A DNA stretch of 64,000 nt from Massilia sp. R2A-15. Lineage in GTDB: Bacteria > Pseudomonadota > Gammaproteobacteria > Burkholderiales > Burkholderiaceae_D. The stretch's first letter is position 1, and the number at the start of each line of letters is the position of its first letter. The stretch lies in assembly GCF_030704305.1 (NCBI RefSeq), contig NZ_CP131935.1, positions 496,001 through 560,000 of the forward strand. Reading direction: 5' to 3'. Below the pieces are notes generated by a model, which did not search any database, was not told the origin of the DNA, and worked only from the letters and a program-made list of their open reading frames with translations. Below, in pieces: positions 1-64,000 of the stretch. Both the position numbers and the translations under genes were made by a program.

Positions 1-2816
1 GCTCGGAAGACGCCTCGGTCGGCATCGGCGCCGGCGTCGATGTCAGCTTCGCGGCGCTGTCGGTGGTCCAGGTGCGCGGCACCCGCAACCGCATCGACGT
101 GACGAACACCAACCAGGGCGCGACCTTCACCGCGCGCGAACTGGCCAAGCTGCCGATCCCGCCGACCGTCGGCGCCGTGATCCAGCTGGCGCCGGGCACC
201 GTCAAGGGCGACCCGGGCTACGGCGGCTCCGGCGCGCCGAGTTTCGGCGGCGCCTCCGGTTCCGAGAATGCCTACTACATCAACGGTTTCCCTGTCACCA
301 ATCCGCTGACCCAGACGGGCTTCTCGACGCTGCCTTTCTTTGCCATCGCGCAGGCCCAGATCCTCACCGGCGGCTACGGCGCCGAATTCGGCCGCTCGAC
401 CGGCGGCGTGGTCAACATCACCTCCAAGCGCGGCACCAACCGCTGGGAAGCGGGCGTGGCCGCCGAATACGAGCCAGGTTCGCTGGCGGCGCGCTCGCGC
501 AACATCGTCTATCCGGTCACCGGCTCCCCGCGCGACGGCACCGTGCGCCAGTACCTGCATGACGACCGCCAGGACCGCACCATGGGCAGCGCCTACCTGG
601 CCGGCCCGCTGATCAAGGACAAGCTGTTCGCCTTCCTGACGCTCGAGCAGACCCGCACCACGTCCGAAGGCGTGACCTCGGTCAGCACCGACCCGGCCGC
701 CGCCACCGCCGGATGGGAAAACCGCACCCTGAAGCAGCCGCGCGCCTTGCTGAAACTGGACTGGAACATCACCGACGACCATCGCCTCGAATACACGATG
801 GTGCGCGACCGGCCGGAAGACCATCGCCGCTATTACGGCTACGACTACGCGACCCACACCCACAACAACGTGCTGGGCGCCGAAACGATCTACAAGAGCT
901 ACGGCCCGGTGCCGATCGCGGCAACCACCGGCGGCGACCTCGATATCCTGAAGTACACGGGCAACCTGCGCGACGACCTGACCGTCACCGCGCTGGTCGG
1001 CCGCACCAAGGTCAACCGCCAGCAGAACCAGGTTGGCTACGATCCGAGCTTCCCGCTGATCAACGTGGCCGACGGCGCGCCGGGCATCGACTACGTGTCG
1101 AAACAGCCGTTCACCGACGATGCCTTCGCTCCCGGCTCGCGCAACAAGTCCTCCGGCTACCGCCTCGACCTCGAGTACAAGCTCAACGCCTCCCACACCG
1201 TGCGCGCGGGCCTGGACAACATGAAGCTCGATTCGTATTCCGGCACGCTGACCTCGGGCGGCATCGAGTGGGACTACAGCTCCGACCCGTGCGGCGCCGC
1301 GATCTCCGGCGTGCCCGGCGTGGTCATGGCCCCGACCAACCTCAAGTCGGCCGACGGCTCGACCTGCTACTCGGTGTCCTCGTTCAAGTTCAAGGCGGTC
1401 AATCCGGCGCGCGTGGACCAGGGCGCGCAGTACATCGAAGACCGCTGGCAGGTCACCAAGGACGTGCTGGCCGTGATCGGCTTGCGTAACGAATCGTTCA
1501 AGAACTACAACGAGGAGGGCAAGGCCTTCATCAGCCAGACCCGCCAGATCGAACCGCGCCTGGCCATCAGCTGGGACGTCAACGGCGACTCCTCGACCAA
1601 GGTGTTCGGCAATGCCGGCCGCTACCACCTGCAGATGCCGGCCAACGTCTCGATCCGCTCCGGCGGCGCCTCGACCTACCTGCAGCAGTTCTTCTCGTAC
1701 ACCGGCGTCGATCCGGCGACGGGCGCGCCGACCGGCACCGTCGCGCTGACCCCGGTGTTCTCGCCCGACGGCGAAACCGGCAACCCGAAAGACCTGAACT
1801 ACGTGGCGGCCAAGGGCCTGAAGTCGCACTACCAGGATGAGATCTCGTTCGGCTTCGAGAAGGCGCTGTCGAAGCAGCTCAACGTGGGCGCGAAATTCAC
1901 CTACCGTGACCTGAAGAGCACGCTGGAAGACTGGTGCGATCCGCGGCCGTTCCACAAGTGGGCCGCCGACCACGGCGTCGGCACCGACAAGCTCGACGGC
2001 CAGGGCGCCTACGCCGCCAGTGGCCCGGCGTTCAGCTGCACCATCATCAACCCTGGTCGCACCAACACCTGGGACCTGGACTTGGACGGCGACGGCAAGA
2101 CCGAGCACGTGGTGCTGACGCCGACCGACATGGGCGGCGGCGAGAGCACGCGCGACGGCGCGGCGCTGCCGAAAGCGACGCGCACCTATGTCGCGCTCGA
2201 CCTGTTCGCCGAGCATCCGTTCGACGGCAAGTGGTACGGCAAGCTGAACTACACCTGGTCGCGTTCGCGCGGCAACACGGAAGGCCAGCTCAATTCCGAC
2301 CTGCAGCAAGCCGACCCGGCCACCACGGTCTCGTTCGACTTCAAGGAACTGGAAGAGTACGCCACCGGACTGCTGCCGAACGACCGGACGCACGTGATCA
2401 AGGCATTCGGCTACTACAGCGTGCTGCCGGAAGTGACTGTCGGCGGCAACCTGCTGGTGTCGTCGGGCCGGCCGCGCCAGTGCCTGGGCGCCTATCCGGA
2501 CGCGGCTGACGCCGCCGGCGTGTACGGCAGCCTGTTCCACTACTGCCCGGTTGCCGGCTCGACGACCAACGTGCCGTCGCCGCGCGGCAGCACCGGCCGC
2601 ATGCCGTGGACCAAGACGCTCGACATGAACGTGTCGTACAAGCCGACCTGGCTGAGCGGCCTCGAGTTCAAGATGGACGTGTTCAACGTCTTCAACACGC
2701 AGACGGCCAGCCGCCAGCGTGACATCAGCGATCCGAGCAACCGCTATCAGCTCATCACCAACTACACGGCGCCGCGATCGGCCAAGTTCTCGGCCGTGTA
2801 CGGGATGAAGTTCTAA
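1..2816 (+). CDS. TonB-dependent receptor, Oar-like (5' end outside window)
   Basis: Outer-membrane TonB-gated channel for an unknown large or scarce substrate. The reading frame is open from base 3, so the signal peptide and most of the N-terminal carboxypeptidase-regulatory-like domain lie before the window; 937 residues are visible. The plug domain begins near RNRIDVTNTNQGATFTAREL and continues through ENAYYINGFPVTNPL and GYGAEFGRSTGGVVNITSK, a stretch nearly identical to the receptors at 5076 and 32093. A long beta-barrel follows and ends in GMKF, the C-terminal aromatic expected of an outer-membrane barrel. A strong terminator lies 50 bp downstream. The GTG at 63 is an internal codon and not the start. 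The family is certain; the substrate cannot be read from sequence. Confidence 0.93.
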   Translation, partial: SEDASVGIGAGVDVSFAALSVVQVRGTRNRIDVTNTNQGATFTARELAKLPIPPTVGAVIQLAPGTVKGDPGYGGSGAPSFGGASGSENAYYINGFPVTNPLTQTGFSTLPFFAIAQAQILTGGYGAEFGRSTGGVVNITSKRGTNRWEAGVAAEYEPGSLAARSRNIVYPVTGSPRDGTVRQYLHDDRQDRTMGSAYLAGPLIKDKLFAFLTLEQTRTTSEGVTSVSTDPAAATAGWENRTLKQPRALLKLDWNITDDHRLEYTMVRDRPEDHRRYYGYDYATHTHNNVLGAETIYKSYGPVPIAATTGGDLDILKYTGNLRDDLTVTALVGRTKVNRQQNQVGYDPSFPLINVADGAPGIDYVSKQPFTDDAFAPGSRNKSSGYRLDLEYKLNASHTVRAGLDNMKLDSYSGTLTSGGIEWDYSSDPCGAAISGVPGVVMAPTNLKSADGSTCYSVSSFKFKAVNPARVDQGAQYIEDRWQVTKDVLAVIGLRNESFKNYNEEGKAFISQTRQIEPRLAISWDVNGDSSTKVFGNAGRYHLQMPANVSIRSGGASTYLQQFFSYTGVDPATGAPTGTVALTPVFSPDGETGNPKDLNYVAAKGLKSHYQDEISFGFEKALSKQLNVGAKFTYRDLKSTLEDWCDPRPFHKWAADHGVGTDKLDGQGAYAASGPAFSCTIINPGRTNTWDLDLDGDGKTEHVVLTPTDMGGGESTRDGAALPKATRTYVALDLFAEHPFDGKWYGKLNYTWSRSRGNTEGQLNSDLQQADPATTVSFDFKELEEYATGLLPNDRTHVIKAFGYYSVLPEVTVGGNLLVSSGRPRQCLGAYPDAADAAGVYGSLFHYCPVAGSTTNVPSPRGSTGRMPWTKTLDMNVSYKPTWLSGLEFKMDVFNVFNTQTASRQRDISDPSNRYQLITNYTAPRSAKFSAVYGMKF

Positions 2817-2866
2817 GCAGGGAGGGGCGGGTCCGGCCGGGCCCGCCTCGTTCGCGCAAGCAAAAA

Positions 2867-2898
2867 CGCCCGGCAAGCAGCTTGCCGGGCGTTTTTTT
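2867..2898. terminator. Intrinsic terminator, possibly bidirectional
   Basis: An 11-bp perfect stem (CGCCCGGCAAG / CTTGCCGGGCG, loop CAG) is followed by seven T and preceded by an A-run. It sits between the convergent receptor (+) and FAD dehydrogenase (-) and could serve both. Confidence 0.88.
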
Positions 2899-2941
2899 GC
2901 GCCCCGCATTTTCCCGGGGCGGTGCGCGTTGCGTTGACGAA

Positions 2942-4570
2942 CTAGCGCGCCATCGACAGCGCCACCGCCTCGGCCACCTTGATGCCGTCCACCGCCGCCG
3001 ACAGGATGCCGCCGGCGTATCCGGCGCCTTCGCCGGCCGGGAACAGCCCGCGCGTGTTCAGGCTTTGCAGGTCGTCGTCGCGGCGCTTGATGCGGATCGG
3101 CGACGAGGTGCGCGTCTCGACCCCGGTCAGCAGCGCGTCCGGATGGAAGTAGCCCTTGATCTGCTTGTCGAACGCGGGAAACGCCTCGCGCATCGCCGTG
3201 ATCGCATACTCGGGCAGGGCGCTCGCCAGGTCGGTCAGGCGCACCGCCGGCTTGAACGAGGGGATCACCGAGCCCAGCGCGGTCGAGGCGCGGCCAGCCA
3301 CGAAGTCGCCCATCAGCTGGCCCGGCGCGTCGTAGGTGCCGCCGCCCAGGGCGAAGGCGCCTTCCTCAAGGCGGCGCTGCAGCGCGATGCCGGCCAGCGG
3401 GTGGCCCGGATAGTCCACCTCCGGCGTGATGCCGACCACGATGGCGCTGTTGGCGTTGCGCTCGTTGCGCGAATACTGGCTCATGCCGTTGGTGACGACC
3501 CGGCCCGGCTCGGACGCGGCGGCCACCACGGTGCCGCCGGGGCACATGCAGAAGCTGTACACCGAGCGCCCGTTCGAAGCGTGGTGCACCAGCTTGTAGT
3601 CGGCCGCGCCGAGGATCTTGTTGCCGGCGTTCGGGCCGAAGCGGCACACGTCGATCAGCGACTGCGGATGCTCGACCCGGAAGCCGATCGAGAACGGCTT
3701 CGCTTCGATGTACACGCCGCGCTCGTACAGCATCTCGAAGGTGTCGCGCGCGCTGTGGCCGATCGCCAGCACCAGGTGGCGCGTGGCGATGCGCTCGCCG
3801 CTGGCCAGCACCACGCCGCGCACCTGGCCGCTGTCACCATCGCGCTCGATGTCGACGTCGACCACCTTGCTCGAGAAGCGGTACTCGCCGCCCAGCGCGA
3901 TGATGTTCTCGCGCATCTGCTCGACCATCTTGACCAGGCGGAAGGTGCCGATGTGCGGCTTGCTCACGTACAGGATTTCCTCGGGCGCGCCGGCCTTGAC
4001 GAACTCGGTCAGCACCTTGCGGCCGTAGTGCTTGGGATCCTTGATCTGGCTATACAACTTGCCGTCCGAGAAGGTGCCGGCGCCGCCCTCGCCGAACTGC
4101 ACGTTCGACTCCGGGTTGAGCTCGCGCTTGCGCCAGAAGCCGAAGGTGTCGACGGTGCGCTCGCGCACCACCTTGCCGCGCTCGAGGATCAGCGGGCGCA
4201 GGCCCATCTGGGCCAGGATCAGCGCGGCGAACAGGCCGCACGGCCCGGTGCCGATGACCACCGGGCGCTCGTTCTTGTCGTGGCCCTGCAGCTGCTCGCC
4301 GCCGGCGACGAACTTGTAGCTGGTGTCGGGCGCGGGCATCACGTGCTGGTCGTGCTTTTTGCGCGCCAGCACGGCCGCTTCATCGCGCACCTCGGCGTCG
4401 ATCGCATAGATCAGCACGATCGCGCTCTTCTTGCGCGCATCGTAGCTGCGCTTGAATACCGTAAAGCCGAGCAGGTCGGCGCTGTCGATATCCAGGCGCG
4501 CCAGCACGGCGGCGCGCAGGGCCGCTTCCGGGTGGTCGAGGGGAAGTTTGAGTTCGTTAATTCGCAGCAT
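2942..4570 (-). CDS. FAD-dependent dehydrogenase (COG2509-like)
   Basis: A 542-residue predicted flavoprotein oxidoreductase. An N-terminal domain of about 100 residues is followed by a dinucleotide-binding motif VVIGTGPCGLFAALILAQ at about 104-121, which binds the FAD ADP moiety. Further on are NVQFGEGGAGTFSDGKL and a C-terminal LFPAGEGAGYAGGILSAAVDGI, the second FAD-contact motif of this family. These are hallmarks of the uncharacterised COG2509 dehydrogenases; the physiological substrate is unknown. It is a single gene, convergent with the partial receptor and divergent from the receptor at 5076. No strong Shine-Dalgarno is visible before the ATG at 4570, but the N-terminus fits the family. 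No signal peptide, so cytoplasmic. Confidence 0.88.
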   Translation of the reverse strand: MLRINELKLPLDHPEAALRAAVLARLDIDSADLLGFTVFKRSYDARKKSAIVLIYAIDAEVRDEAAVLARKKHDQHVMPAPDTSYKFVAGGEQLQGHDKNERPVVIGTGPCGLFAALILAQMGLRPLILERGKVVRERTVDTFGFWRKRELNPESNVQFGEGGAGTFSDGKLYSQIKDPKHYGRKVLTEFVKAGAPEEILYVSKPHIGTFRLVKMVEQMRENIIALGGEYRFSSKVVDVDIERDGDSGQVRGVVLASGERIATRHLVLAIGHSARDTFEMLYERGVYIEAKPFSIGFRVEHPQSLIDVCRFGPNAGNKILGAADYKLVHHASNGRSVYSFCMCPGGTVVAAASEPGRVVTNGMSQYSRNERNANSAIVVGITPEVDYPGHPLAGIALQRRLEEGAFALGGGTYDAPGQLMGDFVAGRASTALGSVIPSFKPAVRLTDLASALPEYAITAMREAFPAFDKQIKGYFHPDALLTGVETRTSSPIRIKRRDDDLQSLNTRGLFPAGEGAGYAGGILSAAVDGIKVAEAVALSMAR

Positions 4571-5075
4571 AGTTGACGGCGGGAATGGATCGCGGTGAAT
4601 CCGCTATTTTACCCGAGGCCGTCATTGGACCGGAATCGGCTGCTTCGGCGCCGCATTTTGATGTCGCAGCGCAGCAATTGCCGCTCAGAACCGGTCCCGT
4701 TGATTTGCGCCGATTGTCATCCATCGTCCGCCAAACGCCGCGTACCGGTTGCACCGTGCGTCCATACCGGGAGTTCTTTACGTTGCGGCGCACCATCGGC
4801 GTGCAAAATTCGCCCGAGAATTGTGCAAATTTTTTAACTGTTGTTTATATGCACGGTAACCCTCCTGCAAGATTGACATCGCTTGTTTCGATATGGTTCT
4901 ATGTAGCACTTAAATTGTTGTTTGTAATCAAACGATGTTTATTATTTCGTTCATTGAACGAAAAGAAGTACGAAGTAGTGGGGCAAGAGAGAAACACCCG
5001 TGATTTAGAACGAAACAACACCCTTACCAAAAGCCGATCGTTTTCGAAAAGCTTTAAAAAACATTAGGAAATCAC
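4571..5075. other. AT-rich intergenic/regulatory region upstream of a receptor gene
   Basis: These 505 bp separate the divergent FAD dehydrogenase and receptor genes. The part from about 4820 to 5075 is strikingly A+T-rich for this genome. It holds a perfect -35-like TTGACA at 4873-4878 (no convincing -10 at standard spacing), a small inverted repeat GTTTG-TAAT-CAAAC at 4920-4933 and a longer palindrome at 4945-4963. An open frame across 4573-5067 has no recognisable protein content and is not called as a gene. Confidence 0.6.
4945..4963. promoter_or_regulatory. Operator-like 9-bp palindrome upstream of receptor gene
   Basis: TTTCGTTCA-T-TGAACGAAA is a perfect 9-bp inverted repeat around one base, 113 bp before the receptor start at 5076. 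A similar but shorter palindrome lies 12 bp upstream. Such symmetry is typical of a dimeric regulator site; the regulator is unknown. Confidence 0.45.
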
Positions 5076-8000
5076 ATGTTGAGAAAAACTGTACTAGTAC
5101 GCGCCTTGTCGGTCGCGTTCGCCACCGCAGCGTTGACCGCCGCCGTTACGCAGCCAGCAATGGCGCAGTCGAACACGGTCGGTATCATTTTCGGTACCGT
5201 GCCTGCTGGTTCCGCCAATTCGGTGGTGCTGCGTAATACGGATACGAACCAGACCCGTACGGTCCAGGTTGACGCAAACGGCAAATTCCAGGCGTCCGGC
5301 CTGGCAATCGGCCACTACCGCGCGACCCTGATGAAGGGCAACACCGCGGGCGCCACGTCCGAAGTGGACGTCATCGCCGGCCAGGGCGCGGAAGCCATCT
5401 TCCCGGTCAGCGGCGTGCAGTCGGTGCAGGTCCAGGGCCGTCGCACCCGTATCGACGTGTCGAACACCAACAACGGCGCCGTGTTTACCGCCCGTGAACT
5501 GGCTCGCCTGCCGATCGCTCCAAGCGTGGCGTCGATCGTCCAGCTGGCCCCGAACACCACCCGCGGCGACCCGCGCTACGCAGCCGGCGACAGCTTCGGC
5601 GGCGGCGGTCCATCGGAAAATGCGTACTACATCAACGGTTTCCCTGTCACCAACCCACTGACCCAGCTGGGCGCATCGGAACTGCCATTCGGCGCGATTG
5701 CCCAGGCCCAGGTGCTGACCGGCGGCTACGGCGCCGAGTTCGGCCGTTCGGTCGGCGGCGTGGTCAACATCACCACCAAGTCCGGCACCAACAACTGGGA
5801 AGTCGGCGCACAGTATTCGGTCGAGCCAAACGCATGGCGCAGCAAGTCGAAGAACTACATGTACGAGAACACCAAGGCGCTGGACGCGAAGGGCAATCTG
5901 CTCAACGCCACCACTGACGGCCAGGTACGCGTGTGGCGCGAGAGCAACACCAAAGACGTCAAGCGCGTAGGCGCGTATGTCGGCGGCCCGCTGATCAAGG
6001 ACAAGCTGTTCATGTTCCTGGCCGGCGAAACCACCAACACCGACACCAACTTTGTGAACACGGCGTTCACCGCGAACCCGACGACGCCGGCCGGCTGGGT
6101 CGAGAGCCGCGCGATCCAGGATCGCTACACCGCCAAGTTCGACTGGAACATCACCGACAACCATCGTCTGGAATTCACCAAGATCGGCGACGATGCCAAG
6201 GCCGACCGTTCGTCGTACGACTACAACTTCGCCACCCACCAGACCAACCGCGTGCTGTCGTTGCGCGGCAACTGGTCGAACGACACCAGCGCCAACGGCT
6301 TTACGCCTTCGTCGGGCGGCGATGTGCAGATGCTCAAGTACACCGGTAACATCACCGACGACCTGACCATCAGCGCCCTGGCCGGCGACAGCAATGTCCG
6401 CCACACCAACCGTTTCGCCGGCATCAGCACGCTGCTGCCAGGTACCGCCATCGGCTCGAACGGCAACCCTAACCCGGCTGTCCCGATTCCTAACCCGAAC
6501 CCGGTGACCTTCAACATCACGCCGGACGGCGCAGCCGACAAGGTCAAGGCCAAGCGCCTCGACCTCGAGTACAAGATCGCTACCCACACCCTGCGTGCTG
6601 GTCTCGACCGCGTCAAGATGTCGTCGATCAACGCCGGCCAGGAAACGCCTGGCGGCGCAACCTGGACCTACTTCAAATCGGCCGAAGCCCTGCCGACCAC
6701 CCCGATCAGCATGGGTTCCGGATCGAAAGTGGCGCCTGCAACCGGCGGCCAGTCGGGCCTGAACGGCTTCTACGTCCGCAAGGTGCAGTTCAGCACCTCG
6801 ACCTCGGCAGCGTCGGATCAGTCGGCGGAGTACCTGGAAGATAAATGGCAGGTCACCAAGAACCTGCTCGTGACCGGCGGTATCCGTCGCGAAGGCTTCA
6901 CGAACCGCAACGGCGACAACGAAACCTTCCTGAAGCAGGATGGCAACTACTCGCCACGCCTGTCGGCAGCCTGGGACGTCAACGGCGACGCCAGCTTCAA
7001 GGTGTACGGTAGCGCCGGCCGCTACTTCGTGCAGATCCCGACCAACGTGACGGTACGTGGCGCCAGCCGCGCCACCAACACCCAGCAGTTCTACACCTAC
7101 TCGGGTATCGATGCGAACGGCCAGCCGCTGGGCCTGGTCCAGCTGACCGCACCGCGTTCGTCCAACAACGAATTCGGCCAGGCCAAGGATCCGCGCACCA
7201 TCACCGCGACCAACCTGAAGCCGACCTACCAGGACGAAGTGACCCTCGGTTTCGAGAAGGCCTTCTCGCCTTCGCTGAACTTCGGTGTCAAGGGCACGTA
7301 CCGCAAGCTGCGTTCGACCGCGGACGACTACTGCGACCAGACCCCGTTCGACAACTGGGCAGCGCGTAACGGCGTCAGCACCGCCAACTGGAAATTCGGC
7401 CTCGGCTGCGTCATCATGAACCCGGGCGAAGACCAGACTTTCCTGGTTGACTTCAACAACGGCGATCCAGCGATCAAGCCAACCCTGACCACGGTCAAGC
7501 TGACCGCTGCGGAAATCGGCCTGCCGAAGACCAAGCGCATCTACTCGGCACTGGACTTCTTCGCAGAACACCCACTGCGTGATGGCTGGTACGGTAAGGT
7601 CAACTACACGCTGGCCAAGAACCACGGTAACACCGAAGGTCAGACCAATTCGGATACCGCCCAGGCCAACGTGTCGATCACCGCGGTGTGGGACTTCGCC
7701 CAGATCATGGAATACGCGGATGGCGAACTGCCGAACAGCCGCAAGCACCAGATCAAGGCATTCGGCTTCTACCAGGCTACCCCTGAGTGGACCGTCGGCG
7801 GTAACTTCCTGGCTGCCTCGGGTCGTCCGAAGGGTTGCCTGGGTATTCACCCGCTGCAAGCGGTCAACGACTTCGGCTACGGTGCTGCGTTCCACTACTG
7901 CAAGCAATCCCTGGATGCTTCCGGTCCATCGCTTCCAGCTCCACGCGGCACCCTGGGCCAGTACCCATGGGATGTTCGCCTGGACATGAACCTGGTGTAC

Positions 8001-8192
8001 TCGCCTGCAGTTGTCAACGGCCTGTCGCTGAAGCTGGACGTGTTTAACGTCACCAACCGTCAGACCGTCCAGGTCCTCGATGACACCCGTGAAACTTCGT
8101 CGGGCTTTATCGCCGCCCGTGCCGGCGCTGTGCTGAGCTACACGGCAGCACGCTCCGCGCGCTTCACCGTCGAGTACAACAAGAAGTTCTAA
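5076..8192 (+). CDS. TonB-dependent receptor, Oar-like
   Basis: A 1038-residue outer-membrane receptor. The start is fixed by AGGA at 5066-5069, six bases before ATG. The signal peptide ends PAMA at residue 30 with a following Gln. Residues about 33-110 form a carboxypeptidase-regulatory-like (transthyretin-type) domain. The plug follows at about 120-240 with RTRIDVSNTNNGAVFTAREL and GYGAEFGRSVGGVVNIT. The rest is beta-barrel ending NKKF. It is a close paralogue of the receptors at 1 and 32093, which share the layout and the ENAYYINGFPVTNPL block. Codons such as CGT, GGT and CCA are commoner here than in the first paralogue, which may hint at high expression. It is monocistronic, with an unusual AT-rich upstream region and a terminator after the stop. 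The substrate is unknown. Confidence 0.95.
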   Translation: MLRKTVLVRALSVAFATAALTAAVTQPAMAQSNTVGIIFGTVPAGSANSVVLRNTDTNQTRTVQVDANGKFQASGLAIGHYRATLMKGNTAGATSEVDVIAGQGAEAIFPVSGVQSVQVQGRRTRIDVSNTNNGAVFTARELARLPIAPSVASIVQLAPNTTRGDPRYAAGDSFGGGGPSENAYYINGFPVTNPLTQLGASELPFGAIAQAQVLTGGYGAEFGRSVGGVVNITTKSGTNNWEVGAQYSVEPNAWRSKSKNYMYENTKALDAKGNLLNATTDGQVRVWRESNTKDVKRVGAYVGGPLIKDKLFMFLAGETTNTDTNFVNTAFTANPTTPAGWVESRAIQDRYTAKFDWNITDNHRLEFTKIGDDAKADRSSYDYNFATHQTNRVLSLRGNWSNDTSANGFTPSSGGDVQMLKYTGNITDDLTISALAGDSNVRHTNRFAGISTLLPGTAIGSNGNPNPAVPIPNPNPVTFNITPDGAADKVKAKRLDLEYKIATHTLRAGLDRVKMSSINAGQETPGGATWTYFKSAEALPTTPISMGSGSKVAPATGGQSGLNGFYVRKVQFSTSTSAASDQSAEYLEDKWQVTKNLLVTGGIRREGFTNRNGDNETFLKQDGNYSPRLSAAWDVNGDASFKVYGSAGRYFVQIPTNVTVRGASRATNTQQFYTYSGIDANGQPLGLVQLTAPRSSNNEFGQAKDPRTITATNLKPTYQDEVTLGFEKAFSPSLNFGVKGTYRKLRSTADDYCDQTPFDNWAARNGVSTANWKFGLGCVIMNPGEDQTFLVDFNNGDPAIKPTLTTVKLTAAEIGLPKTKRIYSALDFFAEHPLRDGWYGKVNYTLAKNHGNTEGQTNSDTAQANVSITAVWDFAQIMEYADGELPNSRKHQIKAFGFYQATPEWTVGGNFLAASGRPKGCLGIHPLQAVNDFGYGAAFHYCKQSLDASGPSLPAPRGTLGQYPWDVRLDMNLVYSPAVVNGLSLKLDVFNVTNRQTVQVLDDTRETSSGFIAARAGAVLSYTAARSARFTVEYNKKF

Positions 8193-8246
8193 GCGACTCG
8201 ATCGCCCGGCAGGCCGCAAGGCCTGCTTCGGAGCGCAAAAACAAAA

Positions 8247-8274
8247 ACCGCCGGATTCGTCCGGCGGTTTTTTT
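8247..8274. terminator. Intrinsic terminator between receptor gene and rsmE
   Basis: Nine-bp stem ACCGCCGGA / TCCGGCGGT with a TTCG tetraloop, then a T-run; an A-rich left flank could let it work for the convergent rsmE too. Confidence 0.88.
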
Positions 8275-8322
8275 CGTCAGTGGAAAGGGCGGGCGGCAGG
8301 ACGCCGCTGGCCGGTGGATGGC

Positions 8323-9048
8323 CTAGAAGCCGCCCCAGAAAGCGTTCAGCGCGGCAACGGCGGCGATGCCGGCCGTCTCCGTGCGCAGGATGCGCGGGCC
8401 GATCGACAGCGCGATCGCGCCCTGGGCGATGGCCGCGTCTTCTTCCTGCTCGGTGTATCCCCCTTCCGGTCCCACCAGCAGCGAAATCGCCTGCGGCGGC
8501 TGGTGGCGCGCCCAGTGCGCCAGCGATTCGGTCGCGCGGGGCGACAGCAGGATGCGCTTGTGCAGGCCGTTCTGGCCTATCCACCCGTGGAAATTGCCCA
8601 GCGGCGCCAGCCGCGCCAGCCGGTTGCGCCCGCTCTGCTCGGACGCCGCCACGATCACTCCCTGCCAGTGGGCCTGGCGCTTTTCAAGCCGGTCGGCCGC
8701 CAGCTTGACCACGCTGCGCTGGGCCGCCAGCGGCTGGATCGCCGCCACCCCCAGCTCGACCGCCTTCTCGATGATCCAGTCCATCTTTGCCGCTTCCGGC
8801 AGGGCCTGGGCCAGCGTGATCTCGTAGGGCAGCTCGCGGTCGCGCTCGACGAAGGCGAGCACGCGCGCGGTGGCGCGCTTTTTCTCCAGCACGGCCAGTT
8901 GCGCCAGGTATTCGCCGCCGTCGCCGTTGAACAGGGTCAGTTCGGCGCCCGGCTGCAGGCGCACCACCCAGGCGTGGTGGGCCACCGGGTCGGGCAGGTC
9001 GATGGTGTCGCCCACCGCGAAGGGCTGGGGGCAGTAGAAACGCGGCAT
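8323..9048 (-). CDS. rsmE: 16S rRNA (uracil(1498)-N(3))-methyltransferase
   Basis: Methylates N3 of U1498 in 16S rRNA in the assembled 30S subunit using SAM. The 241-residue length is normal for RsmE. The N-terminal PUA-like part (MPRFYCPQPFAVGD...HHAWVVRLQPG) precedes the SPOUT knot. The knot carries the family signatures LLVGPEGGYTEQE and LSIGPRILRTETAGIAAVAA near the C-terminus, which form the SAM pocket. It is convergent with the receptor gene and divergent from tkt, with 134 bp between the starts. Nothing unusual is seen. Confidence 0.95.
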   Translation of the reverse strand: MPRFYCPQPFAVGDTIDLPDPVAHHAWVVRLQPGAELTLFNGDGGEYLAQLAVLEKKRATARVLAFVERDRELPYEITLAQALPEAAKMDWIIEKAVELGVAAIQPLAAQRSVVKLAADRLEKRQAHWQGVIVAASEQSGRNRLARLAPLGNFHGWIGQNGLHKRILLSPRATESLAHWARHQPPQAISLLVGPEGGYTEQEEDAAIAQGAIALSIGPRILRTETAGIAAVAALNAFWGGF

Positions 9049-9182
9049 GCAAGAATCCTGTGGTTGAGCCTAGTAATCAGGGGCATTTTAAGGCCCGGGG
9101 CCGGCCTCTGGTAAAATAGTTGGTTCAGTGACGCCAGTCCCGCCCCGCACTCCCCATTCTTACGACTTCAACAATTCGAGCG

Positions 9183-11177
9183 ATGAAACCTATGCAAACC
9201 ACTACTCTGATGGCCAACGCAATCCGCGCGCTGGCAATGGACGCAGTCCAGAAAGCCAATTCCGGCCACCCTGGCATGCCGATGGGCATGGCCGAAATCG
9301 CCGTCGCGCTGTGGGACGGCCACTACCGCCACAACCCGGCCAATCCGAAGTGGGCCAACCGCGACCGTTTCCTGCTCTCGAACGGCCACGGCTCGATGCT
9401 GCACTACTCGCTGCTGCACCTGTCGGGCTATGCGGTCACGATGGACGACCTGAAGTCGTTCCGCCAGCTGCACTCGAAGACCCCGGGCCACCCGGAAGTG
9501 GACATCACGCCAGGCGTCGAGACCACCACCGGCCCGCTCGGCCAGGGCATCGCCAACGCGGTTGGCATGGCCCTGTCGGAGTACCTGCTGGCGTCCGAAT
9601 TCAACAAGCCGGGCTTTGAAGTGGTGGACCACTACACCTACGCCTTCATCGGCGACGGCTGCCTGATGGAAGGAATCTCGCACGAAGTGTGCTCGCTGGC
9701 CGGCACCCTGGGCCTGAAAAAGCTGATCGCCCTGTACGACGACAACGGCATCTCGATCGACGGCAAGGTCGAAGGCTGGTTCACCGACGACACCCCGCAG
9801 CGTTTCGAGTCCTACGGCTGGAACGTGATCCGCAACGTCGACGGCCATGACGTGGCGGCGGTGGACGCCGCGCTGGCGCAGGCGCGCAAGTCGGACAAGC
9901 CGACCCTGATCTGCTGCAAGACCGTGATCGGCAAGGGCTCGCCGAACCTGCAGGGCGGCGACAAGGTGCACGGCGCCGCGCTGGGCGACAAGGAAGTGGC
10001 GGCGGTGCGCGAGCACCTGGAATGGAGCCACGCCCCGTTCGAGATCCCGGCCAACGTCTATACCTCGTGGGACGCCAAGGAAAAGGGCGCTGCCGTGGAA
10101 GCCGAATGGAACACCACCTTCGACGCCTACCGCAAGCAGTTCCCGAAGGAAGCCGCTGAACTGGAGCGCCGCATGAATGGCGACCTGCCGGCCAACTTCG
10201 ACGAGACCCTGGCCGCAGCCATCGCCTCCTGCGTCGACAAGAAGGAAAACACCGCCACCCGCAAGGCCAGCCAGAACGCCATCCAGGCGCTGGCGCCGTC
10301 GCTGCCCGAGTTCCTGGGTGGCTCGGCCGACCTGACCGGCTCGAACCTGACCAACTGGAAAGAGTCGATCGCGGTGCGTTCCGGCAAGCCGGGCAACCAC
10401 ATCAACTACGGCGTGCGCGAATTCGGCATGAGCGCGATCATGAACGGCGTCGCCCTGCATGGCGGCTACATCCCGTTTGGCGCCACCTTCCTGACCTTCT
10501 CGGACTACAGCCGCAATGCGCTGCGCATGGCCGCCCTGATGAAGCTGCGCTCGATCTTCGTGTTCACCCACGACTCGATCGGCCTGGGCGAAGACGGCCC
10601 GACCCACCAGTCGGTCGAGCACGTCTCGTCGCTGCGCCTGATCCCGAACCTGGACAACTGGCGCCCGTGCGACACGGTCGAATCGGCCGTGTCCTGGGGC
10701 GCCGCGGTCAAGCGCAAGGATGGTCCGTCGACTCTGATCTTCTCGCGCCAGAACCTGCCGTTCATGGATCGCAGCGCGGCCCAGATCGCCGACATCGCGC
10801 GCGGCGGCTACGTGCTGCAGGACGCGCCTGACGCGAAAGTCATCCTGATCGCCACCGGTTCGGAAGTCGAGCTGGCCGTCAAGGCGGCCGCCGCCTTGAA
10901 AGAGCAGGGCATGGCCGCGCGCGTGGTATCGATGCCGTCGACCGACGTGTTCGACCGCCAGGACGCCGCCTACAAAGCCAGCGTCTTGACGAAAGGCGTG
11001 CCGCGTGTTGCCATTGAGGCTGGCGTGACCGATTTCTGGTACAAGTATGTGGGCCTGGAAGGCGCGGTGGTGGGCATCGACAGCTTCGGCGAATCGGCCC
11101 CGGCGCCGGACCTGTTCAAGCACTTCGGCTTCACCGTCGAAAACGTGGTGAGCAAGGTCAAGGCAGTACTGGCTTAA
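9183..11177 (+). CDS. tkt: Transketolase
   Basis: Thiamine-diphosphate enzyme that transfers two-carbon ketol units in the pentose phosphate pathway and the Calvin-like sugar rearrangements. The 664-residue length is typical. Visible motifs are [12 protein letters not shown] near the start, the ThDP/Mg-binding [12 protein letters not shown] followed by a conserved DDNGISIDG, and the central [13 protein letters not shown] of the pyrimidine domain. ATG at 9183 is used; ATG at 9192 (MQTTTL) is an equally possible start. The GAPDH gene follows after 75 bp on the same strand, an arrangement common in betaproteobacteria (tkt-gap), so the two may be co-transcribed. Confidence 0.96.
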
Positions 11178-11252
11178 TTTGGAGGACGGCACGGGCAGGG
11201 ATATCCTGCCCGTGTCGCATGCGAACGGATTTTTTTAACCAGGAGAGAAGTA

Positions 11253-12266
11253 ATGACGATCAAAGTTGCAATCAACGGTTATGGCCGCATCGGCCGCAAT
11301 GTGCTGCGCGCGTTCTATGAAGGCGGCAAGAAACAAGACATCCAGATCGTCGCCATCAACGACCTCGGCGACGCCAAGTCGAACGCCCACCTGACCCGCT
11401 ACGACACCGCGCACGGCAAGTTCCCGGGCACCGTGACCGTCGAGGGCGACAACATGATCGTCAACGGCGATCCGATCCGCGTGTTCGCGCAGCGCAACCC
11501 TGCCGAGATTCCATGGGGCGAGCTGGGCGTGGACGTGGTGCTCGAGTGCACCGGCTTCTTCACCACCAAGGAAAAGGCCTCGGCCCACCTGAAGGGCGGC
11601 GCCAAGAAGGTCATCATCTCGGCGCCGGGCGGCAAGGACGTGGACGCCACCATCGTCTACGGCGTCAACCAGAACGTGCTCAAGGCCAGCGACACGGTGA
11701 TCTCGAACGCCTCCTGCACCACCAACTGCCTGGCCCCGCTGGTCAAGCCCCTGAACGACGCGATCGGCGTCGAAAGCGGCCTGATGACCACCGTGCATGC
11801 CTACACCAACGACCAGGTGCTGTCGGACGTGATGCACGAAGACCTGCGCCGCGCCCGTTCGGCCACCATGAGCATGATCCCGACCAAGACCGGCGCGGCC
11901 GCCGCGGTCGGCCTGGTGCTGCCTGAGCTGAACGGCAAGCTGGACGGCTTCGCGATCCGCGTGCCGACCATCAATGTGTCGCTGGTGGACCTGACCTTCA
12001 TCGCCAAGCGCGACACCACGGTGGAAGAAATCAACCAGCTGATGCAGAAAGCGGCGGCGGAAGGCCCGCTGAAGGACATCCTGACCTACCAGACCGAGCC
12101 GCTGGTGTCGATCGACTTCAACCACAACCCGGCGTCGTCGAATTTCGATTCGACCCTGACCAAGGTGTCGGGCCGCCTGGTGAAAGTATCGTCGTGGTAC
12201 GACAACGAGTGGGGTTTCTCGAACCGAATGCTCGACACCACCGTCGCGCTGATGAACGCCAAGTAA
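11253..12266 (+). CDS. gap: Type I glyceraldehyde-3-phosphate dehydrogenase
   Basis: Oxidises glyceraldehyde 3-phosphate to 1,3-bisphosphoglycerate with NAD in glycolysis, or the reverse in gluconeogenesis. 337 residues. [14 protein letters not shown] is the Rossmann NAD loop and [12 protein letters not shown] holds the catalytic Cys. [13 protein letters not shown] near the C-terminus is the type I signature. AGGAGAG 11 bases upstream gives a clear ribosome-binding site. It lies directly downstream of tkt and is followed by a strong intrinsic terminator, which marks the operon end. Confidence 0.97.
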
Positions 12267-12290
12267 TTTTCGCAAGTCATCACCCACAAG

Positions 12291-12316
12291 CCCGGGCGCC
12301 TGCCCGGGTTTTTTTT
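12291..12316 (+). terminator. Intrinsic terminator after gap
   Basis: Stem CCCGGGC / GCCCGGG, loop GCCT, then eight T; 25 bp after the stop codon. Confidence 0.9.
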
Positions 12317-12515
12317 CGTCCATTTTTTTTCGAAAACCGGGAAAGTTTGGTGAAAAACCAACACCCTTCGGTGAAAAATTACCTTTTGTCCACAACCCTT
12401 CTTTACTTGAAACTATGTTGTATGCCAATCTCATGGGTTGCGTGTAGGAACCACTACATCAAACGAGAACCCGAACCATAAGATCGGGAATTCATATAAA
12501 CACAGGGGAAACATC

Positions 12516-15305
12516 TTGAAACAGCAGTTCATCCTTAAGCCGTGCGTTCTCGCAGTCGCGTTGGCGCTCGGCTCGTCGCAATTCGCGGTTGCGCAGACGG
12601 CGCCTGCGGACGCGCCGGCCATGCAACGGGTCGTCGTGACCGGTTCGAACATCAAACGTATCGACGGCGAAACCGCTTCCCCGGTCCAGGTCGTGACCCA
12701 TGAGGAAATCGTCGCCATCGGCGCAAGTACCGTCAAGGAAGTGCTCGACACCCTGACCTCGAACACCGGCGCGCTGTCCGACCTGGGCGGCGGCAATTCG
12801 TTCGCCAGCGGCGCTACGGGCGTCTCGCTGCGCAACCTCGGCAAGAGCTCCACGCTGACCCTGCTGAACGGTCGCCGCGTGTCCAACTATGGCCTGGCCG
12901 ACGGCGGCCAGGAAACCTTCGTCAACATCGATTCGCTGCCGTCGGAAATCATCGACCGCGTCGAAATCCTGCTCGACGGCGCCTCCGCGATCTATGGCTC
13001 GGACGCCGTTGCAGGCGTGATCAACGTGATCACCAAGAAGTCGTACAAGGGCCTGACGGTCCGCGCCGGCGCGCGCCAGTCGCTGCTGAACAACGCGCTC
13101 GACAAGGACCAGACCGCATCGATCACCGGCGGTATCGGCGACCTGAGCGTGGACGGCTACAACGTCTTCGGTAACTTCGAAGCCTACCACCGCACACCGT
13201 ATTCGGACCGCGAAGTCGAAAATGCGGTGCCGACCTGGTACAAGGACCGCAATCCTTCCTTCGGCGTCACCTCGACCTACGCCTACCCAGGCAACTACGT
13301 CGACAAATACCCAAGCAACTACGCCGATCCTGCGCTGGCCGGCAAGAGCTTCAGCACCCCGATGGCCGGTTGCACCACCCTGGTCAGCGGCCTGTGCCGG
13401 TTCGACCAGTATGACCGCCTGGGCATCCATGCCGAAGCGAAGCGCTACAACTTCTTCGGCGGCGGCCGCCTGAACCTGTCTTCGGGCCGCAGCGCTTTCT
13501 CGGAAGTGACGTACTCGCAGACCACGACGACCTACTACAACCCGCCGCCGATCATGCAATACACCGGCACGGCGTCGCGCTGGTACAGCTCGAAGGAAGG
13601 CACGCTGAAGTTCTTCACCGAACCGAAGCTGCCGGTCGGCCATCCGAACAACCCGTACCCGTTCCCGGTCGCCCTGCGTTACCGTTACGCCGACGATCCG
13701 AGCCTGTTCAAGGGCGTCGCCGAAGCGAAGCAGTACCGCGTCCTGGCGGGCCTCGAAGGCACCGACTTCGGTTGGGAGTGGAACACCGCCATTGGCGCGA
13801 TGGGTTCGCGCGTGGTCAACGATATGCGCGGCGGCAAGCACGCTGCCAACTACCTGGCGGCGATCAACAGCGGCGAGTACAAATTCTTCGGCCAGAACAG
13901 CGCCGAACTGCTCAATCGCATGTTCCCGACCATCACCTTCGGCGGCGAATCGAAGCAGACCTGGATCGACGCAAAGGCAACCCGTGAGCTGATGCAACTG
14001 TCGGGCGGTCCGCTGAGCCTGGCGATCGGTGGCGATTATCGCCGCGACAGCTTCAACGCCTATGTCAGCGATAACATCGCCAACGCCGAAATCGTCGGCT
14101 ACGGTTCGATCAATGTCAGCGGCGCGCGCAACATCAGCGCCGCGTTTGCCGAGCTCAATGCGCCGATCACCAAGAAGCTGGAACTGAACGGCGCGGTGCG
14201 TGCCGACAAGGTTGGCCAGGCCGACATCTCGTTCGTGCCGAAACTGGGCCTGCGCTACCAGGTCATGCCTACGTTCATGCTGCGCGGCACGGTCGCCAAC
14301 GGCTTCCGCGCGCCAAACGTTGCGGAAACCGGCAAGATCGCGCTGGCCGCGTTCAACAACGGCATCGTCGATCCGAAGCGCTGCGCAACCGCCAACGCCT
14401 TGTACGACATTCTCAAGACTGGCAACGCGCTCGACCTGGCCGACAGTGCCCGCGCGCGCGACAGCGGCTGCTCCACCAGCTTCGCCACCGCGGTTCAGGG
14501 CAACCCTGAGCTGAAGCCGGAGAAATCGAAGAGCCTGAACTTTGGTTTCGTGCTGGAGCCGAAGAAGAACACCACCCTGACGATGGATTACTACCGCATC
14601 GAACGGCGCAATGAAATCGGCACCAAGAGCGTCGACCAGGTCCTGGCCAACGAAGACAAGCTGCCTGGCAGCGTCCAGCGTATTGCTGTGACGCCAGAAG
14701 ACCAGCGCCTGTCGCAGCGTGCATTCGAACTGTCCGGCAAGACCATCGTGTTCCCGGTCGGTCCTGTGGCGTCGCTGAACAAGCGCTACGAGAACCTGAA
14801 CAAGACCCGCGTTTCGGGTATTGACATGGAACTGGCGAACAGCCTGACCCTGGGTTCGGCTGGCAAGCTCAAGAGCAGCATCAAGGCCAACTACCAGTTG
14901 GACTACCGCAGCTGGGACACCGTCACCGATACTTACACGGAAAACCTGACGGGCGACTACGGCAACTATCGCTACAACATCCGCGCTGCCACCAACTGGA
15001 GCAAGGGTGACTGGAACGTGGGCGGTGCGGTGACCTATGTGCCTGAAACGCGCCTGGTGACCGATCGTTACGATAGCAACTACACGGCCGAAGGTTGCGC
15101 CGCGCAGGGCATCCCTTCGGACTACTGCAAGCTGGACGAAGACCTGCTGGTCAACTTCAACTTCAGCTACACCGGCATCAAGAAGACGACGATCCGCTTC
15201 AACCTGGACAACGTGTTCAACCGCGCCCCTGTGGTCAACGAACGCGCCGGCAATCCACCGCTGCGCGGCCGTGTCGCACGCGTGGTCCTGGAATACACGT
15301 TCTAA
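12516..15305 (+). CDS. TonB-dependent receptor
   Basis: A 929-residue outer-membrane receptor without the extra N-terminal regulatory domain of the Oar-like paralogues. I choose TTG at 12516. AGGGGA at 12503-12508 sits seven bases before it, and translation from there gives a clean signal peptide ending FAVA/Q at about residue 26. An in-frame ATG at 12438 would add 26 polar residues in front of the signal peptide and has no comparable ribosome-binding site. The plug starts at MQRVVVTGSNIKRIDGETASPVQVV and includes ILLDGASAIYGSDAVAGVINVITKK. The barrel ends LEYTF. The VTGSNIKR-type plug is shared with the receptors at 27762 and 35826. Substrate unknown. Confidence 0.93.
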   Translation: MKQQFILKPCVLAVALALGSSQFAVAQTAPADAPAMQRVVVTGSNIKRIDGETASPVQVVTHEEIVAIGASTVKEVLDTLTSNTGALSDLGGGNSFASGATGVSLRNLGKSSTLTLLNGRRVSNYGLADGGQETFVNIDSLPSEIIDRVEILLDGASAIYGSDAVAGVINVITKKSYKGLTVRAGARQSLLNNALDKDQTASITGGIGDLSVDGYNVFGNFEAYHRTPYSDREVENAVPTWYKDRNPSFGVTSTYAYPGNYVDKYPSNYADPALAGKSFSTPMAGCTTLVSGLCRFDQYDRLGIHAEAKRYNFFGGGRLNLSSGRSAFSEVTYSQTTTTYYNPPPIMQYTGTASRWYSSKEGTLKFFTEPKLPVGHPNNPYPFPVALRYRYADDPSLFKGVAEAKQYRVLAGLEGTDFGWEWNTAIGAMGSRVVNDMRGGKHAANYLAAINSGEYKFFGQNSAELLNRMFPTITFGGESKQTWIDAKATRELMQLSGGPLSLAIGGDYRRDSFNAYVSDNIANAEIVGYGSINVSGARNISAAFAELNAPITKKLELNGAVRADKVGQADISFVPKLGLRYQVMPTFMLRGTVANGFRAPNVAETGKIALAAFNNGIVDPKRCATANALYDILKTGNALDLADSARARDSGCSTSFATAVQGNPELKPEKSKSLNFGFVLEPKKNTTLTMDYYRIERRNEIGTKSVDQVLANEDKLPGSVQRIAVTPEDQRLSQRAFELSGKTIVFPVGPVASLNKRYENLNKTRVSGIDMELANSLTLGSAGKLKSSIKANYQLDYRSWDTVTDTYTENLTGDYGNYRYNIRAATNWSKGDWNVGGAVTYVPETRLVTDRYDSNYTAEGCAAQGIPSDYCKLDEDLLVNFNFSYTGIKKTTIRFNLDNVFNRAPVVNERAGNPPLRGRVARVVLEYTF

Positions 15306-15333
15306 GCTAGCTGTTTTGTAGTCGCTGGACCTG

Positions 15334-15367
15334 AAAGCCGCCCCGCGCAAGCCGGGCGGCTTTTTTT
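15334..15367 (+). terminator. Intrinsic terminator after receptor gene
   Basis: Ten-bp stem AAAGCCGCCC / GGGCGGCTTT followed by more T residues, 28 bp after the stop. Confidence 0.88.
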
Positions 15368-15460
15368 CGTCCGCGCCGGCGGCGCAGTTCAAGTAAACTG
15401 CGGGCAGCCGTTTGACCAACAAATCCGGCGTGCGAGCCGGTCAACCACCAAGGATGTGCA

Positions 15461-17284
15461 ATGCGTATCAGCCGTTTCTGTTTTTCCCTGACCGGCCGCG
15501 TGCTGGCAGCGGCCGTGTTGTTTGGCGCCGCGGGCGCGCCGCTGTGCTCTGCCGCCGCTGCGGCTCCCGCGCCCGCCGTGGCGCAAGCGAGCAAACTGAA
15601 CCGGCTTGCCGACGCCTTTTATGCCGAGCGCGCCGCGTTCGAGCCGCTGATGATGACCGCCAACGGCGACAGCCGCTACGACGACCAACTGGGTCTGGGC
15701 ATCGCGCCGAAAGTGCGCGCGGCGCACTACGCCAGCTACCGCCAGTTGCGGCGCCAGCTGTCGGCGATTCCTCGCGACCGCCTGGACGACCGCGACCGGC
15801 TCAACCACGAGCTGCTGGCCTATGAGCTCGACAGCGCGCTGGCGATGGAGCCGTTCCCCGATTACCTGCTGCCGCTCGACCAGTTCGACAACGTGCCCAG
15901 CACGCTGGCCAACTATGCGAGCGGCACCGGCTCGCAGCCGCTGGCGACGGTGAAGCAGTACCACGCCTACCTGGGCCGCCTGCGCCAGCTGCCGGGCTGG
16001 ATCGACCAGGCCATCGCCAACATGCGCGAAGGCGTCCGGCGCGGCGTCGTGCAGCCGAAGGCGATCACGCTCGCCATGCTGCCGCAGTTCCGCCAGTTGC
16101 GCAGCGCAAGCGCGCAGGACAGCATCTACTACACGCCGATCCGCAAGCTGCCGGCCAGTTTTTCGGCGGCGGACAAGCAGGAGCTGACGGCCGCCTATGG
16201 CCAGGCGATCGGCCGGATCGCGCCGGCGCTCGACCGCCTGGTGGCCTACCTGGAAGCGGGCTACCTGCCTGCCAGCCGCGCCAGCACCGGCTGGAGCGAG
16301 CTGCCGAATGGCGCGGCCTGGTACCAGGCCCTGATCAAGAACCGCACCACGCTCTCGCTCACGCCCGACGCGATCCACGCCATCGGCTTAAGCGAAGTGG
16401 CCCGCATCGAGCAGCAGATGGCGGCGCTGGGGCCGAAGCTGGGCTACACCGGGCCGGCGAATGGCCTGGCGCAGTGGGGCGCCGCGCAGGCGAAATTCAA
16501 GCCCTTCACCACTGAGCAGCAGGTGCTCGACGCCTACCGCCAGCTCGATACCGTGGTCAAGGCCAAGCTGCCGTCCTACTTCAGCAAGCTGCCGCAGTCG
16601 GCGATGGAGATCCAGCTCGAGCCTGAACTGTCGCGCGCCACGGCCTCGAACCACTACACGCCGGCCGCCGCCGACGGCTCGCATCCCGGCGTGTTCTGGG
16701 TGGTGGTCAACGATCCGAAGGCCATCAACACGACCGGCATGACCACGCTGTTCCTGCACGAGGCGCAGCCCGGCCATCATTTGCACGCCGGCCTGCTCAA
16801 GGAGCTCGGCCTGCCCGACTTCAGGAAATTCAATACCGAATACATGGCCAGCGCCGCCTTCGCCGAAGGCTGGGGGCTGTATGCGGAAACCCTGGGCAAG
16901 GAGTTCGGCCTGTTCGACGATCCTGCGGCGTACTTCGGCCACCTGAACGCGGAACTGACGCGCGCGGTGCGGCTGGTGGTCGATACCGGCATCCACGCCA
17001 AGGGCTGGAGCCGCGAGCAGGGGATCGCCTACATGCAGCAGCGCCTGGGCTTGAGTGAGGCGGGGGCGACCAACCAGGTGCAGCGCTACATGGCGTGGCC
17101 GGCGCAGGCGCTGAGCTACAAGATGGGCGCGATGAAAATCCAGGAGCTGCGCGCCCGCGCGCAGGCGGCGCTCGGCGAAAAATTCAGCCTGCCGAAATTC
17201 CATGAAGTGGTTCTGGGGGAGGGCACCTTGCCGCTGCCGATCCTGGAAGCGCGCGTGGATCGCTGGATCGCCGCGAACAAATAG
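15461..17284 (+). CDS. DUF885 family secreted protein, probable metallopeptidase
   Basis: 607 residues. AGGA at 15451 supports ATG 15461. The N-terminus (RVLAAAVLFGAAGAPLCSAAAAAP) is a signal peptide, so the protein is periplasmic or exported. The family hallmark HEAQPGHH begins at residue 433 and contains a HE...H arrangement that suggests a metal site. AFAEGWGLYAETLG follows about 35 residues later and can supply a further acidic ligand. DUF885 proteins are predicted peptidases; the precise substrate is not established. The last codons (AANK-stop) are copied, slightly diverged (AASK-stop), in each unit of the tandem repeat just downstream, so the gene end is part of that repeat's origin. 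Convergent with glnE. Confidence 0.88.
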   Translation: MRISRFCFSLTGRVLAAAVLFGAAGAPLCSAAAAAPAPAVAQASKLNRLADAFYAERAAFEPLMMTANGDSRYDDQLGLGIAPKVRAAHYASYRQLRRQLSAIPRDRLDDRDRLNHELLAYELDSALAMEPFPDYLLPLDQFDNVPSTLANYASGTGSQPLATVKQYHAYLGRLRQLPGWIDQAIANMREGVRRGVVQPKAITLAMLPQFRQLRSASAQDSIYYTPIRKLPASFSAADKQELTAAYGQAIGRIAPALDRLVAYLEAGYLPASRASTGWSELPNGAAWYQALIKNRTTLSLTPDAIHAIGLSEVARIEQQMAALGPKLGYTGPANGLAQWGAAQAKFKPFTTEQQVLDAYRQLDTVVKAKLPSYFSKLPQSAMEIQLEPELSRATASNHYTPAAADGSHPGVFWVVVNDPKAINTTGMTTLFLHEAQPGHHLHAGLLKELGLPDFRKFNTEYMASAAFAEGWGLYAETLGKEFGLFDDPAAYFGHLNAELTRAVRLVVDTGIHAKGWSREQGIAYMQQRLGLSEAGATNQVQRYMAWPAQALSYKMGAMKIQELRARAQAALGEKFSLPKFHEVVLGEGTLPLPILEARVDRWIAANK

Positions 17285-18113
17285 CTAACTTGCCGTACCT
17301 GCGCAGGCAGGTACCCATGCTGAGCGCGCGATAGAGGTGAAAGCCGATTCAGCATGGGTACCAGCCTTCGCTGGTACGACAGGTTCCTGCTAACCGAAGA
17401 TGGCCTGCTCGCAGCGAGCAAATAGCTAACTTGTCGTACCTGCGCAGGCAGGTACCCATGCTGAGCGCGCGATAGAGGTGAAAGCCGATTCAGCATGGCT
17501 ACCAGCCTTCGCTGGTACGACAGGTTCCTGCTAACCGAAGATGGCCTGCTCGCAGCGAGCAAATAGCTAACTTGGCGTACCTGCGCACGCCAGGTACCCA
17601 TGCTGAGCGCGCGATAGAGGTGAAAGCCGATTCAGCATGGGTACCAGCCTTCGCTGGTACGACATGTTCCTGCTAACCGAAGATGGCCTGCTCGCAGCGA
17701 GCAAATAGCTAACTTGTCGTACCTGCGCAGGCAGGTACCCAATGCTGAGCGCGCGATAGAGGTGAAAGCCGATTCAGCATGGGTACCAGCCTTCGCTGGT
17801 ACGACATGTTCCTGCTAACCGAAGATGGCCTGCTCGCAGCGAGCAAATAGCTAACTTGTCGTACCTGCGCAGGCAGGTACCCATGCTGAGCGCGCGATAG
17901 AGGTGAAAGCCGGTTCAGCATGGGTACCAGCCTTCGCTGGTACGACAGGTTCCTGTTAACCGAAGATGGCCTGCTCGCAGCGAGCAAATAGCTAACTTGT
18001 CGTACCTGCGCAGGCAGGTACCCATGCTGAGGCGCGATAGAGGTGAAGGCCGATTCAGCATGGGCACCAGCCTTCGCTGGTACGACATGTTCCTGCTAAC
18101 CGAAGATGGCCTG
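17281..18113. repeat. Six-copy 141-142 bp tandem repeat between convergent genes
   Basis: Units begin (ATAGCTAACTTG) at 17281, 17422, 17563, 17705, 17847 and 17988; the last is truncated where it runs into glnE. Copies are nearly identical, differing by single substitutions and one-base indels. Each unit holds a long imperfect hairpin: GTACCTGCGCAGGCAGGTAC-CCATGCTGA, about 25 bases, then TCAGCATGGGTACCAGCC-TTCGCTGGTACGA. Each unit also carries the last 19 bases of glnE (CTAACCGAAGATGGCCTGC) and a diverged copy of the DUF885 gene end (GCGAGCAAATAG). The array therefore looks like expansion of the original convergent intergenic segment with both gene tips. It is not a CRISPR array: there are no variable spacers. 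Confidence 0.93.
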
Positions 18114-20834
18114 CCAAAGCGCGACGACGTTCGCCGCGTGCGTGGCCACCAGCGCCGGCTCGACGCGCGCATTGTCCTGCCCCTGCAGGCGCACCTGATG
18201 CTGCAGCTTGCGCATCGCGCGGTAGGCGTCGGCCACCGCGCCGGCCAGCGCCGCGTCGATCAGCCCCAGTTCGCCGCACACCTTGAGCAGCGCGATGTTG
18301 CCGGTGTTGGCGGTCAGCTGCGGGTACTGGTGCGCATGGCGCAGCACCAGGTACTGCACCATGAACTCGATGTCGATCATGCCGCCGGCATCCTGCTTCA
18401 AATCGAAGCCGAAGCCGCCGGGGGAGCGCGCATCGTGCATCCGCGCGCGCATCTTCAGCACCTCGTCCTTCAGCGGATCGTCCGCACCGCTCCGGTCCTT
18501 GCGCAGCACCTGCTCGCGGATTTGCTCGAAGCGCGCGCCGATGGCGGCGTCGCCGGCGCAAAAGCGCGCGCGCGTCAGCGCCTGGTGTTCCCACGCCCAG
18601 GCCGCGCCGTTCTGGTAGCGCTCGAACGCGGCCACCGACGACACCAGCATGCCCGAGGCGCCGTCCGGCCGCAGCGCGGTGTCGACATCGAACAGGATGC
18701 CAGCCGAGGTGTGCGCCGTCATCCAGGTGATGAAGCGCTGCGCCAGCTTGGCGTAGTTGTGCGGCGCGTCCTGGTCGTCGTCGTCGAACAGGAAGATCAC
18801 GTCGAGGTCGGAGATGTAGCCCAGCTCCTTGCCGCCCAATTTGCCATAGGCGATCACGGCGAAGCGCGGCACCTCGCGGTGGCGCGTGGCGATCGCCTGC
18901 CAGGCCGCCTTGATGGTGGCGTCGACGATCAGGTCGGCCAGCGCCGACAGGTAGTCGGCCAGCCGCTCCACCGTCAGGCTGCCGGCCAAGTCCTGCGCCA
19001 GCAGGCGGAACAGCTGCGCGTGGTGGAACTCGCGCAGGATGTCCATCTGGCGCTCGGTGTCCCCGGGCGCGCCGTCGAGCTGCTGCTGCAGTTCGAGCGC
19101 CAGCGCCGCGCAGTCGGGCGCCGCGCCGTGCTGGCGGGCGTCGAGCAGTTCGTCGAGCAGGATCGGATGCTGGGTCAGGAAGGTCGCGGCCCAGCCGCTC
19201 GCGTTCATCATCCGGATCACGCGTTCGAGCGTGTGCGGGTATTCGGTCAGCAGCGACAGGTAGGCCGAGCGCCGCGCGATCGCTTCGAAAAAATCGAGCA
19301 GACGCGCCAGCGTCGCGCTGTGGCTGCCCACGCCCGCCTCGCCGATCACGCGCGCGAGCAGGGGCAGCGCGGCGTTCAGCAAGGCCAGCAGGCGCGTGCG
19401 GCTGGCCTCGGGCAGCGCCTGCAGGCGCGGCGCCTGCCAGGTCGCCATCAGCCGGCCGGCGGCGCCGGCGGCGTTGTCGAAGCCCAGTTCCGTCAGGCGC
19501 GCTTCGATCGCGGCGCGGTTGTCCAGGTCCGCCGCGGCGTCGCTCGAATGCGGGTTGACCGCGTCGACGCTGTCGCTCTTGTCGCTGAAGATGGCGTCGA
19601 ACTGCGCGGCGACGAAGGCGCGGTGCGCCGCCAGCGCGGCCAGCAGCGCGTCGGTGCCGGGCAGGTTCATCATGCGCGCGATGATGGCGCGTTCGGGCTC
19701 GCCGGCCGGCAGCGTGTGGGTCTGGGCGTCGTCCAGGTACTGCAGGCGGTGCTCGAGATTGCGCAGGAAGGTGTAGGAGTCAAGCAGGCGGTCGACCGTC
19801 TCGCGCGGCAGCAGGTCCTTGTCGGCCAGCACGCGCAAGGTGGCGCGGGTCGAGCGCTCGCGCAAGGCGGCGTCGCGCCCGCCGCGGATCAGCTGGAACA
19901 CCTGCGCCAAAAATTCGATCTCGCGGATGCCGCCGCGCCCCAGCTTGACGTTGTTGCTGCGGTCCGGATGCAGGCGCTCCTGGCGGTCCACCTCGGCGCG
20001 GATCTGGCCGTGCATGGTGCGGATCGCGTCGATCACGCCGAAGTCGAGGTAGCGGCGGAACACGAACGGGCGCACGATGGCGTCGAGCGCGGCGATGTCG
20101 GCCGGATCGCCGGTAACAGCGCGCGCCTTGACCCAGGCGTAGCGTTCCCATTCGCGGCCCTGGACGATCAGGTAGTTCTCGACCATCGACAGGCTGGCCA
20201 CCAGCGGGCCGGACTTGCCGTTCGGGCGCAGCGCCATGTCGACCCGGAACACGAAGCCGTCCTCGATCACTTCCGACAGCGCCGCGATCAGCTTCTTGCC
20301 CAGGCGGCCGAAAAATTCGTGGTTCGACAGGCCGCGCTGGCCGGGGCCGGCGGCGGTGTCGCCGTCCTCGGGATAGACGAAGATCAGGTCGATGTCGGAC
20401 GACACGTTCAGTTCGCCGCCACCCTGTTTGCCCATCGCCAGCACCATCATCTGCTGGGGCAGGCCGGACTCGCCGCCCATCGGCATGCCGTGCTGGGCCA
20501 CCAGTTCCTCCATCAGCGGCGCCAGCGCGGCCTGGATGGCGAAGTCGGCCAGGCCGGTCATCGCGCCGACCACCTCGGCCAGGTCGGCCTGGCCGTCCAG
20601 GTCGCGCCGGATGATGGCCGCCACCAGCAGGTTGCGCAGGCGGCGCAGCGCGCGCGGCAGGGGCAGGGCGGGCCGGTCCGCCGCGGGCGCGGCCTCGGTC
20701 TCCAGTTCCGCGCCAAAATCGAGCCGGTCAAGGGATAATTGGCTGAGCGCTTCGACGCGCGCGGCGCGGCCGGGATCGGCGGCCAGCCAGCGTTGGTAGA
20801 AGCGCGATGTCGGGGCCTGCGAAATTGGATGCAT
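18096..20834 (-). CDS. glnE: Bifunctional glutamine synthetase adenylyltransferase/adenylyl-removing enzyme
   Basis: Controls glutamine synthetase by adding or removing AMP in response to PII and glutamine. I choose ATG at 20834 (MHPISQAPTSRFYQRW), giving 912 residues, close to the usual 940-950. An upstream in-frame ATG at 20918 adds 28 residues of non-family sequence. Two nucleotidyltransferase domains are visible: the N-terminal adenylyl-removing one with SSDIDLIFVYPEDG (DxD at 147/149) and the C-terminal adenylylating one with ISDLDVIFLFDDDD. LGRGGIREIEFLAQ and DAGGMIDIEFMVQYLVL are the matching helical-domain motifs. The stop codon and last six codons lie inside the tandem repeat. Divergent from yhdP. 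Confidence 0.95.
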   Translation of the reverse strand: MHPISQAPTSRFYQRWLAADPGRAARVEALSQLSLDRLDFGAELETEAAPAADRPALPLPRALRRLRNLLVAAIIRRDLDGQADLAEVVGAMTGLADFAIQAALAPLMEELVAQHGMPMGGESGLPQQMMVLAMGKQGGGELNVSSDIDLIFVYPEDGDTAAGPGQRGLSNHEFFGRLGKKLIAALSEVIEDGFVFRVDMALRPNGKSGPLVASLSMVENYLIVQGREWERYAWVKARAVTGDPADIAALDAIVRPFVFRRYLDFGVIDAIRTMHGQIRAEVDRQERLHPDRSNNVKLGRGGIREIEFLAQVFQLIRGGRDAALRERSTRATLRVLADKDLLPRETVDRLLDSYTFLRNLEHRLQYLDDAQTHTLPAGEPERAIIARMMNLPGTDALLAALAAHRAFVAAQFDAIFSDKSDSVDAVNPHSSDAAADLDNRAAIEARLTELGFDNAAGAAGRLMATWQAPRLQALPEASRTRLLALLNAALPLLARVIGEAGVGSHSATLARLLDFFEAIARRSAYLSLLTEYPHTLERVIRMMNASGWAATFLTQHPILLDELLDARQHGAAPDCAALALELQQQLDGAPGDTERQMDILREFHHAQLFRLLAQDLAGSLTVERLADYLSALADLIVDATIKAAWQAIATRHREVPRFAVIAYGKLGGKELGYISDLDVIFLFDDDDQDAPHNYAKLAQRFITWMTAHTSAGILFDVDTALRPDGASGMLVSSVAAFERYQNGAAWAWEHQALTRARFCAGDAAIGARFEQIREQVLRKDRSGADDPLKDEVLKMRARMHDARSPGGFGFDLKQDAGGMIDIEFMVQYLVLRHAHQYPQLTANTGNIALLKVCGELGLIDAALAGAVADAYRAMRKLQHQVRLQGQDNARVEPALVATHAANVVALWQAIFG

Positions 20835-21016
20835 GGAAACGGTCCGGCAGAGTGAAACAGAGTGAAAGTGCGCTTGGGAATCGTCCGCCATGGGGTAGAA
20901 TTGGGCCGCCCCGCCCATGTCGGGTCAGCAAGATGGTACGGCAGGCGGACGCGTTGGCGCAAGCGCGCTGTTTTTTGACGATTTTTTGAACCCGCGAGCG
21001 ACCTATTAGTCTTTTG

Positions 21017-24000
21017 ATGCAGCAGCCTGAATCCGAGGGCGTCACCGCGCACCTGCCGCTGGCGGAGCGCTGGCGCAGGCTGCGTGCGGCCTATCGCGTC
21101 TGCAACCTGGCTTCGCACCACATCCTGGGCTTCACGGTCAAGCTGGCGCTGCTGCTGTACTTCGCGTTCACGCTGCTGTTCCTGGCGCTGCGCTACGCGA
21201 TCCTGCCCAACATCGACTACTACAAGGGCGACATCGAGCGCCTGGCCAGCCGCGCGGTCGGCAACCAGGTTTCGATCGCCCGCATCTACGCCTCGTGGGA
21301 CGGCCTGCGGCCCAACCTGTTCCTGGGCGACGTGATGCTGCGCGATCCGCAGGGCCGCGCCGCGCTGACGCTGCCGAGCGTGTCGGCCACGCTGGGATGG
21401 TCGAGCCTGCTGGCCGGCGACGCCCGCTTCGAGTCGCTCGAAATCATCCGTCCCACGCTCGACGTGCGGCGCGATGCGGCCGGCCGGCTGTCGGTGGCCG
21501 GCATCGTGCTCAAGAGCCAGAAGGGCGGGGCGCCCAACGACTGGGTGCTGCGCCAGAGCCACATCCTGATCCGCGAGGGCAAGATCAACTGGACCGACCA
21601 GCTGCGCGGCGCGCCCGAGCTGGCGCTGGAAAACGTCAACCTGGTGCTGCTCAACACCTGGAACCGCCACCGCTTCGCGCTGCACGCGACGCCGCCGGCC
21701 AGCCTGGCCCAGCCGCTCGACGTGCGCGCCGATTTCACCAGTCCCCGCTTCGCCGCCAGCCGCGCCGATGTCTCGCTGTGGAAGGGCGAGCTGTACGCCA
21801 ACCTGCGCGATACCGACCTGGCCGGCTGGAAGGCTTACTTCGATTACCCGTTCCAGCTGACCCAGGGCCGCGGCTCGGTGCGCGCCTGGCTCTCGCTCGA
21901 CCATGCCAAGCTGGCCGGCTTCACCGCCGACGTCGCGCTGGCCGGCGTCAGCGCGAAGCTGGGCAAGGACTTGCCGCCGCTGGAACTGGCCAGCGCCACC
22001 GGGCGCCTGTCGGCGCGCGAACAATTCCCCGACGGCGTCGAAGACGGCGTGCCTTCCTTCGGCGCCCACGGCCACAGCGTTACCCTGGACAATTTTTCGG
22101 TCGTCACGGTGGACGGCCTGAGCCTGCCGCCGACGACCCTGTCCGAAACCTTCACCCCCGCCACCAAGAGCAAGCCGGAAAAGGTTGTCGTCAGCGCGCG
22201 CCTGATCGACCTGGCGACGCTGGCCGAACTGGCGGGGCAGTTGCCGATGCAGGCGAGCAAGCGCGCGATGCTCGACGACTTCAAGCCGCGCGGCAAGCTG
22301 CACGATTTCTCGGCCGAATGGGAAGGCGCGTATCCGGCGATCTCGTCCTACCGCGTGCGCGGTCGGGTCGAGCAGCTCGGCCTGAACGCCCAGCCGCCGC
22401 GGCCGGCCCAGCCGAAAACGGCGACCACGCCCGCGGTGGCGGCGGTGCCGGCCATTCCCGGCTTCGACCACCTGACCGGCACCATCGACGCCAGCGACAA
22501 GGGCGGCGCGCTGGCGCTCGACTCGAGCAACCTGATCCTGCAGATGCCGCACTTCTTCGCCGAGCCGGCGATGCCGTTCGACCAGTTCAAGATGCAGGCG
22601 CGCTGGTCCTACCCCAGGGCGGACCAGCTGGCGCTGCAGCTCGATGGCCTGTCCTTCGTGCAGGGCAAGCTGCAGGCGTCGCTGGCGGGCACCCACCTGA
22701 TGCCGCTCACGCCCGGTGCCGGCAAGCTCGGCGTGGCCGACCTGCACGGCACCCTGACCGGCTTCCAGATCAACCGGATCGACCGCTTCCTGCCGCTGCA
22801 GACCCCGCCGCACCTGCGCGCCTGGCTGGCCGGCGCGCTCGAGGACGGCATGCTGGAAGACGCCACCGTGCGCCTGCGCGGCGAACTGGCGCAGTTCCCC
22901 TATCGCGCCGAGACCGCGGGCGAACGCGCGCGCGGCGAGTTCCGCGTTGCCGGCCGCATTGCCGACGGCAAGCTCAATTACACGCCGGGGCGCTTCGGCA
23001 AGGACGGCAAGGCGCCGCTGTGGCCGCAGGCCGAGAAAATCAACGGCAGCATCGTGTTCGACCGCACCCGCATGGAGATCAAGGCCGACACCGCGCAGAC
23101 CGGCGGCGTGGCGCTGTCGGCGGTCAAGGCGGTGGTGCCGGACCTGCTGTCGCATGACCTGCAGCTCGAGATCGACGGCAACGCCGCCGGGCCGCTGCAG
23201 GAGTTCCTCAAGTACGTCGCGGCCAGCCCGGTGACTGACTGGATCGGCCACTTCACCGACGACGCCAAGGCGAGCAATGGCGCGAAGCTTGGACTGAAGC
23301 TGCGCATGCCGCTGGCGCACTTGCTCGACACCAAAGTGAACGGCAGCCTGCAGCTGATGAGCAACGACGTGGTGCTGTTCGAGGACCTGCCGCCCCTGCA
23401 GGCGGCGATCGGCAAGATCGACTTCACCGAGCGCGGCGTCGCCCTCAACGGCGTCGGCGCCAGCTTCCTGGGCGGGCCGCTGGCGCTGACCGGCGGGACC
23501 CAGAAGGATGGCGCCATCGTGATCCGGCTGGCGGGCTCGGCCAGCGCCGACGGCATGCGCAAGACCTGGCCGGCGCCGGCGATGCAGCGCCTGGCCAGCC
23601 ACTTCAGCGGCGCCGCGCGCTTCACCGGCGCGGTCGCGGTGAAAGACCACAAGGTCGAAGTGACGGTCGATTCGACCCTGGGAGGCCTGGGCCTGGCGTT
23701 CCCGGCGCCGCTGAACAAGCCGGCCGCCTCCGAAGCGCTGCCGCTGCATTTCGTGCTGACTGGGATGCCGACCGGCGACGCCAACATCGCGCGCGACGAC
23801 ATCCGCATCACGCTCGGCTCGGCCATCTCGGCGCGCTACCTGCGCCAGAAGGTAGGCAAGGCGCCGTGGAACGTGGTGCGCGGCGGCATCGGCGTCAACG
23901 TGCCGGCGCCCGAGCCCGACAGCGGCGTGATGGTCAACGCCAACATGAAGTCGCTCAACGTCGACCAGTGGATCGCGCTCGGCGGCAATATCGCCGGGCC

Positions 24001-25186
24001 GGCCGGCCCCGCGCCGGCGCCGGCGGCCGACGCCGCGCCCGGGCCGCAGGGCCTGGCGCAGTACGTGGTGCCGGACGTGCTGGCGGCGCGCGCCAACGAA
24101 CTGATCGTCGGCGAACGCAAGCTCGACAACGTGGTGGTCGGCGCCTCGCACCAGAAGGATACCTGGCAGGCCAGCATCGATTCGAAGCAGGCCTCCGGCT
24201 ACGTGACGTGGAACGAGGGCCCGAGCGGGCAGGGTCTGGGCAAGGTCACCGCGCGCCTGGCCACCCTGATCATTCCCGAGTCGGCCGAAGCCGAAGTGAA
24301 GGACCTGCTCGAAGGCGGCAAGAGCGCCACGGCCAGCATCCCCGCGCTCGACATCGTGGCCGAGCGCTTCGAACTGTTCAACAAGCAGCTGGGCCGGCTC
24401 GAACTGGTGGCCAGCAACGAGAAGGCGCTGGCGGGGCGCGAATGGCGCATCAACCGGCTGTCGCTGGTCAACCCGGACGGCGACCTGAAGGCCACCGGCA
24501 AGTGGCTGACCAAGGACGGCAAGAGCAACACCAGCGTCAACTTCACCATGGACATCGCCGACGCCGGCCGCCTGCTGGACCGCTTCGGCTTCCCCGGCAC
24601 CTTAAAGCGCGGCAAGGGCAAGCTGTCCGGCGACATCGCCTGGATGGGGCTACCGTACTCGCTCGACATCCCGAGCCTGTCGGGCCAGATCCAGATGAAC
24701 GTCGAGTCCGGCCAGTTCCTCAAGCAGGACCCGGGCGCGGCCAAGCTGCTCGGCGTGCTCAGCCTGCAGGCGCTGCCGCGTTTGCTCAAGCTCGACTTCC
24801 ACGACGTGTTCTCGGAAGGGCTGGCGTTCGACGGCATCAGCGCCAACGCCATCATCGCCAAGGGCGTGCTGAAAACCGACAACCTCAAGATGCACGGCGT
24901 GGCCGCCACGGTGCTGATGGACGGCACCGCCGACATCGCGCACGAGACCACCAACCTGCATGTGGTGGTGATCCCCGAATTCAACCTCGGCACCGGGCCG
25001 CTGGTGTACGCGCTGGCGGTCAATCCGGTGATCGGGCTGGGCAGCTTCTTGGCGCAGCTGTTCCTGCGCGCGCCAGTGATGAAGGCGCTGACCTACCAGA
25101 TGAAGGTCGAAGGGCCGTGGAAGGCGCCGGTGATCACCAAGCTCGACCATCGCACGCCGCTGCCGGCAGCGGCGGTAAAAAAATAA
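21017..25186 (+). CDS. yhdP: YhdP family AsmA-like protein
   Basis: A 1389-residue envelope protein of the AsmA-like/TIGR02099 family. In Escherichia coli YhdP helps move phospholipids from the inner to the outer membrane. One N-terminal membrane segment (about VKLALLLYFAFTLLFLALRY) is followed by a long repetitive beta-rich periplasmic body with many short AsmA-type strands. The C-terminus (NLHVVVIPEFNLGTGPLVYALAVNPVIGLGSFLAQLF) is the conserved end of the family. A TTG directly before the ATG is in frame, but ATG 21017 is preferred. It is followed by the nitrilase-family gene and tldD, a neighbourhood conserved in many betaproteobacteria. Divergent from glnE with 182 bp between. Confidence 0.92.
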   Translation: MQQPESEGVTAHLPLAERWRRLRAAYRVCNLASHHILGFTVKLALLLYFAFTLLFLALRYAILPNIDYYKGDIERLASRAVGNQVSIARIYASWDGLRPNLFLGDVMLRDPQGRAALTLPSVSATLGWSSLLAGDARFESLEIIRPTLDVRRDAAGRLSVAGIVLKSQKGGAPNDWVLRQSHILIREGKINWTDQLRGAPELALENVNLVLLNTWNRHRFALHATPPASLAQPLDVRADFTSPRFAASRADVSLWKGELYANLRDTDLAGWKAYFDYPFQLTQGRGSVRAWLSLDHAKLAGFTADVALAGVSAKLGKDLPPLELASATGRLSAREQFPDGVEDGVPSFGAHGHSVTLDNFSVVTVDGLSLPPTTLSETFTPATKSKPEKVVVSARLIDLATLAELAGQLPMQASKRAMLDDFKPRGKLHDFSAEWEGAYPAISSYRVRGRVEQLGLNAQPPRPAQPKTATTPAVAAVPAIPGFDHLTGTIDASDKGGALALDSSNLILQMPHFFAEPAMPFDQFKMQARWSYPRADQLALQLDGLSFVQGKLQASLAGTHLMPLTPGAGKLGVADLHGTLTGFQINRIDRFLPLQTPPHLRAWLAGALEDGMLEDATVRLRGELAQFPYRAETAGERARGEFRVAGRIADGKLNYTPGRFGKDGKAPLWPQAEKINGSIVFDRTRMEIKADTAQTGGVALSAVKAVVPDLLSHDLQLEIDGNAAGPLQEFLKYVAASPVTDWIGHFTDDAKASNGAKLGLKLRMPLAHLLDTKVNGSLQLMSNDVVLFEDLPPLQAAIGKIDFTERGVALNGVGASFLGGPLALTGGTQKDGAIVIRLAGSASADGMRKTWPAPAMQRLASHFSGAARFTGAVAVKDHKVEVTVDSTLGGLGLAFPAPLNKPAASEALPLHFVLTGMPTGDANIARDDIRITLGSAISARYLRQKVGKAPWNVVRGGIGVNVPAPEPDSGVMVNANMKSLNVDQWIALGGNIAGPAGPAPAPAADAAPGPQGLAQYVVPDVLAARANELIVGERKLDNVVVGASHQKDTWQASIDSKQASGYVTWNEGPSGQGLGKVTARLATLIIPESAEAEVKDLLEGGKSATASIPALDIVAERFELFNKQLGRLELVASNEKALAGREWRINRLSLVNPDGDLKATGKWLTKDGKSNTSVNFTMDIADAGRLLDRFGFPGTLKRGKGKLSGDIAWMGLPYSLDIPSLSGQIQMNVESGQFLKQDPGAAKLLGVLSLQALPRLLKLDFHDVFSEGLAFDGISANAIIAKGVLKTDNLKMHGVAATVLMDGTADIAHETTNLHVVVIPEFNLGTGPLVYALAVNPVIGLGSFLAQLFLRAPVMKALTYQMKVEGPWKAPVITKLDHRTPLPAAAVKK

Positions 25187-25195
25187 GCCAACGCC

Positions 25196-25276
25196 GGGGT
25201 CTGGTCCTGCGGACCTGACCCCATTTGGACTTCACGATGTGCTCAACATGGGGTCAGGTCCGCAGGACCAGACCCC
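25196..25276. repeat. Dispersed palindromic repeat, GGGGTC/GACCCC family, paired copy
   Basis: Two 29-base arms at 25196-25224 and 25248-25276 are perfect reverse complements, and each arm is itself an imperfect palindrome (GGTCC-TGC-GGACC core). A 23-bp unrelated spacer separates them. The same arms recur without change at 42548-42629, and shorter relatives occur at 27705 and 61284. This is REP/BIME-like architecture. Confidence 0.9.
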
Positions 25277-25298
25277 CATCTTCCAGCAGGAGCAGACG

Positions 25299-26096
25299 AT
25301 GACGACAGTAGCCGCAATCCAGATGGTCTCCACGCCCGACGTGGCCGAAAACATCGCCACCGCGCGCCGCCTGGTGGCGCAGGCCGCCGCCGCCGGCGCG
25401 ACCCTGGTCAGCCTGCCGGAATACTGGCCGATCATGGGCATGAGCGACACCGACAAAGTGGCCCACGCCGAGCATCCCGGCGCCGGCCCGATCCAGGACT
25501 TCATGGCCGACTGCGCGCGCGGCCACGGCATCTGGCTGATCGGCGGCACCCTGCCGCTGGTATCAAGCGACGCCGGCAAGGTGCTCAACACCACCCTGGT
25601 CTACAACCCCGACGGCGAGCCCGCCGGGCGCTACGACAAGATCCACTTGTTCGGCTTCAACAAGGGCGACGAGTCCTACGACGAGGCGCGCACCATCGTG
25701 CCGGGCGCCCACGTCGGCACCTTCGAGGCGCCGTTCGGCCGGGTCGGCCTGTCGGTCTGTTACGACCTGCGCTTTCCCGAGCTGTACCGGGCGATGGGCG
25801 AGTGCGCGCTGATCGTCGTGCCGGCCGCGTTCACCTACACCACCGGCAGCGCGCACTGGGAAGTGCTGCTGCGCGCGCGCGCCATCGAAAACCAGTGCTA
25901 CGTGCTGGCGGCGGCACAGGGCGGCACCCATCAGAACGGCCGGCGCACCTTCGGCCACAGCATGCTGATCGACCCCTGGGGTGCGGTGAAAACGGTGCTG
26001 GCCGAGGGCGAGGGCGTGATCAAGGGCGAGATCGACCTGGCCGTGCAGGCCAACGTGCGCGAAAGCTTGCCGGCGCTCAAGCATCGCCGGATGTGA
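25299..26096 (+). CDS. Carbon-nitrogen hydrolase (nitrilase superfamily, Nit-like)
   Basis: 265 residues from ATG 25299, which has AGGAG seven to eleven bases upstream; the open frame also extends upstream into the palindromic repeat (MGSGPQDQTP...) but that part is not family-like. The Glu-Lys-Cys triad of the superfamily is visible: Glu in SLPEYW, Lys in YDKIHLFGF and Cys in GLSVCYDLRFPELYRAM. Closest in style to Nit/omega-amidase-like proteins. In other bacteria such proteins act in metabolite repair, for example on deaminated glutathione; that role is inferred here. Lies between yhdP and tldD in a conserved betaproteobacterial neighbourhood. Confidence 0.92.
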   Translation: MTTVAAIQMVSTPDVAENIATARRLVAQAAAAGATLVSLPEYWPIMGMSDTDKVAHAEHPGAGPIQDFMADCARGHGIWLIGGTLPLVSSDAGKVLNTTLVYNPDGEPAGRYDKIHLFGFNKGDESYDEARTIVPGAHVGTFEAPFGRVGLSVCYDLRFPELYRAMGECALIVVPAAFTYTTGSAHWEVLLRARAIENQCYVLAAAQGGTHQNGRRTFGHSMLIDPWGAVKTVLAEGEGVIKGEIDLAVQANVRESLPALKHRRM

Positions 26097-26155
26097 GCCG
26101 GTGCGCCGCGGCGCTCTATGGCACAATGCCAGCATCACCATGAAAGAGCCGCACA

Positions 26156-27616
26156 ATGAAACCATTTGAACCGAACCTGTCGACCCTGGCCGTGGCGCGC
26201 GATGTGCTGCTGACCCCGTTCGGGCTGGACGAAGCGAAACTGCTCAAGGCGCTCGGCACGATGTTCACGCACAAGGTCGACTACGCCGACCTGTATTTCC
26301 AATTCACCAAGAGCGAAGGCTGGAGCCTGGAAGAAGGCATCGTCAAGACCGGCAGCTTCTCGATCGACCAGGGCGTCGGCGTGCGCGCCATCTCGGGCGA
26401 CAAGACCGCGTTCTCCTACTCCGACGAAATCTCCGAAAGCGCGCTGCTCGAAGCGGCGGCGGCCACGCGCACCATCGCGCGCGTGGGCAACGGCAAGATC
26501 AAGGTCGCCACTTCCGCGCAGCCGACCGGCGGGCGCTCGCTGTACCTGCCGAACGACCCGCTCGACTCGCTCGACGCGACGGCCAAGGTCAAGCTGCTCG
26601 AGCGCGTCGAAAAAATGGCGCGCGCCAAGGACAATCGCGTGGTGCAGGTGATGGCGGGCCTGGCCGGCGAATACGACGTGGTGCTGGTGGTGCGCAGCGA
26701 CGGCGTGCTGGCGGCCGACATCCGGCCGCTGGTGCGGGTGTCGGTCACCGTCATCGTCGAACAGGACGGCCGCCGCGAGATGGGTTCGTCGGGCGGCGGC
26801 GGGCGCTACAACTACGGCTACTTCAGCGACGAGATCCTGCAGCAGTATGCGGACGAAGCGGTCAAGGCCGCCGTGGTCAACCTCGACGCGCGCCCGGCGC
26901 CGGCGGGGCCGATGACCATCGTGCTCGGACCAGGCTGGCCCGGCGTGCTGCTGCACGAGGCGATCGGGCACGGCCTCGAGGGCGACTTCAACCGCAAGGG
27001 ATCGTCGGCGTTTTCCGGCCGCATCGGCGAGCGCGTGGCGGCCAAGGGCGTCACGGTGGTCGACGACGGCACGCTGCAGAACCGCCGCGGCTCGCTCAAC
27101 ATGGACGACGAGGGCAACGCCACCCAGTGCACCACGCTGATCGAGGACGGCATCCTGAAGGGCTACATCCAGGACACGATGAACGCGCGCCTGATGAAGA
27201 TGCCCGTGACCGGCAACGCGCGGCGTGAATCGTTCGCGCACCTGCCGATGCCGCGCATGACCAACACTTACATGCTGGGCGGCGACAAGGACCCGGAAGA
27301 AATTCTCGCGTCGGTCAAGAACGGCCTGTATGCGGTCAATTTTGGCGGCGGCCAGGTCGATATCACCAACGGCAAATTCGTGTTCTCGGCCAGCGAAGCG
27401 TACATGATCGAAAACGGCAAGGTGACCTATCCGGTCAAGGGCGCCACGCTGATCGGCAACGGCCCGGACGTACTCAATCGCGTCTCGATGATCGGCAACG
27501 ACATGCGCCTCGACTCGGGCGTGGGCGTGTGCGGCAAGGAAGGCCAGAGCGTGCCGGTGGGCGTGGGCCAGCCGACCCTGCGCATCGAAGACGTGACGGT
27601 GGGCGGCACCGCGTAA
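26156..27616 (+). CDS. tldD: Metalloprotease TldD
   Basis: A 486-residue zinc metalloprotease subunit. With TldE/PmbA it forms a heterodimer that degrades unfolded peptides and, where present, matures modified peptides such as microcin B17. The metal-binding helix is LLHEAIGHGLEGDFNRKGSS. MPRMTNTYMLGGDKDPEEIL and the C-terminal LDSGVGVCGKEGQSVPVGVG are strong TldD signatures; the latter contains a conserved Cys downstream of the HExxxH motif. No tldE is present in the window. It starts 59 bp after the nitrilase gene and is probably co-transcribed with it. Confidence 0.96.
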   Translation: MKPFEPNLSTLAVARDVLLTPFGLDEAKLLKALGTMFTHKVDYADLYFQFTKSEGWSLEEGIVKTGSFSIDQGVGVRAISGDKTAFSYSDEISESALLEAAAATRTIARVGNGKIKVATSAQPTGGRSLYLPNDPLDSLDATAKVKLLERVEKMARAKDNRVVQVMAGLAGEYDVVLVVRSDGVLAADIRPLVRVSVTVIVEQDGRREMGSSGGGGRYNYGYFSDEILQQYADEAVKAAVVNLDARPAPAGPMTIVLGPGWPGVLLHEAIGHGLEGDFNRKGSSAFSGRIGERVAAKGVTVVDDGTLQNRRGSLNMDDEGNATQCTTLIEDGILKGYIQDTMNARLMKMPVTGNARRESFAHLPMPRMTNTYMLGGDKDPEEILASVKNGLYAVNFGGGQVDITNGKFVFSASEAYMIENGKVTYPVKGATLIGNGPDVLNRVSMIGNDMRLDSGVGVCGKEGQSVPVGVGQPTLRIEDVTVGGTA

Positions 27617-27643
27617 GATATCCGCGTCGCGCAGCATATGAAA

Positions 27644-27665
27644 ACAGCCCGGACTTCCGGGCTGT
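27644..27665 (+). terminator. Hairpin after tldD, probable terminator
   Basis: Nine-bp stem ACAGCCCGG / CCGGGCTGT with an ACTT loop, followed by a short interrupted T-tract (GTTCTTTGG). Weaker tail than the other terminators. Confidence 0.6.
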
Positions 27666-27704
27666 GTTCTTTGGTGCGTAGGTTATTCGCTGGCGCCGAC
27701 CAAG

Positions 27705-27733
27705 ATGGGGTCAGGTCCGCCGGACCTGACCCC
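27705..27733. repeat. Short GGGGTC/GACCCC palindromic repeat
   Basis: A single compact palindrome, GGGGTCAGGTCCG then CCGGACCTGACCCC, related to the arms at 25196 and 42548. It sits between the ends of tldD (+) and a receptor gene (-). Confidence 0.8.
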
Positions 27734-27761
27734 GCCTTTGCACGCTGCGCCGATTAACCGC

Positions 27762-30566
27762 TCAGAACTTGTACGAAGCGTTGAAGTACGCCGTGCGGCC
27801 GCGCGCATCGTAGTAGCGGTCGTCATACCCAAATTGCTGGCCACGGTTGGCGCCCGACGTCGATGGCACGAACGGCGGCGCCTTGTTCGTCAGGTTCAAC
27901 ACGCCGATGGTGGCCGACCAGGTCTTGTTCGGGGCCCACACCGCTTGCCAGTCGATCGTCGAGTAGAAGCCCACTTCCTTGCGGATGTCTTCCTGTCCCG
28001 TCACGTTGCCGGCGGCGTCCAGCACGTCCACCGTGGTTTCCTGGTCGCGGTAGCCGGATTTGAAATTGATCGCCAGCGTATTGGTCCATTTGCCCGTTTT
28101 CAGGGTATTGCTCCAATGGCCCTGGTTGCGGAAGGTCACCGCGCCCAGTTCGGCGAAGTTGCCGATCGCCGAGTAGTAGGCGCCATCCCTTTGCAGCTGG
28201 CTCACTTCCCGCAGCATCCGTGTCATGTTCAGTTGCGAGGTCAGCAGGCCAATCGGGCTGCGGTAGCGGCCGGTGATTTCATAGTCGATCCCGGTGGCGT
28301 ACGACTTGCCCAGGTTCTGGTTGTCGGCGAGGAAGGCGAGGTAGTTCTTGCCGGTACCGATGTCCACCAGGGAGCCCCAGGATTTGGCGTACCGCGCCGG
28401 ATCGGCAAATACCACCTGTTCGGTCAACTGGCCAAACGTGTCGCGGATCTGCACATGCCACAGGTCGGCGCCCAAGGTGATGTAGCTGACCGGCTCGAAA
28501 CGAAAGCCCAGGGTCGCTTGCCTGGATTTTTCCGGCTTCAGTTCGGCGTTGCCGCCGGCAAGTTCATCGTACTGCCGGTTTCCTGGCTGGCACAGCGCAT
28601 TGTGGGCGTCTGCGACCGCCTGCAGCGCGGGCGTGCAGGTATATTTTTCGCTCGTGACGCCATAGCCCTGCTGGATCGCGTTCACCTGCGGCACGGTCGG
28701 CGCGTGGAAGCCGTTGCCAATCGAGCCGCGAATCATCAGGGTTGGTTTCGGGGTCCACTTGAAGCTGGCCTTGGCGGTCGTCGCGCTGCCGAAGTCGGAG
28801 TAGTGGTCGTAACGCAGGGCAGTGCCCAATTCGAGCGTCTTGTACACCGGGATGACCAGTTCGGCGAACAGGCCTTGCGATGTGCGCGATGCGTCGTACG
28901 GCAAGGAACTGGCGGGGTCGCCGAAGCGCTGGTCGCACTCGAGCGCGCCGCCGCACAGCACGCCGGCGGCCGGATCGGCGAGTTTGCCCTGGGCGAACAA
29001 GCTTGGGCGTGACGCGAAGGATTCGCGGTTGATGTTCGCGCCCACGCCGAGCATCAGGCCGCCGCCCTCCATGCGCATCAGTTCATGCGAGCCGTTGGCC
29101 GTCAGGGAATGCAGCTTGGAGATGCCGCCGTCCCAGTAGCCGGAATAGGTCGCCGCCTTGATCGCCGCTTGCGCCGCGGCGCTTTGCTGGCCCGGCCCCA
29201 CGAAGGGATCGAGCAGTCCGCCGCTTGTCAGGGCCTTGACGGCCAGCGCGCCGGGGTAACCGGAAATATTGCCCTTGACCTTGCTCTCCGAGAAGTTGTA
29301 CGACGCGCTGTAGTCCCATCCGGCGATCACGCCGCGCGAACCAAGCACCAGGCTGGCGAACTGCGCCTCGTCGTTCGAGGTCCGCGGGCCCATGTCGAAC
29401 AGGCGATAAAACGCCAGGCTGTCGCCGGTGATCCCGATCGGCTGCAAATACTTGACCGCCAGGGGCGAGCCGGCGGCGATGGAGATCGAGCCTGGCACCG
29501 GCGCGATGCGCGACACCTGCGTGCTTTTCGACAGCATGATGTCGGCGAACAGTTCCTGCCCGGCGTACTTGGCGGTGGCCGATGCCATGAAGTTGTCGCG
29601 CTTGCGCTCCGGGAAAATCTCCAGGTCCCTGACGAAGTCGTAGCCGCAATAGTCATCGGCCAGGCCCGACCCGTCGTTGTACGGTTCGATGACGCGGAAG
29701 GTCTTGGCCGGACAGGCGCCGGTGGTCTTTTGGTAGGGGCTGATCAGCTGGCCTTGATCGTCGAGCGCATTGGCGGGAATCGGGCTGGCGGAAAACTGCT
29801 GCTTGCGGTAGCGCTTGCCGTTGGCGGAGAAATCCACTTTCCCGGTATTGGCGAAGGAGCGGTCGACCGACCCAAGCTTGGTCCGCTCGTCGTGGCCAAA
29901 GGTGAGCATGACGTTGTAGCCGTCGGTGTCGAGCGAACCGAATCCCTTGGTGGCGCTGAGGCGTTTTTCGTACGCGCCATTTTGCGGATGGGAATACCCG
30001 ATCGTGACGTCGCCATCGGTCCGGTCGTGCTTGGTAATGAAGTTGACCACGCCGGCAATCGCGTCGGCGCCGTACAGGGCCGAGGCGCCGTCGGTCAGCA
30101 ACTCGACGCGATCGATGGCCGACAGCGGGATGGAATTGAGGTCGAAGCCGGCGGCAAATCCGGTCAGCGTCTGGCCGCCGAATTGCGCCAGGCGCTTGCC
30201 GTTGAGCAGCACGAGGGTGCGCGTCTCGCCGACGTTGTGGATGGATATTCCCGAGAAGCCGAAACTGCTTCCGCCGACAGAGGCCGACTCGCCGGTCGAG
30301 CCTTGCACGGTCGAGAGTTTCTTCACCAGGTCGGCCGCCGAGGTAACGCCCGATTCGCGAATTGCCGCGGCCGTCATCACGGTGACCGGCAGCGCGCCTT
30401 CGGCGGCAATGCGTTTGATCGACGAGCCGGTAATTTCCACCCGCTGGATCGGCGCGGCGGCTTGCTCTTGCTGGGCCTGCGCGGGCAGGGCGAGCATTGC
30501 CAAACCGGCGCACGCGCCGCCGGCGAACAGGCGGCGCAGCGATTGGGACAAAACAGTTTCTTTCAT
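27762..30566 (-). CDS. TonB-dependent receptor
   Basis: A 934-residue outer-membrane receptor. ATG at 30566 is chosen because GGAG lies six bases upstream on the minus strand; an in-frame TTG four codons earlier lacks support. The signal peptide (RRLFAGGACAGLAMLALPAQA) ends near residue 31. The plug begins IQRVEITGSSIKRIAAEGALPVTVMT and carries LLTDGASALYGADAIAGVVNFITK. The barrel ends NASYKF. Same subfamily as the receptors at 12516 and 35826. Divergent from the DAHP synthase leader region, with 224 bp between the receptor start and the leader-peptide start. Substrate unknown. Confidence 0.94.
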   Translation of the reverse strand: MKETVLSQSLRRLFAGGACAGLAMLALPAQAQQEQAAAPIQRVEITGSSIKRIAAEGALPVTVMTAAAIRESGVTSAADLVKKLSTVQGSTGESASVGGSSFGFSGISIHNVGETRTLVLLNGKRLAQFGGQTLTGFAAGFDLNSIPLSAIDRVELLTDGASALYGADAIAGVVNFITKHDRTDGDVTIGYSHPQNGAYEKRLSATKGFGSLDTDGYNVMLTFGHDERTKLGSVDRSFANTGKVDFSANGKRYRKQQFSASPIPANALDDQGQLISPYQKTTGACPAKTFRVIEPYNDGSGLADDYCGYDFVRDLEIFPERKRDNFMASATAKYAGQELFADIMLSKSTQVSRIAPVPGSISIAAGSPLAVKYLQPIGITGDSLAFYRLFDMGPRTSNDEAQFASLVLGSRGVIAGWDYSASYNFSESKVKGNISGYPGALAVKALTSGGLLDPFVGPGQQSAAAQAAIKAATYSGYWDGGISKLHSLTANGSHELMRMEGGGLMLGVGANINRESFASRPSLFAQGKLADPAAGVLCGGALECDQRFGDPASSLPYDASRTSQGLFAELVIPVYKTLELGTALRYDHYSDFGSATTAKASFKWTPKPTLMIRGSIGNGFHAPTVPQVNAIQQGYGVTSEKYTCTPALQAVADAHNALCQPGNRQYDELAGGNAELKPEKSRQATLGFRFEPVSYITLGADLWHVQIRDTFGQLTEQVVFADPARYAKSWGSLVDIGTGKNYLAFLADNQNLGKSYATGIDYEITGRYRSPIGLLTSQLNMTRMLREVSQLQRDGAYYSAIGNFAELGAVTFRNQGHWSNTLKTGKWTNTLAINFKSGYRDQETTVDVLDAAGNVTGQEDIRKEVGFYSTIDWQAVWAPNKTWSATIGVLNLTNKAPPFVPSTSGANRGQQFGYDDRYYDARGRTAYFNASYKF

Positions 30567-30736
30567 GGTCAACTCCAAAGTGGACGGCGGGGCCGCAGCG
30601 CCATGGCTGCGGTGCAGGGATCAGAGTGTTACATTCGGCGCTGGCGCACGACTGCGCTAGATCAAACGTCTCCGGCTTCGCCCGCCGTTGTGGGATCGGC
30701 GCAACCTGCCGCCTGGAAATGTGACGGACAAAGCGC

Positions 30737-30766
30737 TTGCCAAGCGCCGCACAATATTGCTATAGT
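30737..30766 (+). promoter_or_regulatory. Predicted sigma-70 promoter for DAHP synthase leader
   Basis: TTGCCA (30737-30742), 18-bp spacer, TATAGT (30761-30766). The -35 lies inside a perfect inverted repeat GCGCTT-GCC-AAGCGC at 30733-30747, which could be an operator. The leader-peptide ATG is 24 bp after the -10. Confidence 0.6.
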
Positions 30767-30790
30767 CGTCTCATCGATCCAGGAATTGCC

Positions 30791-30859
30791 ATGCACAGCG
30801 CGAAACTGTTTACCTGCTTTTTTTATTTTGGCCATGTCCAGCCCGAGGCGGCGGAGTAG
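30791..30859 (+). CDS. Phe/Tyr-rich attenuation leader peptide upstream of DAHP synthase
   Basis: A 22-codon reading frame with AGGA six bases before its ATG. Residues 6-13 are LFTCFFYF, that is four Phe and one Tyr codon within seven residues, followed by GHVQPEAAE and a TAG. Such a run of the pathway's end-product amino acids, placed between a promoter and an intrinsic terminator ahead of an aromatic-biosynthesis gene, is the classic arrangement of ribosome-mediated attenuation. Stalling at the Phe/Tyr codons (30809-30829) would leave bases 30859-30870 free to pair with 30895-30912 and block the terminator. Too short to be found by normal gene calling. The role is inferred from architecture. 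Confidence 0.8.
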   Translation: MHSAKLFTCFFYFGHVQPEAAE

Positions 30860-30902
30860 GCGGCAGGTTCACGCAGCAAGGACCGGATCCAGCAGAACTT
30901 CG

Positions 30903-30933
30903 AAAGACCGCCAGCGATGGCGGTCTTTTTTTT
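30903..30933 (+). terminator. Attenuator terminator upstream of DAHP synthase
   Basis: Ten-bp stem AAAGACCGCC / GGCGGTCTTT with loop AGCGAT, then T to 30933 (eight T in all). It lies 44 bp after the leader stop and 36 bp before the DAHP synthase ATG. Competing antiterminator: GGCGG (30859-30863) with CCGCC (30908-30912), plus AGGTTC (30865-30870) with GAACTT (30895-30900). Confidence 0.85.
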
Positions 30934-30969
30934 ATCCCGGCACACCCGCAACCGATTACGGAGAAACGC

Positions 30970-32028
30970 ATGCAACGCACCGACGACTTACGCATCCGCG
31001 AAATGAAGGAACTGACGCCGCCCTCGCACCTGATCCGCGAGTTCGCGTGCAGCGAGGCGGCCGGCGACACGGCGGCGGGCGCGCGGGTGGCCCTGCACCG
31101 CATCCTGCATGGCCAGGACGACCGCCTGATGGTGGTCATCGGCCCGTGCTCGATCCACGATCCGCGCGCGGCGATGGAATACGCGCGCCGCCTGGTGACC
31201 GAGCGCCGCCGCCTGGCGGCCGATCTGGAAATCGTCATGCGCGTGTATTTCGAGAAGCCGCGCACCACGGTCGGCTGGAAGGGCATGATCAACGACCCGT
31301 ACATGGACAACAGCTTCCGCATCAACGACGGGCTGCGCATGGCGCGCGAACTGCTGCGCGACATTAACGAGCTAGGCCTGCCGGCCGGCACCGAATTTCT
31401 CGACGTGATCAGTCCGCAGTACATCGCCGACCTGATCAGCTGGGGCGCGATCGGCGCGCGCACCACCGAGTCGCAGGTGCACCGCGAGCTGGCGTCCGGG
31501 CTGTCGTGTCCGGTCGGCTTCAAGAACGGCACCGATGGCAACATCAAGATCGCGGTGGAGGCGATCAAGGCGGCCTCGCAGCCGCACCATTTCCTGTCGG
31601 TGACCAAGGGCGGCCACTCTGCCATCGTGTCGACCAACGGCAACGAGGACTGCCACATCATCCTGCGCGGCGGCAAGACGCCGAACTACGACGCGGCCAG
31701 CGTCGAGGAAGCCTGCCGCCAGATGGCCGCGCAGGGCCTGGCCGCGCGCCTGATGATCGACGCCTCGCACGCGAACAGCTCGAAGAAGCCGGAGAACCAG
31801 GTGCCGGTGTGCGCCGACATCGCCGCCCAGGTGGCAGGCGGCAACGACCGCATCGTCGGCGTGATGGTCGAGTCGAACCTGGTGGCGGGGCGCCAGGACC
31901 TGGTGCCGGGCAAGGAACTGGTGTACGGCCAGTCGGTCACCGACGGCTGCATCGACTGGGAGCACAGCGTGCAGGTGCTCGACACGCTGGCCGCCGCGGT
32001 GCGCCAGCGCCGCCTGCGCCAGGAATAG
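30970..32028 (+). CDS. aroG: 3-deoxy-7-phosphoheptulonate synthase, class I (AroG type)
   Basis: Condenses phosphoenolpyruvate and erythrose 4-phosphate to DAHP, the first step of the shikimate pathway. 352 residues, typical for class I-alpha enzymes. Diagnostic blocks are VVIGPCSIHDPRAAMEYA, VYFEKPRTTVGWKG, WGAIGARTTESQVHRELASG, SCPVGFKNGTDG and the metal-site region GVMVESNLV. GGAG at 30960 gives the ribosome-binding site. It is preceded by a Phe/Tyr leader peptide and terminator, which suggests control by charged tRNA-Phe (and possibly tRNA-Tyr) on top of the allosteric feedback usual in this family. Which amino acid inhibits this isozyme cannot be read safely, though the leader favours Phe. 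Single-gene unit with its own terminator. Confidence 0.96.
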   Translation: MQRTDDLRIREMKELTPPSHLIREFACSEAAGDTAAGARVALHRILHGQDDRLMVVIGPCSIHDPRAAMEYARRLVTERRRLAADLEIVMRVYFEKPRTTVGWKGMINDPYMDNSFRINDGLRMARELLRDINELGLPAGTEFLDVISPQYIADLISWGAIGARTTESQVHRELASGLSCPVGFKNGTDGNIKIAVEAIKAASQPHHFLSVTKGGHSAIVSTNGNEDCHIILRGGKTPNYDAASVEEACRQMAAQGLAARLMIDASHANSSKKPENQVPVCADIAAQVAGGNDRIVGVMVESNLVAGRQDLVPGKELVYGQSVTDGCIDWEHSVQVLDTLAAAVRQRRLRQE

Positions 32029-32050
32029 GCGCCGGCGCCGGACGAAAAAA

Positions 32051-32077
32051 AACCCGCGGCAAGCCGCGGGTTTTTTT
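32051..32077. terminator. Bidirectional intrinsic terminator
   Basis: Nine-bp stem AACCCGCGG / CCGCGGGTT, loop CAAG, with eight A before and seven T after. It serves aroG (+) and the convergent receptor gene (-). Confidence 0.92.
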
Positions 32078-32092
32078 ATGCGATCAACGCGA

Positions 32093-35000
32093 TCAGAACT
32101 TGTGGTTGTATTCCACGGAGAACTTGATTGCACGCGGGTCGGTGTAGCTGGTGACGCGGCCGTAGGTCGGCGACACCACGTTGGTGCCCGAGTTGTAGGT
32201 CTCGTCGATTGCCTGCACGGTCTGCTTGTTGAAGACGTTGAACACGTCCGCCTTCAGCGCCAGGCCCTTGACCATCGCCGGTGCGTACACCACGTTCATG
32301 TCGAGGCGGGTATCCCAAGGCAGGTTGCCCTTGGAACCGCGGTCGACGCGCACGCCGTTGCACCAGAAGTAGTTCGAGCCGTACGAGGTGTCGGTCGGGT
32401 GGTTGCCGATGCAGTTCAGCGGACGGCCGGCTGCGATCAGGGCGTTGCCGCCGACAGTCCACTCAGGCGCCACATTGTAGAAACCGTAGGCCTTGATCTG
32501 GTGGGTGCGGTCGTTCGGCAGCTTGCCGTAGGCGCCATCCATCAGCTCGATGCGGTCCCAGGTCGTCGTCGCGCCCGGATTGATCTGGGCGTTCTCGGAA
32601 CGGGTCTGGCCTTCGGTGTTGCCGACGCTGCGCGACCAGGTGTAGTTCAGCTTGCCGTACCAGCCGTTGCGCAGAGGGTGCTCGGCGAACAGGTCAACCG
32701 CGGCGTAGGTGCGCTTCGCTTCCGGGAAGCCCAGCATTTCCTTGGTCAGGTGGACCTTGGTGTAGGTCTTGCCGGCCAGTGCAGGATCGGCGTCGTTGAA
32801 GTCCACCAGGAAGTCGTTGTCCACGCCCGGGTTGAACGTGGCGCAGCCGAAGCCGCGCCATTTGGCGGCGCTCACGGTCGGGTTGGCGGCGAGCCACTTG
32901 TCGAAGCCGCGCTGGTCGCACATGTCGTCCAGCGTCGACTGCAGCTTGCGGTAGGTTGCCTTGGCGCCGATGTTGAGCGACGGCGACAGCTGCTGCTCGA
33001 AGCCCAGCGTCATCTCGTCCTGGAAGTTAGGCTTCAGGCCCACTGCGCTGACGGTCTTCGGATCCTTTTCCTGGTTGTACTCGTTGTTGGCCGAGAACGG
33101 CGCGGCGAGTGCTTTCAGGCCGGTCGGCAGGCCGTTGGCGTCCACGCCGGTGTAGCTGAAGGCCTGGCGGGTGAACAGCGAACGGCTGGCGCCGCGCACG
33201 CCGATGGCGGTCGGCACTTGCAGGTAGTAGCGGCCTGCGGTACCGAATACCTTCAGCGATGCGTCGCCGTTGACGTCCCAGGCAGCGCCCAGGCGCGGCG
33301 AGATCTGGTTCTTCATGTCGAGGTAGGTGACGCCCGAGCCGTTGATGTTCTTGAACTGCTCATCGCGCAGGCCGACCGTAACCAGCACGTCCTTGTTGAC
33401 CTGCCACTTGTCTTCGATGTACTGGGCCGACTGCTCCGAACGCACCGGGGTGGCGCTGTTGAAGATCTGCTGGCGGACCCAGTAACCCTGGGCGGCCAGC
33501 GGACCGGAACCGGCGGTCGCCACGGCGATCGGGGTCGGGCCGGCCAGTGCCAGCGGCGCTGCGACGGTCGGGTTCGACTGCTTCTGGTAGGCCCAGATGC
33601 TGCCGCCGGCGGTGATGAAGCCGGCGTTCACGCTGTCGAGCTTGTTCTGGTCGAAGCCGGCGCGCACGGTGTGGCTGCCGATCTTGTATTCCAGGTCCAG
33701 GCGGCCGGACTTGACGACGTCCTTGCCGTCCTTCGGCATGATGTTGCCCGACAGCGGCTGGTTGTTGTTGATTTCGAACGGACGGGTCGACGGGCTCGAC
33801 GTCACCTGGGCGATCGACTTGGACAGGTCGAACACGTCGTAGCCGTCGAAGGTGTTGTCGTGCTTCGAGGTGCTGCGGCCGAACAGGGCGGTCAGGGTCA
33901 GGTCGTCGGTCAGGTTGCCGGTGTACTTGAGGATGGCTGCGTTGGCGCCCACGCCCAGGGTGTTGGCTGGGTCGTTATGGTAGTGTTCGCCCGAATTGAT
34001 GGTCGAACCGTGCGCGCGGGTGGCGTAGTCGTAGCTCGAGTAGTAGGCGTCGCGCTTGTCGTCGTCGCCGATGCCGGTGAATTCCAGGCGGTGGCTGTCG
34101 CTGATGTTCCAGTCGATCTTGCCGGTGAAGCGGGTGACCTTGTCGTTGATCTCGCCCCAGCCCCACTTCGACAGCGAGTTGGCGTCGCTGGCGGTGCTGC
34201 GCAGCGCGCCGACGCGGCTGGTGTCGGTCGAGGACTGGTCGGCCGCGATGAACATGAACAGCTTGTCCTGGATGATCGGGCCGCCGACGTAGGCGCCGAC
34301 ACGGGTTTCCTGGACCTTGTTGTCTTCGCGGCGCAGGCGCAGCTTGCCGTCGGTCGCGGTGTTGGTCGGTGCGCCGGTGTTGGCGTAGTAGAAGTCCTTG
34401 TACTTCGAGCGCAGGTTGCGCGGCGTGATGCTGGCGGTGGCGCCGGCTTCCCAGTTGTTGGTGCCGCTCTTGGTGGTGATGTTGACCACGCCGCCGATCG
34501 AACGGCCGAATTCGGCGCCGAAGCCGCCGGTCAGGATCTGTGCCTGGGCAATCGCGCCGAATGGCAGCTCGGACGAACCGAGGCCGGTCAGCGGGTTGGT
34601 GACCGGGAAGCCGTTGACGTAGTAGGCGTTCTCGGACGCGCCGCTGCCGCCGAACGAGGCGCCGGCGTAACGGTAGTCGGCGCGCGTGGTGTTCGGCGCC
34701 AGCTGGATGATCGAATCGACGCTCGGGGCGATCGGCAGCTTGGCCAGTTCCTTGGCGGTGAAGGTCGCGCCGTTGTTGGTGTTCGACACGTCGATGCGGC
34801 GGCGCTGGCCACTCACCTGCACGGTCTGGATGGCGCTGGCGGCGGCGAACGACACGTCGGCGCCCTGGCCGATGGTCACTTCGACTTCATTCGACTGGAC
34901 CACCTTGTCGCCCTGGACCAGGTCGACCTTGTAGCGGCCCACCGGCAGCGCGGTGGCCTGGTAGCGGCCCGCTTCCGGGGTGACCCGGCGCTGCAGGTTG

Positions 35001-35170
35001 GTGTCGAGGTTGCGGATCACGATGGCCGTGCCCTGGGCGGCGTCCACGCGGCCGAAGATCGTGCCGGTGGCGTTGGACTGGGCCATCACCGGCGCGACGA
35101 CGGCCAGCGACAGGGTGGCGGAAGCGAAGGCCAGCGACAATGCCTGGACTAAGACGGTTTTTCTGAACAT
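32093..35170 (-). CDS. TonB-dependent receptor, Oar-like
   Basis: A 1025-residue outer-membrane receptor and third member of the Oar-like group. ATG 35170 (MFRKTVLVQALSLAFAS) is chosen: GGAG lies five bases upstream on the minus strand and a signal peptide ending PVMA at residue 30 follows. The open frame runs 28 codons further upstream without family sequence. Residues about 33-110 form the carboxypeptidase-regulatory-like domain (FGRVDAAQGTAIVIRNLDTN). The plug has RRRIDVSNTNNGATFTAKEL and GFGAEFGRSIGGVVNITTKS. The barrel ends YNHKF. Very similar to the protein at 5076 in signal peptide and plug, so the two are recent paralogues. Divergent from the receptor at 35826. Confidence 0.95.
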   Translation of the reverse strand: MFRKTVLVQALSLAFASATLSLAVVAPVMAQSNATGTIFGRVDAAQGTAIVIRNLDTNLQRRVTPEAGRYQATALPVGRYKVDLVQGDKVVQSNEVEVTIGQGADVSFAAASAIQTVQVSGQRRRIDVSNTNNGATFTAKELAKLPIAPSVDSIIQLAPNTTRADYRYAGASFGGSGASENAYYVNGFPVTNPLTGLGSSELPFGAIAQAQILTGGFGAEFGRSIGGVVNITTKSGTNNWEAGATASITPRNLRSKYKDFYYANTGAPTNTATDGKLRLRREDNKVQETRVGAYVGGPIIQDKLFMFIAADQSSTDTSRVGALRSTASDANSLSKWGWGEINDKVTRFTGKIDWNISDSHRLEFTGIGDDDKRDAYYSSYDYATRAHGSTINSGEHYHNDPANTLGVGANAAILKYTGNLTDDLTLTALFGRSTSKHDNTFDGYDVFDLSKSIAQVTSSPSTRPFEINNNQPLSGNIMPKDGKDVVKSGRLDLEYKIGSHTVRAGFDQNKLDSVNAGFITAGGSIWAYQKQSNPTVAAPLALAGPTPIAVATAGSGPLAAQGYWVRQQIFNSATPVRSEQSAQYIEDKWQVNKDVLVTVGLRDEQFKNINGSGVTYLDMKNQISPRLGAAWDVNGDASLKVFGTAGRYYLQVPTAIGVRGASRSLFTRQAFSYTGVDANGLPTGLKALAAPFSANNEYNQEKDPKTVSAVGLKPNFQDEMTLGFEQQLSPSLNIGAKATYRKLQSTLDDMCDQRGFDKWLAANPTVSAAKWRGFGCATFNPGVDNDFLVDFNDADPALAGKTYTKVHLTKEMLGFPEAKRTYAAVDLFAEHPLRNGWYGKLNYTWSRSVGNTEGQTRSENAQINPGATTTWDRIELMDGAYGKLPNDRTHQIKAYGFYNVAPEWTVGGNALIAAGRPLNCIGNHPTDTSYGSNYFWCNGVRVDRGSKGNLPWDTRLDMNVVYAPAMVKGLALKADVFNVFNKQTVQAIDETYNSGTNVVSPTYGRVTSYTDPRAIKFSVEYNHKF

Positions 35171-35825
35171 GAAATCTCCAAGTGGGAAGTCAATGCACGC
35201 GCTTGCGCATGCATATTTTCTTTTTTTGCCAAATATGTATGAAACCAACTGCATCTAACGGAAAGACAGAGCAATCTCATCCAAATAGCGGTGAAATGTA
35301 AGTTGTACATTTCTGCGCCGCACGTATCTGACCATCCGGCTGGCGAAGTGTCAATACGCAAATTCACTATGCGGATCGCATACAACAGATCGCTCCGGCG
35401 TCACATTCCCGCGGCGGAAGAAATTGGCGCAATGCAGCAATGCGGCTCTGCGCGCGCCGCGCCGTCAACGATGCCCGCTGCGGCGCGCGAGGGGTGGTTG
35501 CGACCGGTTTTTTGGTGCGACGCGGCAAAAATTGCGCCGGCAGCAGCCAGGGCGCGTCTTCCCGCGCAGGCGGCGGCGCCGGTGGGGAATTCATCGGTCC
35601 GCCCGAACCTTGCGACAACATTAAACATGGGCTCGCAGGAGGGCGAATACGTTGTTTTTTTGCACTCGGGTCAATCCGTATTTGACAGTCTTTACAGCAA
35701 ATGTTTCCATGCCGCACCGGCTGTGCATATATGGTTAAAAATATATTGCTTAGCGGAAATATCGATCGACGACCGGGACCCCGTGCGAAGAAGATGTTTT
35801 ACGAAAACAAAGAGGAGATAGTGGA
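35171..35825. other. Intergenic region between two divergent receptor genes
   Basis: 655 bp. It is AT-rich at both ends (promoter-like) and GC-rich in the middle. A palindrome TATGCG-GAT-CGCATA lies near 35369-35383. TTGACA at 35682-35687 is a possible -35 for the rightward receptor gene, with no convincing -10. Open frames at 35291-35821 (+) and 35367-35717 (-) have no signal, domain or family-like composition and are not called. Confidence 0.55.
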
Positions 35826-38663
35826 ATGATGAAAGAGAAATTGCTCGCGCGCTCGGTGCGCGCGATCTGCGCCGGCGGTATCGCAGCCGGCATGGGCTTT
35901 GCCGCACCTGCGTTCGCCCAGGATGCACCGATCCAGCGCGTGGAGATCACCGGTTCTTCGATCAAGCGTCTGGCTACCGAGACGGTGTTGCCAATCACCA
36001 TCATGAACCGCGCTGACATCGAGCGCACTGGCGCCACCTCCGCGCAAGACCTGGTGAACCTGATTCCTGGCAACTTCGGCGGCTCCGTCGCTGCCGGCAA
36101 CGTCGGCGCGACCGGCGTGCCATCGACCGCCAACCTGCGTGCGCTCGGCTCGAAATACACGCTGGTGCTGCTGAACGGCCGCCGCGTCGCCAACTACGCC
36201 GTCGGCAACAGCCCGGTCGACCTGAACTCGATCCCGCTGTCGGCGATCGAGCGCATCGAAGTGCTGCGTGACGGCGCCTCGGCAATCTACGGCGCCGACG
36301 CCGTCGCCGGCGTCATCAACTTCATCCTGCGCAAGGACTACAAGGGCCTGGAAGTGTCGGCCTACGACACCCATGTCCAGCAGCGTGGCGGCAACGTCAA
36401 GAGCTTTAACCTGACCGGCGGTTTCGGCGACCTCAACACCGACCGTTACAACGTGCTGATCAGCGCAAACCACGAGCAGGACGAAGCCCTGCACGCCCGT
36501 GACCGCTCGTTCGCCAATACCGCCAATCGTCCTGACCTGGGCGTCAACAAGGCCTCGCCGCGCGACGGCGTGCCCAACCTGAACTTCACCGACACCAAGG
36601 GCAACAAGTACACCGGCGTCAATCCGTTCCGCTACAAGAACTGCGACAACGCCGAGTTCGCACTGGTCACCATCAGCGCCAAGGGTTGCGGCACCGACTA
36701 CGTCAAGTTCATCGACCTGATCCCGGAAGCGAAGCACGACAACATCGTCAGCCGCGCCGTGTTCCAGCTCAACCAGGACAACCAGCTGTACGCTGAAGCG
36801 GCCTATACCCGCGACCACGGCCTGGCAGCGTACTCGCCTGCACCGTACACAAAGTCGATGGTCTACCCGACCACCGGCCGCTTCTACCCGACCTCGATCA
36901 CGCTGCCGAAAGGCTTGCCGATTCCGGCGGGCTATGTGTACCCGAACGGCACCGTCGCACCGACTGCCACGACGCTGGCCGCCGACACGCCTGTGACCCC
37001 GACCGGCACGCTGAGCGGCACCTGGCGTACCGTCGCCGGCGGTCCGCGTACCGACATCACCGACACGAAGAACAAGCGTTTCGTCGTCGGCGCCAAAGGC
37101 ACCATCGCCGATTGGGACTACGATACGGCTCTGACCTACGGCAAGAACGAAGTTGAAATCAGCTTCGGCCCAGGCAAGTTCAGCTACGCCAAGCTGACCC
37201 CGCTGGTCACGTCGGGCGAAATCAACGTGTTCGGCTCGCAGGATTCGACCTCGCTGGCCAAGCTGCTCGGCGCCCAGATCACCGGCTTCGAAAATGGCGG
37301 TACGTCGATTTCGAAAGAAGCTGACTTCAAGATTTCCCGTGGCGACCTGTTTGCCATGCCTTACGGCTCGGTCGGTTTCGCGATGGGCGCAAGCTACCGC
37401 AAGGAAGAACTGAACCAGGTGTCGTCCCCGACCCTGGCGAGCGGCGACGAAGTCGGCGGCGCCGGCGAAGTGCCGGGCGTGGTCGGCGACCGCAAGGTGC
37501 TGGGCGTGTTTGCCGAAGCAGTCATTCCTCTCTACAAGGATCTGGAAGCGACCGCGGCTGCCCGTTACGACAACTACAAGAACGGCTTCGGCACCTCGTT
37601 CAGCAACCTCAGCCCGAAACTGGGCCTGACCTATCGTCCATCGACGGCGGTCATGCTGCGCGCTTCGGCAGCACGCGGTTTCCGCGCGCCTACGCTGTAC
37701 GACAACCTGGCGCCGAAGGCGTTGAACAACACCTCGTCGAACTTCAGCGATCCGGTGCGTTGCCCGAATGGCGTGCCAGTCGCCAGCAAGAACCCGGTGG
37801 GTGCTTTGCAGGACGAGTGCGACGTCCAGCTGAACACGCAGAACAGCGGCAATCCGAATCTGCAGCCTGAGAAGTCGAAGCAGTTCTCGCTGGGCATCGT
37901 ATTCCAGCCGTCGGCCTCTTTCAGTGGCTCGGTTGACTACTGGAACGTGCGCATCGACAAGGCCATCACGGCGATGTCGGAGAACACCGTGTTCGGCGAC
38001 CCGGTTGCCAACGTCAACCAGTTCTACCGTTATGATCCAGTGGCCGATCCGGACGCGCTGCACCCGATCAAGGGCAGCACCAATCCTGACTTCCCGCTGG
38101 CCTTCGTGGCGCTGCCAAAGGTCAACACCGGCAAGTTCTACGCAGCCGGCTGGGACTTCAACCTGAACTTCCGCCAGAAGACGGCCGGTTTCGGTACGTT
38201 TGGCGCCACCCTCGATTCGACCCTGTATGCACGTCACGGCTACCAGTATGAAGGTTCGCCGGAAGTGAGCGACCTGGGCGACTACAAGGACTTCGGTCCG
38301 GTGCCGCGCTATCGCCAGTCGCTGACGTTCACGTATGCCAACGGTCCATGGAATGCGTCGCTGACGCACAACTACACCGACGGCTACCTGGACTTCACCG
38401 ATCCGCTGGCAGTGGGTCCGGACTATCCGCTGGTGCGCAACGTCGCTGCCTACAAGACGATCGATGCAACGATCGGCTGGAAAGCGCCGTTCACCACGTC
38501 GTACATGAAGAACCTGTCGATCGTCCTGGGCGTGAAGAACCTGCTCAACCAGGATCCTCCGTCGTCGCGTACCGGTGCTAACTTCCAGGTTGGCTACGAC
38601 GCGCAGTTCACCAACCCGGTGGGCCGCATGTACTACTTCCGCGTCAACTACAAGTTCCTTTAA
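35826..38663 (+). CDS. TonB-dependent receptor
   Basis: A 945-residue outer-membrane receptor. AGGAG at 35813 supports ATG 35826 or the adjacent ATG 35829. The signal peptide (VRAICAGGIAAGMGFAAPAFA) ends near residue 31. The plug begins IQRVEITGSSIKRLATETVLPITIM and includes VLRDGASAIYGADAVAGVINFILRKDYKG. The same VEITGSSIKR block opens the receptor at 27762. The barrel ends YKFL, so the usual terminal aromatic is penultimate. A strong terminator separates it from the downstream peptide ABC importer genes, so any functional link is only positional. Substrate unknown. Confidence 0.94.
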   Translation: MMKEKLLARSVRAICAGGIAAGMGFAAPAFAQDAPIQRVEITGSSIKRLATETVLPITIMNRADIERTGATSAQDLVNLIPGNFGGSVAAGNVGATGVPSTANLRALGSKYTLVLLNGRRVANYAVGNSPVDLNSIPLSAIERIEVLRDGASAIYGADAVAGVINFILRKDYKGLEVSAYDTHVQQRGGNVKSFNLTGGFGDLNTDRYNVLISANHEQDEALHARDRSFANTANRPDLGVNKASPRDGVPNLNFTDTKGNKYTGVNPFRYKNCDNAEFALVTISAKGCGTDYVKFIDLIPEAKHDNIVSRAVFQLNQDNQLYAEAAYTRDHGLAAYSPAPYTKSMVYPTTGRFYPTSITLPKGLPIPAGYVYPNGTVAPTATTLAADTPVTPTGTLSGTWRTVAGGPRTDITDTKNKRFVVGAKGTIADWDYDTALTYGKNEVEISFGPGKFSYAKLTPLVTSGEINVFGSQDSTSLAKLLGAQITGFENGGTSISKEADFKISRGDLFAMPYGSVGFAMGASYRKEELNQVSSPTLASGDEVGGAGEVPGVVGDRKVLGVFAEAVIPLYKDLEATAAARYDNYKNGFGTSFSNLSPKLGLTYRPSTAVMLRASAARGFRAPTLYDNLAPKALNNTSSNFSDPVRCPNGVPVASKNPVGALQDECDVQLNTQNSGNPNLQPEKSKQFSLGIVFQPSASFSGSVDYWNVRIDKAITAMSENTVFGDPVANVNQFYRYDPVADPDALHPIKGSTNPDFPLAFVALPKVNTGKFYAAGWDFNLNFRQKTAGFGTFGATLDSTLYARHGYQYEGSPEVSDLGDYKDFGPVPRYRQSLTFTYANGPWNASLTHNYTDGYLDFTDPLAVGPDYPLVRNVAAYKTIDATIGWKAPFTTSYMKNLSIVLGVKNLLNQDPPSSRTGANFQVGYDAQFTNPVGRMYYFRVNYKFL

Positions 38664-38712
38664 TTGACCGCGGCAACAACCTGACCGCCCTCGGGCAGTT
38701 GTAAAAAATGAA

Positions 38713-38745
38713 AAACCGGCCGATGCGAATCGGCCGGTTTTTTTT
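38713..38745 (+). terminator. Intrinsic terminator after receptor gene
   Basis: Twelve-bp stem AAACCGGCCGAT / ATCGGCCGGTTT, GCGA loop, continuing T-run. Confidence 0.92.
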
Positions 38746-38880
38746 CGCCGGTACCGGTCGCAAGCGAGCGCCGGCCGGCGAGTTTTCTCGCCATTGGGCA
38801 AGGAAATGCGCTATCGTTACGGCTTTTTTCGCCCCGCCGGGCGGCTCGCCGCGAAAGCCGGCGACAACGGAGTTCAAAAC

Positions 38881-39819
38881 ATGCTTGCCTATATCCTGCG
38901 CCGCCTCTGGCAGATGCTGCCGACCATGGCCGGCGTGGTCGTGCTGGTGTTCTTCCTGTTTAACTGGGTGGGCGGCGACCCGGCCTACCTGCTGGCGGGC
39001 AAAATGTCGAGCGCCGAGCAGATCGCCAACATCCGCAAGCAGCTGGGCGTCGACCAGCCGTACTATGTCCAGCTCGGCATCTTCGTCAAGCAGATCCTTA
39101 CCTTCGATTTCGGCAACGCCTGGAGCACCGGCGAAGCGGTGTCGCACATCATTACCACCCGGCTTGGCCCCTCGCTGACGGTGCTGGTGCCGCTGACCAT
39201 CCTTGAAACCGTGTTCGGCATCGCGCTGGCGCTGGCGGTCGCCTTCGTGCGCGGCTCGCTGACCGACCGCGCCGTGATGATCGCCTGCACGGTCGGCATG
39301 TCGATCTCGATCCTGGTCTACATCATCGTGTTCCAGTACGGCTTCGCCTACAAGCTCGGGCTGTTCCCGGTGCAGGGCTGGGGCGAGCACTTCACCGAAA
39401 ACCTGCTGCGCTACGCCACCTTGCCGATCCTGATCGGCCTGGCCGTGTCGATCGCGCCGACCTTGCGCCTGTACCGCAGCTTCGTGCTCGACGAAGTGGG
39501 CCAGGACTACGTGCGCACCGCCCGCGCCAAGGGGCTGGGCGAGCGCCGCATCATGTGGGTGCACGTGCTGCGCAACGCGGCGATCCCGATCATCACCCAC
39601 GTGATGGCCAACCTGCCGGCGCTCTTGATCGGCGCTTTCCTGCTCGAGCGCTTCTTCGGCATTCCCGGCATCGGGCGCGAAGTGATCCTCGCCGTCGAGC
39701 GCAGCGACTTCCCGGTGATCAAGGCGATCACCGTCTACGTGGCCGCCGCCACCATGATCTTCAACCTGCTGGCCGACCTGATGTACCAGGCCGTCGACCC
39801 GCGCGTTCAACTCTCCTGA
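38881..39819 (+). CDS. ABC transporter permease, DppB/OppB type
   Basis: 312 residues from ATG 38881, with GGAG eight bases upstream; the open frame further upstream (from 38794) is not family-like. An inner-membrane subunit of a dipeptide/oligopeptide/nickel-type importer. It starts with the canonical MLAYILRRLWQMLPTMAGVVVLVF membrane segment split by charged RR. The coupling-loop signature is YVRTARAKGLGERRIMWVHVLRNA at about 220-243. DPR near the C-terminus is also typical. First gene of a three-gene run with the second permease 4 bp away. No substrate-binding protein gene is adjacent. Confidence 0.92.
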   Translation: MLAYILRRLWQMLPTMAGVVVLVFFLFNWVGGDPAYLLAGKMSSAEQIANIRKQLGVDQPYYVQLGIFVKQILTFDFGNAWSTGEAVSHIITTRLGPSLTVLVPLTILETVFGIALALAVAFVRGSLTDRAVMIACTVGMSISILVYIIVFQYGFAYKLGLFPVQGWGEHFTENLLRYATLPILIGLAVSIAPTLRLYRSFVLDEVGQDYVRTARAKGLGERRIMWVHVLRNAAIPIITHVMANLPALLIGAFLLERFFGIPGIGREVILAVERSDFPVIKAITVYVAAATMIFNLLADLMYQAVDPRVQLS

Positions 39820-39823
39820 TCCG

Positions 39824-40843
39824 ATGACTGCAATGACCGACCTGCCAACCTCGCCCGGCCTGTGGACCCTGGCCTGGCGCCGCCTGCGCGCCGACAAAGT
39901 CGCGATGGTGTCGCTGGCCATCGTCGCCGCCTTCCTCGCGCTGCTGGTGCTGTCGGCGTCCGGCCTGGTGGCCGCCGACTGGGAAAAGGAAGTCGGCGTC
40001 AACTACGCGCCGCCGGCCTTCGCGGGCGCCGCCGGCATGAGCCGCGCCGCCGCCGTCGCCGAAGCGCCGCTGGCCGACAACGCCTTCGACCCGCTGCTCG
40101 ATGACATCCGCGCCATCAAGGCCGACAAGCGCTACCGCGCCGCCAGCGTCGATGCGGTGCGTCGTCCGACCTTGCCGTTCGGCGCCGACAAGTGGGGCCA
40201 CGACATCGTCAAGAAAACCATCAAGGGCGGCGAAACGTCGATCGTGGTCGGCCTGGTCGCCGCCACGCTGGCGGTGGCGCTGGGCACCCTGTTCGGCGCG
40301 GTGTCCGGCTTTTACGGCGGGGTGGTGGACGACGTGTTCAACTGGTTCTACAGCATCTTCACCTCAATCCCCTCGATCCTGATGATCCTGACGGTGGCCG
40401 CGGTGCTGCAGCAGAAGGGCATCACCACCATCGTGCTGATCCTCGGCCTGACCGGTTGGACCGGGCCGTACCGCCTGATCCGCGCCGAGTACATGAAGCA
40501 CAAGGCGCGCGAATACGTGATGGCGGCCGACGCCATCGGCGCCTCCACCTGGCGCAAGATGTTCTCGCACATCTTCCCGAACGTGAGCCACGTCGCGCTG
40601 GTGCAGCTGTCGATCCTGGTGGTCGGCTTCATCAAGGCCGAAGTGATCCTTTCTTTTCTGGGCTTCGGCGTGCCGGTCGGCACCGTGTCGTGGGGCAGCA
40701 TGCTCAATGAAGCGCAGAACGAACTAATCCTCGGCAAGTGGTGGCAGCTGACCGCCGCGGCGATGGCGATGGCGCTGCTGGTGACGGCGTTCTCGCTGTT
40801 TACCGACGCGCTGCGCGACGCGCTCGACCCGAAACTGAAATAA
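39824..40843 (+). CDS. ABC transporter permease, DppC/OppC type
   Basis: 339 residues, the partner permease. One N-terminal membrane segment (MVSLAIVAAFLALLVLSASGLV) is followed by an unusually long periplasmic stretch of about 80 residues. Next comes LPFGADKWGHDIVKKTIKGGETSIVVG, the usual OppC 'G-D-x-x-G-x-D' entry motif. The EAA-type coupling loop is EYVMAADAIGASTWRKMFSHIFPN. The long periplasmic insert recalls YejE-like permeases. The start could also be ATG 39833. Spaced 4 bp from the upstream permease and 7 bp from the ATPase gene, so clearly one operon. Confidence 0.92.
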   Translation: MTAMTDLPTSPGLWTLAWRRLRADKVAMVSLAIVAAFLALLVLSASGLVAADWEKEVGVNYAPPAFAGAAGMSRAAAVAEAPLADNAFDPLLDDIRAIKADKRYRAASVDAVRRPTLPFGADKWGHDIVKKTIKGGETSIVVGLVAATLAVALGTLFGAVSGFYGGVVDDVFNWFYSIFTSIPSILMILTVAAVLQQKGITTIVLILGLTGWTGPYRLIRAEYMKHKAREYVMAADAIGASTWRKMFSHIFPNVSHVALVQLSILVVGFIKAEVILSFLGFGVPVGTVSWGSMLNEAQNELILGKWWQLTAAAMAMALLVTAFSLFTDALRDALDPKLK

Positions 40844-40850
40844 GGCGGCC

Positions 40851-42539
40851 ATGACGAACGACTCCAGCATGCTGCTGCAAGTGCGCGACCTGCGCGTGAC
40901 CTTCCGGCTCGACAAGAAGACCAGCTTCGAAGCGGTCAAGGGCATCTCCTTCGACGTGCCGCGCAATGCGACGGTGGCGCTGGTGGGCGAATCGGGCAGC
41001 GGCAAGTCGGTCAGCTCGCTGGCCGTCATGGGCCTGCTCGCGCCCGACACCAGCCGCATCGACCCGGCCAGCCGCATCCTGTTCGACGGCCGCGAGCTGC
41101 TGGCGCTGCCGCTGGCCGAACGCCGCAGGATTGCTGGCCGCGACATCGCGATGATCTTCCAGGAGCCGATGTCCTCGCTGAACCCGGTGTTCACGGTGGG
41201 CTTCCAGATCGGCGAGGTGCTTCGCCTTCACATGGGCATGAACAAGAAGCAGGCCCGCGTCCGCACCCTGGAGCTGCTGGAAGAAGTCGGCATCCCCGAC
41301 CCGGCGCGCAAGATCGACGCCTACCCCAGCCAGATGTCGGGCGGCCAGCAGCAGCGCGTGATGATCGCGATGGCGATCGCCTGCGAGCCCAAGCTCCTGA
41401 TCGCCGACGAGCCGACCACCGCGCTCGATGTGACGATCCAGAAGCAGATCATGGCGCTGATCGCCGACCTGCAGAAGAAGCGCCAGATGTCGGTGCTGTT
41501 CATCACCCACGACCTCGGGCTGGTGGGCGAGATCGCCGACCGCGTCATCGTGATGCGCCACGGCGAAGTGCGCGAGGAGGGCGAGGTGCGGCAGATTTTC
41601 GAGCGGCCGGCCGACTTGTACACGCGCGCCTTGCTCAACTGCCGGCCGAGCCTCGATACGCGGCCGATGCGCCTGCCGGTGATCGACGACTATATCAAGG
41701 GCGGCGGCGTGCTGGCGCCGCAGCCGGAACGCGCGCGAGGAACGGCGCCTGGCGACGAGCCGGTGCTGGTGGTCGACAAGCTGTCGAAGAGCTTCTTCTT
41801 CCGCGAAGGGCTGTTCGGCAAGCGCGAGTTCAAGGCCGTCAAGGACGTCTCGTTCACGCTCGCGCGCGGCAAGACGCTGGGCGTGGTGGGCGAGTCCGGC
41901 TCGGGCAAGACCACAGTGGGCCTGACCCTGCTGCGGCTGCACCAGGCCACGTCCGGCACGGCGCTGTTCGAAGGGCGCGACCTGATCGCGATGCCGGCGC
42001 GCGAGTACATGCCGTACAAGCGGCGCATCCAGATCATCTTCCAGAACCCGTACGCCTCGCTCAACCCGCGCTTCACGGTCGGCCAAATCCTGCTCGAGCC
42101 GATGCGCATCCACCGGATCGGCGCCAACGATGGCGAGCGCATTGCGATGGCGATGGCGCTGCTCGACAAGGTAGGGTTGCCGGCGCAGGCCTTCCACCGC
42201 TATCCGCACGAATTTTCGGGCGGGCAGCGCCAGCGCATCGCGATCGCGCGCTGCCTGACGATGAAGCCGGAGATATTGGTGTGCGACGAATCGGTGTCGG
42301 CGCTCGACGTATCGGTGCAGGCGCAGGTGCTCAATCTGCTGCAGGACCTGCAGGACGAATTCGGCCTTTCCTACATCTTTATCTCGCACGACCTGTCGGT
42401 GGTCAAGTACATCGCCGACCAGGTGATGGTGATGCACCAGGGCAGCGTGGTCGAGTTGGCGGACTCCGACGAGCTGTACCGCAATCCGCAGCATCCCTAT
42501 ACCAGGACGCTGCTGAGCGCGATCCCCAAAGGCGTGTAA
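40851..42539 (+). CDS. ABC transporter ATP-binding protein, two fused ATPase domains
   Basis: 562 residues with two complete nucleotide-binding domains (DppD-DppF or YejF style). Domain 1 has Walker A GESGSGKS near residue 45, signature MSGGQQQRVMIAMAIA and Walker B LLIADEPTTALD. Domain 2 has Walker A GESGSGKTT, signature FSGGQRQRIAIARCL and Walker B ILVCDESVSALD. The oligopeptide-type C-terminal zone follows each domain. It energises the two permeases just upstream. Cytoplasmic, peripheral. Because one chain carries both sites, no second ATPase gene is needed. The missing subunit is a periplasmic binding protein. Confidence 0.94.
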   Translation: MTNDSSMLLQVRDLRVTFRLDKKTSFEAVKGISFDVPRNATVALVGESGSGKSVSSLAVMGLLAPDTSRIDPASRILFDGRELLALPLAERRRIAGRDIAMIFQEPMSSLNPVFTVGFQIGEVLRLHMGMNKKQARVRTLELLEEVGIPDPARKIDAYPSQMSGGQQQRVMIAMAIACEPKLLIADEPTTALDVTIQKQIMALIADLQKKRQMSVLFITHDLGLVGEIADRVIVMRHGEVREEGEVRQIFERPADLYTRALLNCRPSLDTRPMRLPVIDDYIKGGGVLAPQPERARGTAPGDEPVLVVDKLSKSFFFREGLFGKREFKAVKDVSFTLARGKTLGVVGESGSGKTTVGLTLLRLHQATSGTALFEGRDLIAMPAREYMPYKRRIQIIFQNPYASLNPRFTVGQILLEPMRIHRIGANDGERIAMAMALLDKVGLPAQAFHRYPHEFSGGQRQRIAIARCLTMKPEILVCDESVSALDVSVQAQVLNLLQDLQDEFGLSYIFISHDLSVVKYIADQVMVMHQGSVVELADSDELYRNPQHPYTRTLLSAIPKGV

Positions 42540-42547
42540 CGCAGTGA

Positions 42548-42629
42548 GGGGTCTGGTCCTGCGGACCTGACCCCATTTTGATGTCGCAGCTGAGCCGAAG
42601 ATGGGGTCAGGTCCGCAGGACCAGACCCC
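42548..42629. repeat. Dispersed palindromic repeat, GGGGTC/GACCCC family, paired copy
   Basis: Arms at 42548-42576 and 42601-42629 are identical to those at 25196-25276 and perfect reverse complements of one another. The 24-bp spacer is unrelated in sequence to the first copy's spacer. Lies between the ABC operon and the DedA-rhodanese gene. Confidence 0.9.
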
Positions 42630-42657
42630 GACATGCGAAATCCGCTACCATGGCCGG

Positions 42658-43590
42658 ATGTCCCAATTAATCCAGCTGATTGAAACCTACGGCGTGCTGA
42701 TCGTGTTCGGCATCGTGCTGCTCGAGCAGATCGGCTTGCCGATCCCCGCCATGCCGATCCTGATCGTGGCCGGCGCGCTGGCCGCCTCCGGCGACATCAG
42801 CTGGCCCGCGGTGCTCGCCGCCAGTCTGGCCGCCTGCCTGCTCAGCGACTATTTCTGGTTCAAGGCCGGCCGCTTCTACGGCAAGCGCGTGCTGCGCCTG
42901 CTGTGCAAGATTTCGCTGTCGCCCGACTACTGCGTCAGCCAGACCGAGGACAAGTTCCGCCGCTACGGCGCCAAGTCGCTGGTCGTAGCCAAGTTCATCC
43001 CCGGCTTCAACACGATCGCGCCGCCGCTGGCCGGCGCCATGGGCACGACCACGCCGCGCTTCCTCGGCCTGTCGGTCATCGGCGGCCTGCTGTGGAGCGG
43101 GGTGGGCATCGGCGCCGGCGCCTGGTTCCACGACAGCATCGACAACGTGCTCGACACGCTCGACACCATGGGCGGCGCCGCGCTGGTCGGCCTGCTTGGC
43201 CTGCTGGCGCTGTTCGTACTGTATAAATATGTGGAGCGGCGCCGCTTTCTGCGCGGCCTGGCGGTGGATCGTATCCAGCCCGGCGAGCTGGCCGCGCTGA
43301 TCGACAGCGGCCAGGCGCCGCTGATCGTCGACGCGCGCAGCCTGACGGCGCAGGAGCTGGAGCAGGCGATCCCGGGCGCGCTCAGTTTCGCGGACTGCGA
43401 GCCCGGCCAGTTGATGGCCTCGCTCGACAAGGACCGCCACATCGTCGTCTATTGCAGCTGCCCCAACGACGTCACCGCGGCGCAAGTTGCGCGCCAATTC
43501 CTCGCCAACGGCTTCCATCGCGCCCGCGCGCTGCATGGCGGGCTCGACGCCTGGAACGCGCGCAAGCAGGATGCCCAGCACGTAGCTTGA
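42658..43590 (+). CDS. DedA/VTT-domain membrane protein fused to a rhodanese domain
   Basis: 310 residues. The N-terminal about 200 residues are a DedA-type membrane domain: [37 protein letters not shown] and several hydrophobic segments. Some DedA proteins flip undecaprenyl-phosphate or phospholipids. After the last membrane segment ([19 protein letters not shown]) comes a cytoplasmic rhodanese-like domain (LIVDARS...[19 protein letters not shown]). Its Cys in YCSCPND matches the sulfurtransferase loop. ATG 42658 is chosen over an in-frame upstream ATG at 42601 that lies inside the palindromic repeat. What couples lipid-type transport to sulfur or thiol chemistry is unknown. Confidence 0.88.
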
Positions 43591-43726
43591 CTACGGAGTA
43601 TTCGAAACTTGCCTGCGCCACGGCAATTTGGCGACGTTGCGCGAGGATGTACCTAAACTACAAAGAGGGCTTGCGTCGCACGCGAGAAGTCCTTACGATA
43701 GGACGGTTCATCTTTCTTTTTTTGCC

Positions 43727-44767
43727 ATGACCGATCCGCTTTCATCCGTGCCATCCCCGACTCTTGCGCCAGCCTTCGCCGACGGCCCGCGCCTGCTGGC
43801 CGATGTCGGCGGCACCAATGCGCGCTTTGCGATTGAGACCGCCCCGGGCCGGATCGAACTGATCGAGGTGCTGGCCTGCGCCAGTTACCCGAGCCTGGCC
43901 GACGCCTTGCGCGCCTATCGCTCCTCGCCGGCGCTGGCGGCTGCCGGCGTGACGCAGATCCGCCACGCGGCGATCGCGATCGCCAACCCGGTCGTGGCCG
44001 ACTACGTGAAGATGACCAATCACCACTGGGAGTTTTCGATTTCCGCGCTGCAGCAGGAGTGCGGCTTCGACACGCTGCTGGTGGTCAACGATTTCAGCGC
44101 GCTGGCCTACGCGCTGCCGCACCTGCGCGACGACCAGAAGCTGCAGGTCGGCGGCGGCGCCGCCCAGCCGGGCACGCCGCTGGGCCTGGTCGGCGCCGGC
44201 ACCGGGCTGGGCGTGTCCGGCCTGATCCCGTGCGGCGACAGCTGGACGGCATTGAAAAGCGAAGGCGGCCACGTGACGTTTTCGCCGGCCGACGCCACCG
44301 AGATCGCCATCCTCCAGTTCGCCTGGAAAGAGTTCGAGCACGTCTCCGCCGAGCGCTTCCTGTCGGGAGTGGGCATCGAGCTGCTGTACCGCGCGCTGGC
44401 CGACCATGCCGGGCAGCCGGCCGAGCCGCTCGTCGCCGCCGACATCGTGGGCCGCGCCCTGGCCGGCGAGTGCGCGCTGTGCGACCGGGTGGTCGATACC
44501 TTCTGCGCCATGCTGGGCACGGTAGCCGGCAACCTGGCCATCACCCTGGGCGCGCAGGGCGGCGTGTACATCGGCGGCGGCATCGTGCCGCGGCTGGGCG
44601 CGCGCTTTGCCGCATCGCCGTTTCGCGCGCGCTTCGAGCACAAGGGCCGTTTCGTCGGCTACCTGGCGCAGGTGCCGACCTGGGTCATCACCGCCGACTA
44701 CCCGGCCTTCGTCGGCGTTTCGGCGATCCTCGCGGAGCGGCTAGCCGCGGGCGCGACCGCCCGCTGA
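43727..44767 (+). CDS. glk: Glucokinase
   Basis: Phosphorylates glucose with ATP to glucose 6-phosphate. 346 residues from ATG 43727 ([11 protein letters not shown]). The ATP/phosphate loop [15 protein letters not shown] lies near residue 25. [16 protein letters not shown] supplies the catalytic Asp region. [15 protein letters not shown] and [11 protein letters not shown] follow in the order seen in Glk. The first 20 residues are a short Pro/Ala-rich lead. No good Shine-Dalgarno is seen (T-rich stretch upstream), so the start is less certain. An upstream in-frame ATG at 43628 lacks family sequence. No other Entner-Doudoroff or glycolysis gene is adjacent. Confidence 0.93.
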
Positions 44768-45136
44768 GGGCGCGCGGGATGCCATGTGCCGTTTTATCAG
44801 GTACAATGGCGGCAGTGTTGAAGAGACGATCTCGATCGTTCCCGCAGAGCGCGCCCGGAGCCCAGTCTCCTGACCGCGTCCCGGAATGAAGCGTTTCGCT
44901 TGAAAATCAACGGCGCACAAGCCCGCCAGGTGTACGGGCCGCCGTGTGGCAGAGTACGGATCTCGCCACCAGTACCATCCTGTCCGCCGCTCCCCGGCCC
45001 GGACAACGGATTCCAGTTTCGACGACAGTTCCAAGGCAGCCGGCCTCACGCGATGACGGTCGCCGCGTTTCGTTGATTGGTTTTTGTTTGATATTTTCTT
45101 TGCATTGCATGTGCAAGATCCGCTGACGACATCGCT
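44768..45136. other. Intergenic region between glk and scpB, unassigned
   Basis: 369 bp, GC-rich until about 45070, then AT-rich just before scpB. A -10-like TACAAT is at 44802-44807 and a small hairpin ACGAT-CTCG-ATCGT follows near 44828-44841. The antisense frame reads GGEIRTLPHGG, a phrase often produced antisense to tRNA T-arms, but no cloverleaf folds here. No gene is called. Confidence 0.5.
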
Positions 45137-45872
<736 letters not shown>

Positions 45873-45886
<14 letters not shown>

Positions 45887-47705
45887 ACCTACCGAGACGA
45901 ACGCCGCCGATATGGCCGGCAAGGACGAAGCAGTGCCGGCCAAGGCCAAGCGCCGCACCCGCGCGCAGATCGACGCCGACGAAGCGGCCGGCATCAGCAA
46001 GCCGCGCGCGAAGAAGGCTGTTGCGCCGAAAGCGGAAGCCGCGCCGGCAGTGGAGGCTGCGCCTGTCGCGCCTGCGCCGGCCGCCGCCGCGCCGGCGGAA
46101 GCGGCGCCGCGCCAGGAGCGTGGCCAGCGTCCGCCGCGCGGTCCGCGCCAGATGCGCGAGCAGCGCCAGGTGCGTGAAGCGAGCGCGCCGCAGCCGGCCG
46201 AAGGCGCCGAAGCAGTCGCCATCGCCGCGGAAGGCGCCGAAGCACCGCGCCGCGAGCGCGGTCCGCGTCCCGAGCGCCAGGCCGACGGCAAGCCGCGCCA
46301 GAAGAAGAACAAGAAGGGCAATCCCGGCCTGCAGCACCACAAGAAGCGTGGCGGCGCCACCGATGCCGACGAGGCCTTCTCGTACGTCACCTCCGACGCC
46401 TACGACGCCAACGACGGCGGCCGTTCGCAGCCGCAGAAGCCGGCGCGCCGCGACCTGACCTCCGACGACGACGCGCCGAAGCTGCACAAGGTGCTGGCCG
46501 AAGCTGGCCTCGGTTCTCGCCGCGACATGGAAGACCTGATCGTCGCCGGCCGCGTGTCGGTCAACGGCGAGCCGGCCCACATCGGCCAGCGCATCCTGCC
46601 GTCCGACGCCGTGCGCATCAACGGCAAGCTGATTCAGCGTAAGGTCAGCACCAAGCCGCCGCGCGTGCTCGTGTACCACAAGCCGGCCGGCGAGATCGTC
46701 AGCCAGGACGATCCGGAAGGCCGTCCGACCGTGTTCGACCGCCTGCCGACCATGAAGGCCGGTAAATGGCTGGCCGTCGGCCGCCTCGACTTCAACACCG
46801 AAGGCCTGCTGCTGTTTACCACCTCGGGCGACCTGGCCAACCGGCTGATGCACCCGCGTTACAACATCGACCGCGAATACGCCGTGCGCACGCTGGGCGA
46901 GCTGGAAGAAGGCATGCGCCAGAAGCTGCTGGCCGGCGTCGAGCTGGACGACGGCATGGCGAACTTCACCAAGATCGCCGACGGCGGCGGCGAAGGCATC
47001 AACAAGTGGTACCGCGTGGTGATCGGCGAAGGCCGCAACCGCGAAGTGCGCCGCATGTTCGAGGCGGTCGGCCTGACCGTGTCGCGCCTGATCCGCACCC
47101 GTTACGGCGCGATGACCCTGCCGTCCGGCCTGAAGCGCGGCCGCTGGGAAGAGCTGGAAGAAAACGACGTGCGCGCGCTGCTGGCCGCGTTCGGCGTCGA
47201 GAAGAAAGGCGAAAAAGTCGCCGTCGAGCGTGGCCCGAAAGGCCGCGGCCCGCAGCAGCAGCGTGGCGGCGAGCGCGGTGAGCCGGACGGCAACCGCATC
47301 GACCGCGACACGAACCGCAACGTCGATCCTTTCGCCGGCATGGGCGGGCGCGGCGGCCGGGGCGGACGTCCTCAGGGTCGCGGCACGCCGCTGGTCGGCG
47401 CCGGCTACGGCGGCATGGCGGGCGGGCATCCGACCGCCGGCGGCCGTCCGCAGGAGCCGGGGCAGGGGCAAGGTCCGCGGCAGGGCAAGCCGGCCGGCCA
47501 GGGCGGCCGTCCGCAAGGGCAGGGTCGTCCGGGCGGGCAGAGCGGCCGGCCGGGCGGCGGTGGCGCCGGCGGCAAGCCGCGCCAGCCCGATCCGTTGCAG
47601 ACCACCTTCGGCTTCGCCAATGCCGGCGGGTCGCGCCGTCCGCAGGGGCCGCAAGGCCCGCGCGGCAACGACCACGGTCTGCCGCGCCGCGGCCGCCGCG
47701 GTTAA
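45873..47705 (+). CDS. rluB: 23S rRNA pseudouridine synthase B with long disordered tails
   Basis: Makes the RluB-type pseudouridine (position 2605 in Escherichia coli numbering) in 23S rRNA. 610 residues, about twice the family core. The first about 200 residues are Ala/Pro/Glu/Arg-rich and look disordered. An S4 RNA-binding domain starts at about 202 ([20 protein letters not shown]). The catalytic domain has [14 protein letters not shown] with the catalytic Asp at residue 306. From about 450 to the end the chain is Gly/Arg/Pro/Gln-rich, RGG-like. ATG 45873 overlaps scpB; longer frames upstream are in a different frame from scpB and not supported. A palindromic repeat follows the stop. Confidence 0.93.
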
Positions 47706-47711
47706 GGAAAG

Positions 47712-47813
47712 ACCGTCGCTCCCGCGGAGGCGGGAGCCCATGCTGAAGCGGCGTGGTGATGCAATATGAATGAATCGTATTCAGCATGGGTTCCTGCCTC
47801 CGCAGGAACGGCA
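47712..47813. repeat. Dispersed palindromic repeat, CCCATGCTGA family
   Basis: Outer arms CTCCCGCGGAGGCGGGAG-CCCATGCTGAA and TTCAGCATGGG-TTCCTGCCTCCGCAGGAA are inverted around about 35 bp. The same CCCATGCTGA/TCAGCATGGG core occurs in every unit of the 17281 tandem array and, as one half, at 53457. Confidence 0.85.
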
Positions 47814-47852
47814 TGCAGGTGTTGTTTGAATGTCCATTTGCCTTTTGTGCGA

Positions 47853-47881
47853 TTGCGGTGTATGTCGAAAGGCGCTATAAT
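47853..47881 (+). promoter_or_regulatory. Predicted sigma-70 promoter for the rimP-nusA-infB operon
   Basis: TTGCGG (47853-47858), 17-bp spacer, consensus TATAAT (47876-47881). Predicted transcription start is near 47888, about 120 nt before rimP. Confidence 0.7.
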
Positions 47882-47954
47882 CCGTAGCCTAATAAAAGTT
47901 TCTTTGCTGCGTGTTCTGCGTGCAAGTGCTTTCATCTGGTAGGGATTTTGGAAG

Positions 47955-47979
47955 ATGGGCAGATGCCCATTTTTTTTTT
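47955..47979 (+). terminator. Terminator-like hairpin in the rimP leader, candidate attenuator
   Basis: Stem ATGGGC / GCCCAT, loop AGAT, followed directly by nine T. It lies between the promoter at 47853-47881 and the rimP start at 48012, so it can only act on the leader transcript. A terminator in the rimP-nusA leader is known in enterobacteria as the rimP leader; equivalence here is inferred. Confidence 0.7.
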
Positions 47980-48011
47980 GGTAAATCGTTTTTAGGGTTG
48001 GAGAAGTTCGA

Positions 48012-50062
<2,051 letters not shown>

Positions 50063-50108
50063 TTTGCATATCTTTATCATCTCAGCGACACATAGAAAAG
50101 AGGACTGA

Positions 50109-52937
50109 ATGGCGAGTAACAACGTAGCCCAATTTGCCACCGAACTGAAGATGCCTGCAGACTTGCTGCTGACGCAGCTGCGTTCTGCCGGCGTCGAAAA
50201 AAGTTCGACGTCAGATCCATTGTCGAAAGATGATAAGGATAAGCTGTTGAATCACCTGCGCCGCACCCACGGCGCCGCTGGCGACACCGAAAAGAAGAAG
50301 ATCACGCTGACGCGCAAGGAAACCACCGAGATCAAGCAGGCTGACGCCTCGGGCAAGTCGCGCACGATTCAGGTCGCGGTCAAGAAAGTGCGCACCTTCG
50401 TGCAGCGCGACGAGCCGGTTGCGCCCGTCGCCGCGCCGGCCGCGCCGGCCGCTCCCGTGATCGACGCCGCCGAAGTGGCGCGCCGTGAAGAGGAAGCGCG
50501 CCGCCAGGCCGAGCTGATCGCCCGTCAGGAAGCAGACCTGCGCGAGAAGCAGGAACGCCTCGCCAAGCTCGACGCCGAAAAAGAAGCCCAGGCCAAGCAG
50601 GCCGAAGCCGAAGCGAAGAAGCAGGCCGCCGAGGAAGCCAAGCGTGTAGCGGCCCAGGCCGCGACCGCGACCGCCGGCGCCGCTGACGACGCCGCCGCCA
50701 AGAAGGCTGCCGACGACGAAGCCAAGGCCAAGGCTGCCGCCGCCGCCAAGGAAGCTGCCGCCCGCGCCGAAGCGAACGAAAAGGCGCGCAAGGCCGTGGC
50801 CGACGAAGTGGCCCAGATCAAGGCCATGATGAATGCGCCGCGCCGTGCGATCAAGGCTCCCGAGCCGGTCGCGCCGCCGGTTGCCGCCTTGAAGCCGAAG
50901 GCGCCGGAAGGCACGCTGCACAAGCCGGCCGACACCAAGAAGCCGGGCGACAAGCCGGGCGACAAGAAGGTACTCGGCCCGGACAAGAAGTCGATCAAGT
51001 CGGCCAACGTGTCCTCGACCTGGTCGGACGACGCCAAGAAACGCGGCGCGCCTGGCTCGATCAAGCCGCGCGGCAACGTCGGCTCCGGCGGACGCGACGG
51101 CTGGCGCGGTGGCGCCAAGGGCCGCCGTCCTTCGCACCACGAAGACCGCGAAAGCAATTTCCAGGCGCCGACCGAAGCGGTCATCAAGGACGTCCACGTC
51201 CCTGAGACCATCACGGTCGCCGAACTGGCGCACAAGATGTCCGTCAAGGCATCCGAAGTGATCAAGCAGCTGATGAAGCTGGGCCAGATGTGCACCATCA
51301 ACCAGGTGCTGGACCAGGAAACGGCGATGATTCTCGTCGAAGAAATGGGCCACAAGGCATTTGCCGCGGCCGAGGACGATCCGGAAGCGCTGCTGGCCGA
51401 CCAGGGTGAGCACACCCACTTCGAGTCGAGCGCGCGCGCACCGGTGGTCACCGTCATGGGTCACGTCGACCACGGCAAGACTTCGCTGCTGGACTACATC
51501 CGCCGCGCCAAAGTGGCGTCGGGCGAAGCGGGCGGCATTACGCAGCACATCGGCGCTTACCACGTCGAAACGCCGCGCGGCATGATCACCTTCCTCGACA
51601 CCCCGGGCCACGAAGCGTTTACCGCGATGCGTGCACGCGGCGCCAAGGCCACCGACATCGTCATCCTGGTGGTGGCTGCGGACGACGGCGTGATGCCGCA
51701 GACGAAGGAAGCGATCGCCCACGCGAAAGCTGCCGGCGTGCCGCTGGTTGTTGCGATCAACAAGATCGACAAGCCGGGTGGCAACGTCGATCGCGTGACG
51801 CAGGAACTGGTCGCCGAACAGGTGGTGCCGGAAGAATACGGTGGCGAATCGCCATTCGTGCCGGTGTCGGCCAAGACCGGCCAGGGCATCGACGACCTGC
51901 TCGAGCAAGTGCTGCTGCAGGCCGAAGTGCTGGAACTCAAAGCCCCGATCGATGCGCCGGCGCGCGGCCTGGTGGTCGAAGGCCGTCTCGACAAGGGCAA
52001 GGGCCCGGTCGCGACCATCCTCGTCCAGTCCGGCACGCTCAAGCGCGGCGACGTGATCCTGGCGGGCTCCTCGTTCGGCCGCGTCCGCGCGATGCTCGAC
52101 GAAAACGGCAAGCCGATCACCGAAGCCGGTCCATCGATTCCGGTCGAGATCCAGGGCCTGACCGAAGTGCCGGTCGCCGGTGAAGAAGTCATGGTCATGG
52201 CCGACGAGCGCAAGGCGCGTGAAATCGGTCTGTTCCGTCAAGGTAAGTTCCGCGACGTCAAACTGGCCAAGCAGCAGGCGGCGAAGCTGGAAAACATGTT
52301 CGAAAACATGGGCGAAGGCGAAGTCAAGAACCTTCCGATCATCGTCAAGACCGACGTGCAGGGTTCGATGGAAGCGCTGGTCGGCTCGCTGCAGAAGCTG
52401 TCCACGTCAGAAGTGCGCGTGCAGGTCGTGCACTCGGCGGTCGGCGGCATTACCGAGTCGGACGTCAACCTGGCGGTCGCGTCGAAGGCAGTCATCATCG
52501 GCTTCAACGCCCGTGCCGACGCCCAGGCGCGCAAGCTGGCCGAGTCGAATGGTGTGGATATTCGTTACTACAACATCATTTACGACGCGATCGAAGAGAT
52601 CAAGGCTGCGCTGTCGGGCATGCTGGCGCCGGAGAAGCGCGAGCACGTCACCGGCCAGGTCGAGATTCGCCAGGTCATCCTGGTGTCGAAGGTCGGCGCG
52701 GTTGCCGGTTGCCTGGTCACCGATGGCGTCGTCAAGCGCACCTCGTCGGTCCGCCTGCTGCGCAACAACATCGTCGTGTGGACTGGCGAGATCGACTCGC
52801 TCAAGCGTTTCAAGGACGATGCGAAAGAAGTGCGCGCCGGCCTCGAGTGCGGCCTGTCGCTGAAGAACTACAACGACATCCAGGTTGGCGACACCCTGGA
52901 AGTGTTCGAAGTTCAGGAAATCGCCCGTACGCTGTAA
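50109..52937 (+). CDS. infB: Translation initiation factor IF-2
   Basis: 942-residue GTPase that brings fMet-tRNA to the 30S subunit and promotes subunit joining. GAGG eight bases before ATG marks the start. It starts with an IF2-N domain ([26 protein letters not shown]). A long Ala/Glu/Lys-rich linker with coiled-coil character (about 110-240) and a second IF2-N segment ([26 protein letters not shown]) come before the G domain at about 445. That domain has G1 [16 protein letters not shown]3 [12 protein letters not shown] and G4 NKIDKP. Domains II-IV follow, ending [11 protein letters not shown]. Standard neighbour of nusA; a strong terminator follows. Confidence 0.97.
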
Positions 52938-52954
52938 TTGCGTCTAGCGCTACC

Positions 52955-53001
52955 CGCAGGGCGCCAATCGGCATCGCGCTGATTGGCGCCCTGCGTTTTT
53001 T
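52955..53001 (+). terminator. Intrinsic terminator between infB and rbfA
   Basis: A 15-bp perfect stem CGCAGGGCGCCAATC / GATTGGCGCCCTGCG with an 11-base loop and T-run. It sits inside a gene cluster that is usually one operon, so rbfA-truB may need read-through or their own promoter. Confidence 0.9.
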
Positions 53002-53021
53002 ATAAGAAGTAAGATACGAAC

Positions 53022-53447
53022 ATGGCTAAACATAGCAAAAACATCCCGGCGCGCGGCTTGCGCGTGGCCGACCAGATCCAGAAGGACCTGTCGCTGATCA
53101 TCGCCGGCGGCCTCAAGGATCCGCGCATCGGCATGGTCACCCTGACTGAAGTGCAGCTCACGCCCGACTACGCGCACGCCAAGGTGTTCTACACCCTGCT
53201 GAGCGACAAGAAGGAAGCGATCAAGAACACCCAGGACGGGCTGAACGCCGCGGCCGGCTTCATTCGCAACCAGCTGGGCAAGCAGTTGCACATCCACACG
53301 CTGCCGCAACTGCATTTCGTGCACGACACTTCGACTTCGCGCGGCATGGAAATGTCGCTGCTGATCGACCAGGCCAACGCCAGCCGCGCGGCCGACGCCG
53401 AGCCGGATGCAGTGCCAGAGACGCCCGACGCGCCTTCGGAATCCTGA
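53022..53447 (+). CDS. rbfA: 30S ribosome-binding factor RbfA
   Basis: 141 residues. Binds the 30S subunit during late assembly and is needed for 16S 5'-end processing and cold growth. The family motif is [49 protein letters not shown] in the KH-type core, and [20 protein letters not shown] closes it. The C-terminal about 20 residues are an acidic Ala/Pro tail. It begins 20 bp after the terminator that ends infB. A palindromic repeat begins 10 bp after its stop, before truB. Confidence 0.95.
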
Positions 53448-53456
53448 TCCTGATCG

Positions 53457-53538
53457 CCGTCGTTCCTGCGAAGGCAGGAACCCATGCTGAGTTGCTGTTC
53501 ACGCGGCGTATGGATTCCTGCCTTCGCAGGAATGACGG
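53457..53538. repeat. Dispersed palindromic repeat, CCCATGCTGA family
   Basis: CGTTCCTGCGAAGGCAGGAA-CCCATGCTGA, 20 bases, then a second hairpin ATTCCTGCCTTCGCAGGAAT followed by GACGG. Outer hairpins match the 47712 element and resemble the tandem array at 17281. Located between rbfA and truB. Confidence 0.88.
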
Positions 53539-53569
53539 TTTTGCGTGTAGCTAAGCAAATTTGGCAACG

Positions 53570-54493
53570 ATGAAACCACAACACCCCAAGAAAGTCCGCG
53601 ACCTTGTCGATGGCGTGCTGCTGCTCGACAAGCCGGTCGGCCTGTCGTCGAACGACGCGCTGATCAAGGCCAAGCGCATCCTCAACGCCAAGAAGGCCGG
53701 CCACACCGGCACGCTCGACCCGTTCGCCACCGGCCTGCTGCCGCTGTGCTTCGGCGAAGCGACCAAGTTCTCGCAAGACCTCCTGGAAGCGGACAAGACC
53801 TACGAGACCACGGTCCATCTCGGCGTCACCACCAATACGGGCGACACCGAAGGCGAGACCATCGAAACGCGCGAGGTCAACGTCACGCCCGAGCAGATCG
53901 AAGCGGTGCTGGCGCAGTTCCGCGGCCCGATCATGCAGGTGCCGCCGATGTACTCGGCCCTGAAGCGCGATGGCAAGGCCTATTACGAATATGCGCGCGA
54001 GGGCATTGTGCTGGAGCGCGAAGCGCGTCCGGTGACGATTCTCGATCTGAAATTTTTGGAATATTCCGCGCCGTTTTTGAAATTATCTGTCACCTGTTCC
54101 AAGGGCACCTACATCCGCGTGCTGGGCGAAGACATCGGCAACGCGCTCGGCTGCGGCGCCCATTTGAACGCGCTGCGCCGCACGCAGGTCGGCGCGCTGA
54201 CGGCCGACGGCATGGTCACGCTGGAGCAGATGCAGGCCAATCCGGCGCCGCTGACGATGCTGGCGCCGGTCGATGCGCTGCTGGCGAGCTTCCCCGCGGT
54301 GCAGCTGACCGAGGATCTGGCCAAGCGCTTCCTGAACGGCCAGCGCCTGGCGCTGGGCAAGGAAGACGTCGCCGTGCCGGCCGAGCAGGGCAGGGTGCGC
54401 GTCTACCTGGCCGACAAGCTGCTGGGCACCGCAATCCTGCAGGAGTTCTCCATCCTCGCGCCGGAGCGCCTGATCGCTTTCAAACCCGCATAG
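53570..54493 (+). CDS. truB: tRNA pseudouridine(55) synthase TruB
   Basis: 307 residues from ATG 53570 (a TTG three codons earlier is also in frame; neither has a strong ribosome-binding site). Converts U55 to pseudouridine in the T-loop of tRNAs. The catalytic motif GHTGTLDPFATGLLPLCFGEATKF contains the catalytic Asp at about 47. GVLLLDKPVGLSSNDAL is the N-terminal signature, and RIHR-like KGTYIRVLGEDIGNALGCGAHL lies in the thumb region. The C-terminal PUA-like extension (VYLADKLLGTAILQEFSI...) is present. Usual neighbour of rbfA, here separated by a palindromic repeat. Confidence 0.95.
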   Translation: MKPQHPKKVRDLVDGVLLLDKPVGLSSNDALIKAKRILNAKKAGHTGTLDPFATGLLPLCFGEATKFSQDLLEADKTYETTVHLGVTTNTGDTEGETIETREVNVTPEQIEAVLAQFRGPIMQVPPMYSALKRDGKAYYEYAREGIVLEREARPVTILDLKFLEYSAPFLKLSVTCSKGTYIRVLGEDIGNALGCGAHLNALRRTQVGALTADGMVTLEQMQANPAPLTMLAPVDALLASFPAVQLTEDLAKRFLNGQRLALGKEDVAVPAEQGRVRVYLADKLLGTAILQEFSILAPERLIAFKPA

Positions 54494-54569
54494 TCCCGAT
54501 TGTATTGGGAGTGCAGCTGGTGTAGCATCCATTGCTTGCCAATCCTGCAACCTGGACCGGAGAAATGCG

Positions 54570-55097
54570 ATGTGCCGATTACTTGCCGTTCTGCTGATGG
54601 CGGCTTGCTCGTCCGTCGGCGCCAGCGAATTCGATGAGCGTGCTGCGCTGGCGGCCAAGGTCGTCGAGCTGATGCGTGGCCCCGCCGCTGAATGCAACGT
54701 GACGCCCGAAGCGCTGGCCAGGCGGCTGGCTGACACCTACCGCACGCGTCCGGGCGATTTCTCCGGCATATCGCCGCAGTCGGCGTACTGGCCGGAAGTC
54801 GAGCGCATCTGGCGCGAGTTCTACGCGGCGCAGTGCGCGGAGGCGCCAATCGATTTCGGGACCCGCCTCGTCATCAAGAACTATGCGGCGCGCATGTCGG
54901 TGCAGGAGTTGCGCGATGCGGTCGCCTTTTTCAGCTCGCCCAGCGGCCGTTCCATGCGCGCCGCTAACGTGAAGCTTGCCAACGACTTCCCGGACGGGCT
55001 TGGCGAGCTGGCTGAACGGCCTCAGAGCAAAGCGTCGCTTGTTTATCGCCGCGCCATGGGGCGTCTCAAGGAACAGTACGAGGCAAATCCGCGCTGA
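54570..55097 (+). CDS. Secreted DUF2059-like protein (first of tandem pair)
   Basis: 175 residues. The N-terminus MCRLLAVLLMAACSSVGASEF looks like a short signal peptide. GGAGAAATGCGATG places GGAG about eight bases before the start. The C-terminal part (MSVQELRDAVAFFSSPSGRSMRAANVKL) resembles the DUF2059 pattern of a helix with F-x-S-P-x-G. The central block ISPQSAYWPEVERIWREFYAAQC is shared almost word for word with the next gene, so the pair is a tandem duplication. Two conserved Cys flank this block and may form a disulfide. Function unknown. Confidence 0.75.
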   Translation: MCRLLAVLLMAACSSVGASEFDERAALAAKVVELMRGPAAECNVTPEALARRLADTYRTRPGDFSGISPQSAYWPEVERIWREFYAAQCAEAPIDFGTRLVIKNYAARMSVQELRDAVAFFSSPSGRSMRAANVKLANDFPDGLGELAERPQSKASLVYRRAMGRLKEQYEANPR

Positions 55098-55162
55098 GCT
55101 GGCGAACCCGCCCGACTTGTCCGTGTTACATTTCCGTATCACTCCACCTGAGGCTGCTTGCC

Positions 55163-55705
55163 ATGCGTTACCTGCTCGTCTGCGTCGCCTTGTGTTCCGC
55201 CACTGCCGCGCAAGCGGCGGATCCTGTCCCGAAACCAGACCCGGCCAAACAGCTGGCCCAGCTGGTGCTGCGCACCCAGGAAGGCGAAGCGGCGGCCAAG
55301 GAAAACGCCTGTCCTCCCGATCGCACCGCGTTTAGCGAGAAGATGAAGCGCGACTACTTGAACATGTCGATGAGCTACGGCGGCATTTCGCCGCAGTCGT
55401 ACTACTGGCCGGAAGTCGAAGAGTTGTTCTACCAGTTCCGCAGCGCGCAGTGCCCGAACACCAAGAGCCCGGTCGACACCTTCGCCGAGACGGTGAGCAA
55501 GGAAATGTCGACAGCCGAGATCGACGCGGCGATCGCGTTCTACGGCTCCGCGGAGGGCAAGCGCGTGCTGGCCGGTGTGGCCAAGGCGCAGCAGGCGGTG
55601 CAGGGCGCGATGTTCCAGCGCTCGGCGCAGGGCGATGCAGCCGGCGTCGCGTACCGGGAAGGCTTGCGCGAGCTGATCGCGCGCTACAAGGCCGATCCGC
55701 GCTGA
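55163..55705 (+). CDS. Secreted DUF2059-like protein (second of tandem pair)
   Basis: 180 residues with a clear signal peptide ending SATAAQA near residue 19. It repeats the organisation of its upstream neighbour: a conserved Cys before the shared block (ENACPPDRT), then ISPQSYYWPEVEELFYQFRSAQC, then MSTAEIDAAIAFYGSAEGKRVLAG of DUF2059 type. Divergence between the two copies is high outside these blocks, so the duplication is not recent. The pair starts 65 bp apart and is probably co-transcribed. Periplasmic location is expected; the function is unknown. Confidence 0.78.
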   Translation: MRYLLVCVALCSATAAQAADPVPKPDPAKQLAQLVLRTQEGEAAAKENACPPDRTAFSEKMKRDYLNMSMSYGGISPQSYYWPEVEELFYQFRSAQCPNTKSPVDTFAETVSKEMSTAEIDAAIAFYGSAEGKRVLAGVAKAQQAVQGAMFQRSAQGDAAGVAYREGLRELIARYKADPR

Positions 55706-55758
55706 CGGAGCAGTCGATATCAACCGGTATATAGGCGCTCTTGACTGAGCCTCAGAAC

Positions 55759-55783
55759 AGACTAGACTAGCTTAGTCTAGTCT
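55759..55783. promoter_or_regulatory. Palindromic operator of the toxin-antitoxin module
   Basis: Perfect 11-bp inverted repeat AGACTAGACTA-GCT-TAGTCTAGTCT, 14 bp before the antitoxin start. It is built from nested TAGTCTA repeats. Phd/YefM antitoxins bind such palindromes to repress their own operon; the binding here is inferred. Confidence 0.75.
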
Positions 55784-55797
55784 AGCTGGAGTACGCT

Positions 55798-56043
55798 ATG
55801 CGCACCGTGAACATGCTTGAGGCAAAAACGCACCTTTCTCGCTTGGTGGACCGCGCCGTCCAAGGTGAGCCGTTCATTATTGCAAAGGCCGGCAAACCTT
55901 TAGTGAAAGTTATTGCATTGGATGCCCCAATCGCGGCCAAGCCACGGCGCCTGGGCTTCCTTGCCGGAGAATTTTCGATCCCCGACGACTTCGACACCAT
56001 GGGAGCTCAGGAAATCGAACAGTTGTTCGAGAGTGGAGAGTGA
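55798..56043 (+). CDS. Phd/YefM-family antitoxin
   Basis: 81 residues, typical. GGAG six bases before ATG. The N-terminal DNA-binding fold is MRTVNMLEAKTHLSRLVDRAVQGEPFIIAKAGKPLVKVIAL, the standard Phd motif with E-A-K-x-x-L-S-x-L. The C-terminal half (FLAGEFSIPDDFD...EIEQLFESGE) is the acidic toxin-neutralising tail usual with PIN toxins. A palindromic operator lies just upstream. The stop overlaps the toxin start. A/T content is higher than in flanking genes, consistent with horizontal transfer. Confidence 0.93.
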   Translation: MRTVNMLEAKTHLSRLVDRAVQGEPFIIAKAGKPLVKVIALDAPIAAKPRRLGFLAGEFSIPDDFDTMGAQEIEQLFESGE

Positions 56044-56426
56044 AGCTGCTGTTGGATACCCATGTGCTTCTGTGGTCCGCGGTGGCCCCCGAGAAATTAT
56101 CAGACAGCGCCAGGGCGTTGCTCTCCGATCCTCAGAATGAACTGATGTTTAGCGCGGCGAGTTTGTGGGAGATCGCCATCAAGCGCGGGCTTGCACGAAG
56201 CGATTTCCGGACAGATGCTCGCGTTCTGCGGCGAAGCCTGATCGACAATGGCTACACCGAGGTGCCCGTCACCAGTGAGCACGCTGTGGCGATCGATGGC
56301 TTACCGGGCATTCACAAAGATCCGTTTGACCGCATTCTGGTGGCGCAATCCATTGTTGAGGGCGTCACGTTGGTCACGGGGGATTCATTACTGGCGCAAT
56401 ATCCCGGACCGGTCCATCGCATTTAG
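56040..56426 (+). CDS. PIN-domain toxin (VapC-like ribonuclease)
   Basis: 128 residues from GTG 56040, overlapping the antitoxin by four bases (GTGA). PIN-domain endoribonuclease. The acidic metal site is visible: Asp in LLLDTHVLLW, Glu in AASLWEIAIK, Asp in GIHKDPFDRILVAQ and Asp in LVTGDSLLAQY. This subgroup (often called type II toxin VapC, DUF-like PIN_Sll0205 style) is normally paired with Phd-type antitoxins, as here. Target RNA unknown. The module sits between the DUF2059-like pair and typA. Confidence 0.93.
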   Translation: MKLLLDTHVLLWSAVAPEKLSDSARALLSDPQNELMFSAASLWEIAIKRGLARSDFRTDARVLRRSLIDNGYTEVPVTSEHAVAIDGLPGIHKDPFDRILVAQSIVEGVTLVTGDSLLAQYPGPVHRI

Positions 56427-56633
56427 TCCGATCACCTCAGTCCCAGCTCGGACAGTTCGCTCTCCATCTGCTGCCGGGAAATTAAGCAAGCCATTGAAAT
56501 TGCGTCTGTTTTTCCGCTGTTGCGATGCAATACGCGCTGCGCGTGCTATACTAGTCGGTTCCCGGAATCAGAAACACCGTACACCTTCGTACACCTCGTA
56601 CCTCAGTACGTACCTTCTCAGTTCATTACGACC

Positions 56634-58469
56634 ATGTCTACTCAAAAACGCGCAATTCGTAACATCGCCATCATCGCTCACGTCGACCACGGCAAAACCA
56701 CCCTCGTGGACCAGCTGCTGCGCCAGTCCGGCACCTTCCGCGAGAACCAGGCGGTCGACACCCGCGTCATGGACTCGAACGACCTCGAAAAAGAACGCGG
56801 CATCACGATTCTGTCGAAGAACTGCGCGGTTGAGTACGAAGGCACCCACATCAACATCGTCGACACCCCAGGCCACGCCGACTTCGGCGGCGAAGTCGAG
56901 CGCGTGCTGTCAATGGTCGACTCGGTGCTGCTGCTGGTCGATGCGCAGGAAGGCCCGATGCCGCAGACCCGCTTCGTGACCCGCAAGGCGCTGGCCCTGG
57001 GCCTGAAGCCTATCGTCGTCGTCAACAAGGTGGACCGTCCGGGCGCGCGCGCCGACTGGGCCATCAACCAGACTTTCGAACTGTTCGACAAGCTCGGCGC
57101 CACCGACGAGCAGCTGGACTTCCCGATCGTCTACGCCTCGGGCCTGAACGGCTACGCCGGCCTGACCGAAGACGTCCGCTCGGGTGACATGAAGCCGCTG
57201 TTCGACGCGATCCTGGAACACGTTCCAGTCCGTGACGACAACCCGGACGGCCCGCTGCAGATGCAAATCACCTCGCTGGACTACTCCTCGTACGTCGGCA
57301 AGATCGGCATTGGCCGCGTCAACCGTGGCCGCGTCAAGACCGGCCAGGACGTCGTTGTCATGAACGGTCCTGACGGCACCCCGATCAAGGGCCGCATCAA
57401 CCAGGTGCTGAACTTCAAGGGCCTCGAGCGCGTGCTGGTCGACGAAGCCGTCGCCGGCGACATCTGCCTGATCAACGGTATCGACGAAATCGGCATCGGT
57501 TCGACCGTGTGCGCACCGGACACCCCGGAAGCGCTGCCGATGCTGACCGTCGACGAGCCGACCCTGACGATGAACTTCATGGTCAACAACTCGCCGCTGG
57601 CCGGCCGCGAAGGCAAGTTCGTCACCAGCCGCCAGCTGCGCGACCGCCTGGACCGCGAACTGAAAGCCAACGTCGCGCTGCGCGTGGCGCCGACCGACGA
57701 CGACACCACGTTCGAAGTTTCGGGCCGCGGTGAGCTGCACCTGACCATCCTGATCGAAAACATGCGCCGCGAAGGCTTCGAGCTGGCCGTGTCGCGTCCG
57801 CGCGTGGTCTACAAGATGGTCGATGGCGTGCGCCACGAGCCGTTCGAGAACCTGTCGGTTGACGTTGAAGAAGCCAACCAGGGCGGCGTGATGGAAGAAC
57901 TGGGCCGTCGCCGTGGCGACCTGACCAACATGGAATCGGACGGCAAGGGCCGCGTGCGCCTCGAGTACCGCATTCCTGCGCGTGGCCTGATCGGTTTCCA
58001 GGGCGAATTCATGACCCTGACCCGCGGCACCGGCTTGATGAGCCACGTGTTCGACGAGTACGCACCGGTCGACAGCTCGAAGGGCGAAATGGCCGGCCGC
58101 CGTAACGGCGTGCTGATCTCGCAGGACGACGGCGCCGCCGTGGCCTACGCGATCTGGAAGCTGCAGGATCGCGGCCGCATGTTCGTGGTGCACAACGACC
58201 CTGTCTACGAAGGCATGATCATCGGCATCCACTCGCGCGACAACGACCTGGTCGTCAACCCGATCAAGGGCAAGCAGCTGACCAACGTGCGTTCGTCGGG
58301 TACCGACGAAGCGGTGCGCCTGGTGCCGCCTATCCAGATGTCGCTCGAGTACGCGGTCGAATTCATCGCCGACGACGAACTGGTCGAGATCACGCCGAAG
58401 TCGATCCGCCTGCGCAAGCGCTTCCTGAAAGAGCATGAGCGTAAAAAAGCGAGCCGCGAAGCCGCGTAA
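56634..58469 (+). CDS. typA: Ribosome-associated GTPase TypA/BipA
   Basis: 611 residues. Translational GTPase that helps 50S assembly and stress adaptation. ATG 56634 ([29 protein letters not shown]) carries G1. G2 and G3 follow: RGITILSKN and [27 protein letters not shown] is G4. Domain II starts at about 205 and the BipA-specific C-terminal domain ends [41 protein letters not shown]. The open frame begins upstream at 56520 but those residues are not family-like. The 5' region has a short repetitive run (CGTACACC / CGTACC). Confidence 0.97.
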
Positions 58470-58477
58470 TCAATAAG

Positions 58478-58498
58478 GGGCGCTGCGGCGCCCTTTTT
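58478..58498 (+). terminator. Intrinsic terminator after typA
   Basis: Stem GGGCGC / GCGCCC with TGCG loop and five T. Confidence 0.8.
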
Positions 58499-58566
58499 CA
58501 ATGTGACTCCAAAAAAGATTTGACCGTCGTGCCGGGGTGCCGTGGCGTGATGCTCAAGCCCGCGCC

Positions 58567-59172
58567 TCACTCGCCGTTGGCAAATCCAATCGTTAGATGA
58601 CGATCGTCGGCAAATTCAAGCCGCGGACCCAGACTCGGTCCAAACTTTTCGGGCAGCTCGCAGGAGGCAATAATTGAAGCGCTGAAAGTGGCGGTCCGGT
58701 ATGGAAACCGTTTCGTCACCGGGCTGCTTTGGTCCAGATGCTTCGTCCATTGCTTGGCGTCCAGAGCCAGACCGAGCAACTGTACGCCATCGTGTGAAAT
58801 GCTTGCATGGCGCGTTCCGATCAGCGCACCGCCGACGCGCAACTCCATGTCGGCAGCGCCTTTGGTGCACTTGGGCTGAAACTCCACGGCGCAGTAAAGT
58901 TTGCTCGCGTTCCAAGCGGCGCCGCCGGGACCGCCGTCCGGCCAGTGACTGAGTCCTTCTGCCCAAGGAAAACTCTTTGCGCTGTCGATGCCCGCCTTTA
59001 CGCAGTCAAAGCGCGTGATTTGCACGATGCGCTGCGGGCTACTTGCGCCGGGCGGAGCAACCGCCGCGGTTTGCGCATTCGATAGCGTCGCTTCTGACGA
59101 TATGGCAGGCGTTGCGAGTTGGCAGCAGGCGCAAATCGCCAGTACAAGCATTACCCGCTTAACCCGGCGCAT
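58567..59172 (-). CDS. Small secreted protein, candidate immunity protein
   Basis: 201 residues. A signal peptide is visible (VKRVMLVLAICACCQLATPAISSEA), so periplasmic. The mature part has four Cys (FDCVKAG, LYCAVEF, PKCTKG, ASCELP), enough for two disulfides. No domain recognised. Its start overlaps the end of the upstream M15 peptidase gene by 14 bp, so the two are made together, peptidase first. A peptidoglycan-type enzyme without a signal peptide followed by a small periplasmic protein is the layout of many effector-immunity pairs; that role is inferred only. It could also be an accessory factor. Confidence 0.75.
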   Translation of the reverse strand: MRRVKRVMLVLAICACCQLATPAISSEATLSNAQTAAVAPPGASSPQRIVQITRFDCVKAGIDSAKSFPWAEGLSHWPDGGPGGAAWNASKLYCAVEFQPKCTKGAADMELRVGGALIGTRHASISHDGVQLLGLALDAKQWTKHLDQSSPVTKRFPYRTATFSASIIASCELPEKFGPSLGPRLEFADDRHLTIGFANGE

Positions 59173-60040
59173 GATCGAGGTCCTTAATTTGCCATCCTGC
59201 TCGTAACAGCTGGGCTTCCGAAATGCCGATCAGCTCCAGTTCATCCTGAATCGTGGCTTGTTTATCGATGCAGTACTGGAAATGCCACCATTCCTGCTTC
59301 TTGCTGTTTTCTTCCCACCCGTGCTGCGCTTTGATGCGCTCGAAGTTGCCACCGTCTTCGATCAAATTGGTGAGGTCGATGTAATTACCTGCCGGCATTG
59401 GCAGTTCTTTGCGCGAGAAGAAATCGTAATAGTTCTTTTCTTTCGCTTTGACTGCAATGCCTTTGGTTGCGTCTACCTTGCACCATATTCGCCAGTACAT
59501 ATCGGCCCCTTTCGGATCCTTCGCCACATAGTAGCGCTGACCGCGCCCGCCGGCCAACGGCTGCGAAATATCCACTGCACGTCCGGCGTAGTGGAAGCTG
59601 TGGCGGCTCGCTCCGCTACCGGCTTTGAAGTCGTATGCGCGCGTGGTGTCGCCGTACGGCCCTTGCAGCGTGCCGCCGGCCGCAGCCACCTTGGTCACGA
59701 GCGCAGACCAGGCCGCTGCGGCATCCGAGCGCAGCCGCGCGTTCGAGTCTTCGCTCAGCCGGACCAATGGAAACCGCCCCAAAGGCAATTTCCATCCGTT
59801 CAACTCCCATTTCTTGATCTCTGCCAGGGTGTCCGCATCCAGTAGCCCACTCACCATCCCATGAAACACGTCGGCAGTGTCTTGTGGCAAACGGTAGGCT
59901 CGCGCGGCATGGCGCTGGAATCGCGTGATCGCCCGCTTCACCTCCGCGTCGATCGCGACGAAATTCTTGCGCGGCTTGATGTAGTCAAGGGCGGACAAGG
60001 AAGCCAGTGCAGTTTTCTGCTCGTCTGATAAGCCGGCCAT
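59159..60040 (-). CDS. M15 family zinc peptidase (peptidoglycan carboxypeptidase-like)
   Basis: 293 residues from ATG 60040, with a G-rich GGGGGGA about seven bases upstream; longer in-frame extension runs antisense to dusA and is not credible. The M15 zinc motif SFHYAGRAVD (His150, Asp157) and the second motif EWWHFQY (Glu250, His253) are complete, so an active D-alanyl-type carboxy- or endopeptidase is expected. The N-terminal about 60 residues (VKRAITRFQRHAARAYRL) are helical, possibly peptidoglycan-binding. There is no signal peptide. Base composition by eye is more A/T-rich than neighbours. Overlaps the secreted protein gene by 14 bp. Alternatives: phage-type endolysin or secretion-system effector. 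Confidence 0.88.
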   Translation of the reverse strand: MAGLSDEQKTALASLSALDYIKPRKNFVAIDAEVKRAITRFQRHAARAYRLPQDTADVFHGMVSGLLDADTLAEIKKWELNGWKLPLGRFPLVRLSEDSNARLRSDAAAAWSALVTKVAAAGGTLQGPYGDTTRAYDFKAGSGASRHSFHYAGRAVDISQPLAGGRGQRYYVAKDPKGADMYWRIWCKVDATKGIAVKAKEKNYYDFFSRKELPMPAGNYIDLTNLIEDGGNFERIKAQHGWEENSKKQEWWHFQYCIDKQATIQDELELIGISEAQLLRAGWQIKDLDHAPG

Positions 60041-60275
60041 GCGAATTGTCCCCCCATTACCGTATTGACAGCAGTATCTGCCGTTCCTCTCGCTTCGGCA
60101 ACTAGCCGATAAGGTAGGTACAGCCGGCCGAAGGACGGGCGCCGATAGGACGCGGCGGCGCATGTTAAACTCTTGGTTGAGCGCACGACTGCCTGCGCCA
60201 TCCATGCCACCCATTTTTCCCAGCGCGCCACGCTCCGCCTTCTGTGCACCTCGCGTGCATTCTTCGCCTATCAAT

Positions 60276-61280
60276 ATGACTGTAACTAATCCGAACAAAA
60301 CCAAAAGACGCGTCAGCGTGGCGCCGATGATGGACTGGACCGACCGCCACTGCCGCGTCTTCCATCGGCAGATCACGCGCCACACCTGGCTGTACACCGA
60401 GATGGTGACGACCGGGGCGCTGGTGTATGGCGACGTCGAACGCCACCTGCGCTTCAACGAAGAAGAGCATCCGGTCGCCCTGCAGCTGGGCGGCAGCGAT
60501 CCGGCCGACTTGGCCACCAGCGCCAAGCTGGGGCAGCAGTACGGCTACGACGAGATCAACCTCAATTGCGGCTGCCCGTCGGAGCGCGTGCAGAAGGGTG
60601 CGTTCGGCGCCTGCCTGATGGCCGAGCCGAAGCTGGTGGCCGATTGCGTCAAGGCGATGCGCGACGCGGTGACGATCGACGTCACGGTCAAGCACCGCAT
60701 TGGCATCGACCAGGTCGAGGAGTACAGCTTCGTGCGCGATTTCGTCGGGACGATTGCGGACGCCGGCTGCAAGACCTTCATCGTCCACGCGCGCAATGCG
60801 ATCCTCAAGGGCCTGTCGCCGAAGGAAAATCGCGAGATCCCGCCGCTGAAGTACCACGTGGCGTATCAATTGAAACGCGAGTTTCCGGAGTTGGAGATCA
60901 TCATCAACGGCGGCATCAAGACCAGCGACGAGATCGCGCTGCACCTCGAGCATGTCGATGGCGTGATGATGGGGCGCGAGGCGTACCACAACCCCTATGC
61001 GATGGCCGATTACGATGCCCGCTTCTACGGCGACGACTCGCCGGTCAAGTCGCGCCTGGAAGTGCTGGAGGCGATGATTCCTTACATTCAGGCGCAGCTC
61101 GATGCGCATGGCGAGCGCGGGCTCAAGTTGAACAGCATCACGCGCCACATGCTGGGACTGATGGCCGGGCTGCCGGGCGCGCGCGCGTTCCGCCAGGTGA
61201 TGTCGGACTCGAAGAGGCTGGCGTCCGGCGATCCGCGGCTGCTGCTGGAAGCGGCCGAGGGGATGCGGCGCGCGGCGTAG
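60276..61280 (+). CDS. dusA: tRNA-dihydrouridine(20/20a) synthase DusA
   Basis: Reduces U20/U20a in tRNA D-loops using FMN and NADPH. 334 residues from ATG 60276 (MTVTNPNKTKRRVSVAPMMDWTDRHCR). LNCGCPSERVQKGAFGACLM holds the catalytic Cys. VKHRIGID and the DusA-specific HARNAILKGLSPKENREIPPLKY are present, and GVMMGREAYHNPY closes the barrel. The reading frame is open upstream to 60162 but without family sequence. Divergent from the M15 gene. A GGGGTC-type palindrome follows the stop. Confidence 0.96.
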   Translation: MTVTNPNKTKRRVSVAPMMDWTDRHCRVFHRQITRHTWLYTEMVTTGALVYGDVERHLRFNEEEHPVALQLGGSDPADLATSAKLGQQYGYDEINLNCGCPSERVQKGAFGACLMAEPKLVADCVKAMRDAVTIDVTVKHRIGIDQVEEYSFVRDFVGTIADAGCKTFIVHARNAILKGLSPKENREIPPLKYHVAYQLKREFPELEIIINGGIKTSDEIALHLEHVDGVMMGREAYHNPYAMADYDARFYGDDSPVKSRLEVLEAMIPYIQAQLDAHGERGLKLNSITRHMLGLMAGLPGARAFRQVMSDSKRLASGDPRLLLEAAEGMRRAA

Positions 61281-61283
61281 AAC

Positions 61284-61382
61284 ATGGGGACAGGTCCGCG
61301 GGACCAGTCCCCGGCTTTGCATGCGGCGTCGACAAATTCGGGGGACTAGGCGTCCCCGTCGCTCCGGCGGACCTGACCCCTT
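61284..61382. repeat. Degenerate GGGGTC/GACCCC palindromic repeat pair
   Basis: GGGGACAGGTCCGCGGGACC...CCCC at 61284-61310 and a diverged partner GTCCCCGTCGC...CGGACCTGACCCC ending near 61378, followed by T7. The right half could act as a terminator for dusA. Confidence 0.7.
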
Positions 61383-61538
61383 TTTTTATTTCACGCCGGC
61401 GCGACCCGATTGCGGCGCTCCTCCGCAAACAGTACGGCCACCGCGCGAGGCCCGGTACTGACTCAGGCTTGCATCCCGCAAGCCATCGTGCATTTCCTCA
61501 TAGAAACAACACATACCGTTGCGCCATCGGCAAAAAGC

Positions 61539-61568
61539 TTGCCCGTGGGCAAATGTCGCGCCTATAAT
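61539..61568 (+). promoter_or_regulatory. Predicted sigma-70 promoter of the chemoreceptor gene
   Basis: TTGCCC (61539-61544), 18-bp spacer, consensus TATAAT (61563-61568). No sigma-28 type flagellar promoter was seen. Confidence 0.6.
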
Positions 61569-61796
61569 TTGGGCGCTGCTTCCTCGTTTTCCTCGTGTTC
61601 CCGAGCATAGGTTGTTGTTCCGCTGAAACAACTGCTTACAGAATCGCGCATTTTTGCATCCGCAGTCATTTTTTTGATCTATCCTTGGAGCAATATCCAG
61701 ACGGCGTCAGCGGAAGCGTGATGCGGTCGCGGGTGCAAGGGAATGCCGGCGCCGCGGGCGAATTCGATTAATCGATTCATATACATAAGACACGAA

Positions 61797-63563
61797 ATGA
61801 ATTTATCAAACATGAAAGTGGGAGTGCGACTGGGCCTGGGCTTCGCGCTGGTCCTGTTCTTCCTCGTTGCGGTCACCATCGTCGGCATCTTGCGCATGGC
61901 GCAGATCCAGGACCGCCTCGACCGCGTCGTCAGCGTGAACAACGTCGTCACCCGCTACGTGATCGATATGCGCGGCAACGTCAGCGACCGCATCAATTCG
62001 CTGCGCATCCTGACCATGATGTCGAGCCCGGACGAAATGGAATCGGACCTGAACCGCATCAAGGCGCAGACCGCCAAGTACGACGAAATCGAGAAGAAGC
62101 TGTCGGACAAGTTCGCCACCGAAGCGTCGCCGGCGGAAAAGGCGCTGCTGGCCCAGGTCAAGGAACATGAAGCGGTGGCCATGCCGGCCATCGCCAAGGC
62201 GCAGGAACTGTGGCTGGCCAACAAGGCCGAGGACGCCACCCGCGTGATGATCAAGGAAATCAAGCCGGCCCAGAAGAAGTGGATGGACGCGCTCGACCAG
62301 CTGGCCGCGCTGGAAGACAAGCTCAACACGCAAAGCTCGGTGGACGCCGGCGCCGCCTTCGACAATGCCCGCAACTTCATGCTGCTGATGGGCGTGCTCG
62401 CCGCAGGCATGGGCGTGCTGGCCGCCTGGGTGATCACCCGCGGCCTGCTCAAGCAGCTCGGCGGCGAGCCTGGCTACACGGCAAAAATCGCCGGCTCGAT
62501 CGCCCACGGCGACCTGTCGATCGCAATCGACACGGCCGAGTCCGACAAGGGCAGCCTGCTGGTCGAGATGAAGGAAATGCGCAACAGCCTGGTGGGCATC
62601 GTCGGCCAGGTGCGCGTCGGCACCGAGACCATCGGCACGGCCTCGCGTGAAATCGCGGCCGGCAACATCGACCTGTCGTCGCGCACCGAAATGCAGGCCA
62701 GCTCGCTGGAGAAGACCGCGTCGGCCATGGAACTGCTGACCTCGACGGTCAAGCAGAACGCCGACAACGCCCGTGAAGCGAACCACCTGGCCGCGACCGC
62801 GTCCGACGTGGCGCGCAAGGGCGGCGACGTGGTTTCGCAAGTGGTTGACACGATGGGTTCGATCAACGCCTCGGCCAACAAGATTGTCGACATCATCGGC
62901 GTGATCGATGGCATCGCCTTCCAGACCAACATCCTGGCGCTGAACGCGGCCGTCGAGGCGGCTCGTGCAGGCGAGCAGGGCCGCGGCTTCGCGGTGGTGG
63001 CGTCGGAAGTGCGCAACCTGGCCCAGCGTTCGGCTGCGGCAGCGAAAGAAATCAAGACCCTGATCGGCGATTCGGTCGAGAAGGTCGAGCGCGGCAGCAA
63101 GCTGGTCGGCCAGGCCGGCGTGACGATGGATGAAGTCGTCGCCAGCGTCAAGCGCGTTACCGACATCATGAGCGAGATCGCCAACGCCAGCCAGGAGCAG
63201 AGCGCCGGCATCGAGCAGGTGAACCTGTCGATCATCGAGATGGACAGCATGACCCAGCAGAACGCGGCGCTGGTCGAAGAAGCGGCCGCCGCGGCGCAGA
63301 GTCTGCAGGACCAGGCCAGCGAACTGGCGCACGTGGTCAGCATCTTCAAGCTGGTCGATGGCGAAGTGGCGTATGTGGCGCCGGCCCCGATTGCAGTGGC
63401 AGCGCCCGCCGCCAAGGCTGCCGCCAAGCCGGCGCCGCAGTTGCGCGCCGCCCGCCCGGCGCTGAAGAAGCCGGCAACTGCAGCGCCGGCCGCGCCGGCC
63501 GAGCAGCCGAAGCCGAAAAAAGTCGCGGCGCCGGTCAGCGGCGACGAGTGGGAAGAATTCTGA
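61797..63563 (+). CDS. Methyl-accepting chemotaxis protein with CheR-tether pentapeptide
   Basis: 588 residues, Tar/Tsr layout. Membrane segment 1 ([21 protein letters not shown]) precedes a periplasmic four-helix-bundle sensor of about 150 residues. Membrane segment 2 ([20 protein letters not shown]) is followed by HAMP and a long cytoplasmic signalling hairpin. The hairpin tip is [44 protein letters not shown], the CheA/CheW-binding signature. The tail is Ala/Pro/Lys-rich and ends EWEEF, an x-W-x-x-F pentapeptide like NWETF that tethers CheR/CheB. ATG 61797 is chosen; the upstream in-frame extension is not family-like. Ligand unknown. Confidence 0.95.
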
Positions 63564-63619
63564 GTCAGCAGTCGAAGTGGCTTTACAAGTTTTGTTAAAC
63601 ACGAAGTGGAAATGGAATC

Positions 63620-63958
63620 ATGAATAAGCGCATCAGTATCATCGCCGCCCTGCTGTTGAGCGGTTTTGCCAGCACCACCCTTGCAGCCGAAGTGCCGGCA
63701 TCGTTCGACGCCAAGAACTGCAAGGCCGAGTATCCGAAGGCCTCGTTGATGAATGAAGAGCAGGGCGAAGTTGGCCTGGCGTTCCTGGTGTCCCCGGACG
63801 GCCACGTGCTCGATTCGAAAATCGAAAAGAGCAGCGGCTTCAAGAACCTCGACAAAGCCGCGCTGAAGGGCATTTCGGCATGCAAGTTCAAGCCGGGCAC
63901 CAAGGACGGCGCCCCGGCGCAGACCTGGGCCAAGGTGGACTACGTCTGGAAGCTGTAA
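63620..63958 (+). CDS. Small secreted protein with TonB C-terminal-like domain
   Basis: 112 residues. The signal peptide (ISIIAALLLSGFASTTLA) is cleavable near residue 22. The remainder (YPKASLMNEEQGEVGLAFLVSPDGHVLDSKIEKSSGFKNLDKAALKGISACKFKPGTKDG) matches the TonB C-terminal fold, with the P-x-x-A, G-x-V and S-G-x-x-x-L-D-x-A-A elements. Unlike true TonB it has no membrane anchor or proline-rich linker, so it should be a free periplasmic domain. Two Cys may pair. 56 bp after the chemoreceptor gene and possibly co-transcribed. Role unknown; it could bind TonB boxes or peptidoglycan. Confidence 0.82.
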   Translation: MNKRISIIAALLLSGFASTTLAAEVPASFDAKNCKAEYPKASLMNEEQGEVGLAFLVSPDGHVLDSKIEKSSGFKNLDKAALKGISACKFKPGTKDGAPAQTWAKVDYVWKL

Positions 63959-64000
63959 TCGGGCGGTAATCGTTTAGCGATTTCAATGATTGGGAAAATG

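Follow-up and report, generated by a model that had tools for sequence, protein, structure and literature searches.

What is the role of the short, phenylalanine-rich frame and the terminator-like hairpin that stand directly ahead of the DAHP synthase gene aroG? Working from the window, i.e., the whole 64,000-nucleotide stretch of DNA under analysis, and from the corresponding loci of relatives, we conclude that this leader is very probably a classical ribosome-mediated attenuator coupling aroG to the supply of charged tRNA-Phe. An earlier note on the same DNA (hereafter, the original prediction) had already proposed that an aromatic leader attenuates aroG. The comparison of relatives supports this class of mechanism well and makes it probable that the antiterminator uses a different strand from the one first named.

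Anatomy of the aroG leader

The promoter, ribosome-binding site, 22-codon leader frame (MHSAKLFTCFFYFGHVQPEAAE, which contains LFTCFFYF), T8 terminator, and 36-nt gap before the gene that made up the original prediction were all recovered at their proposed places (Table 1). The promoter is the single promoter-like site detected in positions 30400-31100, where 0.1 would be expected from shuffles, and a similar pair of boxes was found by pattern upstream of the leader at 52 of the 72 aligned loci, being absent by pattern from the other 20. Between leader and gene, an intrinsic terminator is predicted: its stem occupies 30902-30929 and its T8 30926-30933, and it ends 36 nt before the aroG ATG at 30970, a spacing that leaves little room for a separate promoter. 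The CCGCC at 30908-30912 doubles as the left arm of this terminator and as part of the antiterminator. The product of aroG scored 582.9 bits against NF006723 (cut-off 568) and 539.7 bits against TIGR00034.

Table 1 Features of the aroG leader region, in window coordinates
Feature	Position	Strand	Basis
Sigma70-type promoter TTGCCA-18-TATAGT, TG before the -10 box	30737-30766	+	Promoter pattern scan
-35 box TTGCCA; 18 nt; -10 box TATAGT	30737-30742; 30761-30766	+	Sequence
Shine-Dalgarno AGGA of the leader frame	30781-30784	+	Sequence
Leader frame, 22 codons, MHSAKLFTCFFYFGHVQPEAAE-stop, TAG at 30857-30859	30791-30859	+	Sequence; frame kept in relatives
Control codons F T C F F Y F (TTT ACC TGC TTT TTT TAT TTT)	30809-30829	+	Alignment
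Outer helix, left side, ACCTGC (partner 30863-30868)	30812-30817	+	At least 4 of 6 pairs in 41/42 leaders of the window's type
Strand 1, GCCATGTCCAGCC, left side of predicted protector hairpin 1:2	30831-30843	+	Fold; pairing in relatives
Strand 2, GGCGGCGGAGT, antiterminator left side	30847-30857	+	Folds, pair counts, permutation tests
Right side of hairpin 1:2	30850-30861	+	Fold
Outer helix, right side, GCAGGT	30863-30868	+	Pairing with 30812-30817
Strand 3, antiterminator right side, ACTTCG (30897-30902) and CCGCC (30908-30912)	30897-30912	+	Folds, pair counts
Intrinsic terminator 3:4, 12-bp stem, 4-nt loop, T8	30902-30933	+	Prediction
aroG, DAHP synthase (3-deoxy-7-phosphoheptulonate synthase), 352 aa	30970-32028	+	NF006723, TIGR00034

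Directly 3' of aroG (32052-32071), a GC-rich hairpin is bordered by an A-run on one side and seven T on the other, so that the gene looks like a single-gene unit. The gene is flanked by two minus-strand frames resembling TonB-dependent receptors, and the nearest upstream plus-strand frame is tldD-like, all named by eye (the frames beside aroG are 26156-27616, 27762-30578, and 32093-35254).

Chance and signal in the window and its genome

Taken singly, the features of the leader are not striking; their combination is. Specifically, the 701 bases from 30400 to 31100 hold two terminator-like sites against 1.0 from shuffles, and the fold of 30780-30940 has a z-score of -1.79, with 9 of 200 shuffles as good. 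A detector was set to require a terminator preceded by a short ORF with at least four Phe or Tyr residues among eight codons. Over both strands of the 64 kb, it fired in 4 of 508 overlapping segments. These correspond to two places, the aroG leader and the 3' end of a TonB-receptor-like frame at ~38.4 kb. At the latter, on the plus strand, the TonB-receptor-like C-terminus is followed by a strong terminator, AAAAACCGGCCGATGCGAATCGGCCGGTTTTT.

We also built a covariance model from 72 relatives, window included; it gave one good match in the window's own 5.03-Mb genome, namely the aroG leader (E 1.3e-19). The next matches had E 0.16, on the other strand of the same terminator, and then 0.21 elsewhere, i.e., no further copy of the element was found in this genome at E below 0.1. 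Leader and terminator before aroG are not a product of chance.

Distribution among relatives

A scan of genome contigs returned at least 589 relatives, the best 80 of which were analyzed. They include Rugamonas, Pseudoduganella, Janthinobacterium, Duganella, Massilia, Telluria, Collimonas, Herminiimonas, Noviherbaspirillum, Undibacterium, Oxalicibacterium, Herbaspirillum, Caballeronia, Paraburkholderia, Burkholderia, and metagenome-assembled genomes. Among these best 80 of at least 589, a leader with a CCGCC/GGCGG-type terminator precedes aroG at 78 loci, the exceptions being L046 and L071. In a same-family sample, for which 66 loci were examined from 116 genomes searched, the detector fired at 62 (26/26 and 36/40). 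Preservation of the leader frame in relatives, on which the original prediction had been staked, is thus found in both sets, which overlap in species. Other genomes of the genus carry the leader in four of four cases (L003 and L006; L004 and L005 by eye).

The four same-family misses differ in kind. L126 has no leader and is probably the same genome as L046; for L144 only a divergent paralog was matched; L145 lies at a contig end, with 108 nt; and L152 has a weak leader with FRFWF that the detector missed. We consider L046, L071, and L126 cases of apparent loss, which offer a natural contrast. In L046 and L071, aroG stands without a leader directly behind a tldD-like gene (with a 36-nt gap in L046; judged by eye in L071), and the attenuator is accordingly dispensable there. 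The tldD-like end that adjoins aroG in L046 is the same as that of the window's upstream tldD-like frame. A different departure is seen at L092 (Candidatus Burkholderia humilis), ~184-37 nt upstream of aroG, where the aromatic run has one T more than in relatives and the leader frame consequently runs past the terminator.

Beyond the family, the detector fired at 11 of 46 loci from the same order (7/26 and 4/20) and at one of 29 aroG loci in a class-level sample, one of the 29 being from the same order. AroG matches were present in 75 of the 100 genomes from the order and in 80 of the 114 from the class sample, and the detector counts refer to the loci fetched. Overall, the element typifies one family and turns up again in other families of the order.

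The covariance model gave a concordant picture, with matches in 55 of 60 same-family genomes (none in G014, G035, G036, G043, and G061). In 54 of the 55 matching genomes, with places compared by eye, the best match fell within ~110 nt upstream of AroG. In G034, the match was on a different contig from the AroG match; in G025, G038, and G057 a weak match fell on the other strand of the same place, and weak matches elsewhere were obtained at G044:C9 (E 5.6e-4) and G049:C29 (E 0.0072). The second DAHP synthase of the window's own genome (L002, G000:C1:3596394-3597416, 53% identity) had neither leader nor terminator in the 530 nt tested upstream.

Codons in the aromatic block, RNA in the tail

The leader alignment comprises 72 loci, giving 69 distinct rows and 160 columns, of which 24 are invariant. 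Counting codons from the end of the aromatic block, the last codon (0) encodes Phe in 69 of 69 rows and codon -2 in 66, while codon -1 between these framing Phe codons is Tyr in 61, Trp in 7, and His in 1. One relative of the genus, L005, has no Tyr in the block at all. Of the signal originally proposed, Phe and Tyr together, the comparison favors the Phe part, Phe being invariant at the last codon, while Tyr is often replaced. Since Phe alone is invariant, we prefer Phe over "Phe and Tyr" as the signal; Tyr may still have a share in it.

Entropies by codon position separate the block from the tail that follows. Codon -1 (0.11/0.47/1.08 at first, second, and third position) and codon -3 (0.93/0.94/1.24) vary in a coding-like manner, and codons 0 and -2 scarcely vary at any position. 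In the tail the order is reversed, as at codons +2 (1.84/0.47/0.38) and +6 (1.36/1.45/0.00), although codon +5, a Pro codon, is coding-like against this trend (0.11/0.64/1.75). On balance, the aromatic block appears to be kept as codons, and the tail as RNA rather than as peptide. The window itself illustrates the latter, with the tail FGHVQPEAAE in place of the FSxSxPxAVE of its relatives. By eye, it has one G more and one C less than they do between the last Phe codon and GGCGG, and these two compensating one-base shifts change the tail amino acids and leave the RNA, TCCAGCCCGAGGCGG, as it is. Strand 2 follows the last Phe codon at a spacing of exactly 20 nt in 65 of 69 rows, and in 38 of 69, window included, it starts inside the leader frame, 10 nt before the stop. 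The locus thus has a short frame, presumably translated, with a run of codons for an amino acid product of the pathway.

A conserved predicted antiterminator and its terminator

The original prediction paired GGCGG at 30859-30863 with CCGCC at 30908-30912, extended by AGGTTC (30865-30870) with GAACTT (30895-30900). Both complementarities are present in the sequence, yet as left strand of the antiterminator this GGCGG is probably wrong: the conserved strand is 30847-30857, and the second GGCGG comes from an extra G that follows the stop in the window. Strand 2 of the window pairs with 30897-30902 and 30908-30912 in 11 bp with a five-base bulge, and the whole predicted fold with this antiterminator has -23.4 kcal/mol. 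Among the 69 distinct sequences, the originally proposed structure forms its outermost pair in 6, its five-pair helix in 80.0% of cells, and its AGGTTC/GAACTT part in 60.4%, and for the first and last of these values we ranked it second to 30847-30857. As a whole it beats shuffles (69.8% versus 68.3% paired, 0 of 500 as high; for the covariation score, 5 of 500 as high) and its own slid versions, and in some leaders AGGTTC/GAACTT may extend the antiterminator on its inner side.

Three states were modeled by folding for all 69 leaders, and the front of a ribosome stalled at the last Phe codon was assumed to lie 13 nt beyond the point where that codon starts. For a ribosome stalled there in the absence of strand 4, the GGCGG/CCGCC core was predicted in the minimum-energy folds of 69 of 69 leaders; for a ribosome at the stop, in 0 of 69. 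In the full-length leader, the terminator was the lowest-energy structure for 68 of 69 when the ribosome stood at the stop, likewise for 68 of 69 when there was none, and still for 62 of 69 when it was stalled. The terminator being favored at equilibrium even then, the antiterminator would have to act kinetically, by forming first, as is likewise accepted for trp leaders. When 85 further loci were folded from just before strand 2, the antiterminator core was predicted in 81; L114, L172, and L182 lacked it, and L177 had no strand-2 motif. In unmasked folds of 24 divergent leaders, the terminator arm was paired with the leader in 15 and not in 9. The models thus point to an alternative antiterminator that excludes the terminator and would be freed by a stalled ribosome.

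Compensatory changes in both stems had been suggested as a check of the original prediction. The GGCGG(U)/(A)CCGCC core (30847-30852 with the terminator arm) is paired in 99.8% of cells, and with the partners slid by +3 columns 98.1% of the 216 cells (of 414) that are not lost to gaps still pair; scarcely varying, the core is uninformative for covariation. The second half of the antiterminator does vary, as GGAG/UUCC, GAAA/UUUC, GGAGAA/UUCUUU, and, in the wider set, other combinations. Across 75 representatives, native combinations of strands 2 and 3 averaged -7.37 kcal/mol versus -6.06 kcal/mol for swapped ones (0 of 10,000 permutations as good); for this varying half (helix B) in the 34 representatives of the alignment, the values were -6.99 and -6.00 kcal/mol (0 of 10,000), while two decoys gave 7722 and 8122 of 10,000. 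The fit of strand 2 to strand 3 was also better than in all permutations for the 24 very divergent leaders (0 of 10,000), and in other subsets 0 to 7 of 10,000 permutations did as well; the runs on the 75 representatives and on subsets omit L177, and the use of representatives lessens relatedness in these tests and does not remove it. These results indicate that the second half of the antiterminator co-varies with its partner. In the terminator, compensation amounts to a single pair that shows a double change from A-U to G-C, in 5 of the 69 sequences including the window. Pair counts were made on hand-written structures, folds and permutation tests by scripts. An RNAalifold consensus contained the terminator and a four-pair hairpin only, because alternative pairings cannot both be drawn.

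A predicted protector hairpin and an outer helix

Between the last Phe codon and the stop, we predict a further element that the original prediction had not named, the protector hairpin 1:2. If the RNA is cut before strand 3 and no ribosome is present, strands 1 and 2 are predicted to pair in 60 of 69 leaders. Once strand 3 is added, still without strand 4 or a ribosome, the antiterminator becomes the minimum in 38 of 69, the window not among them, so that 1:2 would not hold strand 2 by stability alone and would also have to act by forming first. Covariation in hairpin 1:2 was not above shuffles (86.5% versus 86.0% of cells paired, 43 of 500 as high).

In the 42 leaders with the window's type of end (TAG type), the Thr codon and the codon after it pair with the bases following the stop, in variants such as ACCTGC/GCAGGT, ACCGGC/GCCGGT, and ACCCGT/GCGGGT. 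Six pairs are formed in 22 of these leaders, five in 15, four in 4, and three in 1, and none of 20,000 permutations reached the native mean; judged by this test, the outer helix of the window's type does co-vary. It offers an explanation for the Thr codon (ACC in 38 of 69 rows) that breaks up the run of Phe and Tyr codons. For leaders without a TAG-type end, the outer helix is only suggestive: 39 of 10,000 permutations did as well for 18 representatives, one of which, L039, was counted as TAG type in the 42-leader test, and across all 34 representatives the figure was 0 of 10,000, but a reversed decoy reached 115 of 10,000.

Proposed mechanism and alternative readings

Under the attenuation mechanism, RNA polymerase would start ~7 nt after the -10 box and transcribe the leader. 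When Phe is plentiful, the ribosome would pass the FYF codons to the stop and cover strand 2, leaving strand 3 free; the 3:4 terminator would then form, and transcription would end 36 nt before aroG. When charged tRNA-Phe is short, the ribosome would wait at the Phe codons and cover strand 1, and the freed strand 2 (30847-30857) would pair with strand 3 (30897-30912) before strand 4 is made, so that polymerase would read into aroG. If the leader is not translated, 1:2 would be expected to form first, with termination as the default.

Several other readings can be set against this one. The same device could respond to general aromatic supply, i.e., Phe and Tyr and partly Trp, rather than to Phe, a reading that we regard as possible, if somewhat unlikely. 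It would suit a gene that feeds all three aromatic pathways, as well as the makeup of the block, where 68 of 69 distinct rows have Tyr or Trp at codon -1 and 37 of 69 have Tyr at codon -3, and where the best eight-residue segments of 88 loci (3 also in the alignment) hold 341 F, 179 Y, and 24 W. However, the framing positions, Phe in 69 and 66 of the 69 rows, set Phe apart as the one invariant residue, and 6 of the 88 segments have no Tyr. We think it improbable that attenuation is only part of the function and that the terminated leader RNA (~160 nt) or the peptide also acts in trans. The strong sequence conservation of the leader, with its 24 invariant columns of 160, would fit such a role, and peTrpL is a precedent, the trp leader RNA and peptide of Sinorhizobium working in trans (PMC7298713). 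Yet the tail amino acids change at +2, at +6, and by frameshifts while the RNA stays, which argues that the peptide is not what is kept, and pairing can explain much of the conservation of the RNA.

A more radical alternative would treat the frame as a short ORF without meaning that happens to lie in U-rich RNA, and the hairpin as a terminator and nothing more, ending upstream or background transcripts. Such RNA, read in frame, easily gives Phe codons, the detector has a false match at one other place in the window, and single features are not much rarer than in shuffles. Against this stand the conservation of the frame, the spacing, and the co-varying alternative pairing, together with the fact that the same detector fires at one of 29 class-level aroG loci, and we find this alternative scarcely credible. 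Ribosome-mediated attenuation in response to charged tRNA-Phe thus remains our preferred reading.

Within this preferred reading, the choice of Phe codon stands out. The framing Phe codons (30821-30823 and 30827-30829 in the window; alignment columns 16-18 and 22-24) are TTT in 135 of 135 cases, while TTT accounts for 99 of 517 Phe codons across 80 aroG genes, and outside the family TTC is commoner in the aromatic run, e.g., in L123 and L156. Phe has one tRNA. The bias toward TTT is therefore not predicted by selective charging, which leaves either slow decoding of UUU or a reason at the RNA level. In the passages of PMC1183508 that treat it, selective-charging theory needs several isoacceptors. 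As a tentative proposal, which we hold to be rather unlikely in this full form, an old attenuator of shikimate entry in Oxalobacteraceae and parts of the order would read Phe via two framing UUU codons, where slow wobble decoding sets the gain of the sensor or a second role of the leader RNA fixes the bases.

If the attenuation mechanism holds, one family and parts of its order would set shikimate inflow by tRNA charging, where E. coli uses TyrR on the same gene. The leader would then offer a compact system in which to study how the choice between synonymous codons tunes an attenuator served by one tRNA, and a control point relevant to engineering aromatic production in these bacteria. The covariance model and the leader frame also provide a ready annotation for a small frame that recurs ahead of aroG.

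Comparison with known systems

The predicted logic of the leader is shared with attenuators of the trp type (RF00513). In trp leaders, strands pair as 1:2, 2:3, and 3:4, and the control codons stand just before strand 1. RF00513 systems carry Trp codons and precede the trp operon, whereas in the aroG leader strand 2 begins inside the leader frame; the family scored 16.1 bits in the window against a gathering score of 41. Closer in signal is the pheA attenuator of E. coli and its kin (RF01859, Phe_leader), likewise with consecutive Phe codons and an attenuator before an aromatic-pathway gene. That system controls pheA, whereas the element in the window precedes a DAHP synthase gene, and with 21 bits against a gathering score of 55 RF01859 did not reach threshold in the window, so that the two are not recognizably the same RNA family. 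No Rfam family reached its gathering threshold in the window or in 17 relatives.

Predictions in print for Vibrio and Thermus give the idea of an attenuator before a DAHP synthase gene, which we take aroAI to be, a precedent. Table 7 of PMC1173090, in entries taken from Merino's database, gives putative attenuators for aroAI-alpha-Y > tyrA in Vibrio parahaemolyticus and V. vulnificus and for aroAI-beta > tyrA in Thermus thermophilus. Here too, the attenuator is predicted upstream of an operon whose first gene encodes DAHP synthase, but the organisms belong to other phyla or classes and the operons include tyrA, and the passages of PMC1173090 concerned give no leader peptide or structure.

Our literature search, mostly at title and abstract level, found no aroG leader in Betaproteobacteria, and we do not claim its absence from print. 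The main comparative study, Vitreschak et al. 2004, reportedly covers mainly gamma- and alpha-proteobacteria. No such leader occurs in the relevant passages of PMC2965389, PMC1262725, PMC1183508, PMC1173090, PMC4448311, PMC11878033, PMC4603805, and PMC7011215. The proposed mechanism is thus a textbook one, in a gene and a bacterial group for which we found no description.

In E. coli, according to passages of PMC11878033, pheA and trpE have a leader with an attenuator, and aroG is repressed by TyrR, as the original prediction had noted, as well as by GcvB. In the window's genome, the TyrR-type helix-turn-helix PF18024, the single profile used, reached 24.6 bits at best against a cut-off of 27. 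Control of aroG in E. coli falls to a protein repressor and a small RNA, whereas the aroG of the window is predicted to be governed by its leader attenuator.
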